DNA from: Stieleria neptunia
GTDB lineage: Bacteria > Planctomycetota > Planctomycetia > Pirellulales > Pirellulaceae
NCBI RefSeq assembly: GCF_007754155.1
Contig: NZ_CP037423.1
Location: 1,488,001-1,552,000, forward strand
Reading direction: 5' to 3'
Length of the DNA stretch: 64,000 nucleotides
Position numbers and translations under genes: made by a program. Shown one piece after another: positions 1 to 64,000 of the stretch. Within the stretch, counting starts at the first letter, position 1, and each line of letters begins with the position of its first letter. Below the pieces are notes generated by a model. It was not told the origin of the DNA. It was given only the letters and a program-made list of their open reading frames with translations, and ran no database searches.

Positions 1-571
1 CGCCGGCTGAAATGGTACCCGGCGTGATGCCGTAGGAACCCCATCCGTACAGGTTGGTCGAGATGAACCGATCCCTGTTTCGCACGCTCCCGCGGGCAAT
101 CAGATGCCCCAATTGATGCCGCCCCGATGGCAATCGGGGGATCGCGCCGACGGCGGCCAGAATGGCGTCGGCACCGCGCTCGACCACTTGCGGCATGTAA
201 CGGGTGTCACCCATCATCACGCCGTTGTCCAAGAAATGGTTGACCAGCGGGAAATCGAGCGTCGTGATGTTCTCACCGTAACCGCTGTTCATCACCGCCG
301 CCTGCGTCATTTCAATCACCACGTTGCCAAAATCCGGAACGTGGTCGTGGTCGTAACCCGGTTGGTAAGGGCTGACGGGTTGGCCGTATTCGGCAAAATT
401 GTTGATTTCGGCGTACTGCAAATCCGAAAAGTTGGTGCAGCGCCAGACTTGGCTTGCACTGTCATATGACCAGCTCACGTTGAAATCCCCGTTTAGAATT
501 CGGTCGCCTGCGTGGTCTCTGTCGTCGTCGCGTCCGAGGATTCGTTGCGGATTCTTTTCCGATTTTCTCAC
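1..571 (-). CDS. Hypothetical protein, C-terminus cut by window edge
   Basis: The reverse strand is open from a GTG at 571 to base 1 without a stop, giving about 190 residues, so the gene is truncated at its 3' end by the window. The N-terminus starts MRKSEKNPQRILGRDDDRDH and continues through a polar, aromatic-rich region (GDFNVSWSYDS, then NFSDLQYAEINNF) and an Asp/His-rich stretch (GYDHDHVPDFG). I see no signal peptide or membrane segment and recognise no family. The last 40 residues (IPRLPSGRHQLGHLIARG) are encoded by a GC-rich stretch with a small hairpin, CCCCGATNGCNATCGGGG, and may be repeat-derived. An in-frame stop lies about 33 bases upstream of the GTG, and no clear ribosome-binding site is visible, so the start is uncertain. 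Confidence 0.6.
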   Translation of the reverse strand, partial: MRKSEKNPQRILGRDDDRDHAGDRILNGDFNVSWSYDSASQVWRCTNFSDLQYAEINNFAEYGQPVSPYQPGYDHDHVPDFGNVVIEMTQAAVMNSGYGENITTLDFPLVNHFLDNGVMMGDTRYMPQVVERGADAILAAVGAIPRLPSGRHQLGHLIARGSVRNRDRFISTNLYGWGSYGITPGTISAG

Positions 572-685
572 AAGCGATTTCGCGTCTCGCCCGATCCGGC
601 CGGGTTAACTTTACATGGGGGCAAGACGACAGATACCAACTAAAGCTCCACAGCTCGCATTCTCCTTGTCTCCTTGTCTCCCTCC

Positions 686-2314
686 CTAAACCCCCAGCCG
701 CTCTTTCGCTTCTGCGGCCCAGGGGCTATCAGGGGCGAGTTGCAGGATGCGTTGCCAATGCTGCAGGGCTTGCCGGTCATCGCCGATTCGATCGAGCGTT
801 TTGGCGAGCGTGTAGTGGACGTCGGCGTAGTCGTCGTGCATCGACAGGGCGCCACGCAACGCGGCGACGGCTAGTTCCAATTGCCCGAGTTCGGCCAGCA
901 CGGCGCCCAGGCTGGCACGGGCTTCGACGAATTCCGGATCCATTTCGATCGCGCTGTAGTAGCGTTCGCGGGCGGCGATCAAAAAATTCATGCGATAAAG
1001 CAGTTCGCCGATCTGGAAACTGACATCGGCGCGTGCCCCGTCGCGGGCCAGGATGGTGTGGTACAGGTCGATCGCGGTTTCCAGGTCGTCCTCGTCTTCG
1101 GCTTGATAGGCGGCCATCAGGATCGGATCGTGTTCGGCGGTACTGACCGCGCGCAGCATCGGCGGTTGGTCGGGCGGTTCAAACGCCAACACCTCCGGCG
1201 TCGATGCCCCATCGCTTTCCAACGCATCGAAATCGAAACGCATCTGTCCGCCCGGCTCGACCAGTCCGTCGCCTTGCCGCAACAGCACGTGCTTGCCCTC
1301 GACCAAGATGGAAAGCTGATCGAGGGGGCGGCGGATATTGGGGAGCACTTGGACCAAGTCGACCAGTCGACGTTCGATCGCCGCTGGGCTGGCACCGGCG
1401 GAGATCCACCCGGCCAGACGCTTCGCGGTCGCGACCTCCGCGTAGTCGAAGTATTGCAGCTTGTGCAACGTCGTCACCGGGGTGATCAGGCCCCGGCGGT
1501 GCCACCGCCGAATCACGCGCACCGAAACGCCCAGCAGGTCGGCCAGCATGACCGGTGTGTAATAACGCTGTGCAGAGCGCCCGACATCGAACAACCCCAG
1601 TCGCTGCCAGAGCTCGGTTTCGTGGATGATTTCAAGCTCGCCGCGGCCGGCGGCATCGATCACGCCGGGCGGCAACAACTCGTCCTGCGAGAGCGGCGGT
1701 TGGTCGGCACCGATGACGACCAAGTCAAGCATCATGCGGTCGGCGGGCGGTGCGGACGGATCGTCGCGTTTTTTTCCGCTCGCCGCAGCCGAGGAACGCC
1801 GTGGCAGATCGACGGCAACCGCTTGGAACGACTGCAACACGTTCGCCGCTTCACGTCGACTCATGCTGCCGAATCGTCCGACCAAGGCAACGCGTTTGTC
1901 CGCGAAGCTCGCCGGGTCGGCGTCGCTGGACTTGTTCGGGGACGGTTCACCGACCAACAACTCGGCGTCCGAGTCTCCATCGTCGCCCTCGTCCTCGCTC
2001 ACGAGAGTGTCCAGCGTACAGTTTTCCAGCGTGCTGGGGGGCTGCGTTTCGGTCTCCCCCGTCAGCGTCATGAAGGACGCGGTCGCGTCTTGCGGTTCGG
2101 TCGCGTCGTGCGGTTCGTCCGTGCTCGGGGGATCGTCCGTGCTGGGCGGTTCGGCGCCATCCCCGCCGTCGCGTGGGCTGTCGCCCGGGAACGAGAGGAT
2201 GCGAAGGGGGGCCGGATCGTTTGTGTCGGTCGGCTCGGGCAATGGAATCGATCGTCGGGGGGCTTCGTGGGGCGTCACGAGAATTCGTTGCTCGCGATTG
2301 TTGCGATCCGACAC
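686..2314 (-). CDS. BRCT domain - MerR-type HTH - TPR protein
   Basis: 542 residues. An acidic, Pro/Asp-rich disordered N-terminus (1-135) precedes a BRCT-like domain at about 136-241 (KRVALVGRFGSMSRREA, then LVVIGADQ). A MerR-type winged-helix DNA-binding domain follows at about 252-325 (YTPVMLADLLGVSVRVIRRW, GLITPV, YFDYAEVATAKRL). The C-terminus (about 395-540) holds TPR repeats with the usual A..LG.. spacing. MerR domains read operator DNA, BRCT domains bind phosphopeptides or DNA ends, and TPRs bind proteins, so a DNA-bound scaffold or regulator is inferred; no sensor domain is visible. It diverges from the downstream ABC exporter, whose promoter would share the 2315-2541 gap. The opposite strand carries a long shadow reading frame that is not a gene. 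Confidence 0.85.
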   Translation of the reverse strand: MSDRNNREQRILVTPHEAPRRSIPLPEPTDTNDPAPLRILSFPGDSPRDGGDGAEPPSTDDPPSTDEPHDATEPQDATASFMTLTGETETQPPSTLENCTLDTLVSEDEGDDGDSDAELLVGEPSPNKSSDADPASFADKRVALVGRFGSMSRREAANVLQSFQAVAVDLPRRSSAAASGKKRDDPSAPPADRMMLDLVVIGADQPPLSQDELLPPGVIDAAGRGELEIIHETELWQRLGLFDVGRSAQRYYTPVMLADLLGVSVRVIRRWHRRGLITPVTTLHKLQYFDYAEVATAKRLAGWISAGASPAAIERRLVDLVQVLPNIRRPLDQLSILVEGKHVLLRQGDGLVEPGGQMRFDFDALESDGASTPEVLAFEPPDQPPMLRAVSTAEHDPILMAAYQAEDEDDLETAIDLYHTILARDGARADVSFQIGELLYRMNFLIAARERYYSAIEMDPEFVEARASLGAVLAELGQLELAVAALRGALSMHDDYADVHYTLAKTLDRIGDDRQALQHWQRILQLAPDSPWAAEAKERLGV

Positions 2315-2461
2315 GGTGTTTCAAGGTGTCGTGGACCGCGATTGGAAGGTCCGCAGCGTGGATTATCGCAGAACGGGCCGCTGGGAGTAGTCGAGTCGGC
2401 GGATTCTCTGTAACAATGCACCGAAACGCGAGTCGCTGCGTATTGCGTTTGTCGACTTCGT

Positions 2462-2497
2462 AACCTGACCCGGGCGTTCCCGGGCGGCGGTCAGGTT
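2462..2497. promoter_or_regulatory. Hairpin in divergent intergenic region
   Basis: AACCTGACC at 2462-2470 pairs with GGTCAGGTT at 2489-2497. A second inner palindrome (CCCGGG...CCCGGG) lies in the loop. The hairpin is followed by a pyrimidine-rich stretch (TTCCTCTTCTTC) and lies 45 bases before the ABC ATPase start. It could attenuate transcription or terminate upstream reads; there is no proper U-tract, so function is uncertain. Confidence 0.4.
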
Positions 2498-2541
2498 TCC
2501 TCTTCTTCACTCATTGCTCTTTTCCGTGGTTGCGGACGTCC

Positions 2542-3270
2542 ATGCTGCATGTCGATTCGCTGACGAAGTCCTTTCCCCTCGATGATGGTGTCTTGACCGC
2601 CGTCGACGACGTTTCGTTTCGGATTTCCCCGGGAGAGGTTTTCGGGTTGTTGGGGCCCAATGGGGCCGGCAAGACGACCACGATGCGGATGATCTTGGGA
2701 TTGCTGGAGCCCGATTCGGGCTATGCGGAAGTCGACGGGGTCCGCACGGCGGCCGATCCGATGGCCGTCAAAAGCCGTCTCGGTTTCGTCTCGGCCAGCG
2801 ACGGGGTTTACCCCTGGTTGACGGTCCGGGAGATGCTGTTGTACTTCGCCGATCTGTACGCCGTTGATGCGACGCTGGCCGAACAACGCTGCGAAAGTTT
2901 GGCCGACATGATGGATATCAAGCCTCTGTTGGATCGACGTGCCGGTGAACTCAGCACGGGACAGCGGCAACGGGTGACGCTGGTTCGCGGGCTGATTCAT
3001 GACCCGCCGGTGATGCTGCTCGATGAACCGACGCGGGGGTTGGATGTCGTCGGTGTCCAAACCATTTTTGACTACATCGATATTTTGCGTCGCGGTGGCA
3101 AAGCGGTGGTCGTGTGCACGCACCGTTTGGACGAAGCCGAACGTTTGTGTGATCGGTTCGGTTTGTTGCACGCCGGCAAACTAAAATACTGTGGCACGCT
3201 CAACGAGTTGAAGGAACAGACCGGCCAGAAATCGTTGGTGGACATCTTCGTGGACTTGATCAGGAATTAG
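2542..3270 (+). CDS. ABC transporter ATP-binding protein (NatA-like)
   Basis: ABC-type ATPase of about 242 residues. Walker A is [10 protein letters not shown], the signature is [14 protein letters not shown], and Walker B is [12 protein letters not shown], followed by a switch histidine (CTHRLDEAE). The long DEPTRGLD form and the short C-terminal tail fit the NatA/CcmA class that powers export-type permeases such as NatB. The ATG at 2542 ([11 protein letters not shown]) is preferred; a TTG at 2530 would add four residues. The stop is six bases before the GTG of the permease/protease gene, so the two are surely co-transcribed and form one transporter at the cytoplasmic membrane. The substrate cannot be read from sequence; NatAB extrudes Na+, but many relatives do other work. 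Confidence 0.92.
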
Positions 3271-3276
3271 CCGAGC

Positions 3277-5481
3277 GTGTCGAACGACCCCCAAGATCGC
3301 CGCCCCCAGGATCGCAGCCTCCAGGATCGCAGCGCCGCGACGGCGCAGCGCCGCCCACGCCGGCAGAGTCATCAGCCCGGCAATCGGCTCGTCCGGATGT
3401 GCCAGAAAGAGCTCCGCGAGACGATGCGTGACCGCCGAACGATCATCACGCTGGTGATGATGCCCCTGCTGGTCTATCCGCTGCTGAGCATGGCGCTGAA
3501 TCGTTTTTTGGTTTCGTCCACGGCGGGAACGTCCGAGCAGACGCCGTACACGATCGGCGTCGAAACCGACGACGAAGGCAACCTGTTGCTGGCGTGGCTG
3601 GAAGACCCGATGAGCCAGCCACCCGCGGCGATCCTGAAGGCCAGCAAGGGGAAACTCGCCACGTTTCGTGTCGTCAACACCACGTCCGTCGGACTCAATC
3701 CCAAGCAAGCCCTCCAAGAGAAAAAGATCGATTTGGCAGCCCGCATCGAAGCGGGGAATCCGCCACGATTGCGATTGACGGCGTTCAACGGTGATCCGCC
3801 CAGCCAGGGCGCCCAACGGATTTTGACCGAACGGCTGCATTGGTTGCGTTTGGCGCGTGCCGAAACGCTCGCCCAGTCACAATTGAGTGATTACACGCCG
3901 CCGACGGAGGTCTCCGTGGAGAACGTCGGGGTCGCCGAAAAGCCGTCGATGCTGGGCACAATCGTACCGCTCGTGTTGGTGTTGATGACGATCACCGGTG
4001 CGGTTTACCCGGCGATCGATTTGACCGCCGGCGAGCGAGAACGGGGCACGATGGAGTCGCTGATGGCATCGCCGGTGCCCCGCTCGTACATCTTGTTCTC
4101 AAAATACGTTGCCGTCGTCGTCGTCGCCTTGCTCACCGCGATGGCGAACCTGTTGGCGATGTTCACGACGCTGTGGGCAGGCCGGCTGCTACCACTGTTG
4201 ACCGGTGGGGAAGACGCGTTTCCGTGGTTGGCCGTGCTGCAAATCCTCGGGCTGTTGGTGCTCTTCAGCGGCTTCTTTGCAGCCGTGCTGCTGTCGCTGA
4301 CCAGCTTCGCGCGCTCGTTCAAAGAAGCCCAGGCCTATTTGATTCCCGTCATGCTGCTGTCGTTGACTCCGGGGATGTTGTCGCTGATGCCCGGGGTGAC
4401 CTTGAAGGGGCCCTTGGCGATTGCCCCGTTGATCAACATCGTCTTGCTGGCACGTGAGGTGTTGCAGGGGACGGCGCAAGCGGCGCCCGCGGTGATCACG
4501 GTCCTCAGTACAATCGGATATGCCGTGGCCGCGATCGCCATCGCATCGAAGTTGTTCGGCAGCGATGCGGTCAGCCGTACCAGCGGGCAATCGTTCGGCG
4601 CCATGTTGAAACGACCGACGCGCCCGACGCCGACGCCGTCACCCCAAGCCGCCGCGATGACGCTGGCGTTGTTGGTTCCGATCTATTATCTGGTCAGCAA
4701 CGTGCTGATCCGGATCGTGCCCGAGCTGTCCATCACCACGGTGCTGATGCTCAACGCCATCGCGCTGATTTTGACCTTCGGCCTGATCCCGTTTGTCTCG
4801 GTCGTGTTGGCACGCTGCAATTTCTCGACGAGCTATCAATTGGCGATGCCGTCACCGCTGGCACTGCTGGGGGCGCTGCTGGTCGGGTTGGGAGCTTGGG
4901 GGTTTGCGCACGAGTCGTTTGTGATTGCCAAGCAGATGGGAATCGGCGGGCTGGATGTGGATCGGATCGAAAAGACACGGCAAACCGTCGAAGCACTGAA
5001 AGTCGCTCCGGCGTGGTTGCTGGTGGGGACCCTGGCGCTGGCACCTGCGGTGATCGAAGAATTGTGCTTTCGCGGATTTTTGTTCACGGCACTTCGCAAG
5101 GTCCTCTCGCCGGCTCGGGTGATCGTGACCACCGCCGTCATTTTTGGACTGTTCCACGTCGTGACCGGCAACATGTTGCTGATCGAGCGATTTGTGCCGA
5201 CGACGCTGCTGGGGCTGATCCTCGGCTGGATCGCCTATCGCACCCAAAGCGTTTGGCCCGGTGTGCTGATGCATTTCACCCACAACGCCCTATTGAATCT
5301 GGCCACGAAGTACCAGGACAAGATCGCGTTTCTCGGCGAAGGGTTCGAGAACCAAATGCATCTGCCGGCGACCTGGATGGTCGTTTTGACCACCACGACG
5401 TTGATCGGGTTGGGCATCCTGTGGTTTTCGAGCCCCAAGTCGCCGGTCGCCAAGCCGAATCTGGCAACCACCCCCGCCTGA
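3277..5481 (+). CDS. ABC permease fused to CPBP intramembrane protease
   Basis: 734 residues. The N-terminal half is a NatB/ABC-2-type permease: a first membrane helix near residue 60, a large extracytoplasmic loop, then five or so helices after about 225. It includes the family stretch ERERGTMESLMASPV. The C-terminal third is a CPBP (CAAX protease/bacteriocin-processing, Abi) domain with the three expected motifs: EELCFRGF (EExxxR), FGLFHVV (FxxxH) and HFTHNALLN (HxxxN). All predicted metal or catalytic residues are present, so the protease should be active. This fusion is known in planctomycetes. Whether the protease processes the exported substrate or a membrane partner is unknown. The GTG start follows the ATPase stop directly; the first 45 residues are polar and low-complexity (repeated QDR), so a start further in is possible. 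Confidence 0.9.
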   Translation: MSNDPQDRRPQDRSLQDRSAATAQRRPRRQSHQPGNRLVRMCQKELRETMRDRRTIITLVMMPLLVYPLLSMALNRFLVSSTAGTSEQTPYTIGVETDDEGNLLLAWLEDPMSQPPAAILKASKGKLATFRVVNTTSVGLNPKQALQEKKIDLAARIEAGNPPRLRLTAFNGDPPSQGAQRILTERLHWLRLARAETLAQSQLSDYTPPTEVSVENVGVAEKPSMLGTIVPLVLVLMTITGAVYPAIDLTAGERERGTMESLMASPVPRSYILFSKYVAVVVVALLTAMANLLAMFTTLWAGRLLPLLTGGEDAFPWLAVLQILGLLVLFSGFFAAVLLSLTSFARSFKEAQAYLIPVMLLSLTPGMLSLMPGVTLKGPLAIAPLINIVLLAREVLQGTAQAAPAVITVLSTIGYAVAAIAIASKLFGSDAVSRTSGQSFGAMLKRPTRPTPTPSPQAAAMTLALLVPIYYLVSNVLIRIVPELSITTVLMLNAIALILTFGLIPFVSVVLARCNFSTSYQLAMPSPLALLGALLVGLGAWGFAHESFVIAKQMGIGGLDVDRIEKTRQTVEALKVAPAWLLVGTLALAPAVIEELCFRGFLFTALRKVLSPARVIVTTAVIFGLFHVVTGNMLLIERFVPTTLLGLILGWIAYRTQSVWPGVLMHFTHNALLNLATKYQDKIAFLGEGFENQMHLPATWMVVLTTTTLIGLGILWFSSPKSPVAKPNLATTPA

Positions 5482-5940
5482 GGCGGACAGTTTCTAAAGC
5501 CACCCTCCTGGTAGCGGTTGATCTCTGCACAACCTAAGAAACCCTCCGGTGTAGAGGTCGTGCAGTTTACGAAGCAGCCCTCCTCGCAGGAGGGTCGAGC
5601 GCAGCAAGGGGAGGTCGAACGGTGAATTGCGAGTTTTACTTCAGCTGCCAGATTCGCGTCCCAAGCAGCAAAGAGAACCCTCTCCTCGCTACGCTCGACT
5701 CTCCCAGAGGGAGAGTGGCGAAACCCCTTTGAATTCAACGACTTAAAAACTGCACGACCTCTGTGCGGGAGGGTTGCATCACTGAATTTCAGAATCGGCT
5801 TTGGGCTTGTCGTCGATGGCTGAGGTTTCGTTCCCCCCATTTTTCGACCCGCCCATTTTCTGACCAGATTCTTTTCCATCCGATATCGTGTAGGATGCCC
5901 AGATTAACGCCCGCACGGTTCGAATTCGATTGCATCACGA
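5482..5940. other. Intergenic region, repeat-derived, no gene
   Basis: 459 bases between the permease/protease gene and dnaX. It contains the 210-bp inverted-repeat element listed next and, at 5836-5865, two units of a 16-bp-period repeat (CCCATTTTTCGACCC then GCCCATTTTCTGACC) whose relatives occur at four other places in this window. Reading frames across it change composition at repeat borders and resemble no protein I know. The dnaX promoter presumably lies in 5770-5940; nothing matching a strong -35/-10 pair stands out. Confidence 0.7.
5553..5762. repeat. 210-bp MITE-like element with 16-bp terminal inverted repeats
   Basis: AGAGGTCGTGCAGTTT at 5553-5568 is perfectly complementary to AAACTGCACGACCTCT at 5747-5762. 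The interior has an internal palindrome around CTCTCCCAGAGGGAGAG (near 5700-5715) and the string CTCGACC or CTCGACT twice. No transposase is encoded. The immediate flanks (TGT and GTG) are not a clean target duplication. The internal CTCCCAGAGGGAGAG motif recurs near 39755, 40085 and 63355, so pieces of this element are dispersed. Confidence 0.65.
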
Positions 5941-7800
5941 ATGTCCGACGACCCTCCTGTACCCGCAAACGATTCCTCCTACGTCGTTGTCGCTCGCCGC
6001 TATCGTCCCCGCAATTTCGAAGAATTGGTCGGCCAGGAGCACGTCGGTCGGGCGCTGACCAATGCGATCGAAACCGGGCGGGTCGGTCATGCCTACCTGT
6101 TCACCGGGGCTCGGGGGGTCGGGAAAACCAGCACGGCGCGGATTTTTGCCAAGGCGCTCAACAACCCCGGCGGGCCCAGCGCGACGTTTGACAACAATGA
6201 CGATGTCGCCCAGGCGATCGATTCGGGCGAAGACATCGATGTGATCGAAATCGACGGAGCCAGCAATCGCGGGATCGACGAAATCCGCTCCCTGAGGGCC
6301 AACGTCGGCGTCCGGCCCAGCCGCTCGCGGTACAAAATTTACATCATCGACGAAGTCCACATGCTGACCCAGGCGGCGTTCAATGCGTTGCTGAAGACGC
6401 TGGAGGAACCGCCCGAGCATGTGAAGTTCATCTTCTGCACCACCGACCCGGAGAAGATGCCGATCACGGTCTTGAGTCGGTGTCAACGCTTCGATTTTGC
6501 GCCGGTCGAAGTTTCCAAAATCGTCAAACGGCTACAGGAGATCGTGGCCGCGGAAAATGCCGAGGCCGACGAGGCGGCCCTCGAGCTGGTCGCACGCCGG
6601 GCCGCCGGTTCGATGCGGGATAGCCAATCGTTGCTCGAGCAAGTGCTCAGTTTTAGTGACGGGCATTTGACGGCCGATCAAGTTCACTCGATGCTCGGGA
6701 CCGCCGATGATGAACGGCTGCACAGGCTAGCCCAAGCGATGTGCGAGCGCGATGCCGCCGACGCGCTCGCTCAATTGGACGCGGCAGTCGATGCCGGTGT
6801 CGACGCCGGGCGGATCGCCGAACAACTGTTGGGGTACTTTCGCGACTTGATGGCCGTGACGGTCGGCTGCGACGCCACGCTGCAACGCCACACCGCTGCC
6901 TCCATGCACGGCGAGCTGAAAAAATTGGGGGACGCCTGGGGGCTGCAAACCGTCCTGGCCGTTGTCGCATTGATCGACCAGACGCTCGTTCGGATTCGGC
7001 ACAGCGTCTACGGGCGGGTGTTACTCGAGTCGACCGTGATTCAGATCTGCAACTTGCCCGACTTGCAAGCGATAGCGGATTTGGCCGCCGCTGCTGGCAG
7101 CGGAAAACCGCTGCCCCCTGCCCAGGCGGCACCGCAAAAAAAAAAGCTAGCGGCTGATCCAGCGCCGCCAATCGCGGGGCAACCCGCCACGCCGACGTCT
7201 TCTTCGCCGGCACCCGCCGAGCCGCTGGCCCCCGTCGCGGCTGCTCCGGTTTCTGCTGCTCCGGCCACGTCACCGACCCAGCCTGAACCGCCCGAGCCGG
7301 CCACGAGTTCGCCAGCCACGAGTACGCCGGCCACCAATTCGCCGGCGCCTGCTGGACCCGCGGACGCGTCGGGCTCGCCGCCGTCGCCCAAGATGAGATT
7401 GTCGGCGTCGAACGTTCAAGCAGTCCTGGCGCAGGCGCTCCAGGGCGTTCAGCCGATGACCGCGTCGATCGCCTCGATGGCGGAGGCGCAATTGGAAGGC
7501 AGCTCCAAAATCAATTTGGTCTTTCCGGCCGAGTCATCGATGTCGATGAAGCGGATGGATTTGCCCGAGCATCGCGGGCCGGTGTCTGAGGCGCTGGCCG
7601 AAATCGTCGGCCATCCGGTCACCCTTCAATTGGTCGCCGGCGCCGCGTCGCCCGGGCGCCCCCAGGCCCCCAAGCCGGCGCCCAAGGCGACAGCCAAAGA
7701 GCGGATGGAACGGATGCGAGAGATTGAATCCCATCCCTGGATCCAAGCCTGCGTGCAAACCTTTCAAGCCGAGATCGTCAAGATCGATCCCAAGCAATGA
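5941..7800 (+). CDS. dnaX: DNA polymerase III subunit gamma/tau
   Basis: 619-residue clamp-loader ATPase of the replisome. Walker A is GARGVGKTST (56-65), Walker B/DEVH is IYIIDEVHML (133-142), the sensor 1 region is FIFCTTDPEK, and the arginine-finger motif is VLSRCQRF (177-184). Domain III runs to about 375, followed by a Pro/Ala/Ser-rich linker (about 395-485) and a C-terminal tau-type domain. Two oddities stand out. The zinc-binding loop between residues 73 and 95 has no cysteine at all (NNPGGPSATFDNNDDVAQAI), although it aligns without gaps to the usual C-x8-C-x2-C-x2-C loop. The linker begins with CAA AAA AAA AAG, an A10 run at a likely frameshift or slippage site. The genes often next to dnaX (ebfC/recR) are not in this window. 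Confidence 0.97.
   Translation: MSDDPPVPANDSSYVVVARRYRPRNFEELVGQEHVGRALTNAIETGRVGHAYLFTGARGVGKTSTARIFAKALNNPGGPSATFDNNDDVAQAIDSGEDIDVIEIDGASNRGIDEIRSLRANVGVRPSRSRYKIYIIDEVHMLTQAAFNALLKTLEEPPEHVKFIFCTTDPEKMPITVLSRCQRFDFAPVEVSKIVKRLQEIVAAENAEADEAALELVARRAAGSMRDSQSLLEQVLSFSDGHLTADQVHSMLGTADDERLHRLAQAMCERDAADALAQLDAAVDAGVDAGRIAEQLLGYFRDLMAVTVGCDATLQRHTAASMHGELKKLGDAWGLQTVLAVVALIDQTLVRIRHSVYGRVLLESTVIQICNLPDLQAIADLAAAAGSGKPLPPAQAAPQKKKLAADPAPPIAGQPATPTSSSPAPAEPLAPVAAAPVSAAPATSPTQPEPPEPATSSPATSTPATNSPAPAGPADASGSPPSPKMRLSASNVQAVLAQALQGVQPMTASIASMAEAQLEGSSKINLVFPAESSMSMKRMDLPEHRGPVSEALAEIVGHPVTLQLVAGAASPGRPQAPKPAPKATAKERMERMREIESHPWIQACVQTFQAEIVKIDPKQ
7136..7160 (+). promoter_or_regulatory. Predicted dnaX slippage/frameshift site (A10 run)
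   Basis: Ten A residues at 7136-7145 encode Q399-K402 and contain the in-frame heptamer A AAA AAG used by E. coli dnaX for -1 frameshifting. After a -1 shift (or one extra A) translation reads KASG and stops at TGA, giving about 405 residues. After loss of one A it reads S and stops at TAG, giving about 402. A short stem, GCGGC/GCCGC, lies just downstream. The site is exactly at the end of domain III, where gamma-type products end in other bacteria. Confidence 0.65.
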
Positions 7801-7824
7801 TCGGTTGCGTCGCGGCTGGCTGAC

Positions 7825-8042
7825 GAGACCGTCCAGCTTAGGGCTAGCGCGAAACGCGGCAAATCTGAATGATCTGACCGAATGGGTGAGAGGTGGTCGT
7901 CGGAGGGGTGTACGACGTCCTTTCTAGGTCGTCGCGCAGAGCCCCACGGGCGACGGCCCGGAAGGGCCATCGTACGTGCGCAAAGCGGTCGCTGCGACGC
8001 AGCGAACGAGGGCGGCTCAAGCCTGCACACCAACACTCTTGC
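7825..8042. repeat. Truncated MITE copy joined to an inverted palindromic repeat
   Basis: 7825-7975 is nearly identical to 45821-45970, starting with the terminal repeat GAGACCGTCCAGCTTAGGG. It lacks the right-hand terminal repeat found at 45988-46006. From about 7984 the sequence is instead the reverse complement of the other repeat (GTGTTGGTGTGCAGGCTT... and GCTGCGTCGCAGCGACC) seen at 45801, 46021 and 48014. Confidence 0.75.
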
Positions 8043-8397
8043 CCGTTGTTTTGAACGCACGTCTTGCCTTTTCCTTGACGTCATTCATTCAATCGACGTC
8101 CCCTGCGAATGAATCTCCGACACTGCGCCGGCAACCGCATTGCAACGACATGTGTGGATGGATGATGCAGCTGGTGAGGAATGCGTGAACCGATGTTCGT
8201 CCGTAAGCTTCGTCCTGGTGTCGCAAAGAAATTTGCAAAATAAATGTTCGGTGAAGCGCTGCGACAATCAATTTGTGTCGGTTCGGCGAGGTCCCCTTCG
8301 TGTTGCGTAAGGGGGAACTGGAGCACATCCCAAAAATTCTCTGATTGCAGATTGGGGGGACACCGAGCCAACTTGATCTTGGCGCTGATCAAATTGC

Positions 8398-8424
8398 TTG
8401 ACAGTTTTTGAATCGATGTAGAAT
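8398..8424 (+). promoter_or_regulatory. Candidate sigma-70-like promoter
   Basis: TTGACA at 8398-8403 and TAGAAT at 8419-8424 are separated by 15 bases, a short spacer. It would transcribe toward the Wzc gene with a leader of about 820 bases. The only support is hexamer similarity. Confidence 0.25.
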
Positions 8425-9253
8425 CGGGGCGTCGAATGGCGGCGACACTATCGAAACAGAGCAGACCTTCGCTGGAGCGAAAACTTGATTTGCCAACGAT
8501 CCGATGACGACCGTGTAAACGTGTTCTCATTGAAACCGATTACGGAGATGACGCAGCGATTGACTGATCGTTGCCGTAACATAAAGCGACTCGTGGTCCG
8601 AGCCATCGAGATCGCAGGGCGACCGCCAGTGAAGCACGCCGACGCAGGTCTCTCTGTTTGTGTCGGTCAACAACGTGCTTGGGCAATGGCCTCCGTTCGT
8701 CGCACGGACAGTCTCTTTTTTCAGCGCTGCGTCACCGCCCCAGCAGCCGATGGCGGTCGATCAGCCGCAGTCGCGTCCGGCACGGTGTGTGCCAGTCAGT
8801 GGTACGGGCCGCCGCCATCAAGGGACTCTCGATGAGCAATCAATCGGCATAAGGTTGGTTCAATCCACCATGCCCCATCAATCAATAGAGCCTCGCAATC
8901 GGCTCGCTGGCGGCTAAAGCTGCGCACCGCAGGGTGCCCCAAAATTTGTAAGTGATCTCGTTGCGCCGCGTCGGGTCGGGATCAAAACGTTGATCGATCG
9001 AATACTGACTAGTGAACAGTTGTTGTGTGAATGGGGTGAGTGTCACCCAAGCGGACGAAGTCCAGGTTTAGGAAGTGGGGTAAGCATCTTGCTTGCCTTT
9101 CAGAGCGATGCTCGCCTGTCGAACAGTGGAGAACGCAAGCTGGAAGCTTACGCCACATTCATGCAAATCATTGATGAACACGCATCAAAGCCCCGCGCTC
9201 GCGTTTGACCCCCTTCTCGCTTCAAACGCGTCTCCTTCCTCCCCACTGAAGCC

Positions 9254-11677
9254 ATGAAACGTTACCAAGACGAAGCTCTGGATGCCGACGACGGCGCAGA
9301 GCTGAATATCGATTTGCTCGGCATCGTTCGCCGCCGTTTTCATCTGATCATGTTGGGCGTCTTGGTCGGTGCGACGTGCGCCACGATTTACTTTGTGAAA
9401 CAAAAACCGGTTTACGAGTCGAGCTTGGCCGTCTTGGTGGGCCAGTTGTCCAGCGAGATGGCGAGCACGGGCGTGCGTGGCACATCCGATGGTGCGGTGA
9501 CGATGCAAGACGAAGTCTTGTCAACGCATATCGAGCTTTTCAGCAGCCCCAAGGTCCTTCAGCAAGCGATCGATCGGGCGAATTTGAACCGTTCGGTTGG
9601 GCAGCTTCGCGGTGGTCTGTCGATCAGCAAGGGAGGCCAGGGGGCAGGCGCGAGTGCCAGTATTTTGAGGGCGACGTATCGAGACGGTGATCCAGAAACC
9701 GCAGCCAAGGTGCTGCAAGCCGTTTTTGATTCGTATCAGCTTTACGTCGATGGTCAGTCGCACGACGTGGGAGCCGAGGCAGTCGAGTTGATCGCAAAGG
9801 CTCAAGTCCAAAACGAGATTGCACTTCAGGAAGCCGATCAGGCGTACCGCGACTTCGTGGCATCGGTGCCCGCGTTGCTAAACGTCAGCGGCAGCGGCGT
9901 GGGGAACCTGGAGGATATTCACCGGACCCGGCTCAAGAGTATTGAAGGCGAGCTTGCGAGCGTGCGGACGGCTCTCGCCTCGGCCCGTTCGCGAAGGCTG
10001 GTCATCGCCGACGCGGTCAAGGGCAAGAGGCCGGAGGACTTGACCGATGCCGAAGTGATGACGCTGTTGACCGAAGATGACATGGCTCGGCTGCAAACGC
10101 TGGTCAGTATCGCAAAAGAGAGGAAAGCGAAAGACGATGGTCTGGACATCGCTCGGATCGTGGCGAACACGTCCAGTACATCAAAAGTCAATCGATTGAT
10201 GGGGTTGCTCAGTCAGCGACAGGTCATGCGCGCCACCTATGGTGCCGGGCACCCCAGTGTGGTCGCACTCGATACCGAAATCGCCAGCATCCAAAAATTC
10301 GCTCCGCAGGAAGGCGATGAACCGTCTGAGGAAAAGGAAAGTGATTTCGATGTCCCGCCTGCCGAAATCCTGGCCGCCTACTATGCCGTGCTCAAAAGTG
10401 ACATCAACGAGTTTGCCAAACGTGAAACCGAGTTGCTCGCCCTCTCGGAGCAGGAGTCCAAGCTGGCCAAAGAAGTTGAGTTGAGTTTTCTCAAGGGGAC
10501 GGCGCTCAAGGCGAACCTCGACCGGGCGCAGGCTCGTTACGACGAAGTGTTCAAGCGTCTGCAAGAATTGAATCTCACCAACGACTACTCCGGCTTTTCG
10601 ACCGACTTGCTGGTGATGCCTGTTCCGGCCAGTCTGCCGGTTTGGCCGGCAAAGTCAAAGATCGCCATGATGGGGATCATGGGCGGAATCATGTTGGGGC
10701 TGGGTTTGGCAATGCTGGCCGAGTTGGCCGACCGCACGTTCCGAAATCCCGAGGAAGTGGAAAGCGTGGTCGGCGCACCGATCTTGGCCCACATGCCGAT
10801 GCTTCGCGAATCAAAGCTTCAGAAACAGGCGATCAAAGATTCCGCCATTTCACCGATGATCGCGGCGTTCCACGTTCCCCGGGCGACTGATTCTGAAACA
10901 TTTCGCGTCGTTCGAACGTCGGTTCTGTTCTTGGCAAAGAAGCAATCGAAGCAAGTGTTCTTGCTGACCAGTCCCAGTCCCTCCGACGGCAAGTCGACGA
11001 CGATCGCCAACCTGGCGGTCTCGATGGCCCAGGCCGGCAAGCGGGTGTTGTTGGTCGATGCGGACTTGCGGCGGCCGACGGTCGCAAAAAACTTTGGCAT
11101 TGAACGTTCGCCCGGTCTTTCTGATTACTTGAATCACGTCGTCTGTTTTTCGGAAAGTCTGCACGAATGCGAGCAAATCAATCTGACGCTGTGTCCGGCC
11201 GGTTCGCGGACTTCGGCCCCGTCGGAGTTGCTGGAGTCGGAGTCTTTCGGGGAATTCATCGCGGAGGCCCGGCAGTCCTTTGACATGATTTTCATTGATT
11301 CCCCGCCCCTGTTGGCGGTGACCGATCCGGCGATCATCACACTGCATGTCGACAGCTGTCTGCTGGCCGTGCGGATCGAAAAAAACAACCGAACGCTCGT
11401 CGAGCGGGCCACGGAAATCCTTCGCGATCAATGTGTGCCGATCGATGGTGTGATCGTCAACGGTCGTGATTCACGTCGTCGCGGCTATGGATACAGCAGC
11501 TACAACTACTACGGAAAAGGCCAGTATGGCTACGTCGACGGTTACCGGCGGTACTACGAATCTGACGAAGAAGAGGCTGTGATCTCCAACGGGCGTTCGC
11601 GAAAGCGGGTCAATGGAGAAGCGGTCAAAATGAATGGACGCGGTGCCAGCGATCGTTTGATCACGGGCAAGCGTTGA
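9254..11677 (+). CDS. Wzc-like polysaccharide co-polymerase / tyrosine autokinase
   Basis: 807 residues. A Wzz-type domain starts with a membrane helix at about 30-46 and has a long periplasmic coiled-coil region. A second helix at about 468-488 is preceded by the Pro-rich PVPASLPVWPAKS typical of chain-length regulators. The cytoplasmic BY-kinase domain has Walker A SPSDGKSTT (about 575-583), Walker A' VLLVDADLRRP (about 598-608) and Walker B MIFIDSPP (about 677-684). The tail holds a tyrosine cluster (RGYGYSSYNYYGKGQYGY) that would be autophosphorylated. The protein sits in the cytoplasmic membrane and controls polymer length and export. It is the first gene of the polysaccharide locus and is followed 60 bases later by the initiating transferase. 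Confidence 0.95.
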   Translation: MKRYQDEALDADDGAELNIDLLGIVRRRFHLIMLGVLVGATCATIYFVKQKPVYESSLAVLVGQLSSEMASTGVRGTSDGAVTMQDEVLSTHIELFSSPKVLQQAIDRANLNRSVGQLRGGLSISKGGQGAGASASILRATYRDGDPETAAKVLQAVFDSYQLYVDGQSHDVGAEAVELIAKAQVQNEIALQEADQAYRDFVASVPALLNVSGSGVGNLEDIHRTRLKSIEGELASVRTALASARSRRLVIADAVKGKRPEDLTDAEVMTLLTEDDMARLQTLVSIAKERKAKDDGLDIARIVANTSSTSKVNRLMGLLSQRQVMRATYGAGHPSVVALDTEIASIQKFAPQEGDEPSEEKESDFDVPPAEILAAYYAVLKSDINEFAKRETELLALSEQESKLAKEVELSFLKGTALKANLDRAQARYDEVFKRLQELNLTNDYSGFSTDLLVMPVPASLPVWPAKSKIAMMGIMGGIMLGLGLAMLAELADRTFRNPEEVESVVGAPILAHMPMLRESKLQKQAIKDSAISPMIAAFHVPRATDSETFRVVRTSVLFLAKKQSKQVFLLTSPSPSDGKSTTIANLAVSMAQAGKRVLLVDADLRRPTVAKNFGIERSPGLSDYLNHVVCFSESLHECEQINLTLCPAGSRTSAPSELLESESFGEFIAEARQSFDMIFIDSPPLLAVTDPAIITLHVDSCLLAVRIEKNNRTLVERATEILRDQCVPIDGVIVNGRDSRRRGYGYSSYNYYGKGQYGYVDGYRRYYESDEEEAVISNGRSRKRVNGEAVKMNGRGASDRLITGKR

Positions 11678-11737
11678 TCAGGTGTCTCGTTCTCTCAATT
11701 CAATGATGTTTTTTAAGAAACTGGGTCACGGAAGAAC

Positions 11738-13432
11738 ATGAACGCGATCAGCACAACAGCAAAGAAGCCGTCGGATGCCCGTCCGGTGATGGAGAGCGTG
11801 GCTGCGACGCACCCGTCCGAATCGGGCAGTCGTCTCGATGCTGCGTCGCTGCAGAAGCTCGGCACGTCGACGGCGTTGGCCTTGGGCAGGAAACAGGCGT
11901 GGTATGACCTGCGTTCAACCTTGCCGCTATTGATCTCTGACATCCTGGCCAGCAGTGTCGCGGTCACGGCGGCGACGCTGGTTCACCGCTGGAACGGTGG
12001 CACGCCGCATCCGGCGTTTAGTTTGAGCGTGATCCTGCTGGTCGTCTTGATGCATCGTATCCACGGATTGTATCCGGCCTGTGGTGCGAGTTACGCGCAA
12101 GAGTTTCGCGGGATCATGCGGACCTGTATCGTTGTGACGGTGGGCGTCGCATTCGGGTTGCTGATGAGTTCCAGCGTGGGCGCCTTTCCTTGGCTCTGCT
12201 GGGCCACACTGTCGATCACCTTGTTCTTTGGTCTGGCCGCGGTGCGTCCGACGGCCAGGCGATTCCTAAGCCAATTTGACTGGTGGACTCAGCCGGTCGT
12301 GATCGTCGGCAACGGTAGTGCGAGCAGACAGCTGTTTGATCGACTGGACCGATCGCGACATGAAGGGTTGCGACCGGCGGGGATCGTTTTCGACCCCACG
12401 CGACATTGGGACGGTTTTCCGGCGACGAATGCACCCGAGCGAAAAACGACGGAGTCCCGAGTGCGGGAACAAGCCGATGGTCAGTTCGTTCGAATCGATT
12501 CACCCGAGGGGCTGCGACGATCTAACGGTAGTCCAGTCGGCAACGGCGCACCGGTGCGTCGCTCGGAGAGTTGCTGGCTGGGGCCGACGACGGAATTGGA
12601 ATCGATCCTTCGTGGAACCGGCGCGTGCCGGCTCGCCCTGGCCGAGCAGGACGCCGGGCAATGGCAGGACTATCACGCGTTTCACGGGATCCCGCACGTG
12701 ATGCTGCCGATGGATTTTTCCTATCATCCGACCGAATCGGTGCGGTTGGCGGAGCGTGGATCGGGAATCGAACTGCATTGTTACACGGCACTGACCAGCC
12801 CCCATGCCCAGTTGGCCAAACGGGTGATCGACCTTGGCCTGGTGTTGCTGACCCTGCCGTTCTGGCTGCCACTGATGATCGCGATCGGGATCGCCATCAA
12901 AATCTTTGATCCGGGGCCAGTGTTTTACTATCAGGATCGTGTCGGCAGGTATCGCAACCCGTTTCGCGCGATCAAATTTCGCAGCATGGTCTGTGACGCG
13001 GATCGCCGGCTGAGTGAATATCTGCAGAAGAATCCACAGATGATGAAGGAGTGGAAGCGAACCCACAAATTGCAGAAAGATCCACGGGTGACGAAGATCG
13101 GCGAATTCTTGCGGAAGACCAGTTTGGACGAGTTGCCGCAACTGTTCAACGTGCTGGTCGGAGAGATGAGTCTGGTCGGGCCGCGACCGATCATCGACAG
13201 CGGCGACTACGACCGCGAATACATCCAAGAGTATCCGGAAGTCTTTGAGCTCTATCAAATGGTGCGGCCCGGAATCACCGGCCTTTGGCAAGTCTCCGGC
13301 CGAAATTCGACCAGCTACACGCAGCGAGTGTTCATGGACCGCTTCTACCTCCACAACTGGTCGATCGGTCTGGACATCTTCATCCTCTGGCGAACCGTCA
13401 AAACCGCCCTGCTCCGCGAAGGAGCGTGTTAG
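11738..13432 (+). CDS. Undecaprenyl-phosphate sugar phosphotransferase (WbaP/WcaJ type)
   Basis: 564 residues. Four or so N-terminal membrane helices (about 65-200) are followed by a soluble CoA-binding-like domain. The C-terminal catalytic domain from about 358 has the polyprenyl glycosylphosphotransferase motifs: KRVIDLGLVLLTLPFW, a membrane re-entrant region, FDPGPVFYYQDRVG, AIKFRSM, LRKTSLDELPQLFNVL, SLVGPRPI and RPGITGLWQVSGR. It transfers a sugar-1-phosphate to undecaprenyl phosphate at the inner membrane and so starts each repeat unit. Sugar specificity (glucose or galactose) is not readable. The middle of the protein (about 225-290) is an arginine-rich insertion of low similarity to the family. 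It is the second gene of the operon, with the stop next to a 7-bp-period repeat array. Confidence 0.93.
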   Translation: MNAISTTAKKPSDARPVMESVAATHPSESGSRLDAASLQKLGTSTALALGRKQAWYDLRSTLPLLISDILASSVAVTAATLVHRWNGGTPHPAFSLSVILLVVLMHRIHGLYPACGASYAQEFRGIMRTCIVVTVGVAFGLLMSSSVGAFPWLCWATLSITLFFGLAAVRPTARRFLSQFDWWTQPVVIVGNGSASRQLFDRLDRSRHEGLRPAGIVFDPTRHWDGFPATNAPERKTTESRVREQADGQFVRIDSPEGLRRSNGSPVGNGAPVRRSESCWLGPTTELESILRGTGACRLALAEQDAGQWQDYHAFHGIPHVMLPMDFSYHPTESVRLAERGSGIELHCYTALTSPHAQLAKRVIDLGLVLLTLPFWLPLMIAIGIAIKIFDPGPVFYYQDRVGRYRNPFRAIKFRSMVCDADRRLSEYLQKNPQMMKEWKRTHKLQKDPRVTKIGEFLRKTSLDELPQLFNVLVGEMSLVGPRPIIDSGDYDREYIQEYPEVFELYQMVRPGITGLWQVSGRNSTSYTQRVFMDRFYLHNWSIGLDIFILWRTVKTALLREGAC

Positions 13433-13435
13433 GCG

Positions 13436-13477
13436 AGTCGTCAGTAGGCAGTAGGCAGTTGGCAGTAAGAATGGAGT
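13436..13477. repeat. 7-bp-period repeat array (GTAGGCA/GTTGGCA)
   Basis: Consecutive heptamers GTCGTCA, GTAGGCA, GTAGGCA, GTTGGCA run immediately upstream of the four-helix-bundle gene, just after the stop of the initiating transferase. The same heptamers recur at 13843-13858, 13943-14060 (mostly inverted) and 37815-37975. Confidence 0.8.
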
Positions 13478-13486
13478 GTGAGGGGT

Positions 13487-13840
13487 ATGGCTGGTTTTGA
13501 GGATTTAGATGTTTGGAAGCGCGCGGTGGAGATGAGCGCGAGTATTTATCTCGAAACGAAGTCCTTGCGAGACTTTGGTTTTCGAGACCAGGTCACACGG
13601 GCAGGACTTTCGATTCCATCGAATATCGCTGAGGGGATGGAGCGATCAACCGTGTCGGACCAATGTCGGTTTCTGGACTATGCACGTGGTTCGTGCGGAG
13701 AAGTGCGAACGCAGGTCATTGTCGGGATGAAAGCCGGGTTTATTAACGAATCCAATGGCCGCCACTGGCAACAAGAATCAAAAGAACTCTCCGCAATGAT
13801 CCAAGGCCTAATCAAAAGCATCAGGAGGCGGGAAGAGTAA
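13487..13840 (+). CDS. Four-helix-bundle protein (23S rRNA intervening-sequence / S23 family)
   Basis: 117 residues from the ATG at 13487 (MAGFEDLDVWKRAVEM); a GTG at 13478 would add three. The motifs DLDVWKRAVEM, DQVTRAGLSIPSNIAEGMER, FLDYARGSCGEVRTQ and a C-terminal helix ending IKSIRRREE match the S23/IVP family. That family was first found inside 23S rRNA intervening sequences and is related to Avd of diversity-generating retroelements. Here the gene is free-standing, with no rRNA nearby. It sits between gene pairs of the polysaccharide locus and is bracketed by heptamer repeat arrays on both sides, suggesting that gene and repeats arrived together. Molecular function is unknown; the fold is a likely nucleic-acid or protein binder. 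Confidence 0.9.
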   Translation: MAGFEDLDVWKRAVEMSASIYLETKSLRDFGFRDQVTRAGLSIPSNIAEGMERSTVSDQCRFLDYARGSCGEVRTQVIVGMKAGFINESNGRHWQQESKELSAMIQGLIKSIRRREE

Positions 13841-14063
13841 GAAGTTGGCAGTTGGCAGAAAGAAGATGGAAGAAACAGCACGGACATATTGGAGCAAATG
13901 CCTTCGCTTGGTGACTACATACAAACGCCGCAATGTCCCCCGCTGACGACTGCCAACTGACGACTGCCAACTGCCAACTCTCCCTCCCACCTGCCCACTC
14001 TTAGCCTTTTTCTTTCTGCCAACTGCCAACTGACGACTGCCAACTCTCTCTGCCAACTCTACA
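13841..14063. repeat. Heptamer repeat array downstream of S23 gene
   Basis: GTTGGCAGTTGGCAG at 13844-13858 has the same orientation as the upstream array. From 13943 to 14060 the heptamers appear inverted (TGCCAAC, TGACGAC) in three clusters separated by CTCTCCCTCC-like strings. The inverted clusters can pair with the array at 13436-13477 around the whole S23 gene. The array ends directly at the gmd ATG, so the gmd ribosome-binding region is repeat sequence. Confidence 0.8.
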
Positions 14064-15182
14064 ATGAAAAAAGCACTCATCACCGGTATCACCGGTCAAG
14101 ACGGATCCTACCTCGCCGAGTTCCTGCTCGAGAAAGGCTACGAGGTCCACGGGATCAAACGTCGAGCGTCCTCGTTCAACACGGACCGAATCGATCACAT
14201 TTATCAGTCGCCGCACGAGGAGCAACCGCAATTCAAGTTGCACTACGGCGACCTGACCGACACGTCCAACTTGACGCGGATCATCAACGCGGTGCAGCCC
14301 GACGAAGTCTATAACTTGGGTGCCCAGTCGCACGTCGCGGTTTCGTTCGAGTCGCCTGAATACACCGCCGACGTCGACGCGATCGGAACGCTCCGACTGC
14401 TCGAAGCGATTCGTTTCCTTGGCCTGGAAAAGAAAACCCGTTTCTACCAAGCCTCCACGTCAGAATTGTTCGGCTTGGTTCAAGAGATCCCGCAGAAAGA
14501 AACCACGCCGTTCTATCCGCGTTCGCCCTATGCGGCGGCGAAGATGTACGCGTACTGGATCACGGTCAACTACCGCGAGTCGTACGGCATGTATGCCTGC
14601 AACGGGATCCTGTTCAATCACGAATCACCGCGGCGGGGCGAGACCTTCGTCACCCGCAAGATCACGCGAGGCATCTCCAACATTGCCCAGGGCCTCGAAG
14701 AATGCCTGTACCTGGGCAACATGGACGCCCTGCGAGATTGGGGGCACGCCAAGGACTATGTAAGGATGCAGTGGATGATGCTGCAGCAGGAAGAAGCCGA
14801 CGACTTCGTGATCGCAACGGGGCAGCAGATCAGCGTCCGGGAGTTCGTCAAGATGTCGGCGAACGAAGCCGGCTTAGAACTCGAATTCACGGGCGAAGGC
14901 GTCGACGAGATCGCCACGGTCACGCAAGTCACCGACAGCGAGAAAGCTCCCTCGGTGAACCCCGGCGACGTGATCGTCCGGGTCGACCCCCGCTACTTCC
15001 GCCCGGCCGAAGTGGAAACCCTGCTCGGCGACCCCACCAAAGCCAAACAAAAACTCGGCTGGGAATGCGAGATCACGGTCGAACAAATGTGCGCCGAAAT
15101 GGTCGCCAACGATCTTGAAAACGCCCGCAAACACGCCCTCCTCAAACTCCACGGCCACACCGTCAGCGTGGCGGTGGAGTAA
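14064..15182 (+). CDS. gmd: GDP-mannose 4,6-dehydratase
   Basis: 372-residue extended SDR enzyme converting GDP-D-mannose to GDP-4-keto-6-deoxy-D-mannose, the precursor of GDP-fucose, rhamnose or perosamine. The NADP site is [12 protein letters not shown] (residues 8-19). The GDP-sugar and family motifs are [11 protein letters not shown] and [12 protein letters not shown]. The catalytic pair is Tyr156/Lys160 in SPYAAAKMY, with STSELFG supplying the Thr/Glu. The C-terminal [19 protein letters not shown] is typical of Gmd. No fcl/wcaG (fucose synthase) or rmd gene follows in this window, so the end sugar is open. The 3' flank to 15,602 is non-coding. Confidence 0.97.
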
Positions 15183-15602
15183 TAATTCATCATGATTCGT
15201 ATACACCAAAGGCAAAGTTGCCGATTTCGTCAGCCGCCAAACTGAATGGCGGCAACTCATTGCGGTTGCTGATCAGGACTCAGTGGGATCGGCGAAAACA
15301 ACCACTAGCTACAGCGCGACGTCTAAGCGTCATGGGATCGACACTGCCGGTCCACCAAAGATTCATCTATGTCGGTTCGCAACCTCCTCTATAAAGCCAG
15401 TAGTCTGCCCGTCACCGCATGCAGGTAGCGAACAATTGCACTGACGCATTCAAGAACATCGTTGCTTACGCACGCCGAACATAACTTCGAACGCCCGAAT
15501 CCCATCAGGTTCGGCGTTGACCAAACAGCAGTAGCATCGGCTTGATGTACGCTTGTCTGTGAACCGCCTAAATTGTCAAACAATACGAATGAACGTTCAG
15601 AG
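15183..15602. other. Intergenic region at the start of the AT-richer island
   Basis: About 420 bases with no supported gene. Base composition shifts here from the GC-rich flank to the more AT-rich glycosyltransferase island. It presumably carries the promoter for the downstream Wzx-led gene set, but no strong promoter or hairpin stood out. Confidence 0.5.
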
Positions 15603-16916
15603 ATGCAGGCGGATGTGCCCTTGATAGCCACCCCCCAGTCGGCGTATCGCGCGTTCATCCTGGCCTTGCCACGCGTCCGCGAGTGGGGCAAGCTTATTGC
15701 AATCACTGGTTCGGCTCAGGTAGCGGTCCAGGCGATAGGATTCATCACCGGAATACTCGTTATACGGTTGCTGCCAACCCAAGAATACGCGCTATACACA
15801 ATTGCCAACACGATGCTCGGCACCATGGCGTTGCTTGCCGATGGTGGTGTCTCGTCAGGGGTGATGTCGCAGGGCGGAAAGGTTTGGAGCGATAAGAAGA
15901 AGCTGGGAGCTGTGCTGGTCACGGGATTCGCTCTACGTCGAAAATTTGCAGTCGGGAGTGCGTTTGTTGCGATACCCGTTCTATTGTACCTCCTCCGACA
16001 TCATGGTGCGTCGTGGGGCGTTTCGGCGATGCTCGCATTCTCATTAATGCCCGTTTTCGTTGCGACGCTGAGTGGCAAACTGCTCGAGATAGCACCCAAA
16101 CTAAATCAAGATATTTCGAAACTGCAAAAGCTCCAAGTCGGCACCAACCTCATTAGACTTGCATCTAGTGGGTTTCTGCTAATGGTATTTCCCCTTGCAG
16201 CGGTGGCGATTGCTGCAACTGGTGTCGCCCAGATTTGGTGGAATCGACGGCTTGCGGCACGAACCGAAGAATATGCCGATTTCCAGGTGGCTGAAGATCG
16301 AAATGTGAGAGACGAGATGCTAGTGATTGTTCGGCGTGTCCTTCCATCGTCTATCTATTTCAGCTTCTCTCTTCAGCTTAGCTTTTGGTTGCTTTCGTTT
16401 TTTGGATCCGGCGAATCAATCGCTCAACTTGGGGCGCTAAGCCGAGTCGCGGTTGCGGTTGGTGTGCTAACGACAATTTCTTCCTATCTTGTCATTCCGC
16501 GATTTGCGCGGCTCCCAGCGTCGCCATCTGTATTGAAGGCGTTCTATATAAAAGTGCAACTTGTGCTCTTTGTGGTATGCGGTTTTGGATGCTTAGTGGG
16601 CTGCTTTCTTGCGGGCCCCATTCTCGCGATATTGCCAGTTGAGTACGCATCGCTCACCCTTGCTTTTCAGTTAAAGTTGGGGGTCGCTGCTTTCGGTGTG
16701 CTAATCGGAACGCTAGTGGGTCTGAATGCAAGCCGAGGGTATATCATGTCGCCAAAAATTCAGATTCCGCTAAACCTTGCAATCGTTGCAGTTACGGCGG
16801 CAGTTTTCCAGCCAACGACGCTCATCGGAGTCTTGTACGTCGATCTGACGCGAGCCGCCATTGCCCCAGTCGTGCAGAATGCGATTTTTTTCACCCACTT
16901 GAAGCAAGCTAAATAA
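15603..16916 (+). CDS. Wzx-like polysaccharide flippase (MOP superfamily)
   Basis: 437 residues from the ATG at 15603 (a TTG at 15573 would add ten). About 12 hydrophobic segments are spread over the length, including GSAQVAVQAIGFITGILVIR near the N-terminus and a following TQEYALYTIANTMLG, the arrangement of the oligosaccharide-flippase family. It would move the undecaprenyl-linked repeat unit from the cytoplasmic to the periplasmic face. The stop is one base before the next gene, so the two are co-translated. Codon use is less GC-biased than in the Wzc and gmd genes. Exact family membership is from topology and context. Confidence 0.75.
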   Translation: MQADVPLIATPQSAYRAFILALPRVREWGKLIAITGSAQVAVQAIGFITGILVIRLLPTQEYALYTIANTMLGTMALLADGGVSSGVMSQGGKVWSDKKKLGAVLVTGFALRRKFAVGSAFVAIPVLLYLLRHHGASWGVSAMLAFSLMPVFVATLSGKLLEIAPKLNQDISKLQKLQVGTNLIRLASSGFLLMVFPLAAVAIAATGVAQIWWNRRLAARTEEYADFQVAEDRNVRDEMLVIVRRVLPSSIYFSFSLQLSFWLLSFFGSGESIAQLGALSRVAVAVGVLTTISSYLVIPRFARLPASPSVLKAFYIKVQLVLFVVCGFGCLVGCFLAGPILAILPVEYASLTLAFQLKLGVAAFGVLIGTLVGLNASRGYIMSPKIQIPLNLAIVAVTAAVFQPTTLIGVLYVDLTRAAIAPVVQNAIFFTHLKQAK

Positions 16917-16917
16917 C

Positions 16918-17979
16918 ATGCAGAGTAGGGTTTCAGTTGTTCTCGCTGCTGATCAGCGATATTTCCCGGGGCTTTTAGCGACAGTTTTTACAGCGCTGGC
17001 GTCGTCTCGTGATCGCGAGCGATTCGAATTTTTTATTTTCGATGGAGGCATTGACAAACTGTCAAAGGAAAAGCTGGAGCAACTTGTTGTCGCATTTGGC
17101 AACAATCACGGCATTCGGTGGTTGGTTCCACGGATCGAAAAATTCAACGGCTTAATTTCGATGAATGGAAACTTTTTGGAATACGCGAGATTGGCATTGC
17201 CGGATTTGGTAGGACGGCCTCGGGTTTTATGGCTAGATGCGGATCTGTTGGTGTTTCGAGACTGTGTTGAGCTTTGGGGGCGAAGCATTGGGGATGCGCT
17301 GATCGCAGCCGCAAGTGAAAATATCGCGTTTGGTGACGACGTGAGCAATCTACACGAATTTGGGATTCCGGATGACGCGTCATACTTCAATACCGGGGTG
17401 ATGGTGATGGATCTGGACGGTTTGCGTGAATTCAATTTCAGTGCCATGGCTATCAACTTCCTAAGAGGGAATGCTGGGAACTATCTCTGGCATGATCAAA
17501 GTGCAATCAACGTGGTTCTTCACCGTCGTATCTCCGAATTGCCTCGTTGCTTTAATTCGCTCAACCGTGCGTACCTCAATTCACCGTCCGAAAGCTTTGT
17601 TGGGCGAGGGGGGTACAATTATCACTTTCTGGAACGTCCCAAGCCTTGGCAGCGGTACTCGGGTGAGCCACACGCAAGGATTTTTTATGGCATCATGAAG
17701 CTCCTGAGTGAGCCAATGCCAGAATTGACTTCTTCGAGAAATCGGCTGGACTGGTTGAAATGGCAGTTCCCGCGATTTGCTGAAAATTGGTATTCCGTCA
17801 CACCCAAGCGTTTTGTCAAGCCCGTTGCAATGCAAACGTTGCGTAACATTTGGGGGGCGAACTCCAGGTTGAAGCATATCAGCGGCACCGGTTGTGTTGA
17901 GAAGGTTGTGGGGAGACTAAAAGCGGCGTATTTGGAAGCAAAGGAACACAGTTCTCAGAAAAGGACACTGACGTCATGA
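16918..17979 (+). CDS. Glycosyltransferase family 8
   Basis: 353 residues. It starts RVSVVLAADQRYFPGLLATV, the usual GT8 N-terminus. The metal-binding DxD is in VLWLDADLLVF (near residue 105), followed by the acceptor-side YFNTGVMVMDLDGLRE and LWHDQSAINVV. GT8 enzymes are retaining transferases using UDP-glucose, UDP-galactose or related donors (as WaaI/J do). It begins one base after the flippase stop and overlaps the next gene by four bases (ATGA), so it belongs to a tight operon. The donor and linkage cannot be read. Confidence 0.9.
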   Translation: MQSRVSVVLAADQRYFPGLLATVFTALASSRDRERFEFFIFDGGIDKLSKEKLEQLVVAFGNNHGIRWLVPRIEKFNGLISMNGNFLEYARLALPDLVGRPRVLWLDADLLVFRDCVELWGRSIGDALIAAASENIAFGDDVSNLHEFGIPDDASYFNTGVMVMDLDGLREFNFSAMAINFLRGNAGNYLWHDQSAINVVLHRRISELPRCFNSLNRAYLNSPSESFVGRGGYNYHFLERPKPWQRYSGEPHARIFYGIMKLLSEPMPELTSSRNRLDWLKWQFPRFAENWYSVTPKRFVKPVAMQTLRNIWGANSRLKHISGTGCVEKVVGRLKAAYLEAKEHSSQKRTLTS

Positions 17980-18626
17980 GTGTATCGGGCGGACGCAAGG
18001 TTTTTTGCCTCGGGCTTTCTCGGACCGGAACGACCTCGCTCTGCTTGGGACTGGAAGCGTTGGGGCTAAAGACGAAGCATTTTCCATTCGAGCTTTTTGC
18101 GCGACCGGAAGTTATTTGGGCGCAGAAGTTCTACCCAAAAATCAAGCGGAGCTTGTCTAGGCGTTGGCAGTTGCGAAAAGAGTTGAAGGCGCTCAGGCTG
18201 CATGACCCTGTCGTCACACTCAATTCTTATGACGCTTTCGGGGATTTGCCAATTCCACTCTTTTTCAAGGAGCTGGACGGGGCCTTTCCAGATGCGAAGT
18301 TTATATACACGACGCGTCAAATCGATAGCTGGTTGGATAGCATGGAATGGTTGCTCGAACGCGGCCGTTACGAACGTGGGTGGACTACTGGTGAACTAGC
18401 CGACGAAATGCACTTTGCCATCTACAACTCAGCTCGATTTGATAAACCAAGATTAGCGAAAGCGTTTTTGGACCATGAGCAATGTGTCCGCGAGCACTTC
18501 GACGGCCGCGAAGGCAAGCTTTGCACGATTGATATTTCACGCGGAGAGTTGACGTTTGAGAGGATTTGTCAATTCCTCGGCCTCCCCGTTCCATCGGGTC
18601 CATTTCCAACTGCAAACGCAAAATGA
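17976..18626 (+). CDS. Sulfotransferase family protein
   Basis: 216 residues. The 5'-phosphosulfate loop is at the N-terminus (KVFCLGLSRTGTTSLCLGLE, residues 8-27). A helix and FPDAKFIYTTRQIDSWLDSM correspond to the 3'-phosphate-binding strand of PAPS-dependent sulfotransferases. The C-terminal FERICQFLGLPVPS is also family-typical. It would transfer sulfate from PAPS to a sugar hydroxyl of the growing polysaccharide, giving a sulfated polymer, which fits a marine planctomycete. It overlaps the GT8 stop and the next GT2 start by four bases each (ATGA). Confidence 0.88.
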   Translation: MSVSGGRKVFCLGLSRTGTTSLCLGLEALGLKTKHFPFELFARPEVIWAQKFYPKIKRSLSRRWQLRKELKALRLHDPVVTLNSYDAFGDLPIPLFFKELDGAFPDAKFIYTTRQIDSWLDSMEWLLERGRYERGWTTGELADEMHFAIYNSARFDKPRLAKAFLDHEQCVREHFDGREGKLCTIDISRGELTFERICQFLGLPVPSGPFPTANAK

Positions 18627-19468
18627 GCAGCATTAGCCCACAAAAGATGTCGGTTGTTATTCCGACCTATAACCGCACTGACGACCTTTGCCGCTGCCTG
18701 GAGTGCTTGGCTCCCTACTTCGCTGAAGATCGTGGCTGCAGCGACTCGTTTGCGGTCGAGGTGATCGTTAGTGACGACGCTTGTGACAAGTCTTTGGAAA
18801 TGTTGCTTGCAGATCGATTTTCATGGTGCCGATACTTCACAGGGCCAGGGCAGGGGCCTGCAGCGAACCGAAATAGTGGAGCACGCCACGCTAGGGGAGA
18901 CTGGCTCGTTTTTACAGACGATGATTGCTTACCTCGGCCCGGCTGGATAGACGCGTACGCGAAGTATACCGGGGAGTTTGATGTGCTCGAGGGCAAGACG
19001 ACCTCGAATCGGAAGCGAGTGCGGCTCAGTGAGACGGCTCCCATAAACGAATACGGTGGCTGCCTTTGGTCCTGCAATTTTGCGATACGGAGGAGTTTGT
19101 TTGTCGAATTGGACGGCTTTGATGAAGAATACTTGTTCTGGAAAGAAGACCAGGACCTGCAGCAACGCATCCTCAAATCAGGAAGGGTAATAAAGTTTCT
19201 TCCTGACGCATGTGTAGTTCACCCGTGGAAAGCGCCCCGTGCAATATCAAAGGAGCACATGGTTTTCGCTGCCACCCGGATGTTCTGGGAGAAGCACGAA
19301 GCGAAACCAAGCAGTGAAGCCGCGTATTTCATTAGAGCCGGAGTTGCCAGCTTTGTAAAAGTTACACTGCCGGGAGTTTGGAGATACAGTGGAAAAGGGG
19401 TGCCCTATGCAGCGTTGCTGAACCTCGCATGGATCACCGAGGGGCTACGGGTGCTGGTAAGGAAGTAG
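18623..19468 (+). CDS. Glycosyltransferase family 2
   Basis: 281 residues. The GT-A N-terminus is MSVVIPTYNRTDDLCRCLE, followed by VEVIVSDDACD, the GPAANRNSGARHARGDWLVF donor-binding stretch, and the DxD-type TDDDCLPRPGW. EYLFWKEDQDLQQRILKSG contains the ED motif for the catalytic base. The start at 18623 overlaps the sulfotransferase stop (ATGA); a longer frame from 18566 is not needed. It likely adds one sugar of the repeat unit at the cytoplasmic face. A short hydrophobic C-terminus may associate with the membrane. Confidence 0.92.
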   Translation: MSSISPQKMSVVIPTYNRTDDLCRCLECLAPYFAEDRGCSDSFAVEVIVSDDACDKSLEMLLADRFSWCRYFTGPGQGPAANRNSGARHARGDWLVFTDDDCLPRPGWIDAYAKYTGEFDVLEGKTTSNRKRVRLSETAPINEYGGCLWSCNFAIRRSLFVELDGFDEEYLFWKEDQDLQQRILKSGRVIKFLPDACVVHPWKAPRAISKEHMVFAATRMFWEKHEAKPSSEAAYFIRAGVASFVKVTLPGVWRYSGKGVPYAALLNLAWITEGLRVLVRK

Positions 19469-19922
19469 ACGTAACGCACATGAACGTTAAAGAAAACAAG
19501 ATAAGAACACAGGTTCGTCGTGCAGAAGTCTTATGTGGCTGGGCAGCCGACTGCGACTGAAAGCGGGTGTGCATTTTGCATCGATCCGTCTGGGGTGCAG
19601 CCTTCGCGACGGGGAAGAGATTCGTGCCTACCAACAATCGCTAAGTTGCAAGTGTCGAAGGCTTGTCCCGCAGGCAACTTTTCCTGCAGGCGGATCGGCA
19701 ACAGATGCGTACTGTAGCTATTCCTAGCTTCGCTTTAACGGACGGGGCCTGCCGTAAACTCGTAAATGGACGCGGCAATGACGGCATGCTCGCTCTAGCG
19801 TTGCGTCTCCGCGAGATCGCAGTGGGCTCCTAAGCACGAAGGTCTCGTGGGATCCAGGACAAATTGCTTTCCTGGGCGGGAGTTGCGACAGTGACGCATA
19901 CAAACACCAGCATTGTCATATC
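19469..19922. other. Intergenic region, no gene seen
   Basis: About 450 bases between two polysaccharide genes. All frames are short and none resembles a known family. No hairpin or repeat shared with other parts of the window was found. Confidence 0.5.
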
Positions 19923-19931
19923 TTGAAAAGC

Positions 19932-20468
19932 ATGTTCCGAGAAAACTTATGCAACTTTCGCATTTACTTGGCGAACTGCATTGTAAATCAGGTGCCATCG
20001 CACGGCTTTCGCCTGATGTTCTATCGCAGGATTATGCAGTTCAATATTGGCAAAGGAAGTGCAGTGCATTTAGCCTGCCGCTTCGATGCCAAGTCGAATT
20101 TCACGATGGGGCGACACTCCGTCCTCAATCGCGGCTGCCGCATTGACACGCGTGGTGGAGTAAGGGTCGGTGAAAACGTCTCGGTGAGCGAAGATGTCGT
20201 TATCCTAACCGCAAGCCACGATCCGCAGTCAAGCTCCTTCGCGGGGAGGCATGCTGAAGTCACGGTCGATGATTACGCATGGATTGGCACGCGAGCCATG
20301 CTACTGCCTGGTGTTCACGTAGGGCGAGGAGCAGTCGTGGCCGCTGGCAGTGTGGTCACAAGAAATGTAGCCCCTATGATGATAGTCGCCGGCACGCCTG
20401 CACGTGAAATTGGAAGACGTCATTGCGAGCTAAAGTACCATATTGATTATCGACGCTCATGGCATTGA
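19932..20468 (+). CDS. Left-handed beta-helix acyltransferase (hexapeptide repeat)
   Basis: 178 residues from the ATG at 19932 (a TTG at 19923 adds three). Hexapeptide-repeat turns are visible from about 60 on: GRHSVLNRGCRIDTRG, VRVGENVSVSEDVVILTASH, then WIGTRAMLLPGVHVGRGAVV and AAGSVVTRNVAPMMIVAGTP. The HDP after TAS is the family's active-site histidine region. It resembles the CatB/WcaF-like acetyltransferases that O-acetylate a sugar of the polymer using acetyl-CoA, working as a trimer in the cytoplasm. It stands apart from its neighbours by gaps of several hundred bases. Confidence 0.9.
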   Translation: MFRENLCNFRIYLANCIVNQVPSHGFRLMFYRRIMQFNIGKGSAVHLACRFDAKSNFTMGRHSVLNRGCRIDTRGGVRVGENVSVSEDVVILTASHDPQSSSFAGRHAEVTVDDYAWIGTRAMLLPGVHVGRGAVVAAGSVVTRNVAPMMIVAGTPAREIGRRHCELKYHIDYRRSWH

Positions 20469-20751
20469 GGGTAGCGAATTCACGACATGTCCGTGACAAG
20501 ACAACTCTCCTCTGCTTGCAATTCAGACGCGATACCGGTATCGGGCTGCAATCGCATTGGTCGCGATGACCTGTGCATCATTCCGCAGGGCAGACCGAGC
20601 TATTCGAGAGGAATGCTTCTCCAGAGTCGCTCAAAAGCAGTTCGCTTCACCTAACCGATATGGAATTCTGGAACAGCCATTGCACGCAATAGAATGCATC
20701 TGGCCAGCGGGATGTTTTCTCAGCTATTCACTGTTCGATGACATCGAAAAT
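20469..20751. other. Intergenic region, start of next gene uncertain
   Basis: About 280 bases. The frame of the next gene is open back to 20557, but the extra residues (cysteine-rich, ending SLFDDIENMASHGSG) do not look like the start of a GT-B fold, so I treat the region as upstream sequence. Confidence 0.4.
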
Positions 20752-21972
20752 ATGGCAAGTCACGGGTCGGGCATGAACCACATCCGACAGAAATCACAAA
20801 CTCCTACGAAAAGTGCACGGCGATTGACGATCGTCTTTCTATGCGGGAGCCTCGAACCGGGGCGTGATGGTGTGGGTGACTATACACGGCGCCTGGCTGC
20901 CGAGTGTATCCGACAGGGTCATGATGCCTTGGTTATTGCGCTTTGCGATCGCGAAGACCCTCTATTCAGTGACTCGAAGTGTGAAATCGAGAAGCATCAA
21001 AGCGACCAGGGCACCGCCGTTCGATGCGTCCGTTGGTCGAGAAATGACGGTTGGGCGCGGAAGACGAGACGGCTCGCTCAGATTCTTCGGCAGGAGTCAC
21101 CCGATGTGATTAGCATTCAATTTGTCCCTTACTCCTTCAACGCAAGAGGCCTTCCCTTTCAGTTCCTGCGATGCTTTTGGAAATGCAGAGCGGTGGTAGG
21201 GGGGCGATGGCACATCATGTTTCATGAGCTTTGGATTGGGCCTCAAGAGGGAAAGCCACTATCGAGTCGGGTCATATCTCGATTGCAGCGTTCGGTGGTC
21301 CGTCAACTGCGACTGTGCGATGTCGTGCACACACACCTTCCTGTGTACAGGGAGGCATTGGCACAATGCGGGATCAACGCAAGTCCACTGCCCCTATTCA
21401 GTAACATCGCACGTAGTACGCAGTTTGTGGGCAATAGGGCCATCAACGGTGTTGTAAATATTGGATTCTTTTCGCAGCAGGATCCAGTCGCAGAGGTTCG
21501 TGACTGGATAGTTACATTTACCGAGGATGCCGAGAAAGGCGGGAGCAGTGTTTGCCTCCACCTTGCGGGGGCGCGGGGAAGCGCAGCGGAGAGCTATTGG
21601 CGGAAAAGTCTTGCCGGCAAAGCCGAGGTCGCTGTTCATGGGTGGATGGTGCCTGAAGAACTCTCGGTCTACCTGAGGTCGATGGATCTCGGGATAACCA
21701 CCGTGCCGCGGCATGCGATTGGGAAGAGTGGCAGCGTTGCGGCTTTTTTTGAGCATGGCACTCCGGTCGCAGCACCAGTTACTTCCGTTGCTCATCCACA
21801 TACTGGGCTGTTCATCGAACGCGAACACAAAATGGTCCTCAATAGCTTTGCTGACCTGAAGAAGTTTGAAAGACGCCCCTCAGAAGAGCCAACGAAGCTC
21901 ACGTCCATTTGCCATGAGTTCCTCAATTCAATGTACATCGCGTCAAGTCAACACATAAGGCAACCGTTCTAG
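20752..21972 (+). CDS. Glycosyltransferase, GT-B fold (GT4-like)
   Basis: 406 residues from the ATG at 20752; an ATG at 20773 (MNHIRQKS) is equally possible. The first beta strand and glycine loop are RLTIVFLCGSLEPGRDGVGDYTRRLA. The acceptor domain continues with DVISIQFVPYSFNARG, and the second Rossmann domain has VNIGFFSQQD, VAVHGWMVPEELSVYLRSMD and GKSGSVAAFFEHGTPV, the nucleotide-sugar pocket. The E-x7-E motif is not canonical, so donor class is unclear. The stop is two bases before the acyltransferase-3 gene. Confidence 0.75.
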   Translation: MASHGSGMNHIRQKSQTPTKSARRLTIVFLCGSLEPGRDGVGDYTRRLAAECIRQGHDALVIALCDREDPLFSDSKCEIEKHQSDQGTAVRCVRWSRNDGWARKTRRLAQILRQESPDVISIQFVPYSFNARGLPFQFLRCFWKCRAVVGGRWHIMFHELWIGPQEGKPLSSRVISRLQRSVVRQLRLCDVVHTHLPVYREALAQCGINASPLPLFSNIARSTQFVGNRAINGVVNIGFFSQQDPVAEVRDWIVTFTEDAEKGGSSVCLHLAGARGSAAESYWRKSLAGKAEVAVHGWMVPEELSVYLRSMDLGITTVPRHAIGKSGSVAAFFEHGTPVAAPVTSVAHPHTGLFIEREHKMVLNSFADLKKFERRPSEEPTKLTSICHEFLNSMYIASSQHIRQPF

Positions 21973-21974
21973 AC

Positions 21975-23093
21975 ATGACAGGTCAGATATCACGTTCGTA
22001 CTCTGCGTTTCTGGATGTCATTCGGCTCTATGCTGCTTTATCAGTGTTCGCCGGTCACGCTGAGTTCGGCTGGTTCGGCAAAGTGCGTTTGCCGTTTTTC
22101 ATGGACACGCATGATGCAGTTGTGATGTTTTTTGTTTTGTCGGGCTATGTCATTGCCTATTCCCAACAGGTCAATAAACGTGAATTGGCTAGTTTTATTC
22201 AAGCTAGGGTGTCCCGTCTTTATGCAACAGTCATTCCGGCCATCGGTCTTTCGATTGTTGCGACAATCGCGTTGGATCAGCTGAGCCCAGATCTTTGCGT
22301 CAGTATTGCGAAGCCGTACGACTTCATCAGGTACCTTGTTACACTAGGGTTTATGCAAAGCGTTTGGTTTCGCCATTTGTCGCCGTCGATCAATGGGGCA
22401 TTCTGGTCGTTGAGTTACGAATTTGCATACTACATGCTGTTTGCAGTCACGACGCTGACGAATAATTGGAAGACGCGGGCTTTCGCAACATTGGTTGTCG
22501 CTGCGATCGCAGGGCCAGGGATCATGCTGCTGCTCCCGGCTTGGCTCTTAGGAGTCTTCGCGTTCCACGCGAAGAGGTTCAGGTTCACGAGATTCACAAC
22601 CGTAATCGTTGCATTCGTGTCAGCTGTGATCGTCGCTTACGCTACTCTTTCCGGATGGCGTTTTCCTTTGCAGCCAGGAACACCTCCGCTGAATTTTTCT
22701 AGCAGCTTCATTTCCGATAACATTCTTGCTATCGGCATTGCGGGGGCATTGGTCGTCGCAGAGAAGGTGTTTTGGTTTGACATTAACGGGGCGTTCGCGA
22801 AGTGGATAAGAAGAGCTGGAGACCTGACATTTCCTATCTATCTATTCCATTTCCCAGTCCTGGTCCTGTTCGCAGCGGCAGGAGGCGCGGTAAGCGTTGA
22901 GTCTGGCCCGTCAAATACTGGCGGATTGGTCCTTGCGTTCGTTTTCACGATCGCACTCTCAATATTTTCTGACTATTTCCAACCAAGCATTTCTCGATTG
23001 ATCAAGTCTTGCTTTGCGGTGATTCGCAATTCATTGTTAAAGCAAAGAATGCGAAGGGTCCTTGCGACGCCAAAACAAAAAGTAAACAGATAG
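21975..23093 (+). CDS. Acyltransferase 3 family membrane protein (OafA-like)
   Basis: 372 residues with about ten hydrophobic segments. The family signature at the N-terminus is FLDVIRLYAALSVFAGHAEF, with the catalytic His in AGHAE, followed by DAVVMFFVLSGYVIAYS and FIQARVSRLYATVIPA. SINGAFWSLSYEFAYYMLF is the conserved WSLSYE segment. Members O-acetylate sugars of O-antigens or capsules across the membrane. It starts two bases after the preceding glycosyltransferase. The C-terminus ends in a basic tail. Confidence 0.93.
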   Translation: MTGQISRSYSAFLDVIRLYAALSVFAGHAEFGWFGKVRLPFFMDTHDAVVMFFVLSGYVIAYSQQVNKRELASFIQARVSRLYATVIPAIGLSIVATIALDQLSPDLCVSIAKPYDFIRYLVTLGFMQSVWFRHLSPSINGAFWSLSYEFAYYMLFAVTTLTNNWKTRAFATLVVAAIAGPGIMLLLPAWLLGVFAFHAKRFRFTRFTTVIVAFVSAVIVAYATLSGWRFPLQPGTPPLNFSSSFISDNILAIGIAGALVVAEKVFWFDINGAFAKWIRRAGDLTFPIYLFHFPVLVLFAAAGGAVSVESGPSNTGGLVLAFVFTIALSIFSDYFQPSISRLIKSCFAVIRNSLLKQRMRRVLATPKQKVNR

Positions 23094-23388
23094 TGAATTG
23101 GTGTGTCGCACCCGGAGGCAATGCACCCATAGGAGGTTTGCTCGAGAATCTTCGCAGGTGTTTTTGCAGGCGATTTTACGCGTTCCCTTGTCAGCATTGG
23201 GGCCTGCGCAGAGAGACTTGGCGCACGGCAAATCGCGGTGAGCGGCTGAGTTCGGTTGGGAATCCGCACTTGGCAGCGAAAGCACTTTGTTTTTTGGCGA
23301 CCCTGTATTCCATTGTAGCTGCGTCTGACAGCCTGCGGCGGATGGCGGGGACCACAATGATCGCGGAATACAGGAGAGTCTGAGACCG
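23094..23388. other. Intergenic region, no gene seen
   Basis: 295 bases between the acyltransferase-3 gene and the next glycosyltransferase-like gene. No repeat or hairpin recognised; frames through it are short. Confidence 0.45.
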
Positions 23389-24285
23389 ATGAAATCAAGA
23401 CGCACGTTGAGCGGCATCTGGAGTCTCCTTCGAGGTGCTCTAGGTTCGTTTCGCAACGAAGGGACGAGCTTGGCACTGACCGTTTTTAGCAAAGACCGTC
23501 CATTGCAGTTGGACGCCTTGCTCAGGTCAGTGAGAGAGCATCTCAGTGGCGATTTCGAGATCACTGTGTTGTGGAAGGCTAGCAATGAAGGATTCCTTGC
23601 GGCCTATGGCGATGTCTTCGGCCAGCTACGTGGCATGAACATTCGATCGATCGAAGAGAGTGAGTTTCTCAAAGATACGATTGAAGCTCTCGAGCAGACC
23701 CCCGCCGGTTCCGTGATGTTTCTTGTCGATGACATCTTGTTTATCCGTGAGTTTCGAACCGAGTGGTTGAAACGTTTTCGATTCATCAATGCTGTCCCAA
23801 GTACCCGCCTTGACTCTCAGGTAACGTACTGTCAACCACATGAATGTGAGTCTCCTGTTCCGCGTCTGAAGGCTGCTGGGTATGAACCTTGGAGGTCGTT
23901 CTCTTGGAGGGAAAGTATTGGAGGTTGGGCCATGCCGTTGGCCCTCGACGGAAATGTGTTTAGCCGTCGTGAGGTTGTTGCCCTCTTAAAAAGCATTGAA
24001 TGCAAGAACCCCAATTCTCTCGAAGCAGCGTTTGGACCGTATCGATTTTGGTTCAAATATAGAAAGGGCTATTGTTTGACCGAACGCTGCATTCAAAACT
24101 TTGCTTTAAATCGAGTCCAAACCGAGAACGAGACCTTCCCGTGTGGGGAGTACTCTTCGGAGGCGATGCTTGAAAAGTGGAATCAGGGATTCCGACTCGA
24201 CATCGAGAAGATGGCTGAAATTAAATCAAACAGCACACATATTGTCTGCGAGCCGGTTTTTGAATCGCGGCGGATGATTGCCTAG
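23389..24285 (+). CDS. Putative GT-A glycosyltransferase-like protein
   Basis: 298 residues. LALTVFSKDRPLQLDALLRSV (about 29-49), then FEITVLWKASNEG and SVMFLVDDILFIREF (about 107-121), give the layout of a GT-A fold: a first strand with a donor loop, then an Asp-rich VDD in place of the DxD. The rest (SWRESIGGWAMPLALDGNVFSR) matches similar uncharacterised proteins in polysaccharide loci. I cannot assign a CAZy family. Location inside the island supports a role in sugar transfer. Confidence 0.65.
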   Translation: MKSRRTLSGIWSLLRGALGSFRNEGTSLALTVFSKDRPLQLDALLRSVREHLSGDFEITVLWKASNEGFLAAYGDVFGQLRGMNIRSIEESEFLKDTIEALEQTPAGSVMFLVDDILFIREFRTEWLKRFRFINAVPSTRLDSQVTYCQPHECESPVPRLKAAGYEPWRSFSWRESIGGWAMPLALDGNVFSRREVVALLKSIECKNPNSLEAAFGPYRFWFKYRKGYCLTERCIQNFALNRVQTENETFPCGEYSSEAMLEKWNQGFRLDIEKMAEIKSNSTHIVCEPVFESRRMIA

Positions 24286-24599
24286 TTGACGATGCTGTTT
24301 CAGTATCTGATCGACGCGGTCGAATTGGCATGCCTGCCTGAGGAAAAAAACGGGGTTTCAAAAATTAGGGATTTCAATCGGTTTTTGGTTTTGCTGATTT
24401 CCATGTAGGTTTTATTTGGTCGGGATCGTTGATGAGATTCTCCAGTGCTTGCGCGGTGTGCGTGGCATTGGAGGATGAGCCTCAACGGCGTGTCCGCAAT
24501 CACTGGCACGGCAGTATCTGTCTCAGAAGTTCTCTGCTTGTGACCAAATCTAGATGAGATTGTTGTGCTTTCTGCCCGCGAACAACTGGTTGTGTTAAA
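24286..24599. other. Intergenic region, no gene seen
   Basis: 314 bases. A frame on the reverse strand overlaps it but continues into the next gene's antisense and is not convincing. A T-rich stretch lies at 24,335-24,420. Confidence 0.45.
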
Positions 24600-25625
24600 T
24601 TGAAAATCCTTTTTTTGTCGCACCGATTTTATCCCGAGATAGGCGGGATCGAGGTGAATTCCGAGATCCTGGCCGGTGAGTTTTCCCGTGCCGGTCACAG
24701 CGTGCGTTTGCTGACTTGGTCCGCGGGCGACGACAAGCCAGATTGGGAATTCGACGTGGTGCGTCAGCCAACACTCTCGGAGTTGATTGCCGCGCACCGA
24801 TGGTCGGATGTCGTCTATGAGAACAACATCTGCCTTCGGTTGTCATGGCCGGCGGCGCTTTTCCGTAAGAGGTCGGTGATTGCATTGCGGACGTGGTTGT
24901 CGGATGATTTAAGACGCAACTCGCTTCGGAAAACGGCGAAATCGATGTGGTTGCGTCGCGCCAATGGCGTCATTGCGGTCAGCGACAGTGTTCGCAAGCG
25001 ATGCTGGCTTCCGGCTGAGGTTATCGGCAATCCGTACCGGCACGACGTGTTCGTTGAATCTTCAGAAATCGAACGTAACGGAGATTTTGTTTTTCTCGGC
25101 CGTCTCGTGTCAGATAAAGGCGTTGACGACGCAATCGCTGCGTTTTACGAGATCAGGAAGACGCCGCAAGGTCGGGCAAGCACTCTTGCCATCATCGGTG
25201 ACGGGCCGGACCGTGAGCGATTGGAGTCAACCGTAAAGGAGTTGGGATTGACGGACTCCGTTACGTTCCACGGGGCACTGCAGGGTCAGGAGTTAGTAAG
25301 TACGCTTAACCGATTCAAATTCATCTGGATTCCTTCGAAATGGGAAGAGCCGTTCGGCAACGTCGCCCTCGAAGGCATGGCTTGCGGTTGCATTCCTATC
25401 GCATCAGATGGCGGTGGATTGCCGGATGCAGTCGGGGACGCTGGGATCGTTTTTCAGCGAGGCAACTTGGAGTCGATGATTCGAGAGAGCTTGGCGTTGA
25501 TGCAGGATCGTTCAAGGCAGCAGCATTATCGTGATACGGCGGTGTCGCATCTGGAAAAACATCGCCCCTCGGTCGTTGCCAGCAAGTATCTGAAGACGAT
25601 CGAAAACAGTGTCCAGTTGGGTTAG
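24600..25625 (+). CDS. Glycosyltransferase family 4
   Basis: 341 residues from a TTG start; no in-frame ATG is nearby and the protein begins right at the first strand (MKILFLSHRFYPEIGGIEVN). The second domain has FVFLGRLVSDKGVDDAIAAF, LAIIGDGPDRERLE, VTFHGAL and the nucleotide-sugar motif WEEPFGNVALEGMACG (E-x7-E). GT4 enzymes are retaining transferases using nucleoside-diphosphate sugars at the cytoplasmic face. It is 66 bases upstream of a second GT4 gene. Confidence 0.92.
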   Translation: MKILFLSHRFYPEIGGIEVNSEILAGEFSRAGHSVRLLTWSAGDDKPDWEFDVVRQPTLSELIAAHRWSDVVYENNICLRLSWPAALFRKRSVIALRTWLSDDLRRNSLRKTAKSMWLRRANGVIAVSDSVRKRCWLPAEVIGNPYRHDVFVESSEIERNGDFVFLGRLVSDKGVDDAIAAFYEIRKTPQGRASTLAIIGDGPDRERLESTVKELGLTDSVTFHGALQGQELVSTLNRFKFIWIPSKWEEPFGNVALEGMACGCIPIASDGGGLPDAVGDAGIVFQRGNLESMIRESLALMQDRSRQQHYRDTAVSHLEKHRPSVVASKYLKTIENSVQLG

Positions 25626-25691
25626 AAAGAATTCGTTGGGCGGGAGCGTTCGAGCGCCGGCCTTTCCGCACATGTATCAACGTGATTGACC

Positions 25692-26969
25692 ATGCGATTG
25701 CCTGCTGAAGCAGACGATTCTGGAATTGTCCTGTCGCACCCCACTGGGAACGCCAACTCGCGTGGCGTACTTGGGGGGCTGTTGGCATCCGATCAGTTGG
25801 CAGCTTTCCATACCACGATCGCAACCTTTGACCGTGGTATTTGGGCACAACTCGGAAAGACTCGCCTGGGGCGAGACTTCGGGCGTCGCCGATTCGACGA
25901 GGCAGCCAAGGCGCGAACCCATCAGCGGCCCAGTCGGGAATTGGCCCGGATGGTCGCCGGGCGATTGGGGCTCGGATTTCTGACGCGACACGAGACAAGC
26001 TTATGTAGCGTGGACGCAGTTTATCGCGATCTTGATCGGCACGTTGCCCGCCGCATAGGCCGGAGCCAGTTCCGAGCCGTGTACTCGTATGAAGATGGGG
26101 CGCTCGAAACGTTTCGGACCGCAAAGTCGCTAGGGATCAAGTGTCTCTACGACCTGCCGATCGGCTATTGGAAATCGGCTCGCAAATTACTGGAAACCGA
26201 ACGAGAGCGTTGGCCCGAATGGGAGTCGACCATGCCGGGTTTCCGGGACTCGGACGAGAAACTTGCTTGCAAGGACGAGGAACTGCAGCTCGCCGATCGG
26301 ATTTATGTCGCGAGCCGATTTACAAAACAAACGTTGAGCGAATTTGATGGCCCTTTGGCCCCTGTTGAAGTGATTCCGTATGGCTTTCCTGATCCGGGAC
26401 CGCAGCGGAGCTTCGAAGACATTCATCACCGTCCGTTGAAACTGCTGTTTGTGGGCGGATTGTCCCAGCGGAAAGGAATCGCAGATGTGTTTGCGATTGC
26501 TGACCAACTCGGCGACGCGGTGGACTTAACCGTCGTTGGACGCAGTGCGGTGCAAAGTTGCAACGTCTTGAACGACGCGTTGGGGCGCCATCGATGGATT
26601 CCGAGTTTGCCACACGATGACGTGCTGCGGCTCATGCGAGAAAACGACGTGCTCTTGTTCCCCTCCTTATTCGAGGGATTCGGCTTGGTCATTACCGAGG
26701 CCATGTCGCAGGGGACGCCGGTCATCACGACGGATCGAACTGCAGGGCCGGATGTAATCACGTCAGGTGAGGATGGCTGGATCATCCCCGCGGGCAACAC
26801 GCCTGCGTTACGATCCGCCGTCGAGAATATCCTCGATGATCCTGACCAGATCGTGAGGATCAGCGAGAATGCACGTCAGACGGCGATGCGTCGGCCCTGG
26901 GAGACCTATGGGAAGACCCTGGCGACTGCGATCAAGACCTATCTGGAAACGGAAGTCGATGGCCAATAG
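25692..26969 (+). CDS. Glycosyltransferase family 4
   Basis: 425 residues from the ATG at 25692 (a TTG at 25686 adds two). The N-terminal domain is longer than usual for GT4. The C-terminal domain is standard: LKLLFVGGLSQRKGIADVF, VDLTVVGRSA, WIPSLPHDDVLRLM, and the donor motif FEGFGLVITEAMSQGTPV (E-x7-E). The last eleven bases overlap the start of the following polymerase gene, so the two are co-translated. Confidence 0.92.
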   Translation: MRLPAEADDSGIVLSHPTGNANSRGVLGGLLASDQLAAFHTTIATFDRGIWAQLGKTRLGRDFGRRRFDEAAKARTHQRPSRELARMVAGRLGLGFLTRHETSLCSVDAVYRDLDRHVARRIGRSQFRAVYSYEDGALETFRTAKSLGIKCLYDLPIGYWKSARKLLETERERWPEWESTMPGFRDSDEKLACKDEELQLADRIYVASRFTKQTLSEFDGPLAPVEVIPYGFPDPGPQRSFEDIHHRPLKLLFVGGLSQRKGIADVFAIADQLGDAVDLTVVGRSAVQSCNVLNDALGRHRWIPSLPHDDVLRLMRENDVLLFPSLFEGFGLVITEAMSQGTPVITTDRTAGPDVITSGEDGWIIPAGNTPALRSAVENILDDPDQIVRISENARQTAMRRPWETYGKTLATAIKTYLETEVDGQ

Positions 26970-28437
26970 CCACAGTCAGCCAATCGAGGTGGAATCCAGC
27001 GACCGAGAGCCCCGATGCGCAGCGTCATGCGAGATAGCGGTTCTCCCCGGGGCTGCGGAGCGGTCCCGCCCCCGCGTCCATCCAACAACTTCGCGACGAG
27101 GTTCTAGCACGCGAAAAGCAAAGCGTGGCCTGAAGGTAAGTCCAGACCAGCTTATCCGCTGGGGAGTCTGGTCCTACTTTCTCCTCGTGATTTTCGAGGG
27201 TGCGCTTCGCAAGTGGGTGCTGCCAGGCTTGGCGACGCCGTTGCTGGTGGTACGGGATCCGATTGCTCTGGTGAGTATCTATCTCGCGGTTCGACACGGG
27301 CGACTTCCGTTGAATACGTACGTTATCTCTGCGATCACGATTGGTTGCTTAGGGTTTGTGACTGCGATCACGATCGGGCACCAGAGTGCGTTTGTGGCAG
27401 CGTTTGGTACAAGGATTTTAGTCTTGCACGTACCGATGGCGTTCGTCATCGGCCGTAACCTGTCCAGGGTGGAGGTCCTGCGAATCGGTAGGGTGATTGT
27501 CTGCCTTGCAATTCCCATGGCGGCGTTGATGGCGATGCAGTTCTTTAGCCCGCAATCGGCTTGGGTCAACCGCGGAGTAGGTGGAGACATGGGGGGGGCC
27601 GGGTTCTCTGGGGCGATGGGGTTCATGCGGCCACCAGGAACATTCTCGTTTACCAATGGACTTACGCTTTTCTTCAGTGTCGCCGGCGTGTGGATCGCCT
27701 ATTTCTGGCTGTCTCCAGGAAAGTGCAATCGCGTGACCTTGCTTCTGGCGACAGGCGGCATGATCCTTGCGATCCCGTTGTCAATCAGTCGGTCCCTGTT
27801 GTTTCACGCGATGGTAACCGGGGCGTTTGCGATCCTGGTGATAATGCGGAAGCCGATGTACTTGAAAAGAGTTCTTGGAGCTGCGCTGGCAGTCGCCGTC
27901 GCGCTTGCTGCCATTTCTTGGACAACGGCTTTTCAGACAGGACTCACCGTTTTCACCGCTCGGTTTGAAAATGCCGCGAGAAGCGAAGGCGGATTGGAGG
28001 GAACTCTCGTCGATCGGTTTTTGGGTGGCTTGGCCGGAGCAGTTTTTGGTGCCGCCGATTTGCCGCTTTTCGGCCAAGGAATCGGGTTGGGGACAAACGT
28101 GGGAGCGAAATACACAACCGGTGAAAAACGCTTCTTAATCGCTGAAGGGGAATGGGCGCGTGAAGTCGGTGAACTCGGGCCGATCCTCGGTTTACCGCTG
28201 ATTCTTTTTCGCGTTTTGATGACGGTGCATTTCTTGTGCTTAGGATATCGAAACTTGACCCGTGGCGATCCGTTGGCCTGGATCTTACTCAGCGTTGGCT
28301 TTCTGGTAATAGCTCAAGGCGGATGGGCTCAGCCTACCGCACTCGGATTTTATACGTTGATCACGGGATTGATCATCGCGGCTGTTCGCACGCCCCCCGA
28401 AGACCAGACGTTTCGCGCAGTCCAGTTCGCGTTTTAA
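26959..28437 (+). CDS. Polysaccharide polymerase candidate (Wzy / O-antigen ligase-like)
   Basis: 492 residues from the ATG at 26959, overlapping the preceding GT4 gene. A basic, disordered N-terminus of about 65 residues precedes ten or more membrane helices. The large loop after FMRPPGTFSFTNGLTLFFS and before GTNVGAKYTTGEKRFL fits the periplasmic loop of Wzy/WaaL-type enzymes, as does PLSISRSLLFHAM. Such proteins polymerise undecaprenyl-linked repeat units. Sequence conservation in this class is poor, so the call leans on topology and context. A second candidate polymerase lies at 42964. Confidence 0.72.
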   Translation: MANSHSQPIEVESSDREPRCAASCEIAVLPGAAERSRPRVHPTTSRRGSSTRKAKRGLKVSPDQLIRWGVWSYFLLVIFEGALRKWVLPGLATPLLVVRDPIALVSIYLAVRHGRLPLNTYVISAITIGCLGFVTAITIGHQSAFVAAFGTRILVLHVPMAFVIGRNLSRVEVLRIGRVIVCLAIPMAALMAMQFFSPQSAWVNRGVGGDMGGAGFSGAMGFMRPPGTFSFTNGLTLFFSVAGVWIAYFWLSPGKCNRVTLLLATGGMILAIPLSISRSLLFHAMVTGAFAILVIMRKPMYLKRVLGAALAVAVALAAISWTTAFQTGLTVFTARFENAARSEGGLEGTLVDRFLGGLAGAVFGAADLPLFGQGIGLGTNVGAKYTTGEKRFLIAEGEWAREVGELGPILGLPLILFRVLMTVHFLCLGYRNLTRGDPLAWILLSVGFLVIAQGGWAQPTALGFYTLITGLIIAAVRTPPEDQTFRAVQFAF

Positions 28438-28520
28438 CCAAGCCAAGGCCTTCCATTGCATATTGATCGTTACCAAGTTCAGAGAGCGGAAGACGGTTGT
28501 GTCGTGCTCAAGTTCAATCC

Positions 28521-29693
28521 ATGAAGATCGTTTTCTTTACTCATCCCGAACGATTGTCGTCGGCAAGCATGCCACGATTTGCTCGAATGCTTGGGCAGGG
28601 CATGTCGGCGCAAGGCCATGACGTTGAGTACTGGACTTCACCGCATTTTGCGGGAAGGTTAGCAGTTCCGCACGCCGGTGGTCGTAAGTGGCTGGGCTAT
28701 GTGGATCAGTTTATCGCCTACCCGTCGATGCTGGCCCGCCGTGTCCGGCGGGAGCCGCGCAGCACCCTCTTTGTGGTGACCGATCATGCACTTGGACCGT
28801 GGGTGCCACGGATCGCTCGGCGCCCCCACGTAATCCATTGTCACGACTTTTTGGCACAGCGTTCCGCGGTCGGAGAGCTTCCCGAGAATCCGACCAGTTG
28901 GACCGGTCAACGCTATCAGGCGTTGATTCGTCGTGGCTATCGGCGCGGTCAGAACTTCATTTCTGTCTCTCACCGGACACGCGACGATCTGCATCGGTTC
29001 CTTGGAAGGCAACCGCTTGCATCCGAAGTGGTTCACAATGGACTCAATGGAGACTTCAGAGTGCTGGCTGTTGAAGATGCCCAACGATGCCTTCGAAAGC
29101 ATTTGACGGCGGAGGATGCATCCGGTTTCTTGCTGCATGTCGGTGGAAACCAATGGTACAAGAATCGTTGCGGCGTGGTCGAGCTATATCGTGCTTGGTG
29201 CAAAATGGTCTCTAGGCCGGTTCCGCTGTGGTTGGTAGGCGCGAAACCGGCAGCGGCCCTGATCGAAGCATCCAAGCAGATCCCCAATGGGGGACGTGTT
29301 CGTTTTCTGACAGGACTGACGAATGAGGAAGTGATCGCTGCTTACAACATGGCGTCCTTGTTCTTGTTCCCGAGCCTCGAAGAGGGGTTTGGCTGGCCCA
29401 TTGCCGAGGCGATGGCCTGCGGGACGCAGGTCATTACGACAAATGCACCTCCCATGACCGAGGTCGGCGGAGACGCAGCGATCTATCACCGGCGTAGCTC
29501 AATGGACGAGAGAGAGCAGTGGGCTCGTGACGGAGCTGAGTTAATCGCGAAATGTCTAAACCAAACATCTGATCAGAAACAGCGTGGCATCGAGTCGAGC
29601 TTGATCAACGCGAAGCGATTCGACACGGGGCGTGCACTAGGCCAATACGAGGCGATCTACCGCGAAGTGTTGGCAACTTCCCGTGTTGCCTGA
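28521..29693 (+). CDS. Glycosyltransferase family 4
   Basis: 390 residues from the ATG at 28521 (MKIVFFTHPERLSSASMPRF). The C-terminal domain includes FLLHVGGNQWYKNRCGVVEL, VRFLTGLTNEEVIAAYNMAS and the donor-binding LEEGFGWPIAEAMACGTQV (E-x7-E). It resembles mannosyl/glucosyltransferases of capsule clusters. The gap of 83 bases from the polymerase is consistent with one operon. Confidence 0.92.
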   Translation: MKIVFFTHPERLSSASMPRFARMLGQGMSAQGHDVEYWTSPHFAGRLAVPHAGGRKWLGYVDQFIAYPSMLARRVRREPRSTLFVVTDHALGPWVPRIARRPHVIHCHDFLAQRSAVGELPENPTSWTGQRYQALIRRGYRRGQNFISVSHRTRDDLHRFLGRQPLASEVVHNGLNGDFRVLAVEDAQRCLRKHLTAEDASGFLLHVGGNQWYKNRCGVVELYRAWCKMVSRPVPLWLVGAKPAAALIEASKQIPNGGRVRFLTGLTNEEVIAAYNMASLFLFPSLEEGFGWPIAEAMACGTQVITTNAPPMTEVGGDAAIYHRRSSMDEREQWARDGAELIAKCLNQTSDQKQRGIESSLINAKRFDTGRALGQYEAIYREVLATSRVA

Positions 29694-29903
29694 CTTATTG
29701 GGCCCTTTACTCATTCAGCTTGGCTGATTGCTGATGCAAGGTGCTCGAATTTATACAAGGTGTGAGTCAATCAGTTTTAATCTTCGGCGAGGGGCAACGG
29801 CCGACATGTCCTCCAACCGCTTTCTGTTGTCAATGATGCTCGCAATGAAAAACTGCGTTGGTCTGTGAGCTGACATGTTTACCGGGAAAGATTTGAATCA
29901 ATC

Positions 29904-31337
29904 GTGAATATTCTACGCGTGATTCCAAGCATGGATCCAAAAATGGGCGGGCCGTGTCAGGGCATTCGAAATTCCATTCCGGAATTGGCTGCGTTAGGGT
30001 GCAATAATGAGATTGTGTGCCTTGATGACCCTGCCGCCGATTACCTCACCGATGAGCTGTTGACAATTCACGCATTGGGGCAGGGGACTGGCCCGTGGGG
30101 ACGACACCCTGACCTCAAGCCGTGGCTCGCCGAACATCTGCCGCGATTTGATATAGTAATCATACACGGGCTTTGGCAGTACCACAGCTACGCAGTAACG
30201 ACCGTCATGCAGCGACTTCGCAAACGCCTTGCTGCAGGCACCTCCGCGACTCTGGCAAAGCGAAAAAAGACTGAGTCCCATTCTTGTTCTCGTTTGCCTC
30301 GTGTTTTTGTGATGCCGCACGGTATGCTCGATCCGTGGTTTCAAAAGGATCCGTCGCGTAGGCTAAAGGCTTACCGGAATTGGGCATATTGGAAACTGAT
30401 CGAACGGCAGACGATTGAAATGGCTGACGGAATGCTATTTACCTGCCAAAAAGAGCTGGAGCTTGCCAGAAAGCCTTTTCGACCCTATCGGCCTCGACGC
30501 GAATTAAACGTGGGATATGGAGTGGCCCCACCGCCGACTGAAACACCGGCGATGCGCAATGCTTTCTTGGCAACTTGCCCAGAACTTATCAATCCACTTA
30601 CGGCTACCATGAATCGTATGGCAGCTGGACCGTCGGAATGTCAAACTATCAGTCAAAGATGGAAGGGAGGTTCGCACGTGTCAGCTGTCGTTTCAGGCGG
30701 TGCCGCTCCGGTAAATTCCGGTGCAATTGAGCTGAAGGGAACTGAACTTGAGATCAAACCATACCTGTTGTTCTTGAGCCGGATTCACCCTAAAAAAGGC
30801 ATCGACTTGCTGATCAATGGCTATGTGGATGTCGCTTTGGCGCAACATACCGTTAGGGCGAGTATGCCCGATCTAGTGATCGCGGGCCCGACGGATTCTA
30901 CGTATGCTTCCTCCATGCAGTTGCTGGCGAGCCGCCGAGCAGAAGAGGCGCGTCAGCGGGGGGCTTCCTGTGCAATACACTTCTCAGGGATGCTTACCGG
31001 CGATGCCAAATGGGGCGCCTTTTACGGCTGTGAAGCATTTGTCCTTCCTAGTCATCAAGAGAATTTTGGGATCGCGGTCGTCGAGGCACTCGCATGCCGT
31101 AAGGCGGTGTTGATCTCCGATCAAGTCAATATCTGCGATGAGATATCAGCGGCTGGAGCAGGAATCGTGCGACCGACTACGGCAACGGGTGTCTCAGAGG
31201 TACTTTCACTTTGGTTAGGTATGTCGGATGAATCGCGACGGCGGATCACGGACCAGACAACCGCGTGTTACCAAACTCATTACCAGCCCCGCCAAGCTGC
31301 TTCTCAAATGCTGAGCGCTCTTGAAGGGCGAACGTAG
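29904..31337 (+). CDS. Glycosyltransferase family 4, with a central insertion
   Basis: 477 residues from a GTG at 29904 (MNILRVIPSMDPKMGGPCQG). The first domain has FDIVIIHGLWQYHSYAV and FVMPHGMLDPWF. The second has YLLFLSRIHPKKGIDLLING and SHQENFGIAVVEALACRKAV. Between them, at about residues 205-275, lies a low-complexity stretch (NRMAAGPSECQTISQRWKGG, then VVSGGAAPVNSG) absent from typical members; the enzyme is correspondingly longer. The stop lies inside the first of three 11-bp tandem repeats, just upstream of the IS element. Confidence 0.9.
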   Translation: MNILRVIPSMDPKMGGPCQGIRNSIPELAALGCNNEIVCLDDPAADYLTDELLTIHALGQGTGPWGRHPDLKPWLAEHLPRFDIVIIHGLWQYHSYAVTTVMQRLRKRLAAGTSATLAKRKKTESHSCSRLPRVFVMPHGMLDPWFQKDPSRRLKAYRNWAYWKLIERQTIEMADGMLFTCQKELELARKPFRPYRPRRELNVGYGVAPPPTETPAMRNAFLATCPELINPLTATMNRMAAGPSECQTISQRWKGGSHVSAVVSGGAAPVNSGAIELKGTELEIKPYLLFLSRIHPKKGIDLLINGYVDVALAQHTVRASMPDLVIAGPTDSTYASSMQLLASRRAEEARQRGASCAIHFSGMLTGDAKWGAFYGCEAFVLPSHQENFGIAVVEALACRKAVLISDQVNICDEISAAGAGIVRPTTATGVSEVLSLWLGMSDESRRRITDQTTACYQTHYQPRQAASQMLSALEGRT

Positions 31338-31358
31338 GGCGAACGTAGGGCGAACGTA
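31326..31358. repeat. Three tandem 11-bp repeats at a gene end
   Basis: GGGCGAACGTA is repeated three times without change (31326-31336, 31337-31347, 31348-31358). The stop codon of the upstream glycosyltransferase is formed at the junction of units 1 and 2. Confidence 0.9.
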
Positions 31359-31441
31359 TGTGCAGACTCGATTGCGTGATCGCATTTTCTATCGGGAACC
31401 AGACCAAGCACGATGCAAATTTTGCATTTCCGCGCCGCTAA

Positions 31442-32767
31442 GGACCGCCGGAACAATTAGTGTCGGTTAATTGGCGAGAATCGATAGTTCCATCTCGGTA
31501 TTTGTTCGTCAAAAACTGTACGCAGAGCTGCTTTCATTGTTGCGGTCGCGTTCTCACCCGTCTCGTACAACCCTCGCAAGACGTTGACCGTAGTGCGAAG
31601 GCCGGTCCGAGTCGATGTGTTCCGCATCAACTTGACAACTGTTTCCAACTTATCGAAAAGCATCCCGGAGCAAGCACGTCCAAGATGCGGAAAAAAACGG
31701 CGTTCAATCGGATTGTATTTTGAACAGTAGCTTGGATAGTGGGCTACCCGAATTTCGATGCCGATCGTGTCGACCAACTTTTGAAGGTAGTGCTTGAAGA
31801 TGTATTTTGAAGCTGAGTTGCTACCGCCGCAATCGCACAATAGCAAAATGGAATTGGTATCCGGATAACAACGTTTCCCTATCCGGTTCCAGTACCATTT
31901 GAGGCTATCGGTCGCGAAGCGACTCGTCTCGTGAGAGAGTCCAATGTTGACGTGCCCAGCATTTCGTCCGATGTCGTAGATTCCGTGAGGAATCACAACG
32001 CCATCAGCCCAACTCGGAAAGTCGTGGTCGAACGCTTCAATGGGCTCTGTGGTGCGAATGCGACCGGCCCGGTAAAGACGGCCCAGGAATTCTTTGCTTT
32101 TTGTGTCGATCGAAAAGACCGGATTGCCGGCAGCCTGATAGCTCTCCACATGTCCTGCGATGAGATCAAACTGCTGCTCGCGATCCGCTGACAAGCCACC
32201 GGAAATAGTTTTGATCATTTTTCGAAAACCGATCTTCAAGCTATTCAGCCAAGCGGAGACCGTCTTGTCGCTCACAGGGGTGCCGGCCTCGGCCGCCTTC
32301 TCAGCCATTTCAGTGGAGGCCAGGTTTGTGTAAACCACGTCGGGCTCATCAGGATCGCCTCCAACACGAACGCTCAATAGTTCGTTCAGATTGTCTTCGA
32401 GGTCGGGATCGGTTTCGATCTTTTTTTTCGTCCAGCACCTGGCCGCCGTATCCTACCTTTCGCCGGATCATTGGAGAGTTGATCGAGCTCAGCGATACCT
32501 CGTTCGATGGTGCGAGTCGAGCAGCCCAGTAATTGACTGATGTACGGTACACCTCCTCGCCCGAGACGCTGTGCCTCGACAGCCGCGAACCGACGGCGAT
32601 CCTTTTCGGACAAGGTTGAATAAAAATCGACTGCTCGCTTGGCAGCCAGATCGTCAAGCTGATTTTCGAATACAAACGCCATCCTTGGCACCCTCGCTGG
32701 TGGATTGAGACGCGGAAAGTCTACCCCATCCAGCGAAAACCCGCGACACTAATTGTTCCGGCGGTCC
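31442..32767 (-). mobile_element. Complete ISAzo13-family insertion sequence (1,326 bp)
   Basis: Perfect 24-bp terminal inverted repeats lie at 31442-31465 and 32744-32767, starting GGACCGCCGGAACAATTAGT. They are flanked by a 3-bp target duplication TAA (31439-31441 and 32768-32770). One transposase gene lies on the minus strand in two overlapping frames. All parts look intact, which suggests recent insertion. The element separates a glycosyltransferase from an acetyltransferase whose ATG lies 13 bases beyond its right end. Confidence 0.93.
31457..32691 (-). CDS. ISAzo13 family transposase, probably made by frameshifting
   Basis: About 410 residues in two frames. Frame 1 (32691 down to the run at 32421-32428) encodes the helix-turn-helix part with GRGGVPYISQLLGCSTRTIE and ends at RRPGAGRKK. 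Frame 2 (open well upstream of 32377, ending 31457) encodes the DDE domain of the 'Rhodopirellula transposase' family: NPVFSIDTKSKEFLG, VNIGLSHETSRFATDSLKWYW (part), ILLLCDCGGSNSA and YCSKYNPIERRFFPHL. The frames join by a -1 shift at eight A residues (CGA AAA AAA AGA). After the shift the reading continues KIETDPDLEDNLNELLSVRV into frame 2 with no gap. Because all other features are intact, I read this as programmed slippage, not decay. Confidence 0.88.
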
Positions 32768-32780
32768 TAACTCTAATCGA

Positions 32781-33332
32781 ATGAACGCAGTCAATCTTCA
32801 ATCCTTCGATCCTTCACGCGGGGTCGACCGGGGAGCCTCCAGACTCAAAGAGTCTCTTTGGTACCTAACAAAGTGCCTCTTTTTTCTGTCAAGCATACCG
32901 TGGCCCAACCAATTGCAACTTTTCATCCTCCGTTCTTTTGGAGCCAAAGTCGGACGCGGAATTAACATTAAGCCCCGGGTGAACATTCATTTCCCGTGGA
33001 AACTGACGTTGGGAAATGATTGTTGGCTGGGCGAAGAATTATTTATTCTCAATTTTGAGCCGGTTGTGATAGGTGATGATTGCTGTTTGTCGCAGCGTGT
33101 CTTCCTCTGTTGCGGAAATCACAACTTTCGAGATTCTACATTTACGTTTCGTAATGAGCCGATCGAACTCAAACGTGGCGTATGGATCGGCGCGCAGAGT
33201 TTTGTTGGACCAGGCGTTACCGTTGATGCTGAAACCGTGGTAACTGCGGGCAGTGTTGTTACAATGAGCTTGCCGGCAAATCAAATTTGCCGGGGTAATC
33301 CTGCCGTCGCCGTTGGGTTGCGTTGGAAGTAG
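32781..33332 (+). CDS. WcaF-like polysaccharide O-acetyltransferase
   Basis: 183 residues. The N-terminus (ESLWYLTKCLFFLSSIPWPN, LQLFILRSFGAKVGRGINIK) and the following hexapeptide-repeat beta helix (KLTLGNDCWLGEELFILNFE, VVIGDDCCLSQRVFLCCGNH) match the colanic-acid acetyltransferase WcaF family. The active-site His is in CGNHNF, followed by WIGAQSFVGPGVTV and TAGSVVT. It would acetylate a sugar of the repeat unit. Its ATG is 13 bases from the IS right end, so its original promoter or upstream operon link has been displaced and it may now depend on the IS. Confidence 0.93.
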   Translation: MNAVNLQSFDPSRGVDRGASRLKESLWYLTKCLFFLSSIPWPNQLQLFILRSFGAKVGRGINIKPRVNIHFPWKLTLGNDCWLGEELFILNFEPVVIGDDCCLSQRVFLCCGNHNFRDSTFTFRNEPIELKRGVWIGAQSFVGPGVTVDAETVVTAGSVVTMSLPANQICRGNPAVAVGLRWK

Positions 33333-34208
33333 CAAACCTGGAAAACACGTAGTGCCGGTTAAGATACCAGGTGCCGCACGGGGCAAGGCAGTCGTTCGCG
33401 GGAAATCGTCGACACTCTCCGCGCCTAATTTTCTGAGCAAGAGCTTCTCAACGATCGGTGCGGTTTTGGTCTTTACGATTCTAGAATATTTCACGCCTCA
33501 ACGGCCTGAGGTAAGACTTCTGAGCTTGAAAAAAGGGGCGGCATTTAGGTGCCGACAGCATTGGGACCGCAAACGGGAGGCAACATCACAACGATCGCGC
33601 CAAAATCTTGTTTCAGTATTCGTTGAAGCCTTGCTTTAGTGAACTCCTCTGTCGACCTTCCCAATTCCTAAAGCACTCCGCGAACTGACCGGGCAGTAGA
33701 AGGGAGCAAAAGTACCTGCCAAGCGGAGACTTGCACGACTCGTGCCGACCGGCAATCAAGGGACGTTCGCTACTGCATTTCAAATCGACCGGCACGAGTA
33801 CGTTAATTCTCAACGAGTGCTCGTCGCCATTTGTTTTTAGGGGGTAGGGGCATCCACTGGGTTCTCTATGTCGTGTTTCATGAGGACTCCAACCGACTCC
33901 GAACCAAAAACGCGACATCGAACTTGAGCTCCGCTCGCCGGTTTGTGACGACGCTCCTCAAGCGCAACAAGAGTCTCAAACGGATGCGGAAAATCGCTGG
34001 CTGGAACACTCAAATCCTTGAAAAACTCGTGTTTGAAGCTTAGGTTTGGTGCGATCGTCGTGTCGGCATTGGTTAGCCCAGCATAGTTGCCTAGCAATTC
34101 AGGGCTGCAAGCGGGGAGGAAGGTTGTGGCGTATAAACGCAGTCAGCACTCGCGTTGAGAAGCGAGTGGCTTTACGCGTGAAGCCGATTATGGGGCATTG
34201 ATGTCGCT
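33333..34208. other. Long intergenic region in the island, no gene recognised
   Basis: 876 bases. Reverse-strand frames at 33613-33918 and 33837-34097 are the longest, but neither shows known motifs, and their amino-acid composition is not distinctive. It may hold remnants of a deleted gene. Confidence 0.45.
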
Positions 34209-34880
34209 GTGGCTAAGGAAATGAATCAAGTATTAGTTGGGCAATCAATGAAAGTGCTTCAGAAAGCGTGTTTCCGCGTTGGCGAGAGATTTAGGTCACT
34301 TGTCGCATCGCCAATACGCACGGCTAGCTTCGTTATCCGAGGGCTCTCAATAGGAAAGACAAAGTTGCCCCCACTTTCGATGACATGGCCACATAAGGTG
34401 AAGATTGGAGACAGCTGCATTATCGAACCGGGGGTCTTGTTTAAGCATGATGGGATTTGGAGTGAGGGCAAATCAATCATTATCGGAGACAGAGTGTTCC
34501 TGGGCCGATTTGTCGAATTCAATATTAGGGAATCAATATCGATTGGAGATGATGCGCTAATTGCATCGGGGTGCAAATTCATTGATCACGATCACGGATA
34601 TTCCGATACAGTCAAACCGATGAACATTCAGGAAGGCAGGGAAGCCGCCATCGTCATCGAGGAAAATGTCTGGTTAGGTGTGAACGTTACTGTACTTAAG
34701 GGCGTTACCATCGAATGTGGAGCCATTGTTGCCGCGGGAGCTGTGGTCACAAAATCAATTCCACGACTCGAGATCTGGGGGGGGGTTCCTGCCTGCAAAC
34801 TGGGGGAACGTCGTGAAAGCACAGAACGGTTTGAGCAGGTGAATGGTCGCAGCAACCTGCTGGGAGTGCTTAGCCAGTGA
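34209..34880 (+). CDS. Hexapeptide-repeat acyltransferase
   Basis: 223 residues from a GTG at 34209 (an ATG at 34221 would remove four). After an N-terminal helix, the left-handed beta helix runs from about 65: VKIGDSCIIEPGVLFKHDG, IIIGDRVFLGRFVEFNI, ISIGDDALIASGCKFIDHDH (the His of the active site), VWLGVNVTVLKGVTIECGAI and AAGAVVTKSIP. It is a WcaB/maltose-acetyltransferase-like enzyme, third of its fold in the locus. The gene is AT-richer than the window flanks. Confidence 0.88.
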   Translation: MAKEMNQVLVGQSMKVLQKACFRVGERFRSLVASPIRTASFVIRGLSIGKTKLPPLSMTWPHKVKIGDSCIIEPGVLFKHDGIWSEGKSIIIGDRVFLGRFVEFNIRESISIGDDALIASGCKFIDHDHGYSDTVKPMNIQEGREAAIVIEENVWLGVNVTVLKGVTIECGAIVAAGAVVTKSIPRLEIWGGVPACKLGERRESTERFEQVNGRSNLLGVLSQ

Positions 34881-35284
34881 CGGCCCGCACTTGGCGTCCC
34901 AATGAATCTCGCCGGGCGATTTGGATTGGTCAAATTGGCATTGTGGAGACGGAATCCCACCCCCGCAAGTTGCGGGTATCAAATGCACATGAATATGCAT
35001 GGATGGAAAAGTTGATTGAGGGAAATTTGCTGTGGCGAACCGCATGACTTTCTCTGGAGGCAGCGTCCTCCTGAGGATGAGCGCATTTTTCGTGCTTTAC
35101 GTAATAATTGGAGAGCGTTGCGTGGTCAGCGTTGCGTGCGGCGAGACGAAGAGCATTCCTGCCAATGTATTTGTCGCAGTTGATGTCGCAAACAAAAATC
35201 CCTCGCTCCTGTGTCCCCAACGCGTCTCTGCAAGAAAATCGCGTAATATCATTAGGACAACTCAAACTGATCCATAAGAACCTC
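34881..35284. other. Intergenic region, no gene seen
   Basis: About 400 bases before the frameshifted glycosyltransferase. Frames here run through from the glycosyltransferase N-terminal frame but carry no motif before the ATG at 35285. Confidence 0.45.
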
Positions 35285-36171
35285 ATGCCACTCGACTTGA
35301 CAATCGTTATTCCGACTCGGAATGAGGCGTCGAGCCTTCCCCAATGTCTCGACGCGATCGGCGTCAAATTTGCCAAGTCGACCTTTTCTTGGATTCAAAC
35401 AATTCCGATAGCACCTGTCAAATCGCATCGGGTCCCGGCGCGGTCGTCGAACAGTTTGACTGGAATGGGCGATTTCCAAAGAAACGCAACTGGTACCTGC
35501 GCAATCGAGCTCCGGAGACTCAGTGGGTGCTGTTCTTGGATGCCGATGAAATCTTCAAGCGAGAGCTTGCCAAGACGCTGCCGGAATCAAAGGCATCCGG
35601 GTATTGGATGAACTACTCCATCTACTTCATGGGGCGGGAACTGAAATATGGGGATCCGCTAAAGAAGCTGGCGCTGTTTCGAGTCGGGGCCGGCGAGTAT
35701 GAGCGGATTGATGAATCGCGATGGAGTCACCTGGACATGGAGATTCATGAGCATCCGATCATTGAGGGTGAAGTGGGGAAGATCGAGAGCAAAATCGATC
35801 ACCGCGACTTTCGCGATGTGTCCCACTACATCGCCAAGCACAACGAGTACTCGTCGTGGGAACCACGTCGGTTCTTGCAGATGCAGTCGCTCGGCGAGAC
35901 GACGATGCCGCTGACGCTCAAGCAGAAAATCAAGTATCGGTTGATCGAGTCTCCGTTTGCGGGCATCGTCTATTTCTTGGACGCCTATTTCATGATGGGC
36001 GGCTTCTTGGATGGGAAACGGGGACTCGCGTTTGCCCTGTTGAAAATGGGCTACTTCACGCAGGTGTATTGCAAGATTCAAGAACTTCGAGCGGAAACAC
36101 GAGAATCGACCCAGACCGAGGTGGCACATTCGTTGCTCGCTGCTGCGGTGGCGCATGAGCCGCAGGGGTGA
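35285..36171 (+). pseudogene. Frameshifted glycosyltransferase family 2
   Basis: The N-terminal part (35285 on) reads MPLDLTIVIPTRNEASSLPQ, a perfect GT2 first strand, but its frame stops at 35611 after losing similarity near 35375. A different frame, offset as if one base had been lost, picks up with VDLFLDSNNSDSTCQIA and continues to the stop at 36171 with all later GT2 features: DWNGRFPKKRNWYLRN, WVLFLDADEIF (DxD) and a C-terminal amphipathic region. Joined near 35370-35385 the protein would be about 295 residues, a normal length. The break is either a real one-base deletion or a sequencing error; both halves are otherwise well conserved, so any loss is recent. Confidence 0.85.
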
Positions 36172-36176
36172 TTGAT

Positions 36177-36250
36177 GGGGGCAAAACGATGGGGGCAAAA
36201 CGATGGGGGCAAAACGATGGGGGCAAAACGATGGGGGCAAAACGATGGGG
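36177..36250. repeat. 14-bp tandem repeat array with G5 runs
   Basis: GGGGGCAAAACGAT is repeated with an exact 14-bp period; G runs start at 36177, 36191, 36205, 36219, 36233 and 36247. The array starts six bases after the stop of the frameshifted glycosyltransferase. Relatives are at 61439-61530, 45655-45695, 37406-37430, 37484-37507 and 615-628. Spaced G5 runs give G-quadruplex potential with 9-base loops. Confidence 0.9.
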
Positions 36251-36515
36251 CGCTGCAGTTGCTGCCGGGGTGTCGGTCAGAAGATCTGTTGGTCGGAAAA
36301 TGGAGGCAGTGTGAATGGGCGGCGCGGACATTTGCTGATGGCAGACCGTGCGTGGACTTGACGTTATCTTTGTGAGTTGAGATCGGTCACCGGGAAGCGG
36401 ACGAGAATGGGCAAAAAGAGATGAGAGGGGAAAATGATTTGGCATCGCCGGTGACGTTCGGTTAGCATGGACTCGCTGATGATGATTGGTAGATTGCTTC
36501 ACCTACGTTGCAACA

Positions 36516-36737
36516 ATGAAGACGAAATCGCCGGAACAAGAATGGGTGGATCGGTGGAAAAAGCTTGGACCGATTCTGAGCCAGATCCGCAACGAAGACC
36601 TGCGTGCGCTGACGGATGCGGAGGGGACTCGGCGTGCGACGTTTTTGGGCGTTCCACAACCCCTTGTGCCTCGTCAGACATCAGGACTGATTGAATACCA
36701 GCGGTGGCTGCGGCATTCCAAGGATGTCGGGTCGTGA
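36516..36737 (+). CDS. Small protein upstream of AbiEii-like nucleotidyltransferase
   Basis: 73 residues (MKTKSPEQEWVDRWKKLGPI). Charged, with no membrane segment, probably helical; residues around LRALTDAEGTRRATFLGVP are unremarkable. Its stop overlaps the GTG of the next gene by four bases (GTGA), which points to translational coupling. Such short genes often precede AbiEii-like nucleotidyltransferases and could be the antitoxin, but there is no recognisable HTH as in AbiEi. Function unknown. Confidence 0.75.
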   Translation: MKTKSPEQEWVDRWKKLGPILSQIRNEDLRALTDAEGTRRATFLGVPQPLVPRQTSGLIEYQRWLRHSKDVGS

Positions 36738-37315
36738 AACGCTCTGAAAAGAACGTCTTTGGCGATAACAATGTCTTGCGTTTCGCCGCCGAAATCTCAC
36801 AGGTCTTGGTCGAATTGGAATTGGATGGCTGCGTCATCGGCGGCGTTGCCAACCAGCGATGGGGAGAGCCAAGGCAAACGGCGGATGTCGACGTCACGAT
36901 TTCCTTGACGTTTGGCGCTGAGATGGTAGTCGCCCAACAACTCCTGGACCGTTTTGAATCACGGATCGAGAACCCCAAGGAATTTGCGCTGGCGAATCGG
37001 ATCCTGCTGCTCGAAAGTGACAGCGGAATCGGTCTCGATGCTTCCTTGGGTGGTTTTCCGTTTGAACAAAGGATGATGAACCGGGCGAGCGACTGGATCG
37101 TTCCCAAACACGGCGTGATCCGCACCTGCTCGGCGGAAGATCTGATTGTGTTGAAAGCGTTTGCCGCCCGGCCCCAAGATTGGATCGACCTTGAAAAGGT
37201 GATTGTGCGCCAGGGCGATCGTTTGGATCGTGACCTCATTCGCACCGAATTGGCTCCTCTGGTGGAACTGAAAGAGGAACCCGAAATCATGACACGCCTT
37301 GACGCACTGTTGTAA
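36734..37315 (+). CDS. AbiEii/AbiGii-like nucleotidyltransferase
   Basis: 193 residues from the GTG at 36734 (MKRSEKNVFGDNNVLRFAAE). GCVIGGVANQRWGEPRQTAD, then VDVTI, gives the nucleotidyltransferase core (GG..R......T.DVD) with two metal-binding acidic residues. ADVDVTISL is followed by a helical part with VIRTCSAEDLIVLKAFA and RPQDWIDLEKV, the typical AbiEii-like C-terminal element in which the R-xQDW-D segment is conserved. Members act as toxins or tRNA-modifying nucleotidyltransferases in abortive infection or toxin-antitoxin pairs. It is coupled to the 73-residue upstream gene. Confidence 0.87.
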   Translation: MKRSEKNVFGDNNVLRFAAEISQVLVELELDGCVIGGVANQRWGEPRQTADVDVTISLTFGAEMVVAQQLLDRFESRIENPKEFALANRILLLESDSGIGLDASLGGFPFEQRMMNRASDWIVPKHGVIRTCSAEDLIVLKAFAARPQDWIDLEKVIVRQGDRLDRDLIRTELAPLVELKEEPEIMTRLDALL

Positions 37316-37633
37316 CGCGAAAGGTATCTGTCGTTTGATTGAAGTTCGGGAAGCTGTCTGCCGCCGCGCGGTCATCGCAGTTGCAAGGAACGGGTGTGAC
37401 GCGACGAATAGGGGCAAGACGATCAATGGCAGAATGATGGAAGAGAGAGCATCGGTGGCAGCCAACTTGTCGGACTCTCTCATTGTCTTGCCCCCATCGT
37501 TTTGCCTTTTCACGTCGGCAATGCGCTTGGTCACCCGATTAACGACTGCCGTTCCAAGCCCAAACTTCCGAAAGGCCACGCGAGCGACGTTTATCCATTG
37601 CGTCGATTATTATACTAGGTTGATGTCTGCTAC
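37316..37633. other. Intergenic region with inverted repeat units
   Basis: 318 bases. GGGGCAAGACGAT (37411 on) and its inverse CTTGCCCCCATCGTTTTGCC (about 37488-37507) belong to the 14-bp repeat family and can pair around 60-70 bases. No gene seen. The WbuB-like gene's promoter must lie in the last 100 bases. Confidence 0.6.
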
Positions 37634-39184
37634 ATGAAGATTCTGCTACACGGTCTGAACTACGCTCCCGAAGAAATCGGGATCGGGAAGTACTCGGGGG
37701 AGATGGTTCGGGAACTGGCCGAACAAGGACACGAGGTCGTCGTCGTCACCACGCCCCCGTATTACCCGCAGTGGGAAATCGCCGAAGGATTCAGCGGGGC
37801 CCGTTTTCAACGGGAGTCGTCAGTCGTCAGTCGTCAGTCGTCAGGACGAGAAGAGAAGGACGCGTCTGAGCGTCTCCACGCTCCTCATGCCCCGCTGCCA
37901 ACTGCCAACTGCAAACTGCCTACTTCTTCTTCCGCCCCTCTGCCAACTGACGACTGCCAACTGCCAACTCCCTTCCCTGTCGAAGTGATTCGTTGTCCGC
38001 TTTATGTGCCGGGCAAGGTCACGGGGTTGAAGCGGATTGTGCACCTTGCTTCGTTCGGATTGTCGAGCATTCCGGTCGTGCTTTGGAAGGCGTTGCGGTT
38101 TCGGCCGGATGTGGTGATGACGGTCGAACCGGCCGCGTTTTGTATGCCGACGACCTGGTTGGCCGCGCGGCTCTGTGGCGCGAAAGCCTGGTTGCATGTG
38201 CAGGACTTCGAGGTCGATGCGGCGTTTGAACTCGGGATTCTGAAACAACCGCTACTGAAGAAATTCGTCTTGGCGGCGGAAGCGTTTCTGATGCGGCGGT
38301 TTGATCGCGTCTCGAGTATCTCGCCGAACATGCTGTTGAAATTGGTTCAAAAAGGTGTCGCCGAACAACGTGTGGTTTCGTTCCCCAATTGGGTCGACTG
38401 CGAGGTCATGAAACCGATCGATGCGGACGCCGAGTTGCGGGCGAAGTTTGACATTCCGCCGGATCGGTGCGTCGCGTTGTATGCGGGAAACATCGGCGCG
38501 AAACAGGGATTGGAAATCGTCATCGAGGCCGCCCGCCGATCCGCCGATCGTGTCGATTTGCACTTCGTCATCTGCGGCCGAGGCGCGGCTTATGAGTCGT
38601 TGCTGGAATCTTCGAGAGGTTTGTCGAACGTGCAATTCCTGCCGCCACAGCCGATGGAACGCTTCAACGAATTGATGAACTGTGCGAACATCCATTTGCT
38701 GCCCCAACGCGCCGATGCGGCCGATCTGGTGATGCCGTCGAAATTGACCGGCATGCTGGCGACCGGCCGCCCGATCGTCGCCTGTGCCTCGCCGGGAACG
38801 CAGATCGCCGACGTCGTCGATGGACACGGGATCGTGGTTCCGCCGGCAGACGACGTGGCGTTCGGGGATGCGGTCGCGCGATTGGCCGGTGACGCGGCCC
38901 TGCGAGAGTCGATGGGTGCCGCGGCGCGGCAGTATGCGGTCAAGCATTTGGGGCGGCGATCGATTCTGGCGAAGTGGATTCGCGATTTGAAAGACGTCTG
39001 CGCGATCGATGATGGACGTGTCACCGTCGACAGTGTCGGTTCAACGGGTTCTGCGATTCGTGGCGACACCGCTTGCATGCAGGCCGTCCGTTTTGATGCG
39101 GCTGAATCGATGGGAACCCCGGCGATCGAAGGGCAATCCCAAGAGGGGTTTATCACGGAAGCTTCTCGTACGGCAGGACGTTGA
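37634..39184 (+). CDS. WbuB-like glycosyltransferase family 4 with repeat-derived insertion
   Basis: 516 residues. The N-terminus MKILLHGLNYAPEEIGIGKY and TTPPYYPQWEIAEGFSG are the WbuB (fucosamine transferase) type. Later motifs are VIRCPLYVPGKVTGLKRIVH, WLHVQDFEVDAAFELGIL, VALYAGNIGAKQGLEIVIEA and LLPQRADAADLVMPSKL. Residues about 61-115 ([27 protein letters not shown]) are encoded by the 7-bp-period GTCGTCA/TGCCAAC repeats and interrupt the protein in frame between two conserved strands. The tail after about 455 is also non-homologous. The enzyme adds a sugar of the repeat unit in the cytoplasm. It is the first gene of the GC-rich end of the locus; a VanZ-like gene follows after three bases. 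Confidence 0.9.
   Translation: MKILLHGLNYAPEEIGIGKYSGEMVRELAEQGHEVVVVTTPPYYPQWEIAEGFSGARFQRESSVVSRQSSGREEKDASERLHAPHAPLPTANCKLPTSSSAPLPTDDCQLPTPFPVEVIRCPLYVPGKVTGLKRIVHLASFGLSSIPVVLWKALRFRPDVVMTVEPAAFCMPTTWLAARLCGAKAWLHVQDFEVDAAFELGILKQPLLKKFVLAAEAFLMRRFDRVSSISPNMLLKLVQKGVAEQRVVSFPNWVDCEVMKPIDADAELRAKFDIPPDRCVALYAGNIGAKQGLEIVIEAARRSADRVDLHFVICGRGAAYESLLESSRGLSNVQFLPPQPMERFNELMNCANIHLLPQRADAADLVMPSKLTGMLATGRPIVACASPGTQIADVVDGHGIVVPPADDVAFGDAVARLAGDAALRESMGAAARQYAVKHLGRRSILAKWIRDLKDVCAIDDGRVTVDSVGSTGSAIRGDTACMQAVRFDAAESMGTPAIEGQSQEGFITEASRTAGR
37815..37978. repeat. In-frame heptamer repeat insertion within a coding region
   Basis: Four units of GTCGTCA at 37815-37842, then a unique core of about 55 bases, then inverted units (TGCCAAC, TGACGAC) at about 37898-37970. 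Total length is about 165 bases, a multiple of three. It is the same array type that brackets the S23 gene at 13,436-14,060. Confidence 0.85.
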
Positions 39185-39187
39185 ACA

Positions 39188-39670
39188 GTGGACACGACGG
39201 ATCAAATCAATATCGCTGCAGAAAAACTGCAACAAGACCGTGTGCATCCTTGGCGGTTTCGTCTGGTTAGCGGTTGGCTGGCGATGACACTGTCGATTGC
39301 CGCGTATGCAATTTTAAAACCCGGCACGACGGCGGCCGATTTGGCGCTCTTGCCGAACCCGGTCATTGCCTGGTTGGACGCGAATTTCAACTTTCGAACG
39401 TTTGTGATGGCGCTCGGCGTGTGTCTGGTCCCGGCGTGCTTGCTGGTGTCGGAGGTATCGGATCGGAGGCGACGCGTGTTGTTTGCCGCGGTCGTGACCG
39501 TGTTGGTCGGATTGGAGTTCATGCAGTTGTGGATCCCGACACGCGGATTCAGCTGGCCCGACGTGGGGTACACGTTTGCAGGCGTCGGTGCGGCGGAGTG
39601 TCTCGTGCTGCTGGTCCGTTGGATCGCTGCGCCGTCCGTTCCCGCAGCGGACCAAAGTTGTTCGGTTTAG
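39188..39670 (+). CDS. VanZ-like membrane protein
   Basis: 160 residues from a GTG. Four hydrophobic segments. LPNPVIAWLDANFNFRTFVM, LVGLEFMQLWIPTRGFSWPD and VGYTFAGVGAAE follow the VanZ pattern (E..Q...P.R..S..D). VanZ-like proteins are frequent in planctomycete and exosortase-linked polysaccharide loci, where their role is not known. It begins three bases after the WbuB-like stop, so it is co-transcribed. Confidence 0.88.
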   Translation: MDTTDQINIAAEKLQQDRVHPWRFRLVSGWLAMTLSIAAYAILKPGTTAADLALLPNPVIAWLDANFNFRTFVMALGVCLVPACLLVSEVSDRRRRVLFAAVVTVLVGLEFMQLWIPTRGFSWPDVGYTFAGVGAAECLVLLVRWIAAPSVPAADQSCSV

Positions 39671-40233
39671 TGGTTGCCGGTGGTGTCGGCGATCGGTTCA
39701 GGGGTGTCGCACCGTGGGTCCTCTCTGGCGTTCACTTGTTGCGCAAACGCCGTCTCTCCCAGAGGGGGTTCTTCGTGGATATTAATGGCTAATCACTCAG
39801 GACCCAGGTTTTTTGAGGCATTGCTGCGATGTCCGAATGGGTGTTGGACGACAAACGCTCGGTTCAATTGCCCCTCCGGCGACGCGGGCCGGTGGAGGGC
39901 ACGAAGCACCTTCGCCGCATCGCAGACCAGGTGATTCCTAGGCGGATTGCTCCTCCGCAGAGCCCGTCTCCGCTACAGCTGGCTTCGCCATCAGACCGAA
40001 CAGAACCATCGGACATCGCAGTCATCCCTCAAAAAACCTTCCCCGAGTATCCGAGAGCAGCCACTAAATTCGCGGAAGAACCCCCAGAGGGAGAGAATCT
40101 GAATTGGTTGGCAAAAGCTGCCGTTATACAAACGATATCCCCCGGGCCTAGAAACCAACGTGGAAGTCACTGATTCCTACACGTTTTCGCTGCCGATGTG
40201 CGTCATCGTCTCCTGGGACTCTGCCTGACTCTT
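39671..40233. other. Intergenic repeat-derived region
   Basis: About 560 bases. 39718-39770 contains TGCGCAAACGCCGTCTCTCC followed by CAGAGGGGG, and 40077-40095 contains CCCCAGAGGGAGAG; both strings recur together at 63330-63385. The forward frame across 39829-40173 is repeat sequence, not a gene. Confidence 0.65.
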
Positions 40234-41124
40234 ATGAAAATTTTGATTGCTTCGGTCTGTTTGGTTCTTGTCGTGGTGCAGCTGGGCTACCTGACTCTGA
40301 TCGATATAGACGGCCAGTTGGACGAGAGTCAACTCCCTGCGTGGATGGCGGACGAAACTGCTGCGGTCAACGAAGTTGCAACGCATACGGGGGAAATCTC
40401 GGGCGATGCACACGATGGCGATGGCACGAGGCAGTCGCAGGGCGAGCCGTCTGCGGGGGCGATGACGGCCGAACGCATTGAAACGCTCGGGCGGGCAACT
40501 GCGGTGCGGATTTTGGATGCGAACCAACAATTCGTCGGCAGCGGAGTGGTCGTTGCAAAACGAGAGGGATCGTTCGACGTGGTCACGGCGTACCACGTGA
40601 TTGAAAAGCCGGGGCGATACGGGATCGAATCGTTTCGGACGTCATCCGTTGTGGGTACGACGCTTCGTCATGCGCCCTCCGCCGTGACAATCCTTCGCTC
40701 GGATCCGGACGTCGATTTGGCTTACCTGCGTGTTTCGGCACTGATCCAACCGGCTCAATGCGTTTCCGTCACTTCCGCGGCGCCGGTGGAATCGATCCTG
40801 AGCGAAGCGTGGATCGTCGATTGCACGGGATCGGGAGCGGCGGTCGTTTCAAAAATTGACAACGTGACACGGCAGACCGCGCGGCGTAGTCAAGACGGTG
40901 TTGGCGTGTCCTACTGGCGTCTCGGCCAAGAGTCATCCCCTGGCATGTCCGGTAGCGCGCTGCTGGATGCTGAGGGGCGGTTGATCGGAGTGGCGAGCGG
41001 GAACAGCGACGGCAGTGCTTACTATTGCGAGGTGGACGCGCTGCATGAATTCGTCGATGGCGGACGTGTTCAGGATGACGCTCCGCTGGGCGGGGGCGTT
41101 GATGTCCCTGATGCGGTTGATTGA
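40234..41124 (+). CDS. Secreted trypsin-like serine protease (S1 family)
   Basis: 296 residues from the ATG at 40234; a GTG at 40198 adds twelve. An N-terminal hydrophobic segment (ILIASVCLVLVVVQLGYLTL) is a signal or anchor. The chymotrypsin fold shows the catalytic triad in order: His in VVTAYHVIE, Asp in DPDVDLAYLRV, Ser in SSPGMSGSALLD. The oxyanion GMSGS is close to the HtrA-type GNSGG. No PDZ domain follows. It acts outside the cytoplasm, perhaps on envelope proteins. Neighbours on both sides are surface-related. Confidence 0.87.
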   Translation: MKILIASVCLVLVVVQLGYLTLIDIDGQLDESQLPAWMADETAAVNEVATHTGEISGDAHDGDGTRQSQGEPSAGAMTAERIETLGRATAVRILDANQQFVGSGVVVAKREGSFDVVTAYHVIEKPGRYGIESFRTSSVVGTTLRHAPSAVTILRSDPDVDLAYLRVSALIQPAQCVSVTSAAPVESILSEAWIVDCTGSGAAVVSKIDNVTRQTARRSQDGVGVSYWRLGQESSPGMSGSALLDAEGRLIGVASGNSDGSAYYCEVDALHEFVDGGRVQDDAPLGGGVDVPDAVD

Positions 41125-41511
41125 CATCGGTACGTGCATCGACGGCCTGTCAAGCGTTGCGCGGGTTCGCGAGGGAGGGCTGGAACCGACCACGCGACTG
41201 TCCACCAAGAGTCCATCAAAGAAAGCAATCTGTAGTGGTGGCGCAACGCCCATTGTTGAAAGCTACCGCGTGGCGACAGTCCCTAGTGCTCGTGAATTCA
41301 ATCTTCATCTGCGTTGCCCTTGTTGGATCGAAAAGTGGACCTTTAATGGGTCGGACCAACCAAGCGCCTTGGCGGGTTTGATGACGCGTGCTTCGGAGTT
41401 CAACTTCCGAGGCAGAGCGTGCGACGACGGGCTTTCCAGATATTCACAAACACTCGACGCGGTCGAGGCAAACTTGCAGTGTTCTTTCCAGTGTAGATCA
41501 ATAGGTGCTTT
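41125..41511. other. Intergenic region upstream of PEP-CTERM gene
   Basis: 387 bases; no gene seen. AGGTG at about 41502-41506 is a plausible ribosome-binding site for the PEP-CTERM gene. Confidence 0.5.
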
Positions 41512-42297
41512 ATGAAATATTCATCAAAAAAGTTTCGGTTTCTGACGCTCGCGGCGGTGATCGTCGTGAGTTCGTGGGTGACGACATCGGACGCGAAAGC
41601 GGGTGTTGTTTTCAATCAGATTGCGGACCCCTTCGTTCCGGTGACTGTTGCTGGCGGTACCGGTGGTGTTTCACAGTTCGACACAAGTGTTCCAGCCAGT
41701 ACTGACGATAATGATCCCAGGCAGGACTTTAGCACTTTTTTCGACAACTTTTCCTTTTCGCAGGATTTGACTGTCACCTCATTCAGTTGGTTGGGCTTTT
41801 ACAAGAACAACGAACCTCCAGGTGTGACGATCTTTCCTGCCGAGAAGTTTACGATCAGTATTTTCGCCAACGACACGACGACGGGCCCCTTCTCGAACCA
41901 ACCTGCTGACACCGCTTTGTACTCGTTCGACGTGGGGACGGCATCCGAGACGCTGCTTCAGCCCGGTTACTATCAATACTCGGCCGACGTCACACCATTC
42001 GCGATCACGGGCGGAGAGACGTATTGGTTCTCGGTCGTCGCCACGTTGCCTTATCAATTCGATCCGACAGATCCCGCACTGGGAAACGTCTGGGCGATAC
42101 CATTCTCCAGTTCTACGGTTGGCGATGGCGTCTCCATTGAGCACTACGCGGAATTGGTGGGTGATACGATTAGCAAGACAGAATACACCTCTGATCTCGC
42201 GTTTAGCGTGTCGGCGGTTCCCGAGCCGAGCAGTCTGCTGGCATTTGCGGCGATCGGCTTGGTCACAGGACTGCGTCGTCGTCGGCGGCGAATCTGA
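41512..42297 (+). CDS. PEP-CTERM sorting domain protein
   Basis: 261 residues. A Sec signal peptide (FLTLAAVIVVSSWV, cleavage after SDAKA) is followed by a beta-rich domain. The C-terminus is a textbook PEP-CTERM tag: VPEPSSLLAFAAIGLVTGLR then an Arg cluster. An exosortase cuts at PEP and helps move the protein to the outer surface, usually in species with exopolysaccharide loci like this one. No exosortase gene is in the window. The mature domain resembles the DUF-type repeats of other planctomycete PEP-CTERM proteins but I cannot name it. Confidence 0.95.
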   Translation: MKYSSKKFRFLTLAAVIVVSSWVTTSDAKAGVVFNQIADPFVPVTVAGGTGGVSQFDTSVPASTDDNDPRQDFSTFFDNFSFSQDLTVTSFSWLGFYKNNEPPGVTIFPAEKFTISIFANDTTTGPFSNQPADTALYSFDVGTASETLLQPGYYQYSADVTPFAITGGETYWFSVVATLPYQFDPTDPALGNVWAIPFSSSTVGDGVSIEHYAELVGDTISKTEYTSDLAFSVSAVPEPSSLLAFAAIGLVTGLRRRRRRI

Positions 42298-42403
42298 ACG
42301 GCGAAAGGTGGCCGACGGGAATAAGTTTTCTGTGTCGTCTATCTTGCCAAAAATTGTCCGTAGCCCTAAAGTTAGACCGATTCATCATCCGAGGACCTCA
42401 AGT

Positions 42404-42631
42404 ATGAATAAGCTGAAAATTGGAACGTGTGTTGGACTCTGTGTTTTGCTGATCGGCAGCGCGGCTGCCGTTGCGATGGCACCGGTGCCGGCCACGGAAA
42501 TGTTGGACCTGGCGGAGGCCGTTTCCCCGAGCGAAAGTGGCATCGACGTCGCTGAGACGGAATTGCTGCAAGATTGGGAATTCACGGCGCGTCGGGCTCG
42601 ATGCCGAATCATCTCACCCGGCGGATTCTGA
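42404..42631 (+). CDS. Small exported peptide
   Basis: 75 residues: MNKLKIGTCVGLCVLLIGSA, then AAVAMAPVPATEMLD. The N-terminus is a clear Sec signal peptide; the mature part (about 50 residues) is acidic (LAEAVSPSESGIDVAETELL) with a basic end. It follows the PEP-CTERM gene by about 105 bases. No family recognised. Confidence 0.6.
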   Translation: MNKLKIGTCVGLCVLLIGSAAAVAMAPVPATEMLDLAEAVSPSESGIDVAETELLQDWEFTARRARCRIISPGGF

Positions 42632-42963
42632 TTCTTCCGGGAAGAGTCCCGTCAATTTCTTAGCATTCTGGTTCGCGGGCGGCGAACCGTCTTGCCTTGC
42701 GAACTCGAAATCGAGTTCGCAAATTTCAAATCAAAGATCTCGGATTTGAAATATGTCCCGGTAGCGGAGCGGCTGGGAGCGCGCTGGTGTCCAGGCTTAG
42801 GCGGCCGCTTTTCGGAGTAGGATGGCCCTTCCGGGCCGTCGTCCGTGGGGCTCTCCTCGACGACCTGGGAAGGACGTCGTACAACGGATTCGCTGATCGC
42901 GTCACACTCCACCGACGACCTAGAAAGGACGTCGTACAACGATTGGGCGGACAATTCAGTTCA
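42632..42963. repeat. Hairpins and repeat module before the O-antigen ligase gene
   Basis: Two adjacent perfect hairpins: TTGCGAACTCG/CGAGTTCGCAA (42697-42707 and 42712-42722) and ATTTCAAATC/GATTTGAAAT (42723-42732 and 42743-42752). Then 42822-42930 is an inverted relative of the MITE interior (GATGGCCCTTCCGGGCCGTC ... GAAAGGACGTCGTACAAC), present twice in part. The next gene's frame is open through this but is not coding here. Confidence 0.8.
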
Positions 42964-45453
42964 GTGAATGCGTCGGGGCGTATCGGGGAGTCCTCTCAAG
43001 CCGTCATTGAGGCGTTGCTGCTGGGGATGGTGTTGTGTTCACCTTGGCCCTTCGGGTCCGCAGGGGCAAGCGCCGAGTTCTTCTTGTTCTGTGGCCTCGC
43101 GTGCGCGTTGCTGGTGTTCTCCGTCTGGCTGATGTTCGGGGCCAGGCCTGGATGGAGGGCCGGATGGTCGGGGCGACTGGTCTTGGTCGGCATGCTGGGT
43201 CTGGCGGCCGTCGCCGGACTGCATTTGATCCCGCTTCCTGAATGGGCCATCGCCCAACTCGCACCCGGTGTCTCGACCTGGACGGCGGACCATGGTTCGG
43301 CGGCCTCTCTTTCTGGTCAGCACACTCTCGCTGCTGACGCTGCGTCCGCTTGGTTCGCGGGCTCGAAGCTCGGGCTGAATGCAGGCGGCAGTTTCCAGTT
43401 CCTGATTCGATACCTTGCCGCGGCCTGTCTGTTCGGCATGGTGTGTTGCTTTCAGTCGCCCGAACGGAGTTTGCGGCGTCTGAGCATCACGGCCGTCATC
43501 GTTGCCTCGGCGCTTGCGGTATTCGGGATCGCTCAGCACTTCGGATCCCACGACGGGCTGGCCTATTGGACGTACGAGATCCCAGGCGGATTGGGGTTTG
43601 GTCCGTTCGTCAATCGCAACCATTTTCCATTCTTCATGAATCTGGGGCTCGGCTTGACCCTCGGATTGTTGATGGAACGGTTGGAGAAGATGGGGCGGCA
43701 TTGGCACCGGTTGCTGCTCGCCGACGGCGTCGCGACTTGGTTGTTGGTCGCGTTGATCTTTATCATTGCCAGTCTGATCGTCTGCGTCTCGCGTGGCGGT
43801 GTGTTGTCGGCGGTCGTCGCGATCACCGTGGTGTTGTTGTTGCGGCTGAGCGTCGGCGGAGTCAAACGCTGGCTGGTTTTGGGCGTTGCCGTCGCGGCGG
43901 CCACCACGCTGCTGTTGCTTTGGGTCGGATTCGATTTCTATGAATCCCGTCTGAACATGCTCGCCGACTCCGATCGCTACTCCAGCGACGGGCGATGGAT
44001 TCTGTGGAAGGCGGCATTGTCTAGCGTTCCCGAGTTTCCCTGGTTCGGATCTGGTGGCGAAACGTATCGTTACTGGGAAACGATTCAGATGACCGGGGAT
44101 CCGCAGTGGACCAGCGAAACGAACAAGTCCATCCGGGCTGACAATGAGTTTCTGGATGTCTTGAACGAGTACGGCATTGTGGGCCTGCTGTCGCTGGTTT
44201 TGATGGCCGGTGTGGTCGTGTACCAAATCGCCATCGGGGCACGTCGCAGTGCATTGTCGGCAGGAGCGTGCATCGGATTGCTGGCCGTGCTGCTGCACAG
44301 CCTGGTCGACTTCGGTTTACGCGTTCCGGCGACGGGGATGTTCGCGGTGATCGTTACCGCACTGCTTTGCTGCCAACGCGTTGGTTCACGGGAGCGTCGA
44401 CGGCAAACGCAACCTGCCAAAGACCGACCGATGCCGGCGTTTGCCAACGCCGTTGCCCGTCTGGGGGTGAACGTCACCGCGTTGACTGTGATCGGGTTCA
44501 CCTTTTTCGCTCTCTACACCAAGCGTCGTTACCATCTGGCAGAACGATTTTCAATCGCCGCGGTCGAGCGGATGGATCAATCGATGCCGAAGCAGTCACT
44601 TGAGAACATGGTCAGTGCGGCCAAGTTGACGCCTGAGGACATCACCCGACAGTTGCAAGTCGCGAAAGCGAGCCAGTTGGCGATGGACCGGTTGGATTCG
44701 CCCGCGGCGAAAGAGGTGTTGGTCGATTTGATCAATGAACACAGCATCATCGCGATGAAACTGTGTCCGCTTGCCTGGGAGCCGAGTGTTTGGCTGGCCA
44801 ACTACGGCCGTCACCAAACGAACGACCAGGAGCGACTGGATGACTTGCGTTGGGCCAGGACGCTTCATCCCGGCGATCCGAACCTTGCTTTCCTGACGGG
44901 CAAGCTGGCATTAGATCAAGCAGGGGTATCCGAGGCCGTCGAGCACTGGAACGAATCGCTGACCTATTCAACGAAGTACTTGCACGGCATCTTGAGCGTG
45001 GCGGAAACCGTGCTGAGCCATGATGAGATCATCGAGCGGCTGTTGCCCGCGGATCCGGTCGTCACCTTGGAAGCCACGCTGGCTTTTGATCGCAAGAATG
45101 ATTCCGACGCTCGTGATCAGTGCGCCCGGCGGACGCTAGAGCTGTTGGCAACGCCTTCGGCGACCAAGCGACGGCTCGAAGAGGGAACGCTTCACGAGAT
45201 GCAATCCCGGTGCTATGGAATACTGGGGAAGTCGGACGAAGCAATCCATTCGCTTCGCCTGGCTCTGAATCACGACCCGACCAAGGTGGTTTGGCGAATC
45301 CGATTGGCGCAGCGGTTGTTGGAATCACGGCAACTGGACGAGGCGATTCGAGAGGTTCGTATCGTGTTGACCTTGGACCCGAATGCGAGGGAAGCGTTGG
45401 AGTTGCAGAAACAGCTCTCTGTGCTACGTGCGTCGAGCAGTCCGTCAGGTTGA
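42964..45453 (+). CDS. O-antigen ligase/polymerase family protein with C-terminal TPRs
   Basis: 829 residues from the GTG at 42964. The frame is open further upstream, but that part is repeat DNA. Eleven or so membrane helices occupy 1-510. The O-antigen ligase-type loop and motifs are FGPFVNRNHFPFFMNLGLGL, IVCVSRGGVLSAVVAI and FPWFGSGGETYRYW. From about 540 there is a soluble part with TPR-like repeats to the C-terminus (DEAIHSLRLALNHDPTKVVW, LDEAIREVRIVLTLDPNARE). Such proteins polymerise or ligate lipid-linked glycans in the periplasm. It is the second polymerase candidate in the window. The stop is followed by a strong hairpin. Confidence 0.88.
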   Translation: MNASGRIGESSQAVIEALLLGMVLCSPWPFGSAGASAEFFLFCGLACALLVFSVWLMFGARPGWRAGWSGRLVLVGMLGLAAVAGLHLIPLPEWAIAQLAPGVSTWTADHGSAASLSGQHTLAADAASAWFAGSKLGLNAGGSFQFLIRYLAAACLFGMVCCFQSPERSLRRLSITAVIVASALAVFGIAQHFGSHDGLAYWTYEIPGGLGFGPFVNRNHFPFFMNLGLGLTLGLLMERLEKMGRHWHRLLLADGVATWLLVALIFIIASLIVCVSRGGVLSAVVAITVVLLLRLSVGGVKRWLVLGVAVAAATTLLLLWVGFDFYESRLNMLADSDRYSSDGRWILWKAALSSVPEFPWFGSGGETYRYWETIQMTGDPQWTSETNKSIRADNEFLDVLNEYGIVGLLSLVLMAGVVVYQIAIGARRSALSAGACIGLLAVLLHSLVDFGLRVPATGMFAVIVTALLCCQRVGSRERRRQTQPAKDRPMPAFANAVARLGVNVTALTVIGFTFFALYTKRRYHLAERFSIAAVERMDQSMPKQSLENMVSAAKLTPEDITRQLQVAKASQLAMDRLDSPAAKEVLVDLINEHSIIAMKLCPLAWEPSVWLANYGRHQTNDQERLDDLRWARTLHPGDPNLAFLTGKLALDQAGVSEAVEHWNESLTYSTKYLHGILSVAETVLSHDEIIERLLPADPVVTLEATLAFDRKNDSDARDQCARRTLELLATPSATKRRLEEGTLHEMQSRCYGILGKSDEAIHSLRLALNHDPTKVVWRIRLAQRLLESRQLDEAIREVRIVLTLDPNAREALELQKQLSVLRASSSPSG

Positions 45454-45463
45454 TTCAGAAAAT

Positions 45464-45516
45464 CCTCCGCTTTTCGATCGGCGGCGGCAGAGCCGCCGCC
45501 GATCGAAAGGCGGAGG
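45464..45516. terminator. 25-bp-stem hairpin just after the O-antigen ligase gene
   Basis: Stem 45464-45488 pairs with 45492-45516 around an AGA loop. There is one mismatch in 25, and it becomes a G-U pair in RNA. It starts eleven bases after the stop. There is no U-tract, so it may be a palindromic repeat acting as a mRNA end protector. Confidence 0.6.
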
Positions 45517-45800
45517 GCGAGAATTTGGCTTTCCTTTCCTGGGGTGGCGGTCGCTCCGCTGCGCTCGCTCCCTGACCCCAGGCTATGTTGTGGATGCCCT
45601 TCGGGCAAACGCTGCGGAACGGTTTGCGCGACGAACTGAGGCGGAGCCGGGGAACGAGTTGCAATGGCAGAATGATTCGGGGCAGAATGATGGGGGCGCG
45701 TAGGCTGGCGCGAAGTGGAAGTGGGGTAAGCATCCTGCTTGCCATCCTCGCCGGCTCCACCGGCGAACATGCGAGGCGGAGCCTGGGAACGATCTGAAGA

Positions 45801-46079
45801 GTGTTGGTGTGCAGGCTTTAGAGACCGTCCAGCTTAGGGCTAGCGCGAAACGCGACAAATCTGAATGATCTGACCGAATGGGTGAGAGGTGGTCGGCGGA
45901 GGGGTGTACGACGTCCTTTCTAGGTCGTCGCGCAGAGCCCCACGGGCGACGGCCCGGAAGGGCCATCGTACATCAGAAAAGCGATCTCCCTAAGCTGGAC
46001 GGTCTCGTTAGCCGCCCACTGTCGCTGCGTCGCAGCGACCGGGAATCGCCTAAAGGCTAAAACACCAACGGTTGCTGAA
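45801..46079. repeat. Palindromic repeat interrupted by the MITE
   Basis: GTGTTGGTGTGCAGGCTTTA (45801-45820) and TTAGCCGCCCACTGTCGCTG (46008-46027), CGTCGCAGCGACCGGGAATC and ACACCAAC together rebuild a repeat that is whole at 48014-48090. A third copy, inverted, is at about 7984-8042. Confidence 0.85.
45821..46007. mobile_element. 187-bp MITE-like element with 19-bp TIRs and TTA duplication
   Basis: GAGACCGTCCAGCTTAGGG (45821-45839) is perfectly inverted at 45988-46006. Comparison with the unbroken repeat copy at 48014 shows TTA once there and on both sides here (45818-45820 and 46008-46010), so it is a true insertion with a 3-bp target duplication. No coding capacity. A truncated copy is at 7825-7975. 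Confidence 0.85.
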
Positions 46080-46166
46080 TCCCTGGTTACTTGTGCCCGT
46101 GCCGTTCGTCCTTGAACGCTTTTCCGCTCGACCGATGCAACTCGGAAACTTAATTTTGACACACCA

Positions 46167-47666
46167 CTAGGACGTTAGGTGTTGGTTGATCAAACGAATC
46201 AATGCGTCGGGTGATTCGATTGACCCGGCGGTTGTCGCTTTGGGGAACAGGAATTTGGGGATCGTTCCCGCACCCGCTTTTTGATAGAGCTTGATGTGCT
46301 GCTTGATGAAGTCACCGGGTAAGGTACTCCGCAAGTGCTCATCGAGTTTGTCGCCGGCGACGATCGTCTTTGCCTTCGCCATCGCTTGTGCGTAACCGGG
46401 TTTGGCATCAAACAAGTAGTGGTGGAAACCGTCGAACTGGCTTCGGTCGGTGAGCCAAACGGCGATCGCCAGCTTGGCAAGCTCACAGGATTCGCGATGG
46501 CTGGCATGGGTGGAACGGATGGTCGGGTTGCACTTGCCGTCTAGCGGGACCGGCAGCGTGATCACCGCGAGGCGATCGCCGTACTGTTTTCGAACCTTTT
46601 CGATCGTCGCGTGAGTTCGCTGGCAATGGGGGCAGGTGTAGTCATACATCTCCACCAGGACGAACTGCGCATCGGAATTTCCCAGCAGCGGCCAGCTGGC
46701 GGTGTCCAGTTTGGTTCCGTTGAGAATACTGACGGTGTGGGGTTGGCCGGCCGGTTCGGTGACTTGCAGCGTCAACAGCGCCGCCGGATGGGCCAGCATT
46801 CCGAGGACGGACTGCAGTTCACGGCCGAGTTGGTGAATCGGCTGACTTGAATCCGCGTTCAAATTTGCGACCGGTGATTCGAAAAGCATCTCGTCTTGCG
46901 TTTCGACCGGTGACGTCGTGGGTGTTCCAAGCTGGGCCGGAACGGGATCGGCATACTCGATCACTTCGAACGTTTCCGGTTCTGCGTTCATGCTTTGCAG
47001 AGCAATCAAACCCGCGATCGAGAGGGTTGCGAAACCAGCCGTCCACTTCAATCCGGGTGACGTGATCGGGCGGTTCCACAAGAACGTGGTGGCGAGAACG
47101 ATCCCGCAGCCGTGTGCGACGAGGCAGTAGGGACAAAGGTGATTGAGCGAGAAGATTTGCAGTCCGACAAACCAAATCGCAGCCATGCCGGCGGTCAGCG
47201 ACGCAGCGCCCAAGACGGACGCACGTGTTCTCGTGGCGGACTCCGACCCCGGATTCCAAAGCAGTAGTGAGAGAACCGTGGAGTACAACACCAGCGCCGG
47301 AACGCTGACCGGCAGGGACAACACCGTCGACCAACGGCTGTGCAGCACATGTTCACAATTGAAGACGCTGCCGCCATCACAACCGGCGACGGGGGACGCG
47401 GTGAAGGACGACCACGCCAGGTAGCCGCTCGTTCCCAGGGCGACGACGCTGACGATCAGCATCACCCACCACGCTCGCGCGTCGATTCGGAAGGGGTGGT
47501 TCACCGTCTCCCTGCTCGCCGCACGGGGGCGCAACAGACGTCGTTTTTCGTGGCCGATCGGAAGATAGGTGGGGTAAAGATTGCCGGCGGACATCGCGGA
47601 GCTCCGAAACAAGCGGTCGTACATGGTGCGGGAGAGAAGGTGCTCAAAAACCTCCGCATCACTCAT
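46167..47666 (-). CDS. VKOR-DsbA fusion (vitamin K epoxide reductase + thioredoxin domain)
   Basis: 499 residues. After a polar N-terminus (1-65) come four or five membrane helices of a VKOR domain. The loop cysteines are C96 and C104 (AGCDGGSVFNCEHV), and the catalytic CxxC is NHLCPYCLV (C178/C181). The C-terminal domain (about 300-499) is DsbA-like: VEMYDYTCPHCQRTHATIEK (C345/C348) and a cis-proline in GAGTIPKFLF. VKOR passes electrons from the DsbA-type partner to quinone, so the fusion should make disulfides in exported proteins, taking the place of DsbB-DsbA. Its 3' end lies next to the repeat cluster at 45.5-46.1 kb. Confidence 0.94.
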   Translation of the reverse strand: MSDAEVFEHLLSRTMYDRLFRSSAMSAGNLYPTYLPIGHEKRRLLRPRAASRETVNHPFRIDARAWWVMLIVSVVALGTSGYLAWSSFTASPVAGCDGGSVFNCEHVLHSRWSTVLSLPVSVPALVLYSTVLSLLLWNPGSESATRTRASVLGAASLTAGMAAIWFVGLQIFSLNHLCPYCLVAHGCGIVLATTFLWNRPITSPGLKWTAGFATLSIAGLIALQSMNAEPETFEVIEYADPVPAQLGTPTTSPVETQDEMLFESPVANLNADSSQPIHQLGRELQSVLGMLAHPAALLTLQVTEPAGQPHTVSILNGTKLDTASWPLLGNSDAQFVLVEMYDYTCPHCQRTHATIEKVRKQYGDRLAVITLPVPLDGKCNPTIRSTHASHRESCELAKLAIAVWLTDRSQFDGFHHYLFDAKPGYAQAMAKAKTIVAGDKLDEHLRSTLPGDFIKQHIKLYQKAGAGTIPKFLFPKATTAGSIESPDALIRLINQHLTS

Positions 47667-48269
47667 TGCAGAATTCGTGCCAACCGTTGAGCAATCCTAA
47701 AACGCTGTGGAAATCCGCGATCCGGGGAAAGGGAATGGAGCCCGAGGTGCCAAGCTGATTCCCTAGCAATCAATTGGCTACCGATTACGTGCCGGGGCAC
47801 CCCTTCGTCGCCGACAATCCGCCGGCTGGAAAAAATCTTCTTTCACCGGTCAGTTCTTTGCCGGCGTCCGTGTTTTCGCTGGCCACGCCGGAACGCCGGC
47901 GACACACGTCACGTCTCCGGCATGTGGGGGATTGGCCAAAAGATTTGTTGGTCAAAAGATGGGAGTCGTGCACGGTGACGAATCCGCGTCAGACTTGAAG
48001 GGCACGGGCATAAGTGTTGGTGTGCAGGCTTTAGCCGCCCACTGTCGCTGCGTAGCAGCGACCGGGAATCGCCTGAAGGCTAACACCAACGGTGGCTGAA
48101 TCTCATTCTGCTTACGCCCGTACCATTCGCGTCAGGCATCTTTTGACCCACCCCTTTTTTGACCCATCCCTTTTTTGACCCATAATCGGGGCCTGGCGTG
48201 CAAGCGGTGTCGGATCATCTGTCATGATGCACCGTTGTTTGCCCTCAATCTCAACGCTTCCGATCTGCA
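47667..48269. other. Intergenic region with 16-bp-period repeats and a palindrome
   Basis: About 600 bases between divergent genes. 47934-47963 (GGCCAAAAGATTT then GGTCAAAAGATGGG) and 48143-48182 (three units of TTGACCCA-type) are 16-bp-period arrays. 48014-48090 is the intact palindromic repeat. No gene seen. Confidence 0.7.
48014..48090. repeat. Intact copy of the palindromic repeat
   Basis: Begins GTGTTGGTGTGCAGGCTTTA and ends GGCTAACACCAAC. The core GTCGCTGC/GCAGCGAC and outer GTTGGTG/CACCAAC arms are complementary. Serves as the empty-site reference for the MITE insertion at 45821. Confidence 0.85.
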
Positions 48270-49442
48270 ATGCCGATGCTCCCGATCAAACTGTCGATCC
48301 ATTCTACGCCAGCCTGGCCACCACTCGCTCGTTGGTGGTGGGTCGCCAGCGTCGCGTTTGCGATGCTCCAAACCGGAGGCCACGCGATCGCGCAGCCGTC
48401 CACTCCGGTCGCCATGGACGAGGCGATGGCGGAGTCGTGGGCGGGACTGGTGCTGAAGGGTGTCGACACCGAATTTCCCAACAAGCTGTCATTGGTCTAT
48501 CTGAACAAGGATCAAATCAAAGCACCGCGTGAGCATTTTCCGGCGTTTTACGGGTGTTATGACTGGCACAGCAGCGTGCACGGGCATTGGGTGCTGGTTC
48601 GGTTGTTGAAAGACTATCCCGGTATGCAATCGGTACCTCGAATACGCGAGGTGCTGTCGCGACACCTGTCCGACGAGAACTTGAAACAGGAGGCTGCGTT
48701 TTTTGCCCGGGGCGAGCAGAAGACGTTCGAGCGGATGTATGGCTGGTCGTGGTTGTTTCGCTTGGTCATCGAACTCGACGGCTGGGACGATGCGGACGCG
48801 AGACGCTGGCGGGAGAATCTGCGGCCGCTGGAAGAAGTCTTGGCGCGACGCGTGAATGACTATCTGCCGAAGTTGACGTTTCCGATTCGAACCGGCCAGC
48901 ACACCGACACGGGATTCGCTTTGGGACAGATCTTGGATTACGCCCGTGCGATGGAAATGCCGGAGTTGCAGGCTTTGGTCATCGATCGAGCGAAAGAGTA
49001 CTTTGCAACCGACCTCGACTACCCCGTGCACTATGAACCCTCCGGGCACGATTTTTTCTCATCATGTTGGAACGAAGCCGATTTGATGCGTCGGGTGTTA
49101 TCGGAACAAGCGTTCGAGGACTGGCTGGCCCGGTTTGTGCCTGAGCTGGCAACGCAACTGACCGACGGAACGATCGCGCCGGTTGCAGTCAGCGATGTGA
49201 CGGATCCGAAAATCGTTCACTTGGCGGGATTGAATTTGAACCGCGCCTGGTGTCTGCGTTCGGTTGCGTCGGCGCTGCGCGACGATCATCCACTCAAACG
49301 TGTCTTGGTAGAGAACGCGGAGTCGCATCTCGCGGCGGGATTGGCGTACATCAACAGCGGGCACTACGAGGGCGATCACTGGTTGGCGACGTTCGGGTTG
49401 TACGCGATCGCGGGCGTCGGAGTTGCCGATGGTCGACCGTGA
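48270..49442 (+). CDS. DUF2891 domain protein, exported
   Basis: 390 residues. An N-terminal signal-like segment (WWWVASVAFAMLQTGGHAIA) precedes the DUF2891 body: HFPAFYGCYDWHSSVHGHWV, KTFERMYGWSWLFRLVIELD, FPIRTGQHTDTGFALGQILD and a late GHYEGDHWLATFGLYA. The repeated Trp/His pattern suggests an alpha/alpha toroid, but no activity is known for the family. Its last 14 bases overlap the NRAMP-like gene, so the two are coupled. Confidence 0.93.
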   Translation: MPMLPIKLSIHSTPAWPPLARWWWVASVAFAMLQTGGHAIAQPSTPVAMDEAMAESWAGLVLKGVDTEFPNKLSLVYLNKDQIKAPREHFPAFYGCYDWHSSVHGHWVLVRLLKDYPGMQSVPRIREVLSRHLSDENLKQEAAFFARGEQKTFERMYGWSWLFRLVIELDGWDDADARRWRENLRPLEEVLARRVNDYLPKLTFPIRTGQHTDTGFALGQILDYARAMEMPELQALVIDRAKEYFATDLDYPVHYEPSGHDFFSSCWNEADLMRRVLSEQAFEDWLARFVPELATQLTDGTIAPVAVSDVTDPKIVHLAGLNLNRAWCLRSVASALRDDHPLKRVLVENAESHLAAGLAYINSGHYEGDHWLATFGLYAIAGVGVADGRP

Positions 49443-50670
49443 TGCGACGGTAGGCCAGCCGCGAGCCCGGTTTCGAATCGGCCCGGGGTTGCTGGTCACC
49501 GCGGCGTTCATCGGGCCGGGCACCGTCGTGACGGCCAGCCGGGCCGGCGCCCAATTCGGATGCGAATTGCTGTGGACGATTCTGTTCGCCAGCTTGGGGA
49601 CGATCGTGCTTCAATCGCTCGCGGCCCGCTTGGGAATCACCAGCGGCGCGGGTTTGGGCGAATCGATCCGACAATCACTTTCACAGTCGCGTCTGCTGCG
49701 TCCGGCGATGGTGTTGGTGATCGCGGCGATCGGTGTGGGCAACGCGGCGTATCAGACGGGAAATCTAACCGGAGCGGCGGCGGGCATCACTTCGGTGACT
49801 CATGGTGACGCCGTCGTTTGGTTGATCATTCTGATCGCATTGACGTCGGGCGTGATTTGGCTGGGACGTTACAAGATATTGCACCGCGTCTTGGTCGTCT
49901 GGGTGATTCTTCTGAGTGTCTCGTTCCTGGTCGCCGGCGTGATCTCCATGCCGTCTGCGACACAGATTTTGCACGGGCTTTTCCTGCCGCGACTCAGCGC
50001 CGAAAACCTGACGATCGTGATCGCGTTGATCGGCACGACGATTGTGCCGTACAACTTGTTTTTGCATGCCAGCGGCGCCGCGGCAACGTGGCGGGGTGTC
50101 GATCCGGTTCTGGCGACCAGGCAATCGGACTGGGACACCGGGCTATCGGTTGCGCTGGGCGGATTGGTGACGGCGTCGATCTTGGTGACCGCAAGCACCG
50201 CGTTTCACGAGACCGGGACGGCTTGGACATCGATCGATCAAATCGCCCAGCAGCTTCAACCCGCTCTGGGCCGGGGCGGCGGTGTCGCATTCGCGCTGGG
50301 GCTGTTTGCGGCCGGGCTGACCAGCGCGGTCACGGCGCCGATCGCGACCGCGTACGCGATCTGTGGTTCGTTGGATTGGAAAGCGGATCCATCGAGCCGA
50401 CGCTTTCGAGTGATCGCGCTGGGCGTGGTGTTGGCCGGCGGACTGGTCGCGATCTGGTTCGGCAAGAGTCCCGCACTGACGATCCAATTCGCACAAGTTG
50501 CCAACGGGTTATTGTTGCCGATCGTCGCCTGTTTTCTGTTGCTGGTGGTGATTTGGCGTGGACGCACGACCGGAGAAAGGGTTGGACGGGTGCGTCAATT
50601 TTTGGCCGCGCTCGTCGTGTGTGGCGTCGCGCTGTTGGGGCTTTGGCGAATCGTCGGCGTGTTTCGGTAA
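49429..50670 (+). CDS. NRAMP-family-like metal transporter with altered binding site
   Basis: 413 residues, about eleven membrane helices. It starts at the ATG at 49429, inside the end of the DUF2891 gene. The N-terminal helix 1 reads FIGPGTVVTASRAGAQFGCE where canonical NRAMP has DPGN: Asp is Gly and Asn is Thr. In helix 6, GTTIVPYNLFLHASGAA replaces the canonical A..MPH: Met is Val and His is Tyr. These are the metal-coordinating positions, so classic Mn2+/Fe2+ transport is doubtful; NRAMP-related carriers with changed sites can move other ions. The overall fold and helix spacing remain NRAMP-like. Confidence 0.85.
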   Translation: MVDRDATVGQPRARFRIGPGLLVTAAFIGPGTVVTASRAGAQFGCELLWTILFASLGTIVLQSLAARLGITSGAGLGESIRQSLSQSRLLRPAMVLVIAAIGVGNAAYQTGNLTGAAAGITSVTHGDAVVWLIILIALTSGVIWLGRYKILHRVLVVWVILLSVSFLVAGVISMPSATQILHGLFLPRLSAENLTIVIALIGTTIVPYNLFLHASGAAATWRGVDPVLATRQSDWDTGLSVALGGLVTASILVTASTAFHETGTAWTSIDQIAQQLQPALGRGGGVAFALGLFAAGLTSAVTAPIATAYAICGSLDWKADPSSRRFRVIALGVVLAGGLVAIWFGKSPALTIQFAQVANGLLLPIVACFLLLVVIWRGRTTGERVGRVRQFLAALVVCGVALLGLWRIVGVFR

Positions 50671-50949
50671 ATGGTGTTGCGATTAAATGTGCCGAGTCCG
50701 AATGGAGTTGTAATCTTCGTTGGTGTCTCGCTGCATAACGCAACCCCAATGCCTCGCGCTTTGACGCCATGCGGGGTGTTGCTTGTTAGCGGTAGGGCGC
50801 GAGCCCTCCGGTCTTTCACGGTGTTTTTGAAGCGCGACCGGACGGCTCGCGCCGTTCCGCTAATACCTACAGCACCAACAAGGAGAGAAAAACGAGGTTC
50901 CGGCTGGTGCAACTGGGGGACATTCCAAACTTTGGAACGGGATGAATCG
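50671..50949. other. Intergenic region between convergent genes
   Basis: About 280 bases; holds the inverted repeat at 50786-50863 described next, plus unremarkable sequence. Confidence 0.6.
50786..50863. terminator. 28-bp imperfect inverted repeat between convergent genes
   Basis: 50786-50813 (TTAGCGGTAGGGCGCGAGCC...) pairs with 50836-50863 with three mismatches in 28. The position between two convergent genes suits a bidirectional terminator or a dispersed palindromic repeat. Confidence 0.55.
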
Positions 50950-53289
50950 TTAGTGTTGACCGTCGGTGGTGTGATGATGGTGATGGGAATGATCGGGCGT
51001 TGCGGTCGCTGCTGCGGAAAACGGGGCTGGCTTGTAGGGGAGCGTCTGGTAGTCGGATTGGCCTTCGGTGATTCGGATGAACTGGTTCGCCTGCAGGTCT
51101 TCGAAGACCTGAGTCTTGCCGGTCGTGGGCCAAAACACTTCCAGACGCGCGATGCGATTCGTCTTTCCCAGTCCGATGTGTTGGCGCAGCGGGTTGCCGC
51201 CGAAACTGCCGCCGCTGTTGACCCAGCGATAGATCGAACGCGGCGTTGACGATTCGGTGGTGTCGACACGAATTCTGGCGCCGATCGCGGCCGCGTTGGA
51301 CTTTGTGCCGACCAATTTGACGACGATCCAGTGGTTGCCAAACCCCGGGTTCTCGAACAGAGCGTTTCCATACGCGTCGCCGGCGAACCAGCCGCCGAGT
51401 TCGTGCAACACGTCCTGGTCTCCGTCGTGATCCAGGTCGGCCAGCGCGACACCGTGCCCTTTCTGTAAATGGCCGAATCCGCCTGCGGTGGTCACGTTCG
51501 AAAACGATTTTCCATCGACGTTGCGAAACATCTGATTGGGGACCAGGGCTTCGAAATTTGGAAACCCCGTTCCCAGGTAAAAATCCAAGTAACCGTCATT
51601 GTCCAGGTCGCCGAAATTGGACCCCATCGGTTGTGTCACCCGTTGCAAGTTTCTTTCCGCGGCAACTTCGTCGAACTCGCCCCTGCCGTCGCCTTGGTAC
51701 AGGCAATCCATTTCCGTTCGATGGGGGATCTTCAAGAAGTCGGCGGCGATCGGGTCAACGCTTTGTGAGAAGCTTGCGACGAAGATGTCCAACGCACCGT
51801 CGTTGTTGTAGTCCCAAAACCAAAGCGGAAAACTCACGTTCGGGCCGGTCACTCCCAGTTCCGGTGCCACGTCGATGAAGCTGCCGTTTCCCAGGTTTCG
51901 AAACAGCCGATTGGGACCGTCCATATTGGAAACGTAGACGTCGGGAAACCGGTCGTCATCGTAGTCGCCCCAAACGACTCCCTTGGTGAATCCCGGATCG
52001 GCAATGCCGGCCTCCTTGCCGATTTCAACAAAGGTCCCGTCGGACTGGTTTTGAAACAGTTGGTTCGGGAAAGCTTCGTTGCCGACGTACAGGTCCAGGT
52101 CGCCGTCGTTGTCGTAGTCGGCCCACGAGGCGGTTTGTGTGGGATAGTTTTCTTCGGCCAGGCCGGCGTCGTACGTGACGTCACGAAAGTGACCATTGCC
52201 GTCGTTGCGTAAAAGCGAATTGGGGTGGCGGCCGGTGTCTCCCAACCAACCGCCGCGCAGAACGAACAGGTCGAGATCCCCATCGTTGTCGAAGTCGGCT
52301 TGCAGCAGATTCAGACCGCCATAGATGCCCAGCAGCCCGGCAGCTTCGGTTTCGTCGGAGTAGGTTCCATCGCCATGGTTGCGGTAGAAACGCAGCTGTC
52401 CTGCGGGGCTCCAGGACGAGACGACGAGATCCAAGAATCCGTCGCCGTCAAAATCATCCGCGATCGCTCCGCCAGCCAGACTGAACGTGTCCAGTCCTAA
52501 ATCCGGGGCGCGATCGACGAACCGAGGGAACGTCTGTTCGGACTCGAACGCTTCGGGTGGGATCAGAAACGGTTCGGGGACTGCGTCGGGATAGCGACCG
52601 ATCGCCATGTAGGAAAGGTTCAACAGCCACCGCGAGGGCAGATGGTCGGGCCGAGTCTCCAGCACACGAGAAAAGTAGGCGATCGCCCGCAACGCTTCTT
52701 CTTGATGGACATGGACTCCATCGTCTCGGATCGGAAAGATGCAGCTGTCCGCGGTGTGGTTGTCGATGCAGTTGTCATTTTCCGCTTTCCGCAGATGCGA
52801 CACGCCGATGGAAAAGAACAGCTTGTCAAACACACTCTGCGGCACCTCGGCTTGGCGGAGCAAATTGAACGCCGCCTTCTGCTGTTCGATGCCCTGAGCC
52901 GTCCGGCCGAGGAAGACGTTTCTGCTGCCGATTTCAAACAGCAACGCTCCCCGCATTTCGAAGGCGTGTTCGGGTTGAGTATCGAGCTGTTGTTGTAACT
53001 CGATCAGGTCGGCGCTGCCCAGGAAGAAATTCTGCTCGGGGATCTCTGCTTTGATTTTCGCGAGGGTGTGCAACATCCGATCGTGCGAATCGTGGGAGGC
53101 AAGCTGCCCGCGATCCGTCGCCTGTGGATCGTCCGACGGTTGAGAGTGGCAGCCGGTCGATGCCGACAAGGCGATGATCAACACGGTCGCCACCATCGGG
53201 CAAGCCGCGCCCCAGGTTGATCGGGTCCGGCGAGAATCGGTGCGAAGTGATGTGATACTCCGACGCGTCGTTTGCCGCACGTATTGCAT
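50950..53289 (-). CDS. CRTAC1-type lipoprotein: TPR, VCBS/FG-GAP propeller, ASPIC/UnbV
   Basis: 779 residues. A hydrophobic signal with Cys (VATVLIIALSASTGC) is a likely lipobox. Residues about 60-225 are TPR-like. A VCBS/FG-GAP beta-propeller follows with seven calcium-loop motifs, for example DFDGDGFLDLVV, DFDNDGDLDLFV and DYDNDGDLDLYV. The ASPIC/UnbV domain is near 660-735 (GARIRVDTTES, RLEVFWPTTGKTQ). The protein ends in a His-rich tail (DHSHHHHH...) that could bind metal. It should be an envelope- or surface-anchored, calcium-dependent protein. It lies 6 bases after the related gene upstream, so both form one operon. Confidence 0.92.
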   Translation of the reverse strand: MQYVRQTTRRSITSLRTDSRRTRSTWGAACPMVATVLIIALSASTGCHSQPSDDPQATDRGQLASHDSHDRMLHTLAKIKAEIPEQNFFLGSADLIELQQQLDTQPEHAFEMRGALLFEIGSRNVFLGRTAQGIEQQKAAFNLLRQAEVPQSVFDKLFFSIGVSHLRKAENDNCIDNHTADSCIFPIRDDGVHVHQEEALRAIAYFSRVLETRPDHLPSRWLLNLSYMAIGRYPDAVPEPFLIPPEAFESEQTFPRFVDRAPDLGLDTFSLAGGAIADDFDGDGFLDLVVSSWSPAGQLRFYRNHGDGTYSDETEAAGLLGIYGGLNLLQADFDNDGDLDLFVLRGGWLGDTGRHPNSLLRNDGNGHFRDVTYDAGLAEENYPTQTASWADYDNDGDLDLYVGNEAFPNQLFQNQSDGTFVEIGKEAGIADPGFTKGVVWGDYDDDRFPDVYVSNMDGPNRLFRNLGNGSFIDVAPELGVTGPNVSFPLWFWDYNNDGALDIFVASFSQSVDPIAADFLKIPHRTEMDCLYQGDGRGEFDEVAAERNLQRVTQPMGSNFGDLDNDGYLDFYLGTGFPNFEALVPNQMFRNVDGKSFSNVTTAGGFGHLQKGHGVALADLDHDGDQDVLHELGGWFAGDAYGNALFENPGFGNHWIVVKLVGTKSNAAAIGARIRVDTTESSTPRSIYRWVNSGGSFGGNPLRQHIGLGKTNRIARLEVFWPTTGKTQVFEDLQANQFIRITEGQSDYQTLPYKPAPFSAAATATPDHSHHHHHTTDGQH

Positions 53290-53295
53290 TGGGTT

Positions 53296-56200
53296 TTACT
53301 TCTGTCCGCGAGGGAGTTTGGTCGCCGCGCCGTCACCTTGGACGATCAAGTAATGAGCGTCGGTTGTCAGCGTGCCGATGTGATCGATCGAGCCGTCGGC
53401 CCAGACGACTTGAACGTCAGTGACTTCGTCGGACGATCCGACACCGGCTCGCAAGATGCGTTCGTTGCTACACAGATAGCCATCGCCCGACAAACACCAC
53501 AACGATCGGTTTCGGCCGTCATGGGAAAACCGAACGAACGCGCCGGTCGCATCGCGCGAACAATCCCGCCCCACCAATCGAAAGGAGAGGTAGCGGTTGG
53601 TGGCGGGGGTTTGGTTGATCAACAGTCGAGCATGTTCGCGAGTGTGGGTGATGATCACGTCGTTGCGGTGATCCCCGTTGATGTCAACGGTCCACAGGGC
53701 ACGGCCGACGTGATGGCGTGAAAAATAGTCTCCCCAATCATCGTCGTGGAGCAAAGAGAACTTGCCATCGCCGTGGCGCTGAAAAATCTGGAACGGCTGT
53801 TCATAGGCATACGCACCGTCGTCAAACTCACCGATATGACCGTTCGTCACCACGATTTCGTCGGTCCCGTCACCATCCAGGTCGATCGCTTCGGTCCCGA
53901 ATCCCACCGTTGCCAGGGTCGGTTGCAACATGCCGACCTTGCTGGTCTGATCGCTCCAAAACCCCGGCGCGACTTGTTCGTAGTAGATGTTGTATTCATT
54001 TGCGAAACCCGTCACGTACAAATCCAGGTCCCCATCGCCGTCAAAATCGCTGGACGCGATCCCCATGGAAGCTTGGGGCCGGGAGGCGGCGTCGACGGCA
54101 ACGCCACGTGCGACCGCCGTTTGATCCAGCCGCATCGAAGTTCCGTCGGTTTGGGTTTCGACGGTTTGTGTCAACAGTTCATTGGACGACATGTCGTTGG
54201 CAAGAAAGATCGTCAGCGCGTCGGGTGCGAGCATGCCCGCCAGTACACCCATCGTTCGACCGGGTGAGATGTGGTCGGTCAGGCGATCGGTTGATTCGGA
54301 AAAACGACCCTCAGCATTTGCCAGATAAAGACGGTTTGCCTGGGCGCGAAATCGCAGCGGATGACAGGTCCCCAACTCTCCGGATTCGTTCGGGCACGGT
54401 CGGTCGGGGGCTTCCTCGGTTGAACAATAGTTGCCGATCACCAAATCGGAAATTCCGTCACCATTGATGTCCACAAACGCGGCACAGGTTGTCCATTCGG
54501 CCGGCGTTTCGTCGCCCAAAAGGTCGTCGCAATGGCTGAACGATCCGTCGCCGTTGTTCCGCAACAGCCGATTGACGCCGAGGTTGGCAAAGAACAGATC
54601 GGGGAAGCCGTCTTCGTTGAAATCGCCGACGCAACATCCCTGGCCAAAGTCGGTGTCATCGACATTGGCCAGCTGTGACACCCGCGCCAGTCGATCACCC
54701 ATGTTTCTTAGCAATTCATTGGGGTGCGAGTCGGATTGCAGCATGGTTCCGCCCGCCCCCATCACGACGACATCCGACCAGCCGTCCAGATCGTAATCGA
54801 TGGCCCCACCGCCGACGCCCGTCGACCGCGTCAGCGCGCCGCGTCGATCGTCGTCCGGATCACTGTCGGCACCGATGCCCGTCAATCCCCAGCGGGCACT
54901 TTCATCGCTCAGGCGGATTGCAACATCCGCAGAACCCTTCGGGACGCCTGCCAATCGCCGCGGCATGTCGACGTCGTCCGGTACCGGAACCGGCAGTTGC
55001 GACAGGTCGATGTCCAACTCATGGTTCCAACGGGTGGATTGCCAGCGTTGATCCTTCTTCAGACGGTTGATGATCTGTGTTCGGATGCCGGCCAGATCAT
55101 CAGTGGTGTCGTCCGCGAGCGTCGTCGCAACCGCGGCCCACGCTTCCGCTTCCCAGTTTCTACCCAGACTCGAAAGCGACTGAGCGATCTGCAGGGCAAT
55201 CCGTTGACTCGTGTACTCGCTCCAAGTGAAGGCGTTCAACTGTTTCCGCATCAGCAGCAGGTTCTGCACGCGGCGGTCGATCTGCTGCAGTTGGGCGTCC
55301 GATACCGAGCCAGAAAACTTCTCTCCCGAGCTGCGAAGCACTCGTATCGAAGTGGCTAATTGGGTCCAGGCGACGCTGCTATTGGGGTCTCGCCGCGTCG
55401 CTTCATAAAATGCGCGCGCCGCTTGGGCGTGGTTGTGGCTTGCTGCCGACCAGGTGCCAAGGGCCAGCCAGTAGTCGACCCGTTCCATGCAGTCATCCGA
55501 CGTGCCCGCGCTCCAGGCCGCCAAGTCCGATTCTCGATGCTGGACCGCGAGGACATACCCAAGCAGCGCTTGGGCGGGTGCAAAATCCGGATGTCGTTCC
55601 AGGATCTCTCGACAGACGATCTGCGACGCTTCGAATTTTCGATTGTCCGCCAAGTCAATCGCTTCTCCCAACCGGATTCGCCGGTCATCGGGATTGCGCT
55701 CGATCATCCATTGCACGGTTTGGGTTGAAAACTTGCGGCTTTCGGCATCGGTCAATGCGACCAACAACTGCAGATCGAAGCTGCGGTTGCGGACGAGCGT
55801 CTGGTAGTGTGGCTCGATCAGAACGTTGCGTTGGGCTTCTTTTAAAAAGCCGACCAGCTTGACCCGCAGCGATTGATCGGATGGATTGGCCTGGACCGCG
55901 TCTTGCAGCAAGTCGATCACGTCGTAGAGTCGCCCGACGTCGATGTTGGCTCGAATCGCATTTTCAACCCGCTGCGGATCGAAGTCGCTGTGACGTGCGG
56001 CCCGGATCATTAATTCAGCCGCTTGCGACGTACGCCCCGTCTGCGCCGCGATGATGGCGACTTCTGTCAACCTCTCCGGATCCTCGGGGTGCAAAAGCAA
56101 GACGTGTGGGGCGTGTTCCCAAGCGGCGTCCCAGTTGCGATCCGAAACCGCGCGCCGCATCGTCTGAATCAGATCAGGCATGTGTCGGTGATCGTTGCCA

Positions 56201-56394
56201 GGCTCGGTTTCGATCACCTCTTTCGAATCGGCACCGCAACCCACGACGCAACACATTGCGACCAGCAGACACCAACGAGGTGTTGAAAAACAACGCGCCG
56301 AAGGATCGGACGTCGACGTGTCCAATCCACACTCACGACCCGGCCGCTCCATGTCAAGGTTGCCAGAATGAGATGGAGGTGTAGGAGGCGTCAT
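53296..56394 (-). CDS. Large CRTAC1-type lipoprotein with TPR, VCBS and ASPIC domains
   Basis: 1,032 residues from the ATG at 56394; an ATG at 56352 is also possible. The signal ends in a lipobox (LLVAMCCVVGC). About residues 60-450 are TPR repeats, longer than in the sister gene. Calcium-loop propeller motifs follow, among them DYDLDGWSDVVV, DFNEDGFPDLFF, DINGDGISDLVI, DFDGDGDLDLYV and DLDGDGTDEIVV. The ASPIC/UnbV end is GAFVRFSHDGRNRSL, VTDVQVVWADGS. It is a paralogue of the next gene on this strand. The promoter lies in 56,395-57,020, divergent from the DUF1559 gene. Confidence 0.92.
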   Translation of the reverse strand: MTPPTPPSHSGNLDMERPGRECGLDTSTSDPSARCFSTPRWCLLVAMCCVVGCGADSKEVIETEPGNDHRHMPDLIQTMRRAVSDRNWDAAWEHAPHVLLLHPEDPERLTEVAIIAAQTGRTSQAAELMIRAARHSDFDPQRVENAIRANIDVGRLYDVIDLLQDAVQANPSDQSLRVKLVGFLKEAQRNVLIEPHYQTLVRNRSFDLQLLVALTDAESRKFSTQTVQWMIERNPDDRRIRLGEAIDLADNRKFEASQIVCREILERHPDFAPAQALLGYVLAVQHRESDLAAWSAGTSDDCMERVDYWLALGTWSAASHNHAQAARAFYEATRRDPNSSVAWTQLATSIRVLRSSGEKFSGSVSDAQLQQIDRRVQNLLLMRKQLNAFTWSEYTSQRIALQIAQSLSSLGRNWEAEAWAAVATTLADDTTDDLAGIRTQIINRLKKDQRWQSTRWNHELDIDLSQLPVPVPDDVDMPRRLAGVPKGSADVAIRLSDESARWGLTGIGADSDPDDDRRGALTRSTGVGGGAIDYDLDGWSDVVVMGAGGTMLQSDSHPNELLRNMGDRLARVSQLANVDDTDFGQGCCVGDFNEDGFPDLFFANLGVNRLLRNNGDGSFSHCDDLLGDETPAEWTTCAAFVDINGDGISDLVIGNYCSTEEAPDRPCPNESGELGTCHPLRFRAQANRLYLANAEGRFSESTDRLTDHISPGRTMGVLAGMLAPDALTIFLANDMSSNELLTQTVETQTDGTSMRLDQTAVARGVAVDAASRPQASMGIASSDFDGDGDLDLYVTGFANEYNIYYEQVAPGFWSDQTSKVGMLQPTLATVGFGTEAIDLDGDGTDEIVVTNGHIGEFDDGAYAYEQPFQIFQRHGDGKFSLLHDDDWGDYFSRHHVGRALWTVDINGDHRNDVIITHTREHARLLINQTPATNRYLSFRLVGRDCSRDATGAFVRFSHDGRNRSLWCLSGDGYLCSNERILRAGVGSSDEVTDVQVVWADGSIDHIGTLTTDAHYLIVQGDGAATKLPRGQK

Positions 56395-57020
56395 GCCCAA
56401 CGCTGCAAGTGGGAAGATGAATCGGTGGGTCGGTTAGTCTAATGCCAATCGCATCGAGATGGCAAAGCAATGCGTGGATTCCAAACGGGATGGGCGTCCG
56501 GACGCTTGCGGCCTGTCGATCGAGTGGATGAACCAAAATCAACGAGATCCAATTGGCCCGACGCATCAGCGAGGAACGCCGCACGCGGCCCCTTGCTGAC
56601 GCATGCGGGCTGGAATCGAAACGCCGATCGACAGCCGCTTGGACATGTACATAACAAATGCTACTTATGGGTGATTGGTTTTCCCCAGAGTGCGTGAAAG
56701 GCAGAAAACGCGGCCCAAAAACGATAAAAGCAGCTTTTCGAGCGGAACATTCTATTAGCCTACACGGTTCATTGCTCAACATGGCCGATAGCAAACCCAT
56801 CCACGGGGCAGCACTCGGTCGCCCGCCTAGAGGCAATGCGTTCACCCGCTTAATAGACATTGAATCTTTCCTTGTTTGAGGGGGAGTGGTTCAAGAGTTA
56901 TCGATGTTCATTTGTTGGTATTCAGCGAATGCAATGCAATTGAAACGCGATCGAACTACAACGAGATGTGAGCTTCTAGGTGGTGTTATCACTTCCTTCT
57001 TTGTTTCATCGGAGCACGAC
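56395..57020. other. Divergent promoter region
   Basis: 626 bases between the ASPIC operon and the DUF1559 gene. Short frames at 56,658-56,879 have no motif. AAAAGCAGCTTTT (about 56,726) is a small palindrome. GGAG at about 57,011 is the ribosome-binding site for DUF1559. Confidence 0.5.
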
Positions 57021-58292
57021 ATGATTCGAACTCGCTCAGTAGGGCGTCCTACTGGTTTTACACTCGTTGAGTTATTGGTGGTGATCGCCATCATCGGGAT
57101 CTTAGTGGGGCTTCTGTTGCCCGCGGTCCAGGCCGCGAGAGAAGCCGCGCGACGCATGAGTTGCAGTAATAATTTCAAGCAACTCGGTTTGGCAATTCAC
57201 AATTATCATTCCGCATTCAAGCAACTGCCGCCGTACGGTGGCGGCACGGGCAAAGGACTGGAGACGCCGCCGGCATGGTGGCGTGCGAGCAACACGGCCA
57301 ATCGCAAAAGCCTGAGTATTTGGGTGCCTTTGACGGCGTACTTTGAGCAGCAGGGCCTGTGGGATCACATTTCCAATCGAAGTATCCAGACGGTGACCGG
57401 TGCCGCACCTCCCGGCCCACTCAATTACTGGCCGGCGATGGGTCCGAGTCCCAAGTCGTATTCGACCAACCCGGGGTATATCCCTTGGCAGTCGGAGATT
57501 CCGACGCTGCGTTGCCCGAGTGACGGAGGGTCGGGACTTCCTGGGCGTGGCCGCGTCAACTACGGCGCCTGCTTGGGCGAGGCACCCAAGAACCAGATCA
57601 TGTCCCACTTTAACACCGCCGAAATGGTGCCGACGACCAGTGCCGGCGGTGCGCGGAATGCCAAGGCACTGCACCGCGGCATGTTTGCTCCGTACACGAA
57701 ATTTGCATTTCGTGATGTCAAAGACGGATTGTCCAATACGATTGCGTGCGGAGAAATCGTCACCGACCAAGGCGACAAGGCGGTCAATGGTTCCATTTCC
57801 TGGGATCCCGGTGGCAACGGCGACGATCACTTCTTCAAACCGCTGCACTGTATCGAATCCAACGAGATCGATCCCGATCGACCTCGGTTTTGGTGTGATA
57901 GCCAAAGCACCGGGGGATGCACGCCGCCGGTCAGGGTCGTGGTCAACGAGACCAACGGTCGTGGGATGAGTTGGGCGTCCGCGTTTCGGACTTCGATTCA
58001 AGCGGTCTTTACCGTCCGTCCGCCCAACAGCGAACTCTGTATCGGGCAATGGGCCGACAACCTGGGCAACTTTTCACCCAGCAGCTTCCACCAAGGTGGT
58101 TGCCACGTGTTGATGGGTGATGGTGCGGTCACGTTCATCACCGATTCGATCGAAGCAGGGAATCAAAATGAGCCGGGGATCTGGTACGACCAGAACCAGT
58201 CCCGCCCGGGCGCCGAAAGCCCCTATGGCCTGTGGGGTGCGCTCGGCACCAAGGCTGCCAGCGAAGTGATCGAAGAGCAGCTGAATCAATAG
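57021..58292 (+). CDS. DUF1559 pseudopilin-type protein
   Basis: 423 residues from the ATG at 57021, preceded by GGAG. The prepilin N-terminus is [20 protein letters not shown], with the conserved Glu at +5 of the mature protein. [20 protein letters not shown] is the DUF1559 hallmark. The C-terminal H-X9-DG tag is present ([16 protein letters not shown]). Planctomycetes carry many of these; they are thought to form pilin-like surface fibres after prepilin peptidase cleavage. The longer frame from 56886 is not needed. A hairpin follows the stop, and a small lipoprotein gene lies downstream. Confidence 0.97.
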
Positions 58293-58318
58293 GCTGCCTC
58301 GTTGTCCTCTTTCATCGT

Positions 58319-58348
58319 GTCTCGTCCCCATTTATTTGGGGACGAGAC
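58319..58348 (+). terminator. 11-bp-stem hairpin after the DUF1559 gene
   Basis: GTCTCGTCCCC (58319-58329), loop ATTTATTT, GGGGACGAGAC (58338-58348): a perfect stem. No U-tract follows, so termination would be weak or another factor is needed. Confidence 0.55.
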
Positions 58349-58398
58349 CAGCGATGGTGGTCTCGCGGTTTAGGCGTTGAACGCGTCTTCTCTTGAGA

Positions 58399-58455
58399 GT
58401 GGGATAGGCTTTGGGTCTATCCTTGCAGCATTGACAGGCTGGAAGCCTATCCCAC
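58399..58455. repeat. Palindromic repeat GTGGGATAGGCTT / AAGCCTATCCCAC
   Basis: 13-bp perfect arms at 58399-58411 and 58443-58455. The same family with 23-bp arms is at 63062-63118. GACAGGCTGGAAGCCTATCC is shared by both. Confidence 0.85.
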
Positions 58456-58530
58456 TCATGTTTGCGGCCACTGTTTTATGCGTCTGAAAAGTTTGTTTTA
58501 TTCATGATGATGTTTCACAAAGGTTCTTTC

Positions 58531-58704
58531 ATGCGAAAATATTTCTTGGCATCGATTTGCGTCCTCTGCTTCGTCCCCGTCATCGGTTGCGGAGGCTCCG
58601 GCGATACCACGGTCGTAGCGCCATCAGAAACGGAGACCAGCGATGTTCCCGTCGAAGGGATGAGCGAGGAGGAATACGCCAAAGAGATGGCCAAATCGAT
58701 GTAG
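58531..58704 (+). CDS. Small lipoprotein
   Basis: 57 residues: MRKYFLASICVLCFVPVIGC with the lipobox Cys at residue 20, then a Gly/Ser/Thr-rich acidic tail (SETETSDVPVEGMSEEEYAK). AAGG about nine bases upstream supports this start over those at 58504/58507. Small lipoproteins like this commonly follow DUF1559 genes in planctomycetes, which suggests a role in the same surface structure. No family name. Confidence 0.85.
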   Translation: MRKYFLASICVLCFVPVIGCGGSGDTTVVAPSETETSDVPVEGMSEEEYAKEMAKSM

Positions 58705-58801
58705 TGATCGAGTTCCATTTTTGTCGAATGGACCAACGCCGGATTGCCTCGGTTGAAGACCCCGGCAATCCGGCCGGCCGGGTCGACGAACGACCGCCTT
58801 T

Positions 58802-59947
58802 ATGACGCATGTGTCAATGAACGATGCCGCCAAAAGCGTGTGGCTGAGGATTCTGGGAGTCGCCGCAAGCTGCAGCGTGCTGGGGACGCTCGGTCGTGTC
58901 GTCACGATCAATGGCGTTGGCAACACTGTCGCCGCTCAAGTCGCCAGCGGAGGCGCGCAACCGACCTCTGTTGGCAAACTGGTCTGTCGCGAATGCCACC
59001 CAGAAAACTTTGAACTCCATCAACACTCCGGACACGCCGATACGTTTGCGACCACGCTGGAATCAGAAGTGGCGAAGCGGTTTGCGGACAAGGCACTCGA
59101 TGCCGGAGAGCCCTATGGGGTGTTCCAGTATCGGTTCGGCGAAGACGGGTTGCAGACGCGCCGAATGGCCGATCCCAATCAAGGGCCGTTCCGGTTGCAA
59201 TACGTCCTCGGATCGGGACGCAATGCGATGACGCTGCTGACGCTGATCGACGACAACGGGCCCGAGGTCGCCGGGGTCGAACACCGGATCTCTTGGTTCG
59301 GTTCGCATGGTGATTTCGGTTTGACACCGGGACACGTCGGCATGGTCCCAGACAACGAAACAGAACATTGGGGCAATGTGGTTCGTGGCGAGAGCGTCAG
59401 GCAATGCGTTTCTTGTCACACGACGACCGGCACCGTCGTCGGGACGGAGATCGTCAATCTGGTTGCCGACGTGAACTGTGAAAAATGTCACGGCCCCGGC
59501 AGCGAACATGTGCGTCAAGCACGAACGTCATCCTCACCGCCCCCGTATTCAGTGGGCCGCAAGCAGTGGGATTTGGAATCCGAGCTGCAATTGTGTGGTG
59601 ACTGTCATCGATTGCCGCGACACATTGACCCGCTCGCACTCCGGGAATACGCGAACGAATTGCTGCGTTTTCAACCTGTCGGGCTGCTGAGAAGCGAATG
59701 CTATTTGGAATCCGATGGCACGTTCATGTGCTCGACGTGTCATAACCCCCATCAAGATTCAAAGACCAAGTCGACCGCCGACTACGAACAGGATTGTCGC
59801 AATTGCCACGTGCCAGATTCTGATGATCATGTCGCATGCAGCGTGTCCCCGACGGACGGATGTATCGAATGTCACATGCCGGCCAAAACGTTCGAGCAAG
59901 GGATGGTGTTTCACGACCATTGGATTCGCGTGCGGGAGGAGAAATGA
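58802..59947 (+). CDS. Multihaem c-type cytochrome (seven CxxCH)
   Basis: 381 residues; an ATG at 58817 is an alternative. An N-terminal hydrophobic segment is followed by seven haem-binding sites: CRECH, CVSCH, CEKCH, CGDCH, CSTCH, CRNCH and CIECH. The arrangement resembles the cytochrome c554 family. It would be matured and work outside the cytoplasm as an electron carrier or redox enzyme. Its stop overlaps the ATG of the TPR lipoprotein (ATGA), so the two are coupled. Confidence 0.95.
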   Translation: MTHVSMNDAAKSVWLRILGVAASCSVLGTLGRVVTINGVGNTVAAQVASGGAQPTSVGKLVCRECHPENFELHQHSGHADTFATTLESEVAKRFADKALDAGEPYGVFQYRFGEDGLQTRRMADPNQGPFRLQYVLGSGRNAMTLLTLIDDNGPEVAGVEHRISWFGSHGDFGLTPGHVGMVPDNETEHWGNVVRGESVRQCVSCHTTTGTVVGTEIVNLVADVNCEKCHGPGSEHVRQARTSSSPPPYSVGRKQWDLESELQLCGDCHRLPRHIDPLALREYANELLRFQPVGLLRSECYLESDGTFMCSTCHNPHQDSKTKSTADYEQDCRNCHVPDSDDHVACSVSPTDGCIECHMPAKTFEQGMVFHDHWIRVREEK

Positions 59948-61422
59948 AAACCCGTTCTGCGAGCGGCGTGTCTCCACAGCACTGCCAAGGGATCCGGCCG
60001 AGCCGACATCGACGAGGCGTCCGTTGCGTCGTGGCTGGCGGCTGCCTGTTGCTTTGGCTCGCCGGTTGCGAGCACGCGACGCCCGAATCGACGCGCGGCG
60101 ACACCGTGTCAAAACCCGTGACCGAAAGACGCGTCGAAGAACAGCCAAGTCCGGAACAGAAGCCGGTTGAACCTGGGAGTCCGGAGCTGGATGTCGCCGA
60201 GTCGACACCCCGGATGTCGACGCCCCCGATGACGGCGTCCCCGATGTCCGCAGCCGAAGCGGCCAAACGCGCCGCCGAATCGTTGCGCACCGGGGACATC
60301 GATGCGGCCTACCAACACGCACGGGTGGCGATGTCTCAAACGCCCGAGGATCCGCAAGTGATCTTCTTGATGGCACGCGTGCTGGGACTGCGGCACCGTT
60401 TCCCCGAAGCGGTCCAGATGCTGGATCGGCTGGCGGTCGCGCATCCGGAAACACGTCTGCCCGCGTTGGGCCAGACGTCCGAGTGGCTTGTTCTGCACGG
60501 CGACTACGCGGACGCCGAATCACGCTTGCGACGCCTCGTGGATGAAGTCCCCCAAGTCGCGATGCCGCATCGCGCGCTGGCCAACTTGTTGCTCGGTCTG
60601 GGCAGACGTCTCGAAGCTGCCGATCATCTGCGGATCATCTGTCGCCAGGGTGACATTCACGAATCAGAGTTGCTGACCCTGTTGAAAGTCTCCGTTCCGC
60701 TATCCGGGACACACTCGATCGACCCGCTGAATGGTCGTGCCAAGGCGCTCGATTTGATCGCGGAGAACCAGCTGCAAGATGCGCGCCAGGTGTTGCTTGA
60801 ATCCTCAATCCAAGACGCCGACCAAAATGCGTTGCTCGCGCGCGTGCTGGCACTTGTCCAGGATGCCAAGGCGCTCGATGAATGGATGGTACGCCAAAAA
60901 ATGGACCGCAACGATGTCCATACCTGGTTCGCCTTGGGGACACAGCATGCACGGTCCGGGGACCACGAGTCCGCGACGCGTTGTTTTTGCGAAGTCGTCT
61001 TGCAAGATCCAACCGATGGTCTGGCGTATGAATCACTGAGTCAATCGTTGGCCGAATTGGGACGTGAAGAATCGTCGAATGCTGCGGCCGAGCGTGCCGA
61101 GCTGATCGGGCGGACCCAGCTGATCGCCACCGGGTTGAAGCCGTCGGCCGACGAACGTCTGGCCCAGATCGATGAACTCATCCAACTGCTTGAGCAATTG
61201 CGACGCCATGACGAGGCCCTGGCTTGGCGGTCCGTGCAAGTGCTTTACGGGCAATCGGTGCTGACGAAGCAGCAGGCGATCGAGCGGATGCGGCAGATCG
61301 ATCAGCGGCGGCAGGAACTTCGAGAGACCGGGGAGTTTGGACCCAGTGATACGTTTGTCGTTTGTGGCGTCGGGCTGGGGGAGCTGCGGAGGGGAGAGGC
61401 GGGGAGAGTGGAGGCAGAATGA
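59944..61422 (+). CDS. TPR lipoprotein coupled to the cytochrome
   Basis: 492 residues from the ATG at 59944, overlapping the cytochrome stop. The signal/lipobox is VAGGCLLLWLAGC. A disordered Pro/Thr-rich spacer (to about 105) is followed by TPR repeats through most of the protein (AKRAAESLRTGDIDAAYQHA, ASLGQTS-type helices, LANLLLGLGRRLEAADHLRI). The last 18 residues (LRRGEAGRVEAE) come from the 14-bp-type repeat region; the true end may once have been earlier. Likely a periplasmic scaffold for the haem protein. Confidence 0.9.
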   Translation: MKTRSASGVSPQHCQGIRPSRHRRGVRCVVAGGCLLLWLAGCEHATPESTRGDTVSKPVTERRVEEQPSPEQKPVEPGSPELDVAESTPRMSTPPMTASPMSAAEAAKRAAESLRTGDIDAAYQHARVAMSQTPEDPQVIFLMARVLGLRHRFPEAVQMLDRLAVAHPETRLPALGQTSEWLVLHGDYADAESRLRRLVDEVPQVAMPHRALANLLLGLGRRLEAADHLRIICRQGDIHESELLTLLKVSVPLSGTHSIDPLNGRAKALDLIAENQLQDARQVLLESSIQDADQNALLARVLALVQDAKALDEWMVRQKMDRNDVHTWFALGTQHARSGDHESATRCFCEVVLQDPTDGLAYESLSQSLAELGREESSNAAAERAELIGRTQLIATGLKPSADERLAQIDELIQLLEQLRRHDEALAWRSVQVLYGQSVLTKQQAIERMRQIDQRRQELRETGEFGPSDTFVVCGVGLGELRRGEAGRVEAE

Positions 61423-61955
61423 TTCGGGGCAGAATGATGGGGGCAAGACGATGGGGGCAAGACGATGGGGGCAAGACGATGGGGGCAAGACGATGGGGGC
61501 AGAAAGATGGGGGCAGAAAGATGGGGGGGAGATGTTCGGACTAGTGGACCGTCTAGCGGTAAACGTCATGCGCCGGTCATCCGTCTGATTGGATCGCGGA
61601 GTCAAACCGGCGGGTTGCAGTGCGACGCTGGAAGCGTCAGCCTGAAGACAGCCCCGAGTGCCCGATTTAAATGAACCCACGGATGGCAGAGCGAACCCAC
61701 GGATGAAAAGCAGCCTGGGATCCGTGGGTACGCGCTGCCATCCGTGGGTGTGATCCATTGCTGTGGTACCGGAGATCGTCTGTTCGATCGATCTAGGGAA
61801 GCCGATTGCCAGACGGTCCATGGCTCTCTCGCATGACATCTACCGATAGACGGACCACTAGGTATCTTCCGCAAAATTTTGTGATCTTGGAATCCGTCTC
61901 CGTGGTGGAGTCGTCTGTCTGTTGAACAGGTGGCTTCGAAATGGAGGGATGTGGG
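61423..61955. other. Intergenic repeat region
   Basis: About 530 bases without a gene. Contains the 14-bp array (next entry) and ACCCACGGATG (twice) with its inverse CATCCGTGGGT at 61,674-61,750. Confidence 0.7.
61426..61530. repeat. 14-bp tandem repeat array with G5 runs
   Basis: GGGGGCAAGACGAT / GGGGGCAGAAAGAT units with a 14-bp period; G runs start at 61439, 61453, 61467, 61481, 61495, 61509 and 61523. Starts at the stop of the TPR lipoprotein gene. Same family as 36177-36250. Confidence 0.9.
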
Positions 61956-62351
61956 ATGTATTACAAGCTACTCGCCGATCTGACCGTCGCGATTCATTTC
62001 GGATATGTCGCGTTCGTCGTCTTGGGAGTTCCGTTGACGATGGCCGGCGCGGTGTTGGGCTGGGGTTGGGTGCGGAATCGCTGGTTTCGTGGCATTCATT
62101 TGGCGATGATCCTGGTGGTCGTGCTGGAAGCCTGGGCGGGTGTGACGTGTCCGCTGACGACGCTGGAAAAGGACTTTCGATCAGCCGCGGGGGGACAGGC
62201 TTACCAAGGGGATTTCATCGCCAATTGGCTGCATGACGCGATGTTTTTTGATCTGGAGCCGTGGGCGTTTACGGTCGGTTACACGCTGTTCGGTGCATGG
62301 GTCGTCGCGAATTTGGTGTTCGTTGCGCCGCGCTGGCGGCAAAGCAGTTGA
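61956..62351 (+). CDS. DUF2784 membrane protein
   Basis: 131 residues from the ATG at 61956, which is preceded by GGAGG at 61943-61947; an ATG at 61941 would cover that site. Three or four hydrophobic segments: LTVAIHFGYVAFVVLGVPLT, FRGIHLAMILVVVLEAWAGV and WAFTVGYTLFGAWVVANLVF. CPLTTLEKDFR and FIANWLHDAMFFDLE are the family's conserved stretches. Function unknown. 16-bp-period repeats start immediately after the stop. Confidence 0.92.
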   Translation: MYYKLLADLTVAIHFGYVAFVVLGVPLTMAGAVLGWGWVRNRWFRGIHLAMILVVVLEAWAGVTCPLTTLEKDFRSAAGGQAYQGDFIANWLHDAMFFDLEPWAFTVGYTLFGAWVVANLVFVAPRWRQSS

Positions 62352-62352
62352 A

Positions 62353-62382
62353 GGTCAAAAAATGGGGTGGTCAAAAAATGGG
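62353..62382. repeat. Two units of a 16-bp-period repeat
   Basis: GGTCAAAAAATGGG at 62353-62366 and 62369-62382. Relatives, all with a 16-bp period, are at 5836-5865, 36275-36303, 47934-47963 and 48145-48182. Confidence 0.85.
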
Positions 62383-62500
62383 ATGGGGCTGGAGCGTTCC
62401 GGCAGGCCTGCAGATTGTTGCTCCTTGGGCACGCTTTGGTAACATGGATTTGATTGATCTTCGCCGGCCCGGCTAGCCCACCCACTTTCGGCAACTCCCC

Positions 62501-63040
62501 ATGTCAGCAGCCCCTCGCTATTTGCCGCACTACACCGTCGCAGACTATCGGCAGTGGGAAGGCGACTGGGAACTTTGGCAGGGGATCCCGGTGTCGATGA
62601 CGCCAAGCCCGTTTGGTCCCCACCAGAGGATCGCCAAGAACGTGGTGTTTGAGATCGAGTCGCAAATCAGAAAACAGCAATGCCGCGCGAGCGTGCTGTA
62701 CGAGATCGACTGGATCGTAAGCGACGAGACGGTGGTGCGTCCCGATGTGGTGCTGATCTGCGGAGACGCACCCGAAAAACACGTCGAAAGCCCGCCTGCG
62801 CTGGTCGCGGAAATTCAATCGGAATCGACGGCTGGGCGTGATCGCGAAGCCAAACGTGATTTGTATCGCGAAAACGGAGTGCAGACTTATCTGCTGATCG
62901 ACCCGGATGGTGAGACGCTGGAGGCCTACCGACGAACGCCGACCGGGGACTGGAAGCACGAGGTCGTCAACGAAACCATCAGACTGTCGATCTGCGATGA
63001 TTGCGAAATTCAGATCGATCGCGATTCGTTGTTTCGGTGA
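62501..63040 (+). CDS. Uma2 family endonuclease
   Basis: 179 residues. The PD-(D/E)xK core shows VVRPDVVLICGD, ALVAEIQSEST, then D..AKRDLYRENGVQTYLLI and a C-terminal RLSICDDCEIQID. Start helix: YTVADYRQWEGDWELWQGIP. Uma2 (DUF820) proteins are very abundant in planctomycetes and cyanobacteria and often travel as mobile cargo; their biological target is not known. A palindromic repeat follows the stop. Confidence 0.95.
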   Translation: MSAAPRYLPHYTVADYRQWEGDWELWQGIPVSMTPSPFGPHQRIAKNVVFEIESQIRKQQCRASVLYEIDWIVSDETVVRPDVVLICGDAPEKHVESPPALVAEIQSESTAGRDREAKRDLYRENGVQTYLLIDPDGETLEAYRRTPTGDWKHEVVNETIRLSICDDCEIQIDRDSLFR

Positions 63041-63454
63041 ATGTCGTCGCGGGGATTGATTGTGGGATAGGCTTCCAGCCTGTCGTTTTCGCCATGACAG
63101 GCTGGAAGCCTATCCCACTTATTCTTCCGACGGTCCTAAGCGGCCGGGCCTTTCGACGCCCGCCCGAGGCCTTACGGCCAGCGGCTCACCATTGAATCAG
63201 CAGATCCCGAGTCAATCGACAGCCCCCTTGCTTCGCTCGACCCTCCCAGGGGACGTCAATTGTATAAGTGACGGATTTGATCGTAGCGGAAAACGCTAAG
63301 ACTTTCGCGAGCTGCCGGCCCTCTCTGGCGTTTGCTTGCTGCGCAAACGCCGTCTCTCCCAGAGGGAGAGAGACTAAATCGGATGCCAAAAGCTGCAGCA
63401 ATAGAATCGACGTCCCGAGGGAGGGTGACTGAGGATGGGTTGCGGCGAATCGTT
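63041..63454. other. Intergenic repeat region
   Basis: About 410 bases. Besides the palindrome, 63219-63385 carries the CTTCGCTCGACCCTCCCAGG and TGCGCAAACGCCGTCTCTCC strings that recur near 5,600 and 39,740. No gene. Confidence 0.7.
63062..63118. terminator. 23-bp perfect palindrome after the Uma2 gene
   Basis: Arms at 63062-63084 and 63096-63118 are fully complementary (GTGGGATAGGCTTCCAGCCT...), loop 11 bases. It starts 21 bases after the stop and may double as an mRNA end. Same repeat family as 58399-58455. Confidence 0.6.
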
Positions 63455-64000
63455 CTAGGGCCGGCGTGCGGTTCGGACGACGCTGTCGATCAATTGCTCG
63501 GTCATCCGGGCGCGGTATTCCATCATGCTGTTGGGGCCTTGGAATCCGACCACGGTTTCATCCCAGTTGAGTTCCTTGCTGATCATGTGACCGGCATCCA
63601 GGTCGAACTTGATCGTGCCGTTGCTGAGTTGTTGGACGACTTGGGCCCGCACGGATTCTTCGTCGATCGGCGTCAGCGGTTCACTTCGGACCGACAGCGT
63701 GGCGACGCCGGATTTCACTTTTTCCAGCGTGTAGAGTTCGCGGATCTTGATCGGTTTGACCAGGCCGTCCTCGGTGCGTGTTTTGATTTCTCGGGGGATC
63801 GCCCAGGAGTCGCCGATCGCGATCGCTTCTTCGGGCAATGCCAGGGATAGGGATCCCATCCCCAGTGACGCCTTGCTGCCGCCGTTGTCTTGGCGGTCGG
63901 TTTCTTGGCCGCGTGGGTTGATCGTTACGGTGGCCAATGTTTTTCCGATCTGTTCGGCGACTTTGGAGAACACCCGGGGCGGTTCTTCACCGGACCCGCT
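63455..64000 (-). CDS. Hypothetical protein, N-terminus cut by window edge
   Basis: The reverse-strand frame is open from beyond base 64000 to the stop at 63455, giving at least 181 residues; the GTG seen at 63973 is internal. Sequence: VFSKVAEQIGKTLATVTINP, EEAIAIGDSWAIPREIKTRT, IRELYTLEKVKSGVATLSVR and NGTIKFDLDAGHMISKELNW. The strand-rich pattern (alternating hydrophobic residues, GDSW, FDLDAGHM) resembles lipocalin/LolA-like uncharacterised planctomycete envelope proteins, but no firm family call is possible. Confidence 0.75.
   Translation of the reverse strand, partial: SGSGEEPPRVFSKVAEQIGKTLATVTINPRGQETDRQDNGGSKASLGMGSLSLALPEEAIAIGDSWAIPREIKTRTEDGLVKPIKIRELYTLEKVKSGVATLSVRSEPLTPIDEESVRAQVVQQLSNGTIKFDLDAGHMISKELNWDETVVGFQGPNSMMEYRARMTEQLIDSVVRTARRP

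Follow-up and report, generated by a model that had tools for sequence, protein, structure and literature searches.

The dnaX gene of Stieleria neptunia contains a run of ten A's (A10) that we consider, with a probability of about 0.82, to be a programmed transcriptional slippage site of the Thermus type, giving both tau and a gamma-like protein from one gene. The window analysed, a stretch of 64,000 nucleotides, covers positions 1488001-1552000 of a genome assembled as a single contig of 10.98 Mb. RNA polymerase would slip on the A10, so that the dnaX mRNAs would vary in their number of A's, below or above ten. Those with 10 or 13 would be translated into full-length tau, whereas in the remainder a stop within four codons would end a gamma-like protein after 402-405 aa. 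This protein would keep clamp-loader domains I-III and lack the C-terminal part of tau. A gamma-like product from the A10 is strongly supported by the sequence comparisons described below. We infer the slipping of the polymerase, the making of both products and their ratio; the anatomy of the site, its conservation, its codon choice and its stops were observed directly.

The ORF at 5941-7800 was identified as dnaX, with a match to TIGR02397 (dnaX_nterm) of 426 bits against a cut-off of 250 and Pfam matches to PF13177, PF22608 and PF12169. Tau is not split over two frames in the window but encoded by one ORF of 619 codons, and the linker that separates domain III from the C-terminal part of tau has an in-frame poly-A run of at least nine. 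The codons across the run are CAA AAA AAA AAG CTA (coordinates in Table 1). The sequence-only reading had described the A10 run, its reading frame, the stops beside it and the lengths of the products, all of which were confirmed on the sequence: the predicted products are 404 aa for A8, 402 aa for A9, 619 aa (tau) for A10, 405 aa for A11 and 403 aa for A12. It had also placed the run at the end of domain III; the PF12169 match ends at residue 375 and the run begins in codon 399, 24 codons further on. The TGA at 7155 would also be the stop for a -1 ribosomal shift at the run. The short products, of a predicted 43.4-43.7 kDa, would finish in ...QKKS if one A is lost, in ...QKKKASG if one is gained (or after a -1 ribosomal shift) and in ...QKKKS if two are gained. 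Elsewhere in the window, positions 3277-5481 hold an ORF of 734 aa, which by its motifs resembles, by eye, a fusion of an ABC-2 permease and a CPBP-type membrane protease.

Table 1. Coordinates of the dnaX features in the window and of two A runs elsewhere in the same genome
Feature	Position	Strand	Remarks
dnaX, DNA polymerase III tau	5941..7800	+	619 aa, 65.5 kDa; one ORF, zero frame through the run
Domain III codons (residues 243-375)	6667..7065	+	PF12169 match; last domain of the predicted short product
A10, candidate slippage site (codons Q399-K402)	7136..7145	+	From sequence; A9-A11 in 187/206 Planctomycetia loci
TAG stop, +1 frame	7148..7150	+	Reached by losing 1 A or gaining 2; 402 or 403 aa
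TGA stop, -1 frame	7155..7157	+	Reached by gaining 1 A or losing 2; 405 or 404 aa
GCGGC/GCCGC stem	7150..7168	+	7150-7154 pairs with 7164-7168; 5 bp, 9-nt loop
L313, coding A10	G000:C1:8496925-8496934		Outside the window; gene with ThuA (PF06283) then PVC CxxCH (TIGR02604)
L331, A9	G000:C1:6511277-6511285		Outside the window; end of Collagen_bind_2 ORF, ...KKK-stop

In the window itself (57% GC), one A10 was counted where 0.25 was expected, and 19 of 100 shuffled windows contained at least one. One window is thus insufficient to exclude a chance origin for a lone A10, and the case therefore rests on conservation among relatives. Over the whole genome, A or T runs of at least nine were seen 22 times, compared to an expectation of 110 from a first-order model of the window or 82 from a model of about 38 kb of the genome's other loci; runs of up to eight in the window were close to their expected numbers. 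Such scarcity is expected if runs of this length slip. According to PMC1088944, avoidance of A and T runs sets in at length nine in a large share of bacterial genomes, which matches the length floor of nine in the dnaX runs. The same paper describes transcriptional and replication slippage as indistinguishable causes of scarce long runs, and replication slippage may be an alternative cause of the scarcity found here.

Loci for comparison were taken from samples of the genus, family, order, class and phylum, together with 126 further dnaX stretches and 80 named loci. A match to the dnaX core was obtained in 300 of 310 loci, the other 10 being weak paralogue matches or fragments. The end of domain III was located by tblastn and the longest A run within the next 420 nt was recorded, so that a run lying further from this anchor was counted as missing. 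Twelve duplicate loci were left out of the run counts, two of which were restored and their named twins removed instead, as were L015, where the contig ends inside the gene, and seven loci at contig edges (three family, one phylum, three named). Loci were grouped by kinship, placing L252 and L259 in the family; L158 (without a run) and L256 (with a run) were counted and their named twins dropped. The same-genus genome G010 has no DNA at the dnaX site, leaving 13 of 14 genomes assessable.

A run of A9, A10 or A11 was found in the dnaX linker of 187 of the 206 assessable Planctomycetia loci. Runs of at least nine occurred in 13/13 loci of the genus, 125/134 of the family, 31/36 of the order and 18/23 of the class; A10 was the commonest length (112 loci), followed by A9 (73) and A11 (2). 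In the remainder of the phylum sample, outside the class, just 1 of 26 loci had such a run. It was also present in 15 of the 74 remaining named loci, nine of them Planctomycetota, a fraction that is possibly inflated as one of the six search patterns contains QKKK. The non-planctomycete named loci with a run were L063 (Ignavibacteria), L095 and L106 (Bacteroidetes bins), L094 and L103 (Opitutaceae) and L097 (Verrucomicrobia). In L385, the dnaX linker contains two A9 runs with one C between them.

Run length (A10) and phase are identical in the 13 assessable loci of the genus, whereas the 30-nt flanks show an identity of only 0.34 upstream and 0.46 downstream. The suggestion that the run should be conserved in relatives where the linker is not was thus borne out. 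Identity within the genus was 0.63 over the first 12 nt past the run, where the window has both of its stops. Base composition predicts an identity of 0.27; among 64 representatives with a run, the 30-nt flanks reached 0.30 upstream and 0.27 downstream. These representatives came from 77 loci selected at a cut of 75% core identity from the first 181, a cut that is the sole correction for kinship in the representative tests. Every one of the 13 genus loci has the +1-frame stop at the identical place and a -1 stop within 10 codons.

Of the 184 single-ORF Planctomycetia loci with a run, 166 have stops in both non-zero frames no more than 12 codons away, and the zero frame had no stop within 30 codons of the run in 184 of all 187 (in six loci the zero frame was still open at the end of the available DNA). 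Of 62 representatives, 79% had a -1 stop within five codons (shuffles 32%, control positions 21%) and 65% a +1 stop (shuffles 23%, control positions 16%); neither frequency was reached in any of 200 shuffles. The phase of the run differs between loci, with phase 1 in 111, phase 2 in 61 and phase 0 in 15 of the 187. RNA polymerase slippage predicts this pattern of any phase, at least nine A's and closure of both other frames. The likeness to Thermus dnaX drawn in the sequence-only reading holds.

The best surviving alternative, although an unlikely one, is -1 ribosomal frameshifting, in which a downstream stem would help ribosomes to slip at A AAA AAG and translation would end at the TGA. A -1 ribosomal shift requires a stop in the -1 frame only and a heptamer whose phase does not change; a Shine-Dalgarno (SD) motif and a hairpin are common additions. 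Twelve of the 13 genus loci, including the window (A10, phase 1, next base G), have the heptamer in frame, a -1 stop is near and a 5-bp stem does exist downstream, as had been noted from the sequence. Across the class, however, the heptamer is in frame in only 49 of the 184 single-ORF loci, and the runs reach A9 or longer although seven bases suffice for a ribosomal shift. SD-like motifs upstream were found in 6 of 63 representatives versus 8.9% of control windows, and none was seen by eye just upstream of the run in the window. Downstream folding gave a mean z of -0.36 (63 representatives) versus -0.54 (62 control windows). Furthermore, the +1 stop is enriched besides the -1 stop. Variable phase, no SD excess and unremarkable folding thus argue against frameshifting of the E. 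coli type across the class as a whole; the heptamer and stem stand as described for the window but do not fit the class.

In the 60 nt downstream of the window's run, z was -0.48 and 57 of 200 shuffles were at least as stable. As judged by eye, the window's 5-bp stem is not predicted in any of the other 12 genus loci; several form other local hairpins, and L003 has a different hairpin of 4 bp at the same distance from the run. An Rfam scan (E<=5) gave two unrelated matches far below their gathering scores and nothing near threshold at the run. The stem is therefore probably incidental. Within the genus, where the phase is fixed and the heptamer occurs in 12 of 13 loci, a ribosomal share is nevertheless possible, and both mechanisms may act together at the window's run.

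It is less likely still that a lysine-containing linker was selected for its residues, with no recoding and the A run as a by-product of lysine codons. At least two lysines are encoded by any run of nine or more A's whatever its phase. However, lysine codons overlapping the run were AAA:AAG 139:9 compared to 491:624 elsewhere in the same representative genes, showing a strong preference for AAA in the run only. When synonymous codons were shuffled within each gene, a run of nine survived on average in 7.15 of the 62 representatives; these genes were chosen for having the run, so that the figure gauges the surprise in codon choice and not the rate at which runs arise. The varying phase means that the residues at the edges of the run differ between loci, and a lysine linker leaves the enrichment of stops in both other frames unexplained. 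Selection at the run thus appears, from these comparisons, to act on nucleotides.

That the run is instead a contingency tract in the DNA, its length changed by replication to turn tau on and off between cells, is very unlikely: homopolymers do mutate and in three family loci the length of the run puts tau out of frame, but the genus is uniform in length and phase, nearly all loci with a run keep the zero frame open past it, and tau-type DnaX is expected from general knowledge to be essential.

These three family loci, L144 and L145 (A9) and L224 (A11), constitute the two-ORF form, found in 3 of 187 relatives with a run. Their zero frame stops within a few codons of the run, and a neighbouring frame (-1 in two loci, +1 in the other) stays open through a sequence like the C-terminal part of tau. 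Provided that the assemblies are correct, these loci would depend on slippage for tau itself, and in the +1 case a -1 shift would not yield it. The genomes are in 80 to 490 contigs, and homopolymer assembly errors are possible. Likewise, the Opitutaceae loci L094 and L103 have a zero-frame stop right after an A10 and a long open -1 frame.

The linker was without a run in 19 of the 206 Planctomycetia loci, including all four sampled loci of genus g19 (L199, L209, L220 and L386), which belongs to the same family as the window and in which the signal seems, from these sequences, to have been lost. The short product is therefore not indispensable in the class. A look for other slippery sequences in 14 of the 19 (L377, L386, L387 and L390 were outside this set and L158 was represented by its twin L052) showed nothing consistent; L272 has an A7. 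In two loci of family f27 from the phylum sample, L302 and L305, dnaX reads G GGA AAA GCC TGA just past domain III. The zero frame stops there and the neighbouring frames remain open for at least 77 codons. The sequence beside this stop resembles, as we take it, a -1 shift heptamer, and these genes possibly represent another type of recoding.

The S. neptunia genome has four A10 runs, two of them in genes, namely dnaX and the ThuA gene (L313). The two others lie outside recognisable genes and adjoin sequence that looked hairpin-like by eye. The codons across the run in the ThuA gene are CAA AAA AAA AAG, as in dnaX, and stops in the other frames follow 3 and 1 codons on. Its A10 was present in 7 of 14 genus genomes, counting S. 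neptunia. In two of them, the single-contig genomes G002 and G004, the gene is split between two frames whose overlap falls at the run, and the four other relatives with A10 have a -1 stop 3 to 5 codons on and a +1 stop 14 to 16 codons on. The ThuA + CxxCH gene has the same anatomy as dnaX and is the more novel lead. It was rejected as a second site for the whole family, with a run of at least nine in only 1 of 27 homologues scanned outside the genus (L423, A9).

At L331, the A9 ends a Collagen_bind_2 ORF and the -1 frame continues for 328 codons into a Kelch domain. This arrangement was found in G000, G004 and G008, and no A run of at least eight was seen at the same place in the 11 other genus genomes. 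With 3 of 14 genomes, L331 was discarded as a genus-wide site. It is a weak candidate for slippage that would fuse the two ORFs, and the Kelch ORF may have its own start. A further A9, at L339 (G000:C1:8841736, outside the window), lies in an ORF that by eye resembles DNA topoisomerase I in its translation; stops are 20 and 5 codons away, and it is not of the dnaX type.

Tentatively, and with somewhat less than even confidence, we suggest that Planctomycetia use slippage at A9-A10 as a regular means of expression that goes beyond dnaX. It would supply both gamma and tau across most of the class, switches of dnaX between one and two ORFs would be tolerated, and slippage would have been recruited elsewhere in single lineages, for the ThuA + CxxCH gene and perhaps for the Kelch fusion. 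If this is true, the short product of the ThuA + CxxCH gene would be the ThuA domain alone, and slippage at the overlapping ORF pair would perhaps yield a fusion to the Kelch propeller. In dnaX, the signature is kept in most sampled members of the class, and selection for a short DnaX is therefore probably old and strong in Planctomycetia. It has long been asked whether most bacteria make a gamma form of DnaX, and the run-less genus g19 and the two-ORF loci L144, L145 and L224 offer natural experiments on the purpose of gamma and on the efficiency of polymerase slippage. Gene callers would record tau alone, and two-ORF forms are possibly called pseudogenes. Most bacteria keep no frameshift signatures in dnaX, according to one review (PMC3290774). 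Among the papers listed, leaving aside the species figure of PMC3711429, we found none on slippage in planctomycete dnaX, and did not find the spread across Planctomycetia in print.

Three known systems can be compared with the window's dnaX. In Thermus thermophilus, transcriptional slippage at an A9 in dnaX is reported as established (PMC1088944, PMC5009743). Both genes have a single tau ORF with an A run of at least nine, stops nearby in the other frames and a shorter gamma-like product, which in the window is predicted. They differ in phylum, in run length (A9 in Thermus, A10 in the window) and in the position of the run, which is reported to lie seven-eighths along the coding sequence in Thermus compared to about two-thirds in the window; slippage is reported as demonstrated in the former and is proposed for the latter. 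The second system is the two-ORF type. According to PMC3711429, 12 of 17 two-ORF dnaX genes in the GeneTack set have poly-A, nine of these A10, located at the frame change, and transcriptional realignment is proposed for them; the data table includes two planctomycete genomes. L144, L145, L224, L094 and L103 look like this set. The two-ORF type needs a shift in order to make tau, whereas dnaX in the window is one ORF. The third is the -1 frameshift of E. coli dnaX, which shares with the window the gene, the expected outcome and A_AAA_AAG. Unlike E. coli dnaX, however, the window and its relatives show no SD excess, no stem shared within the genus, a run longer than a ribosomal shift needs and an enriched +1 stop.
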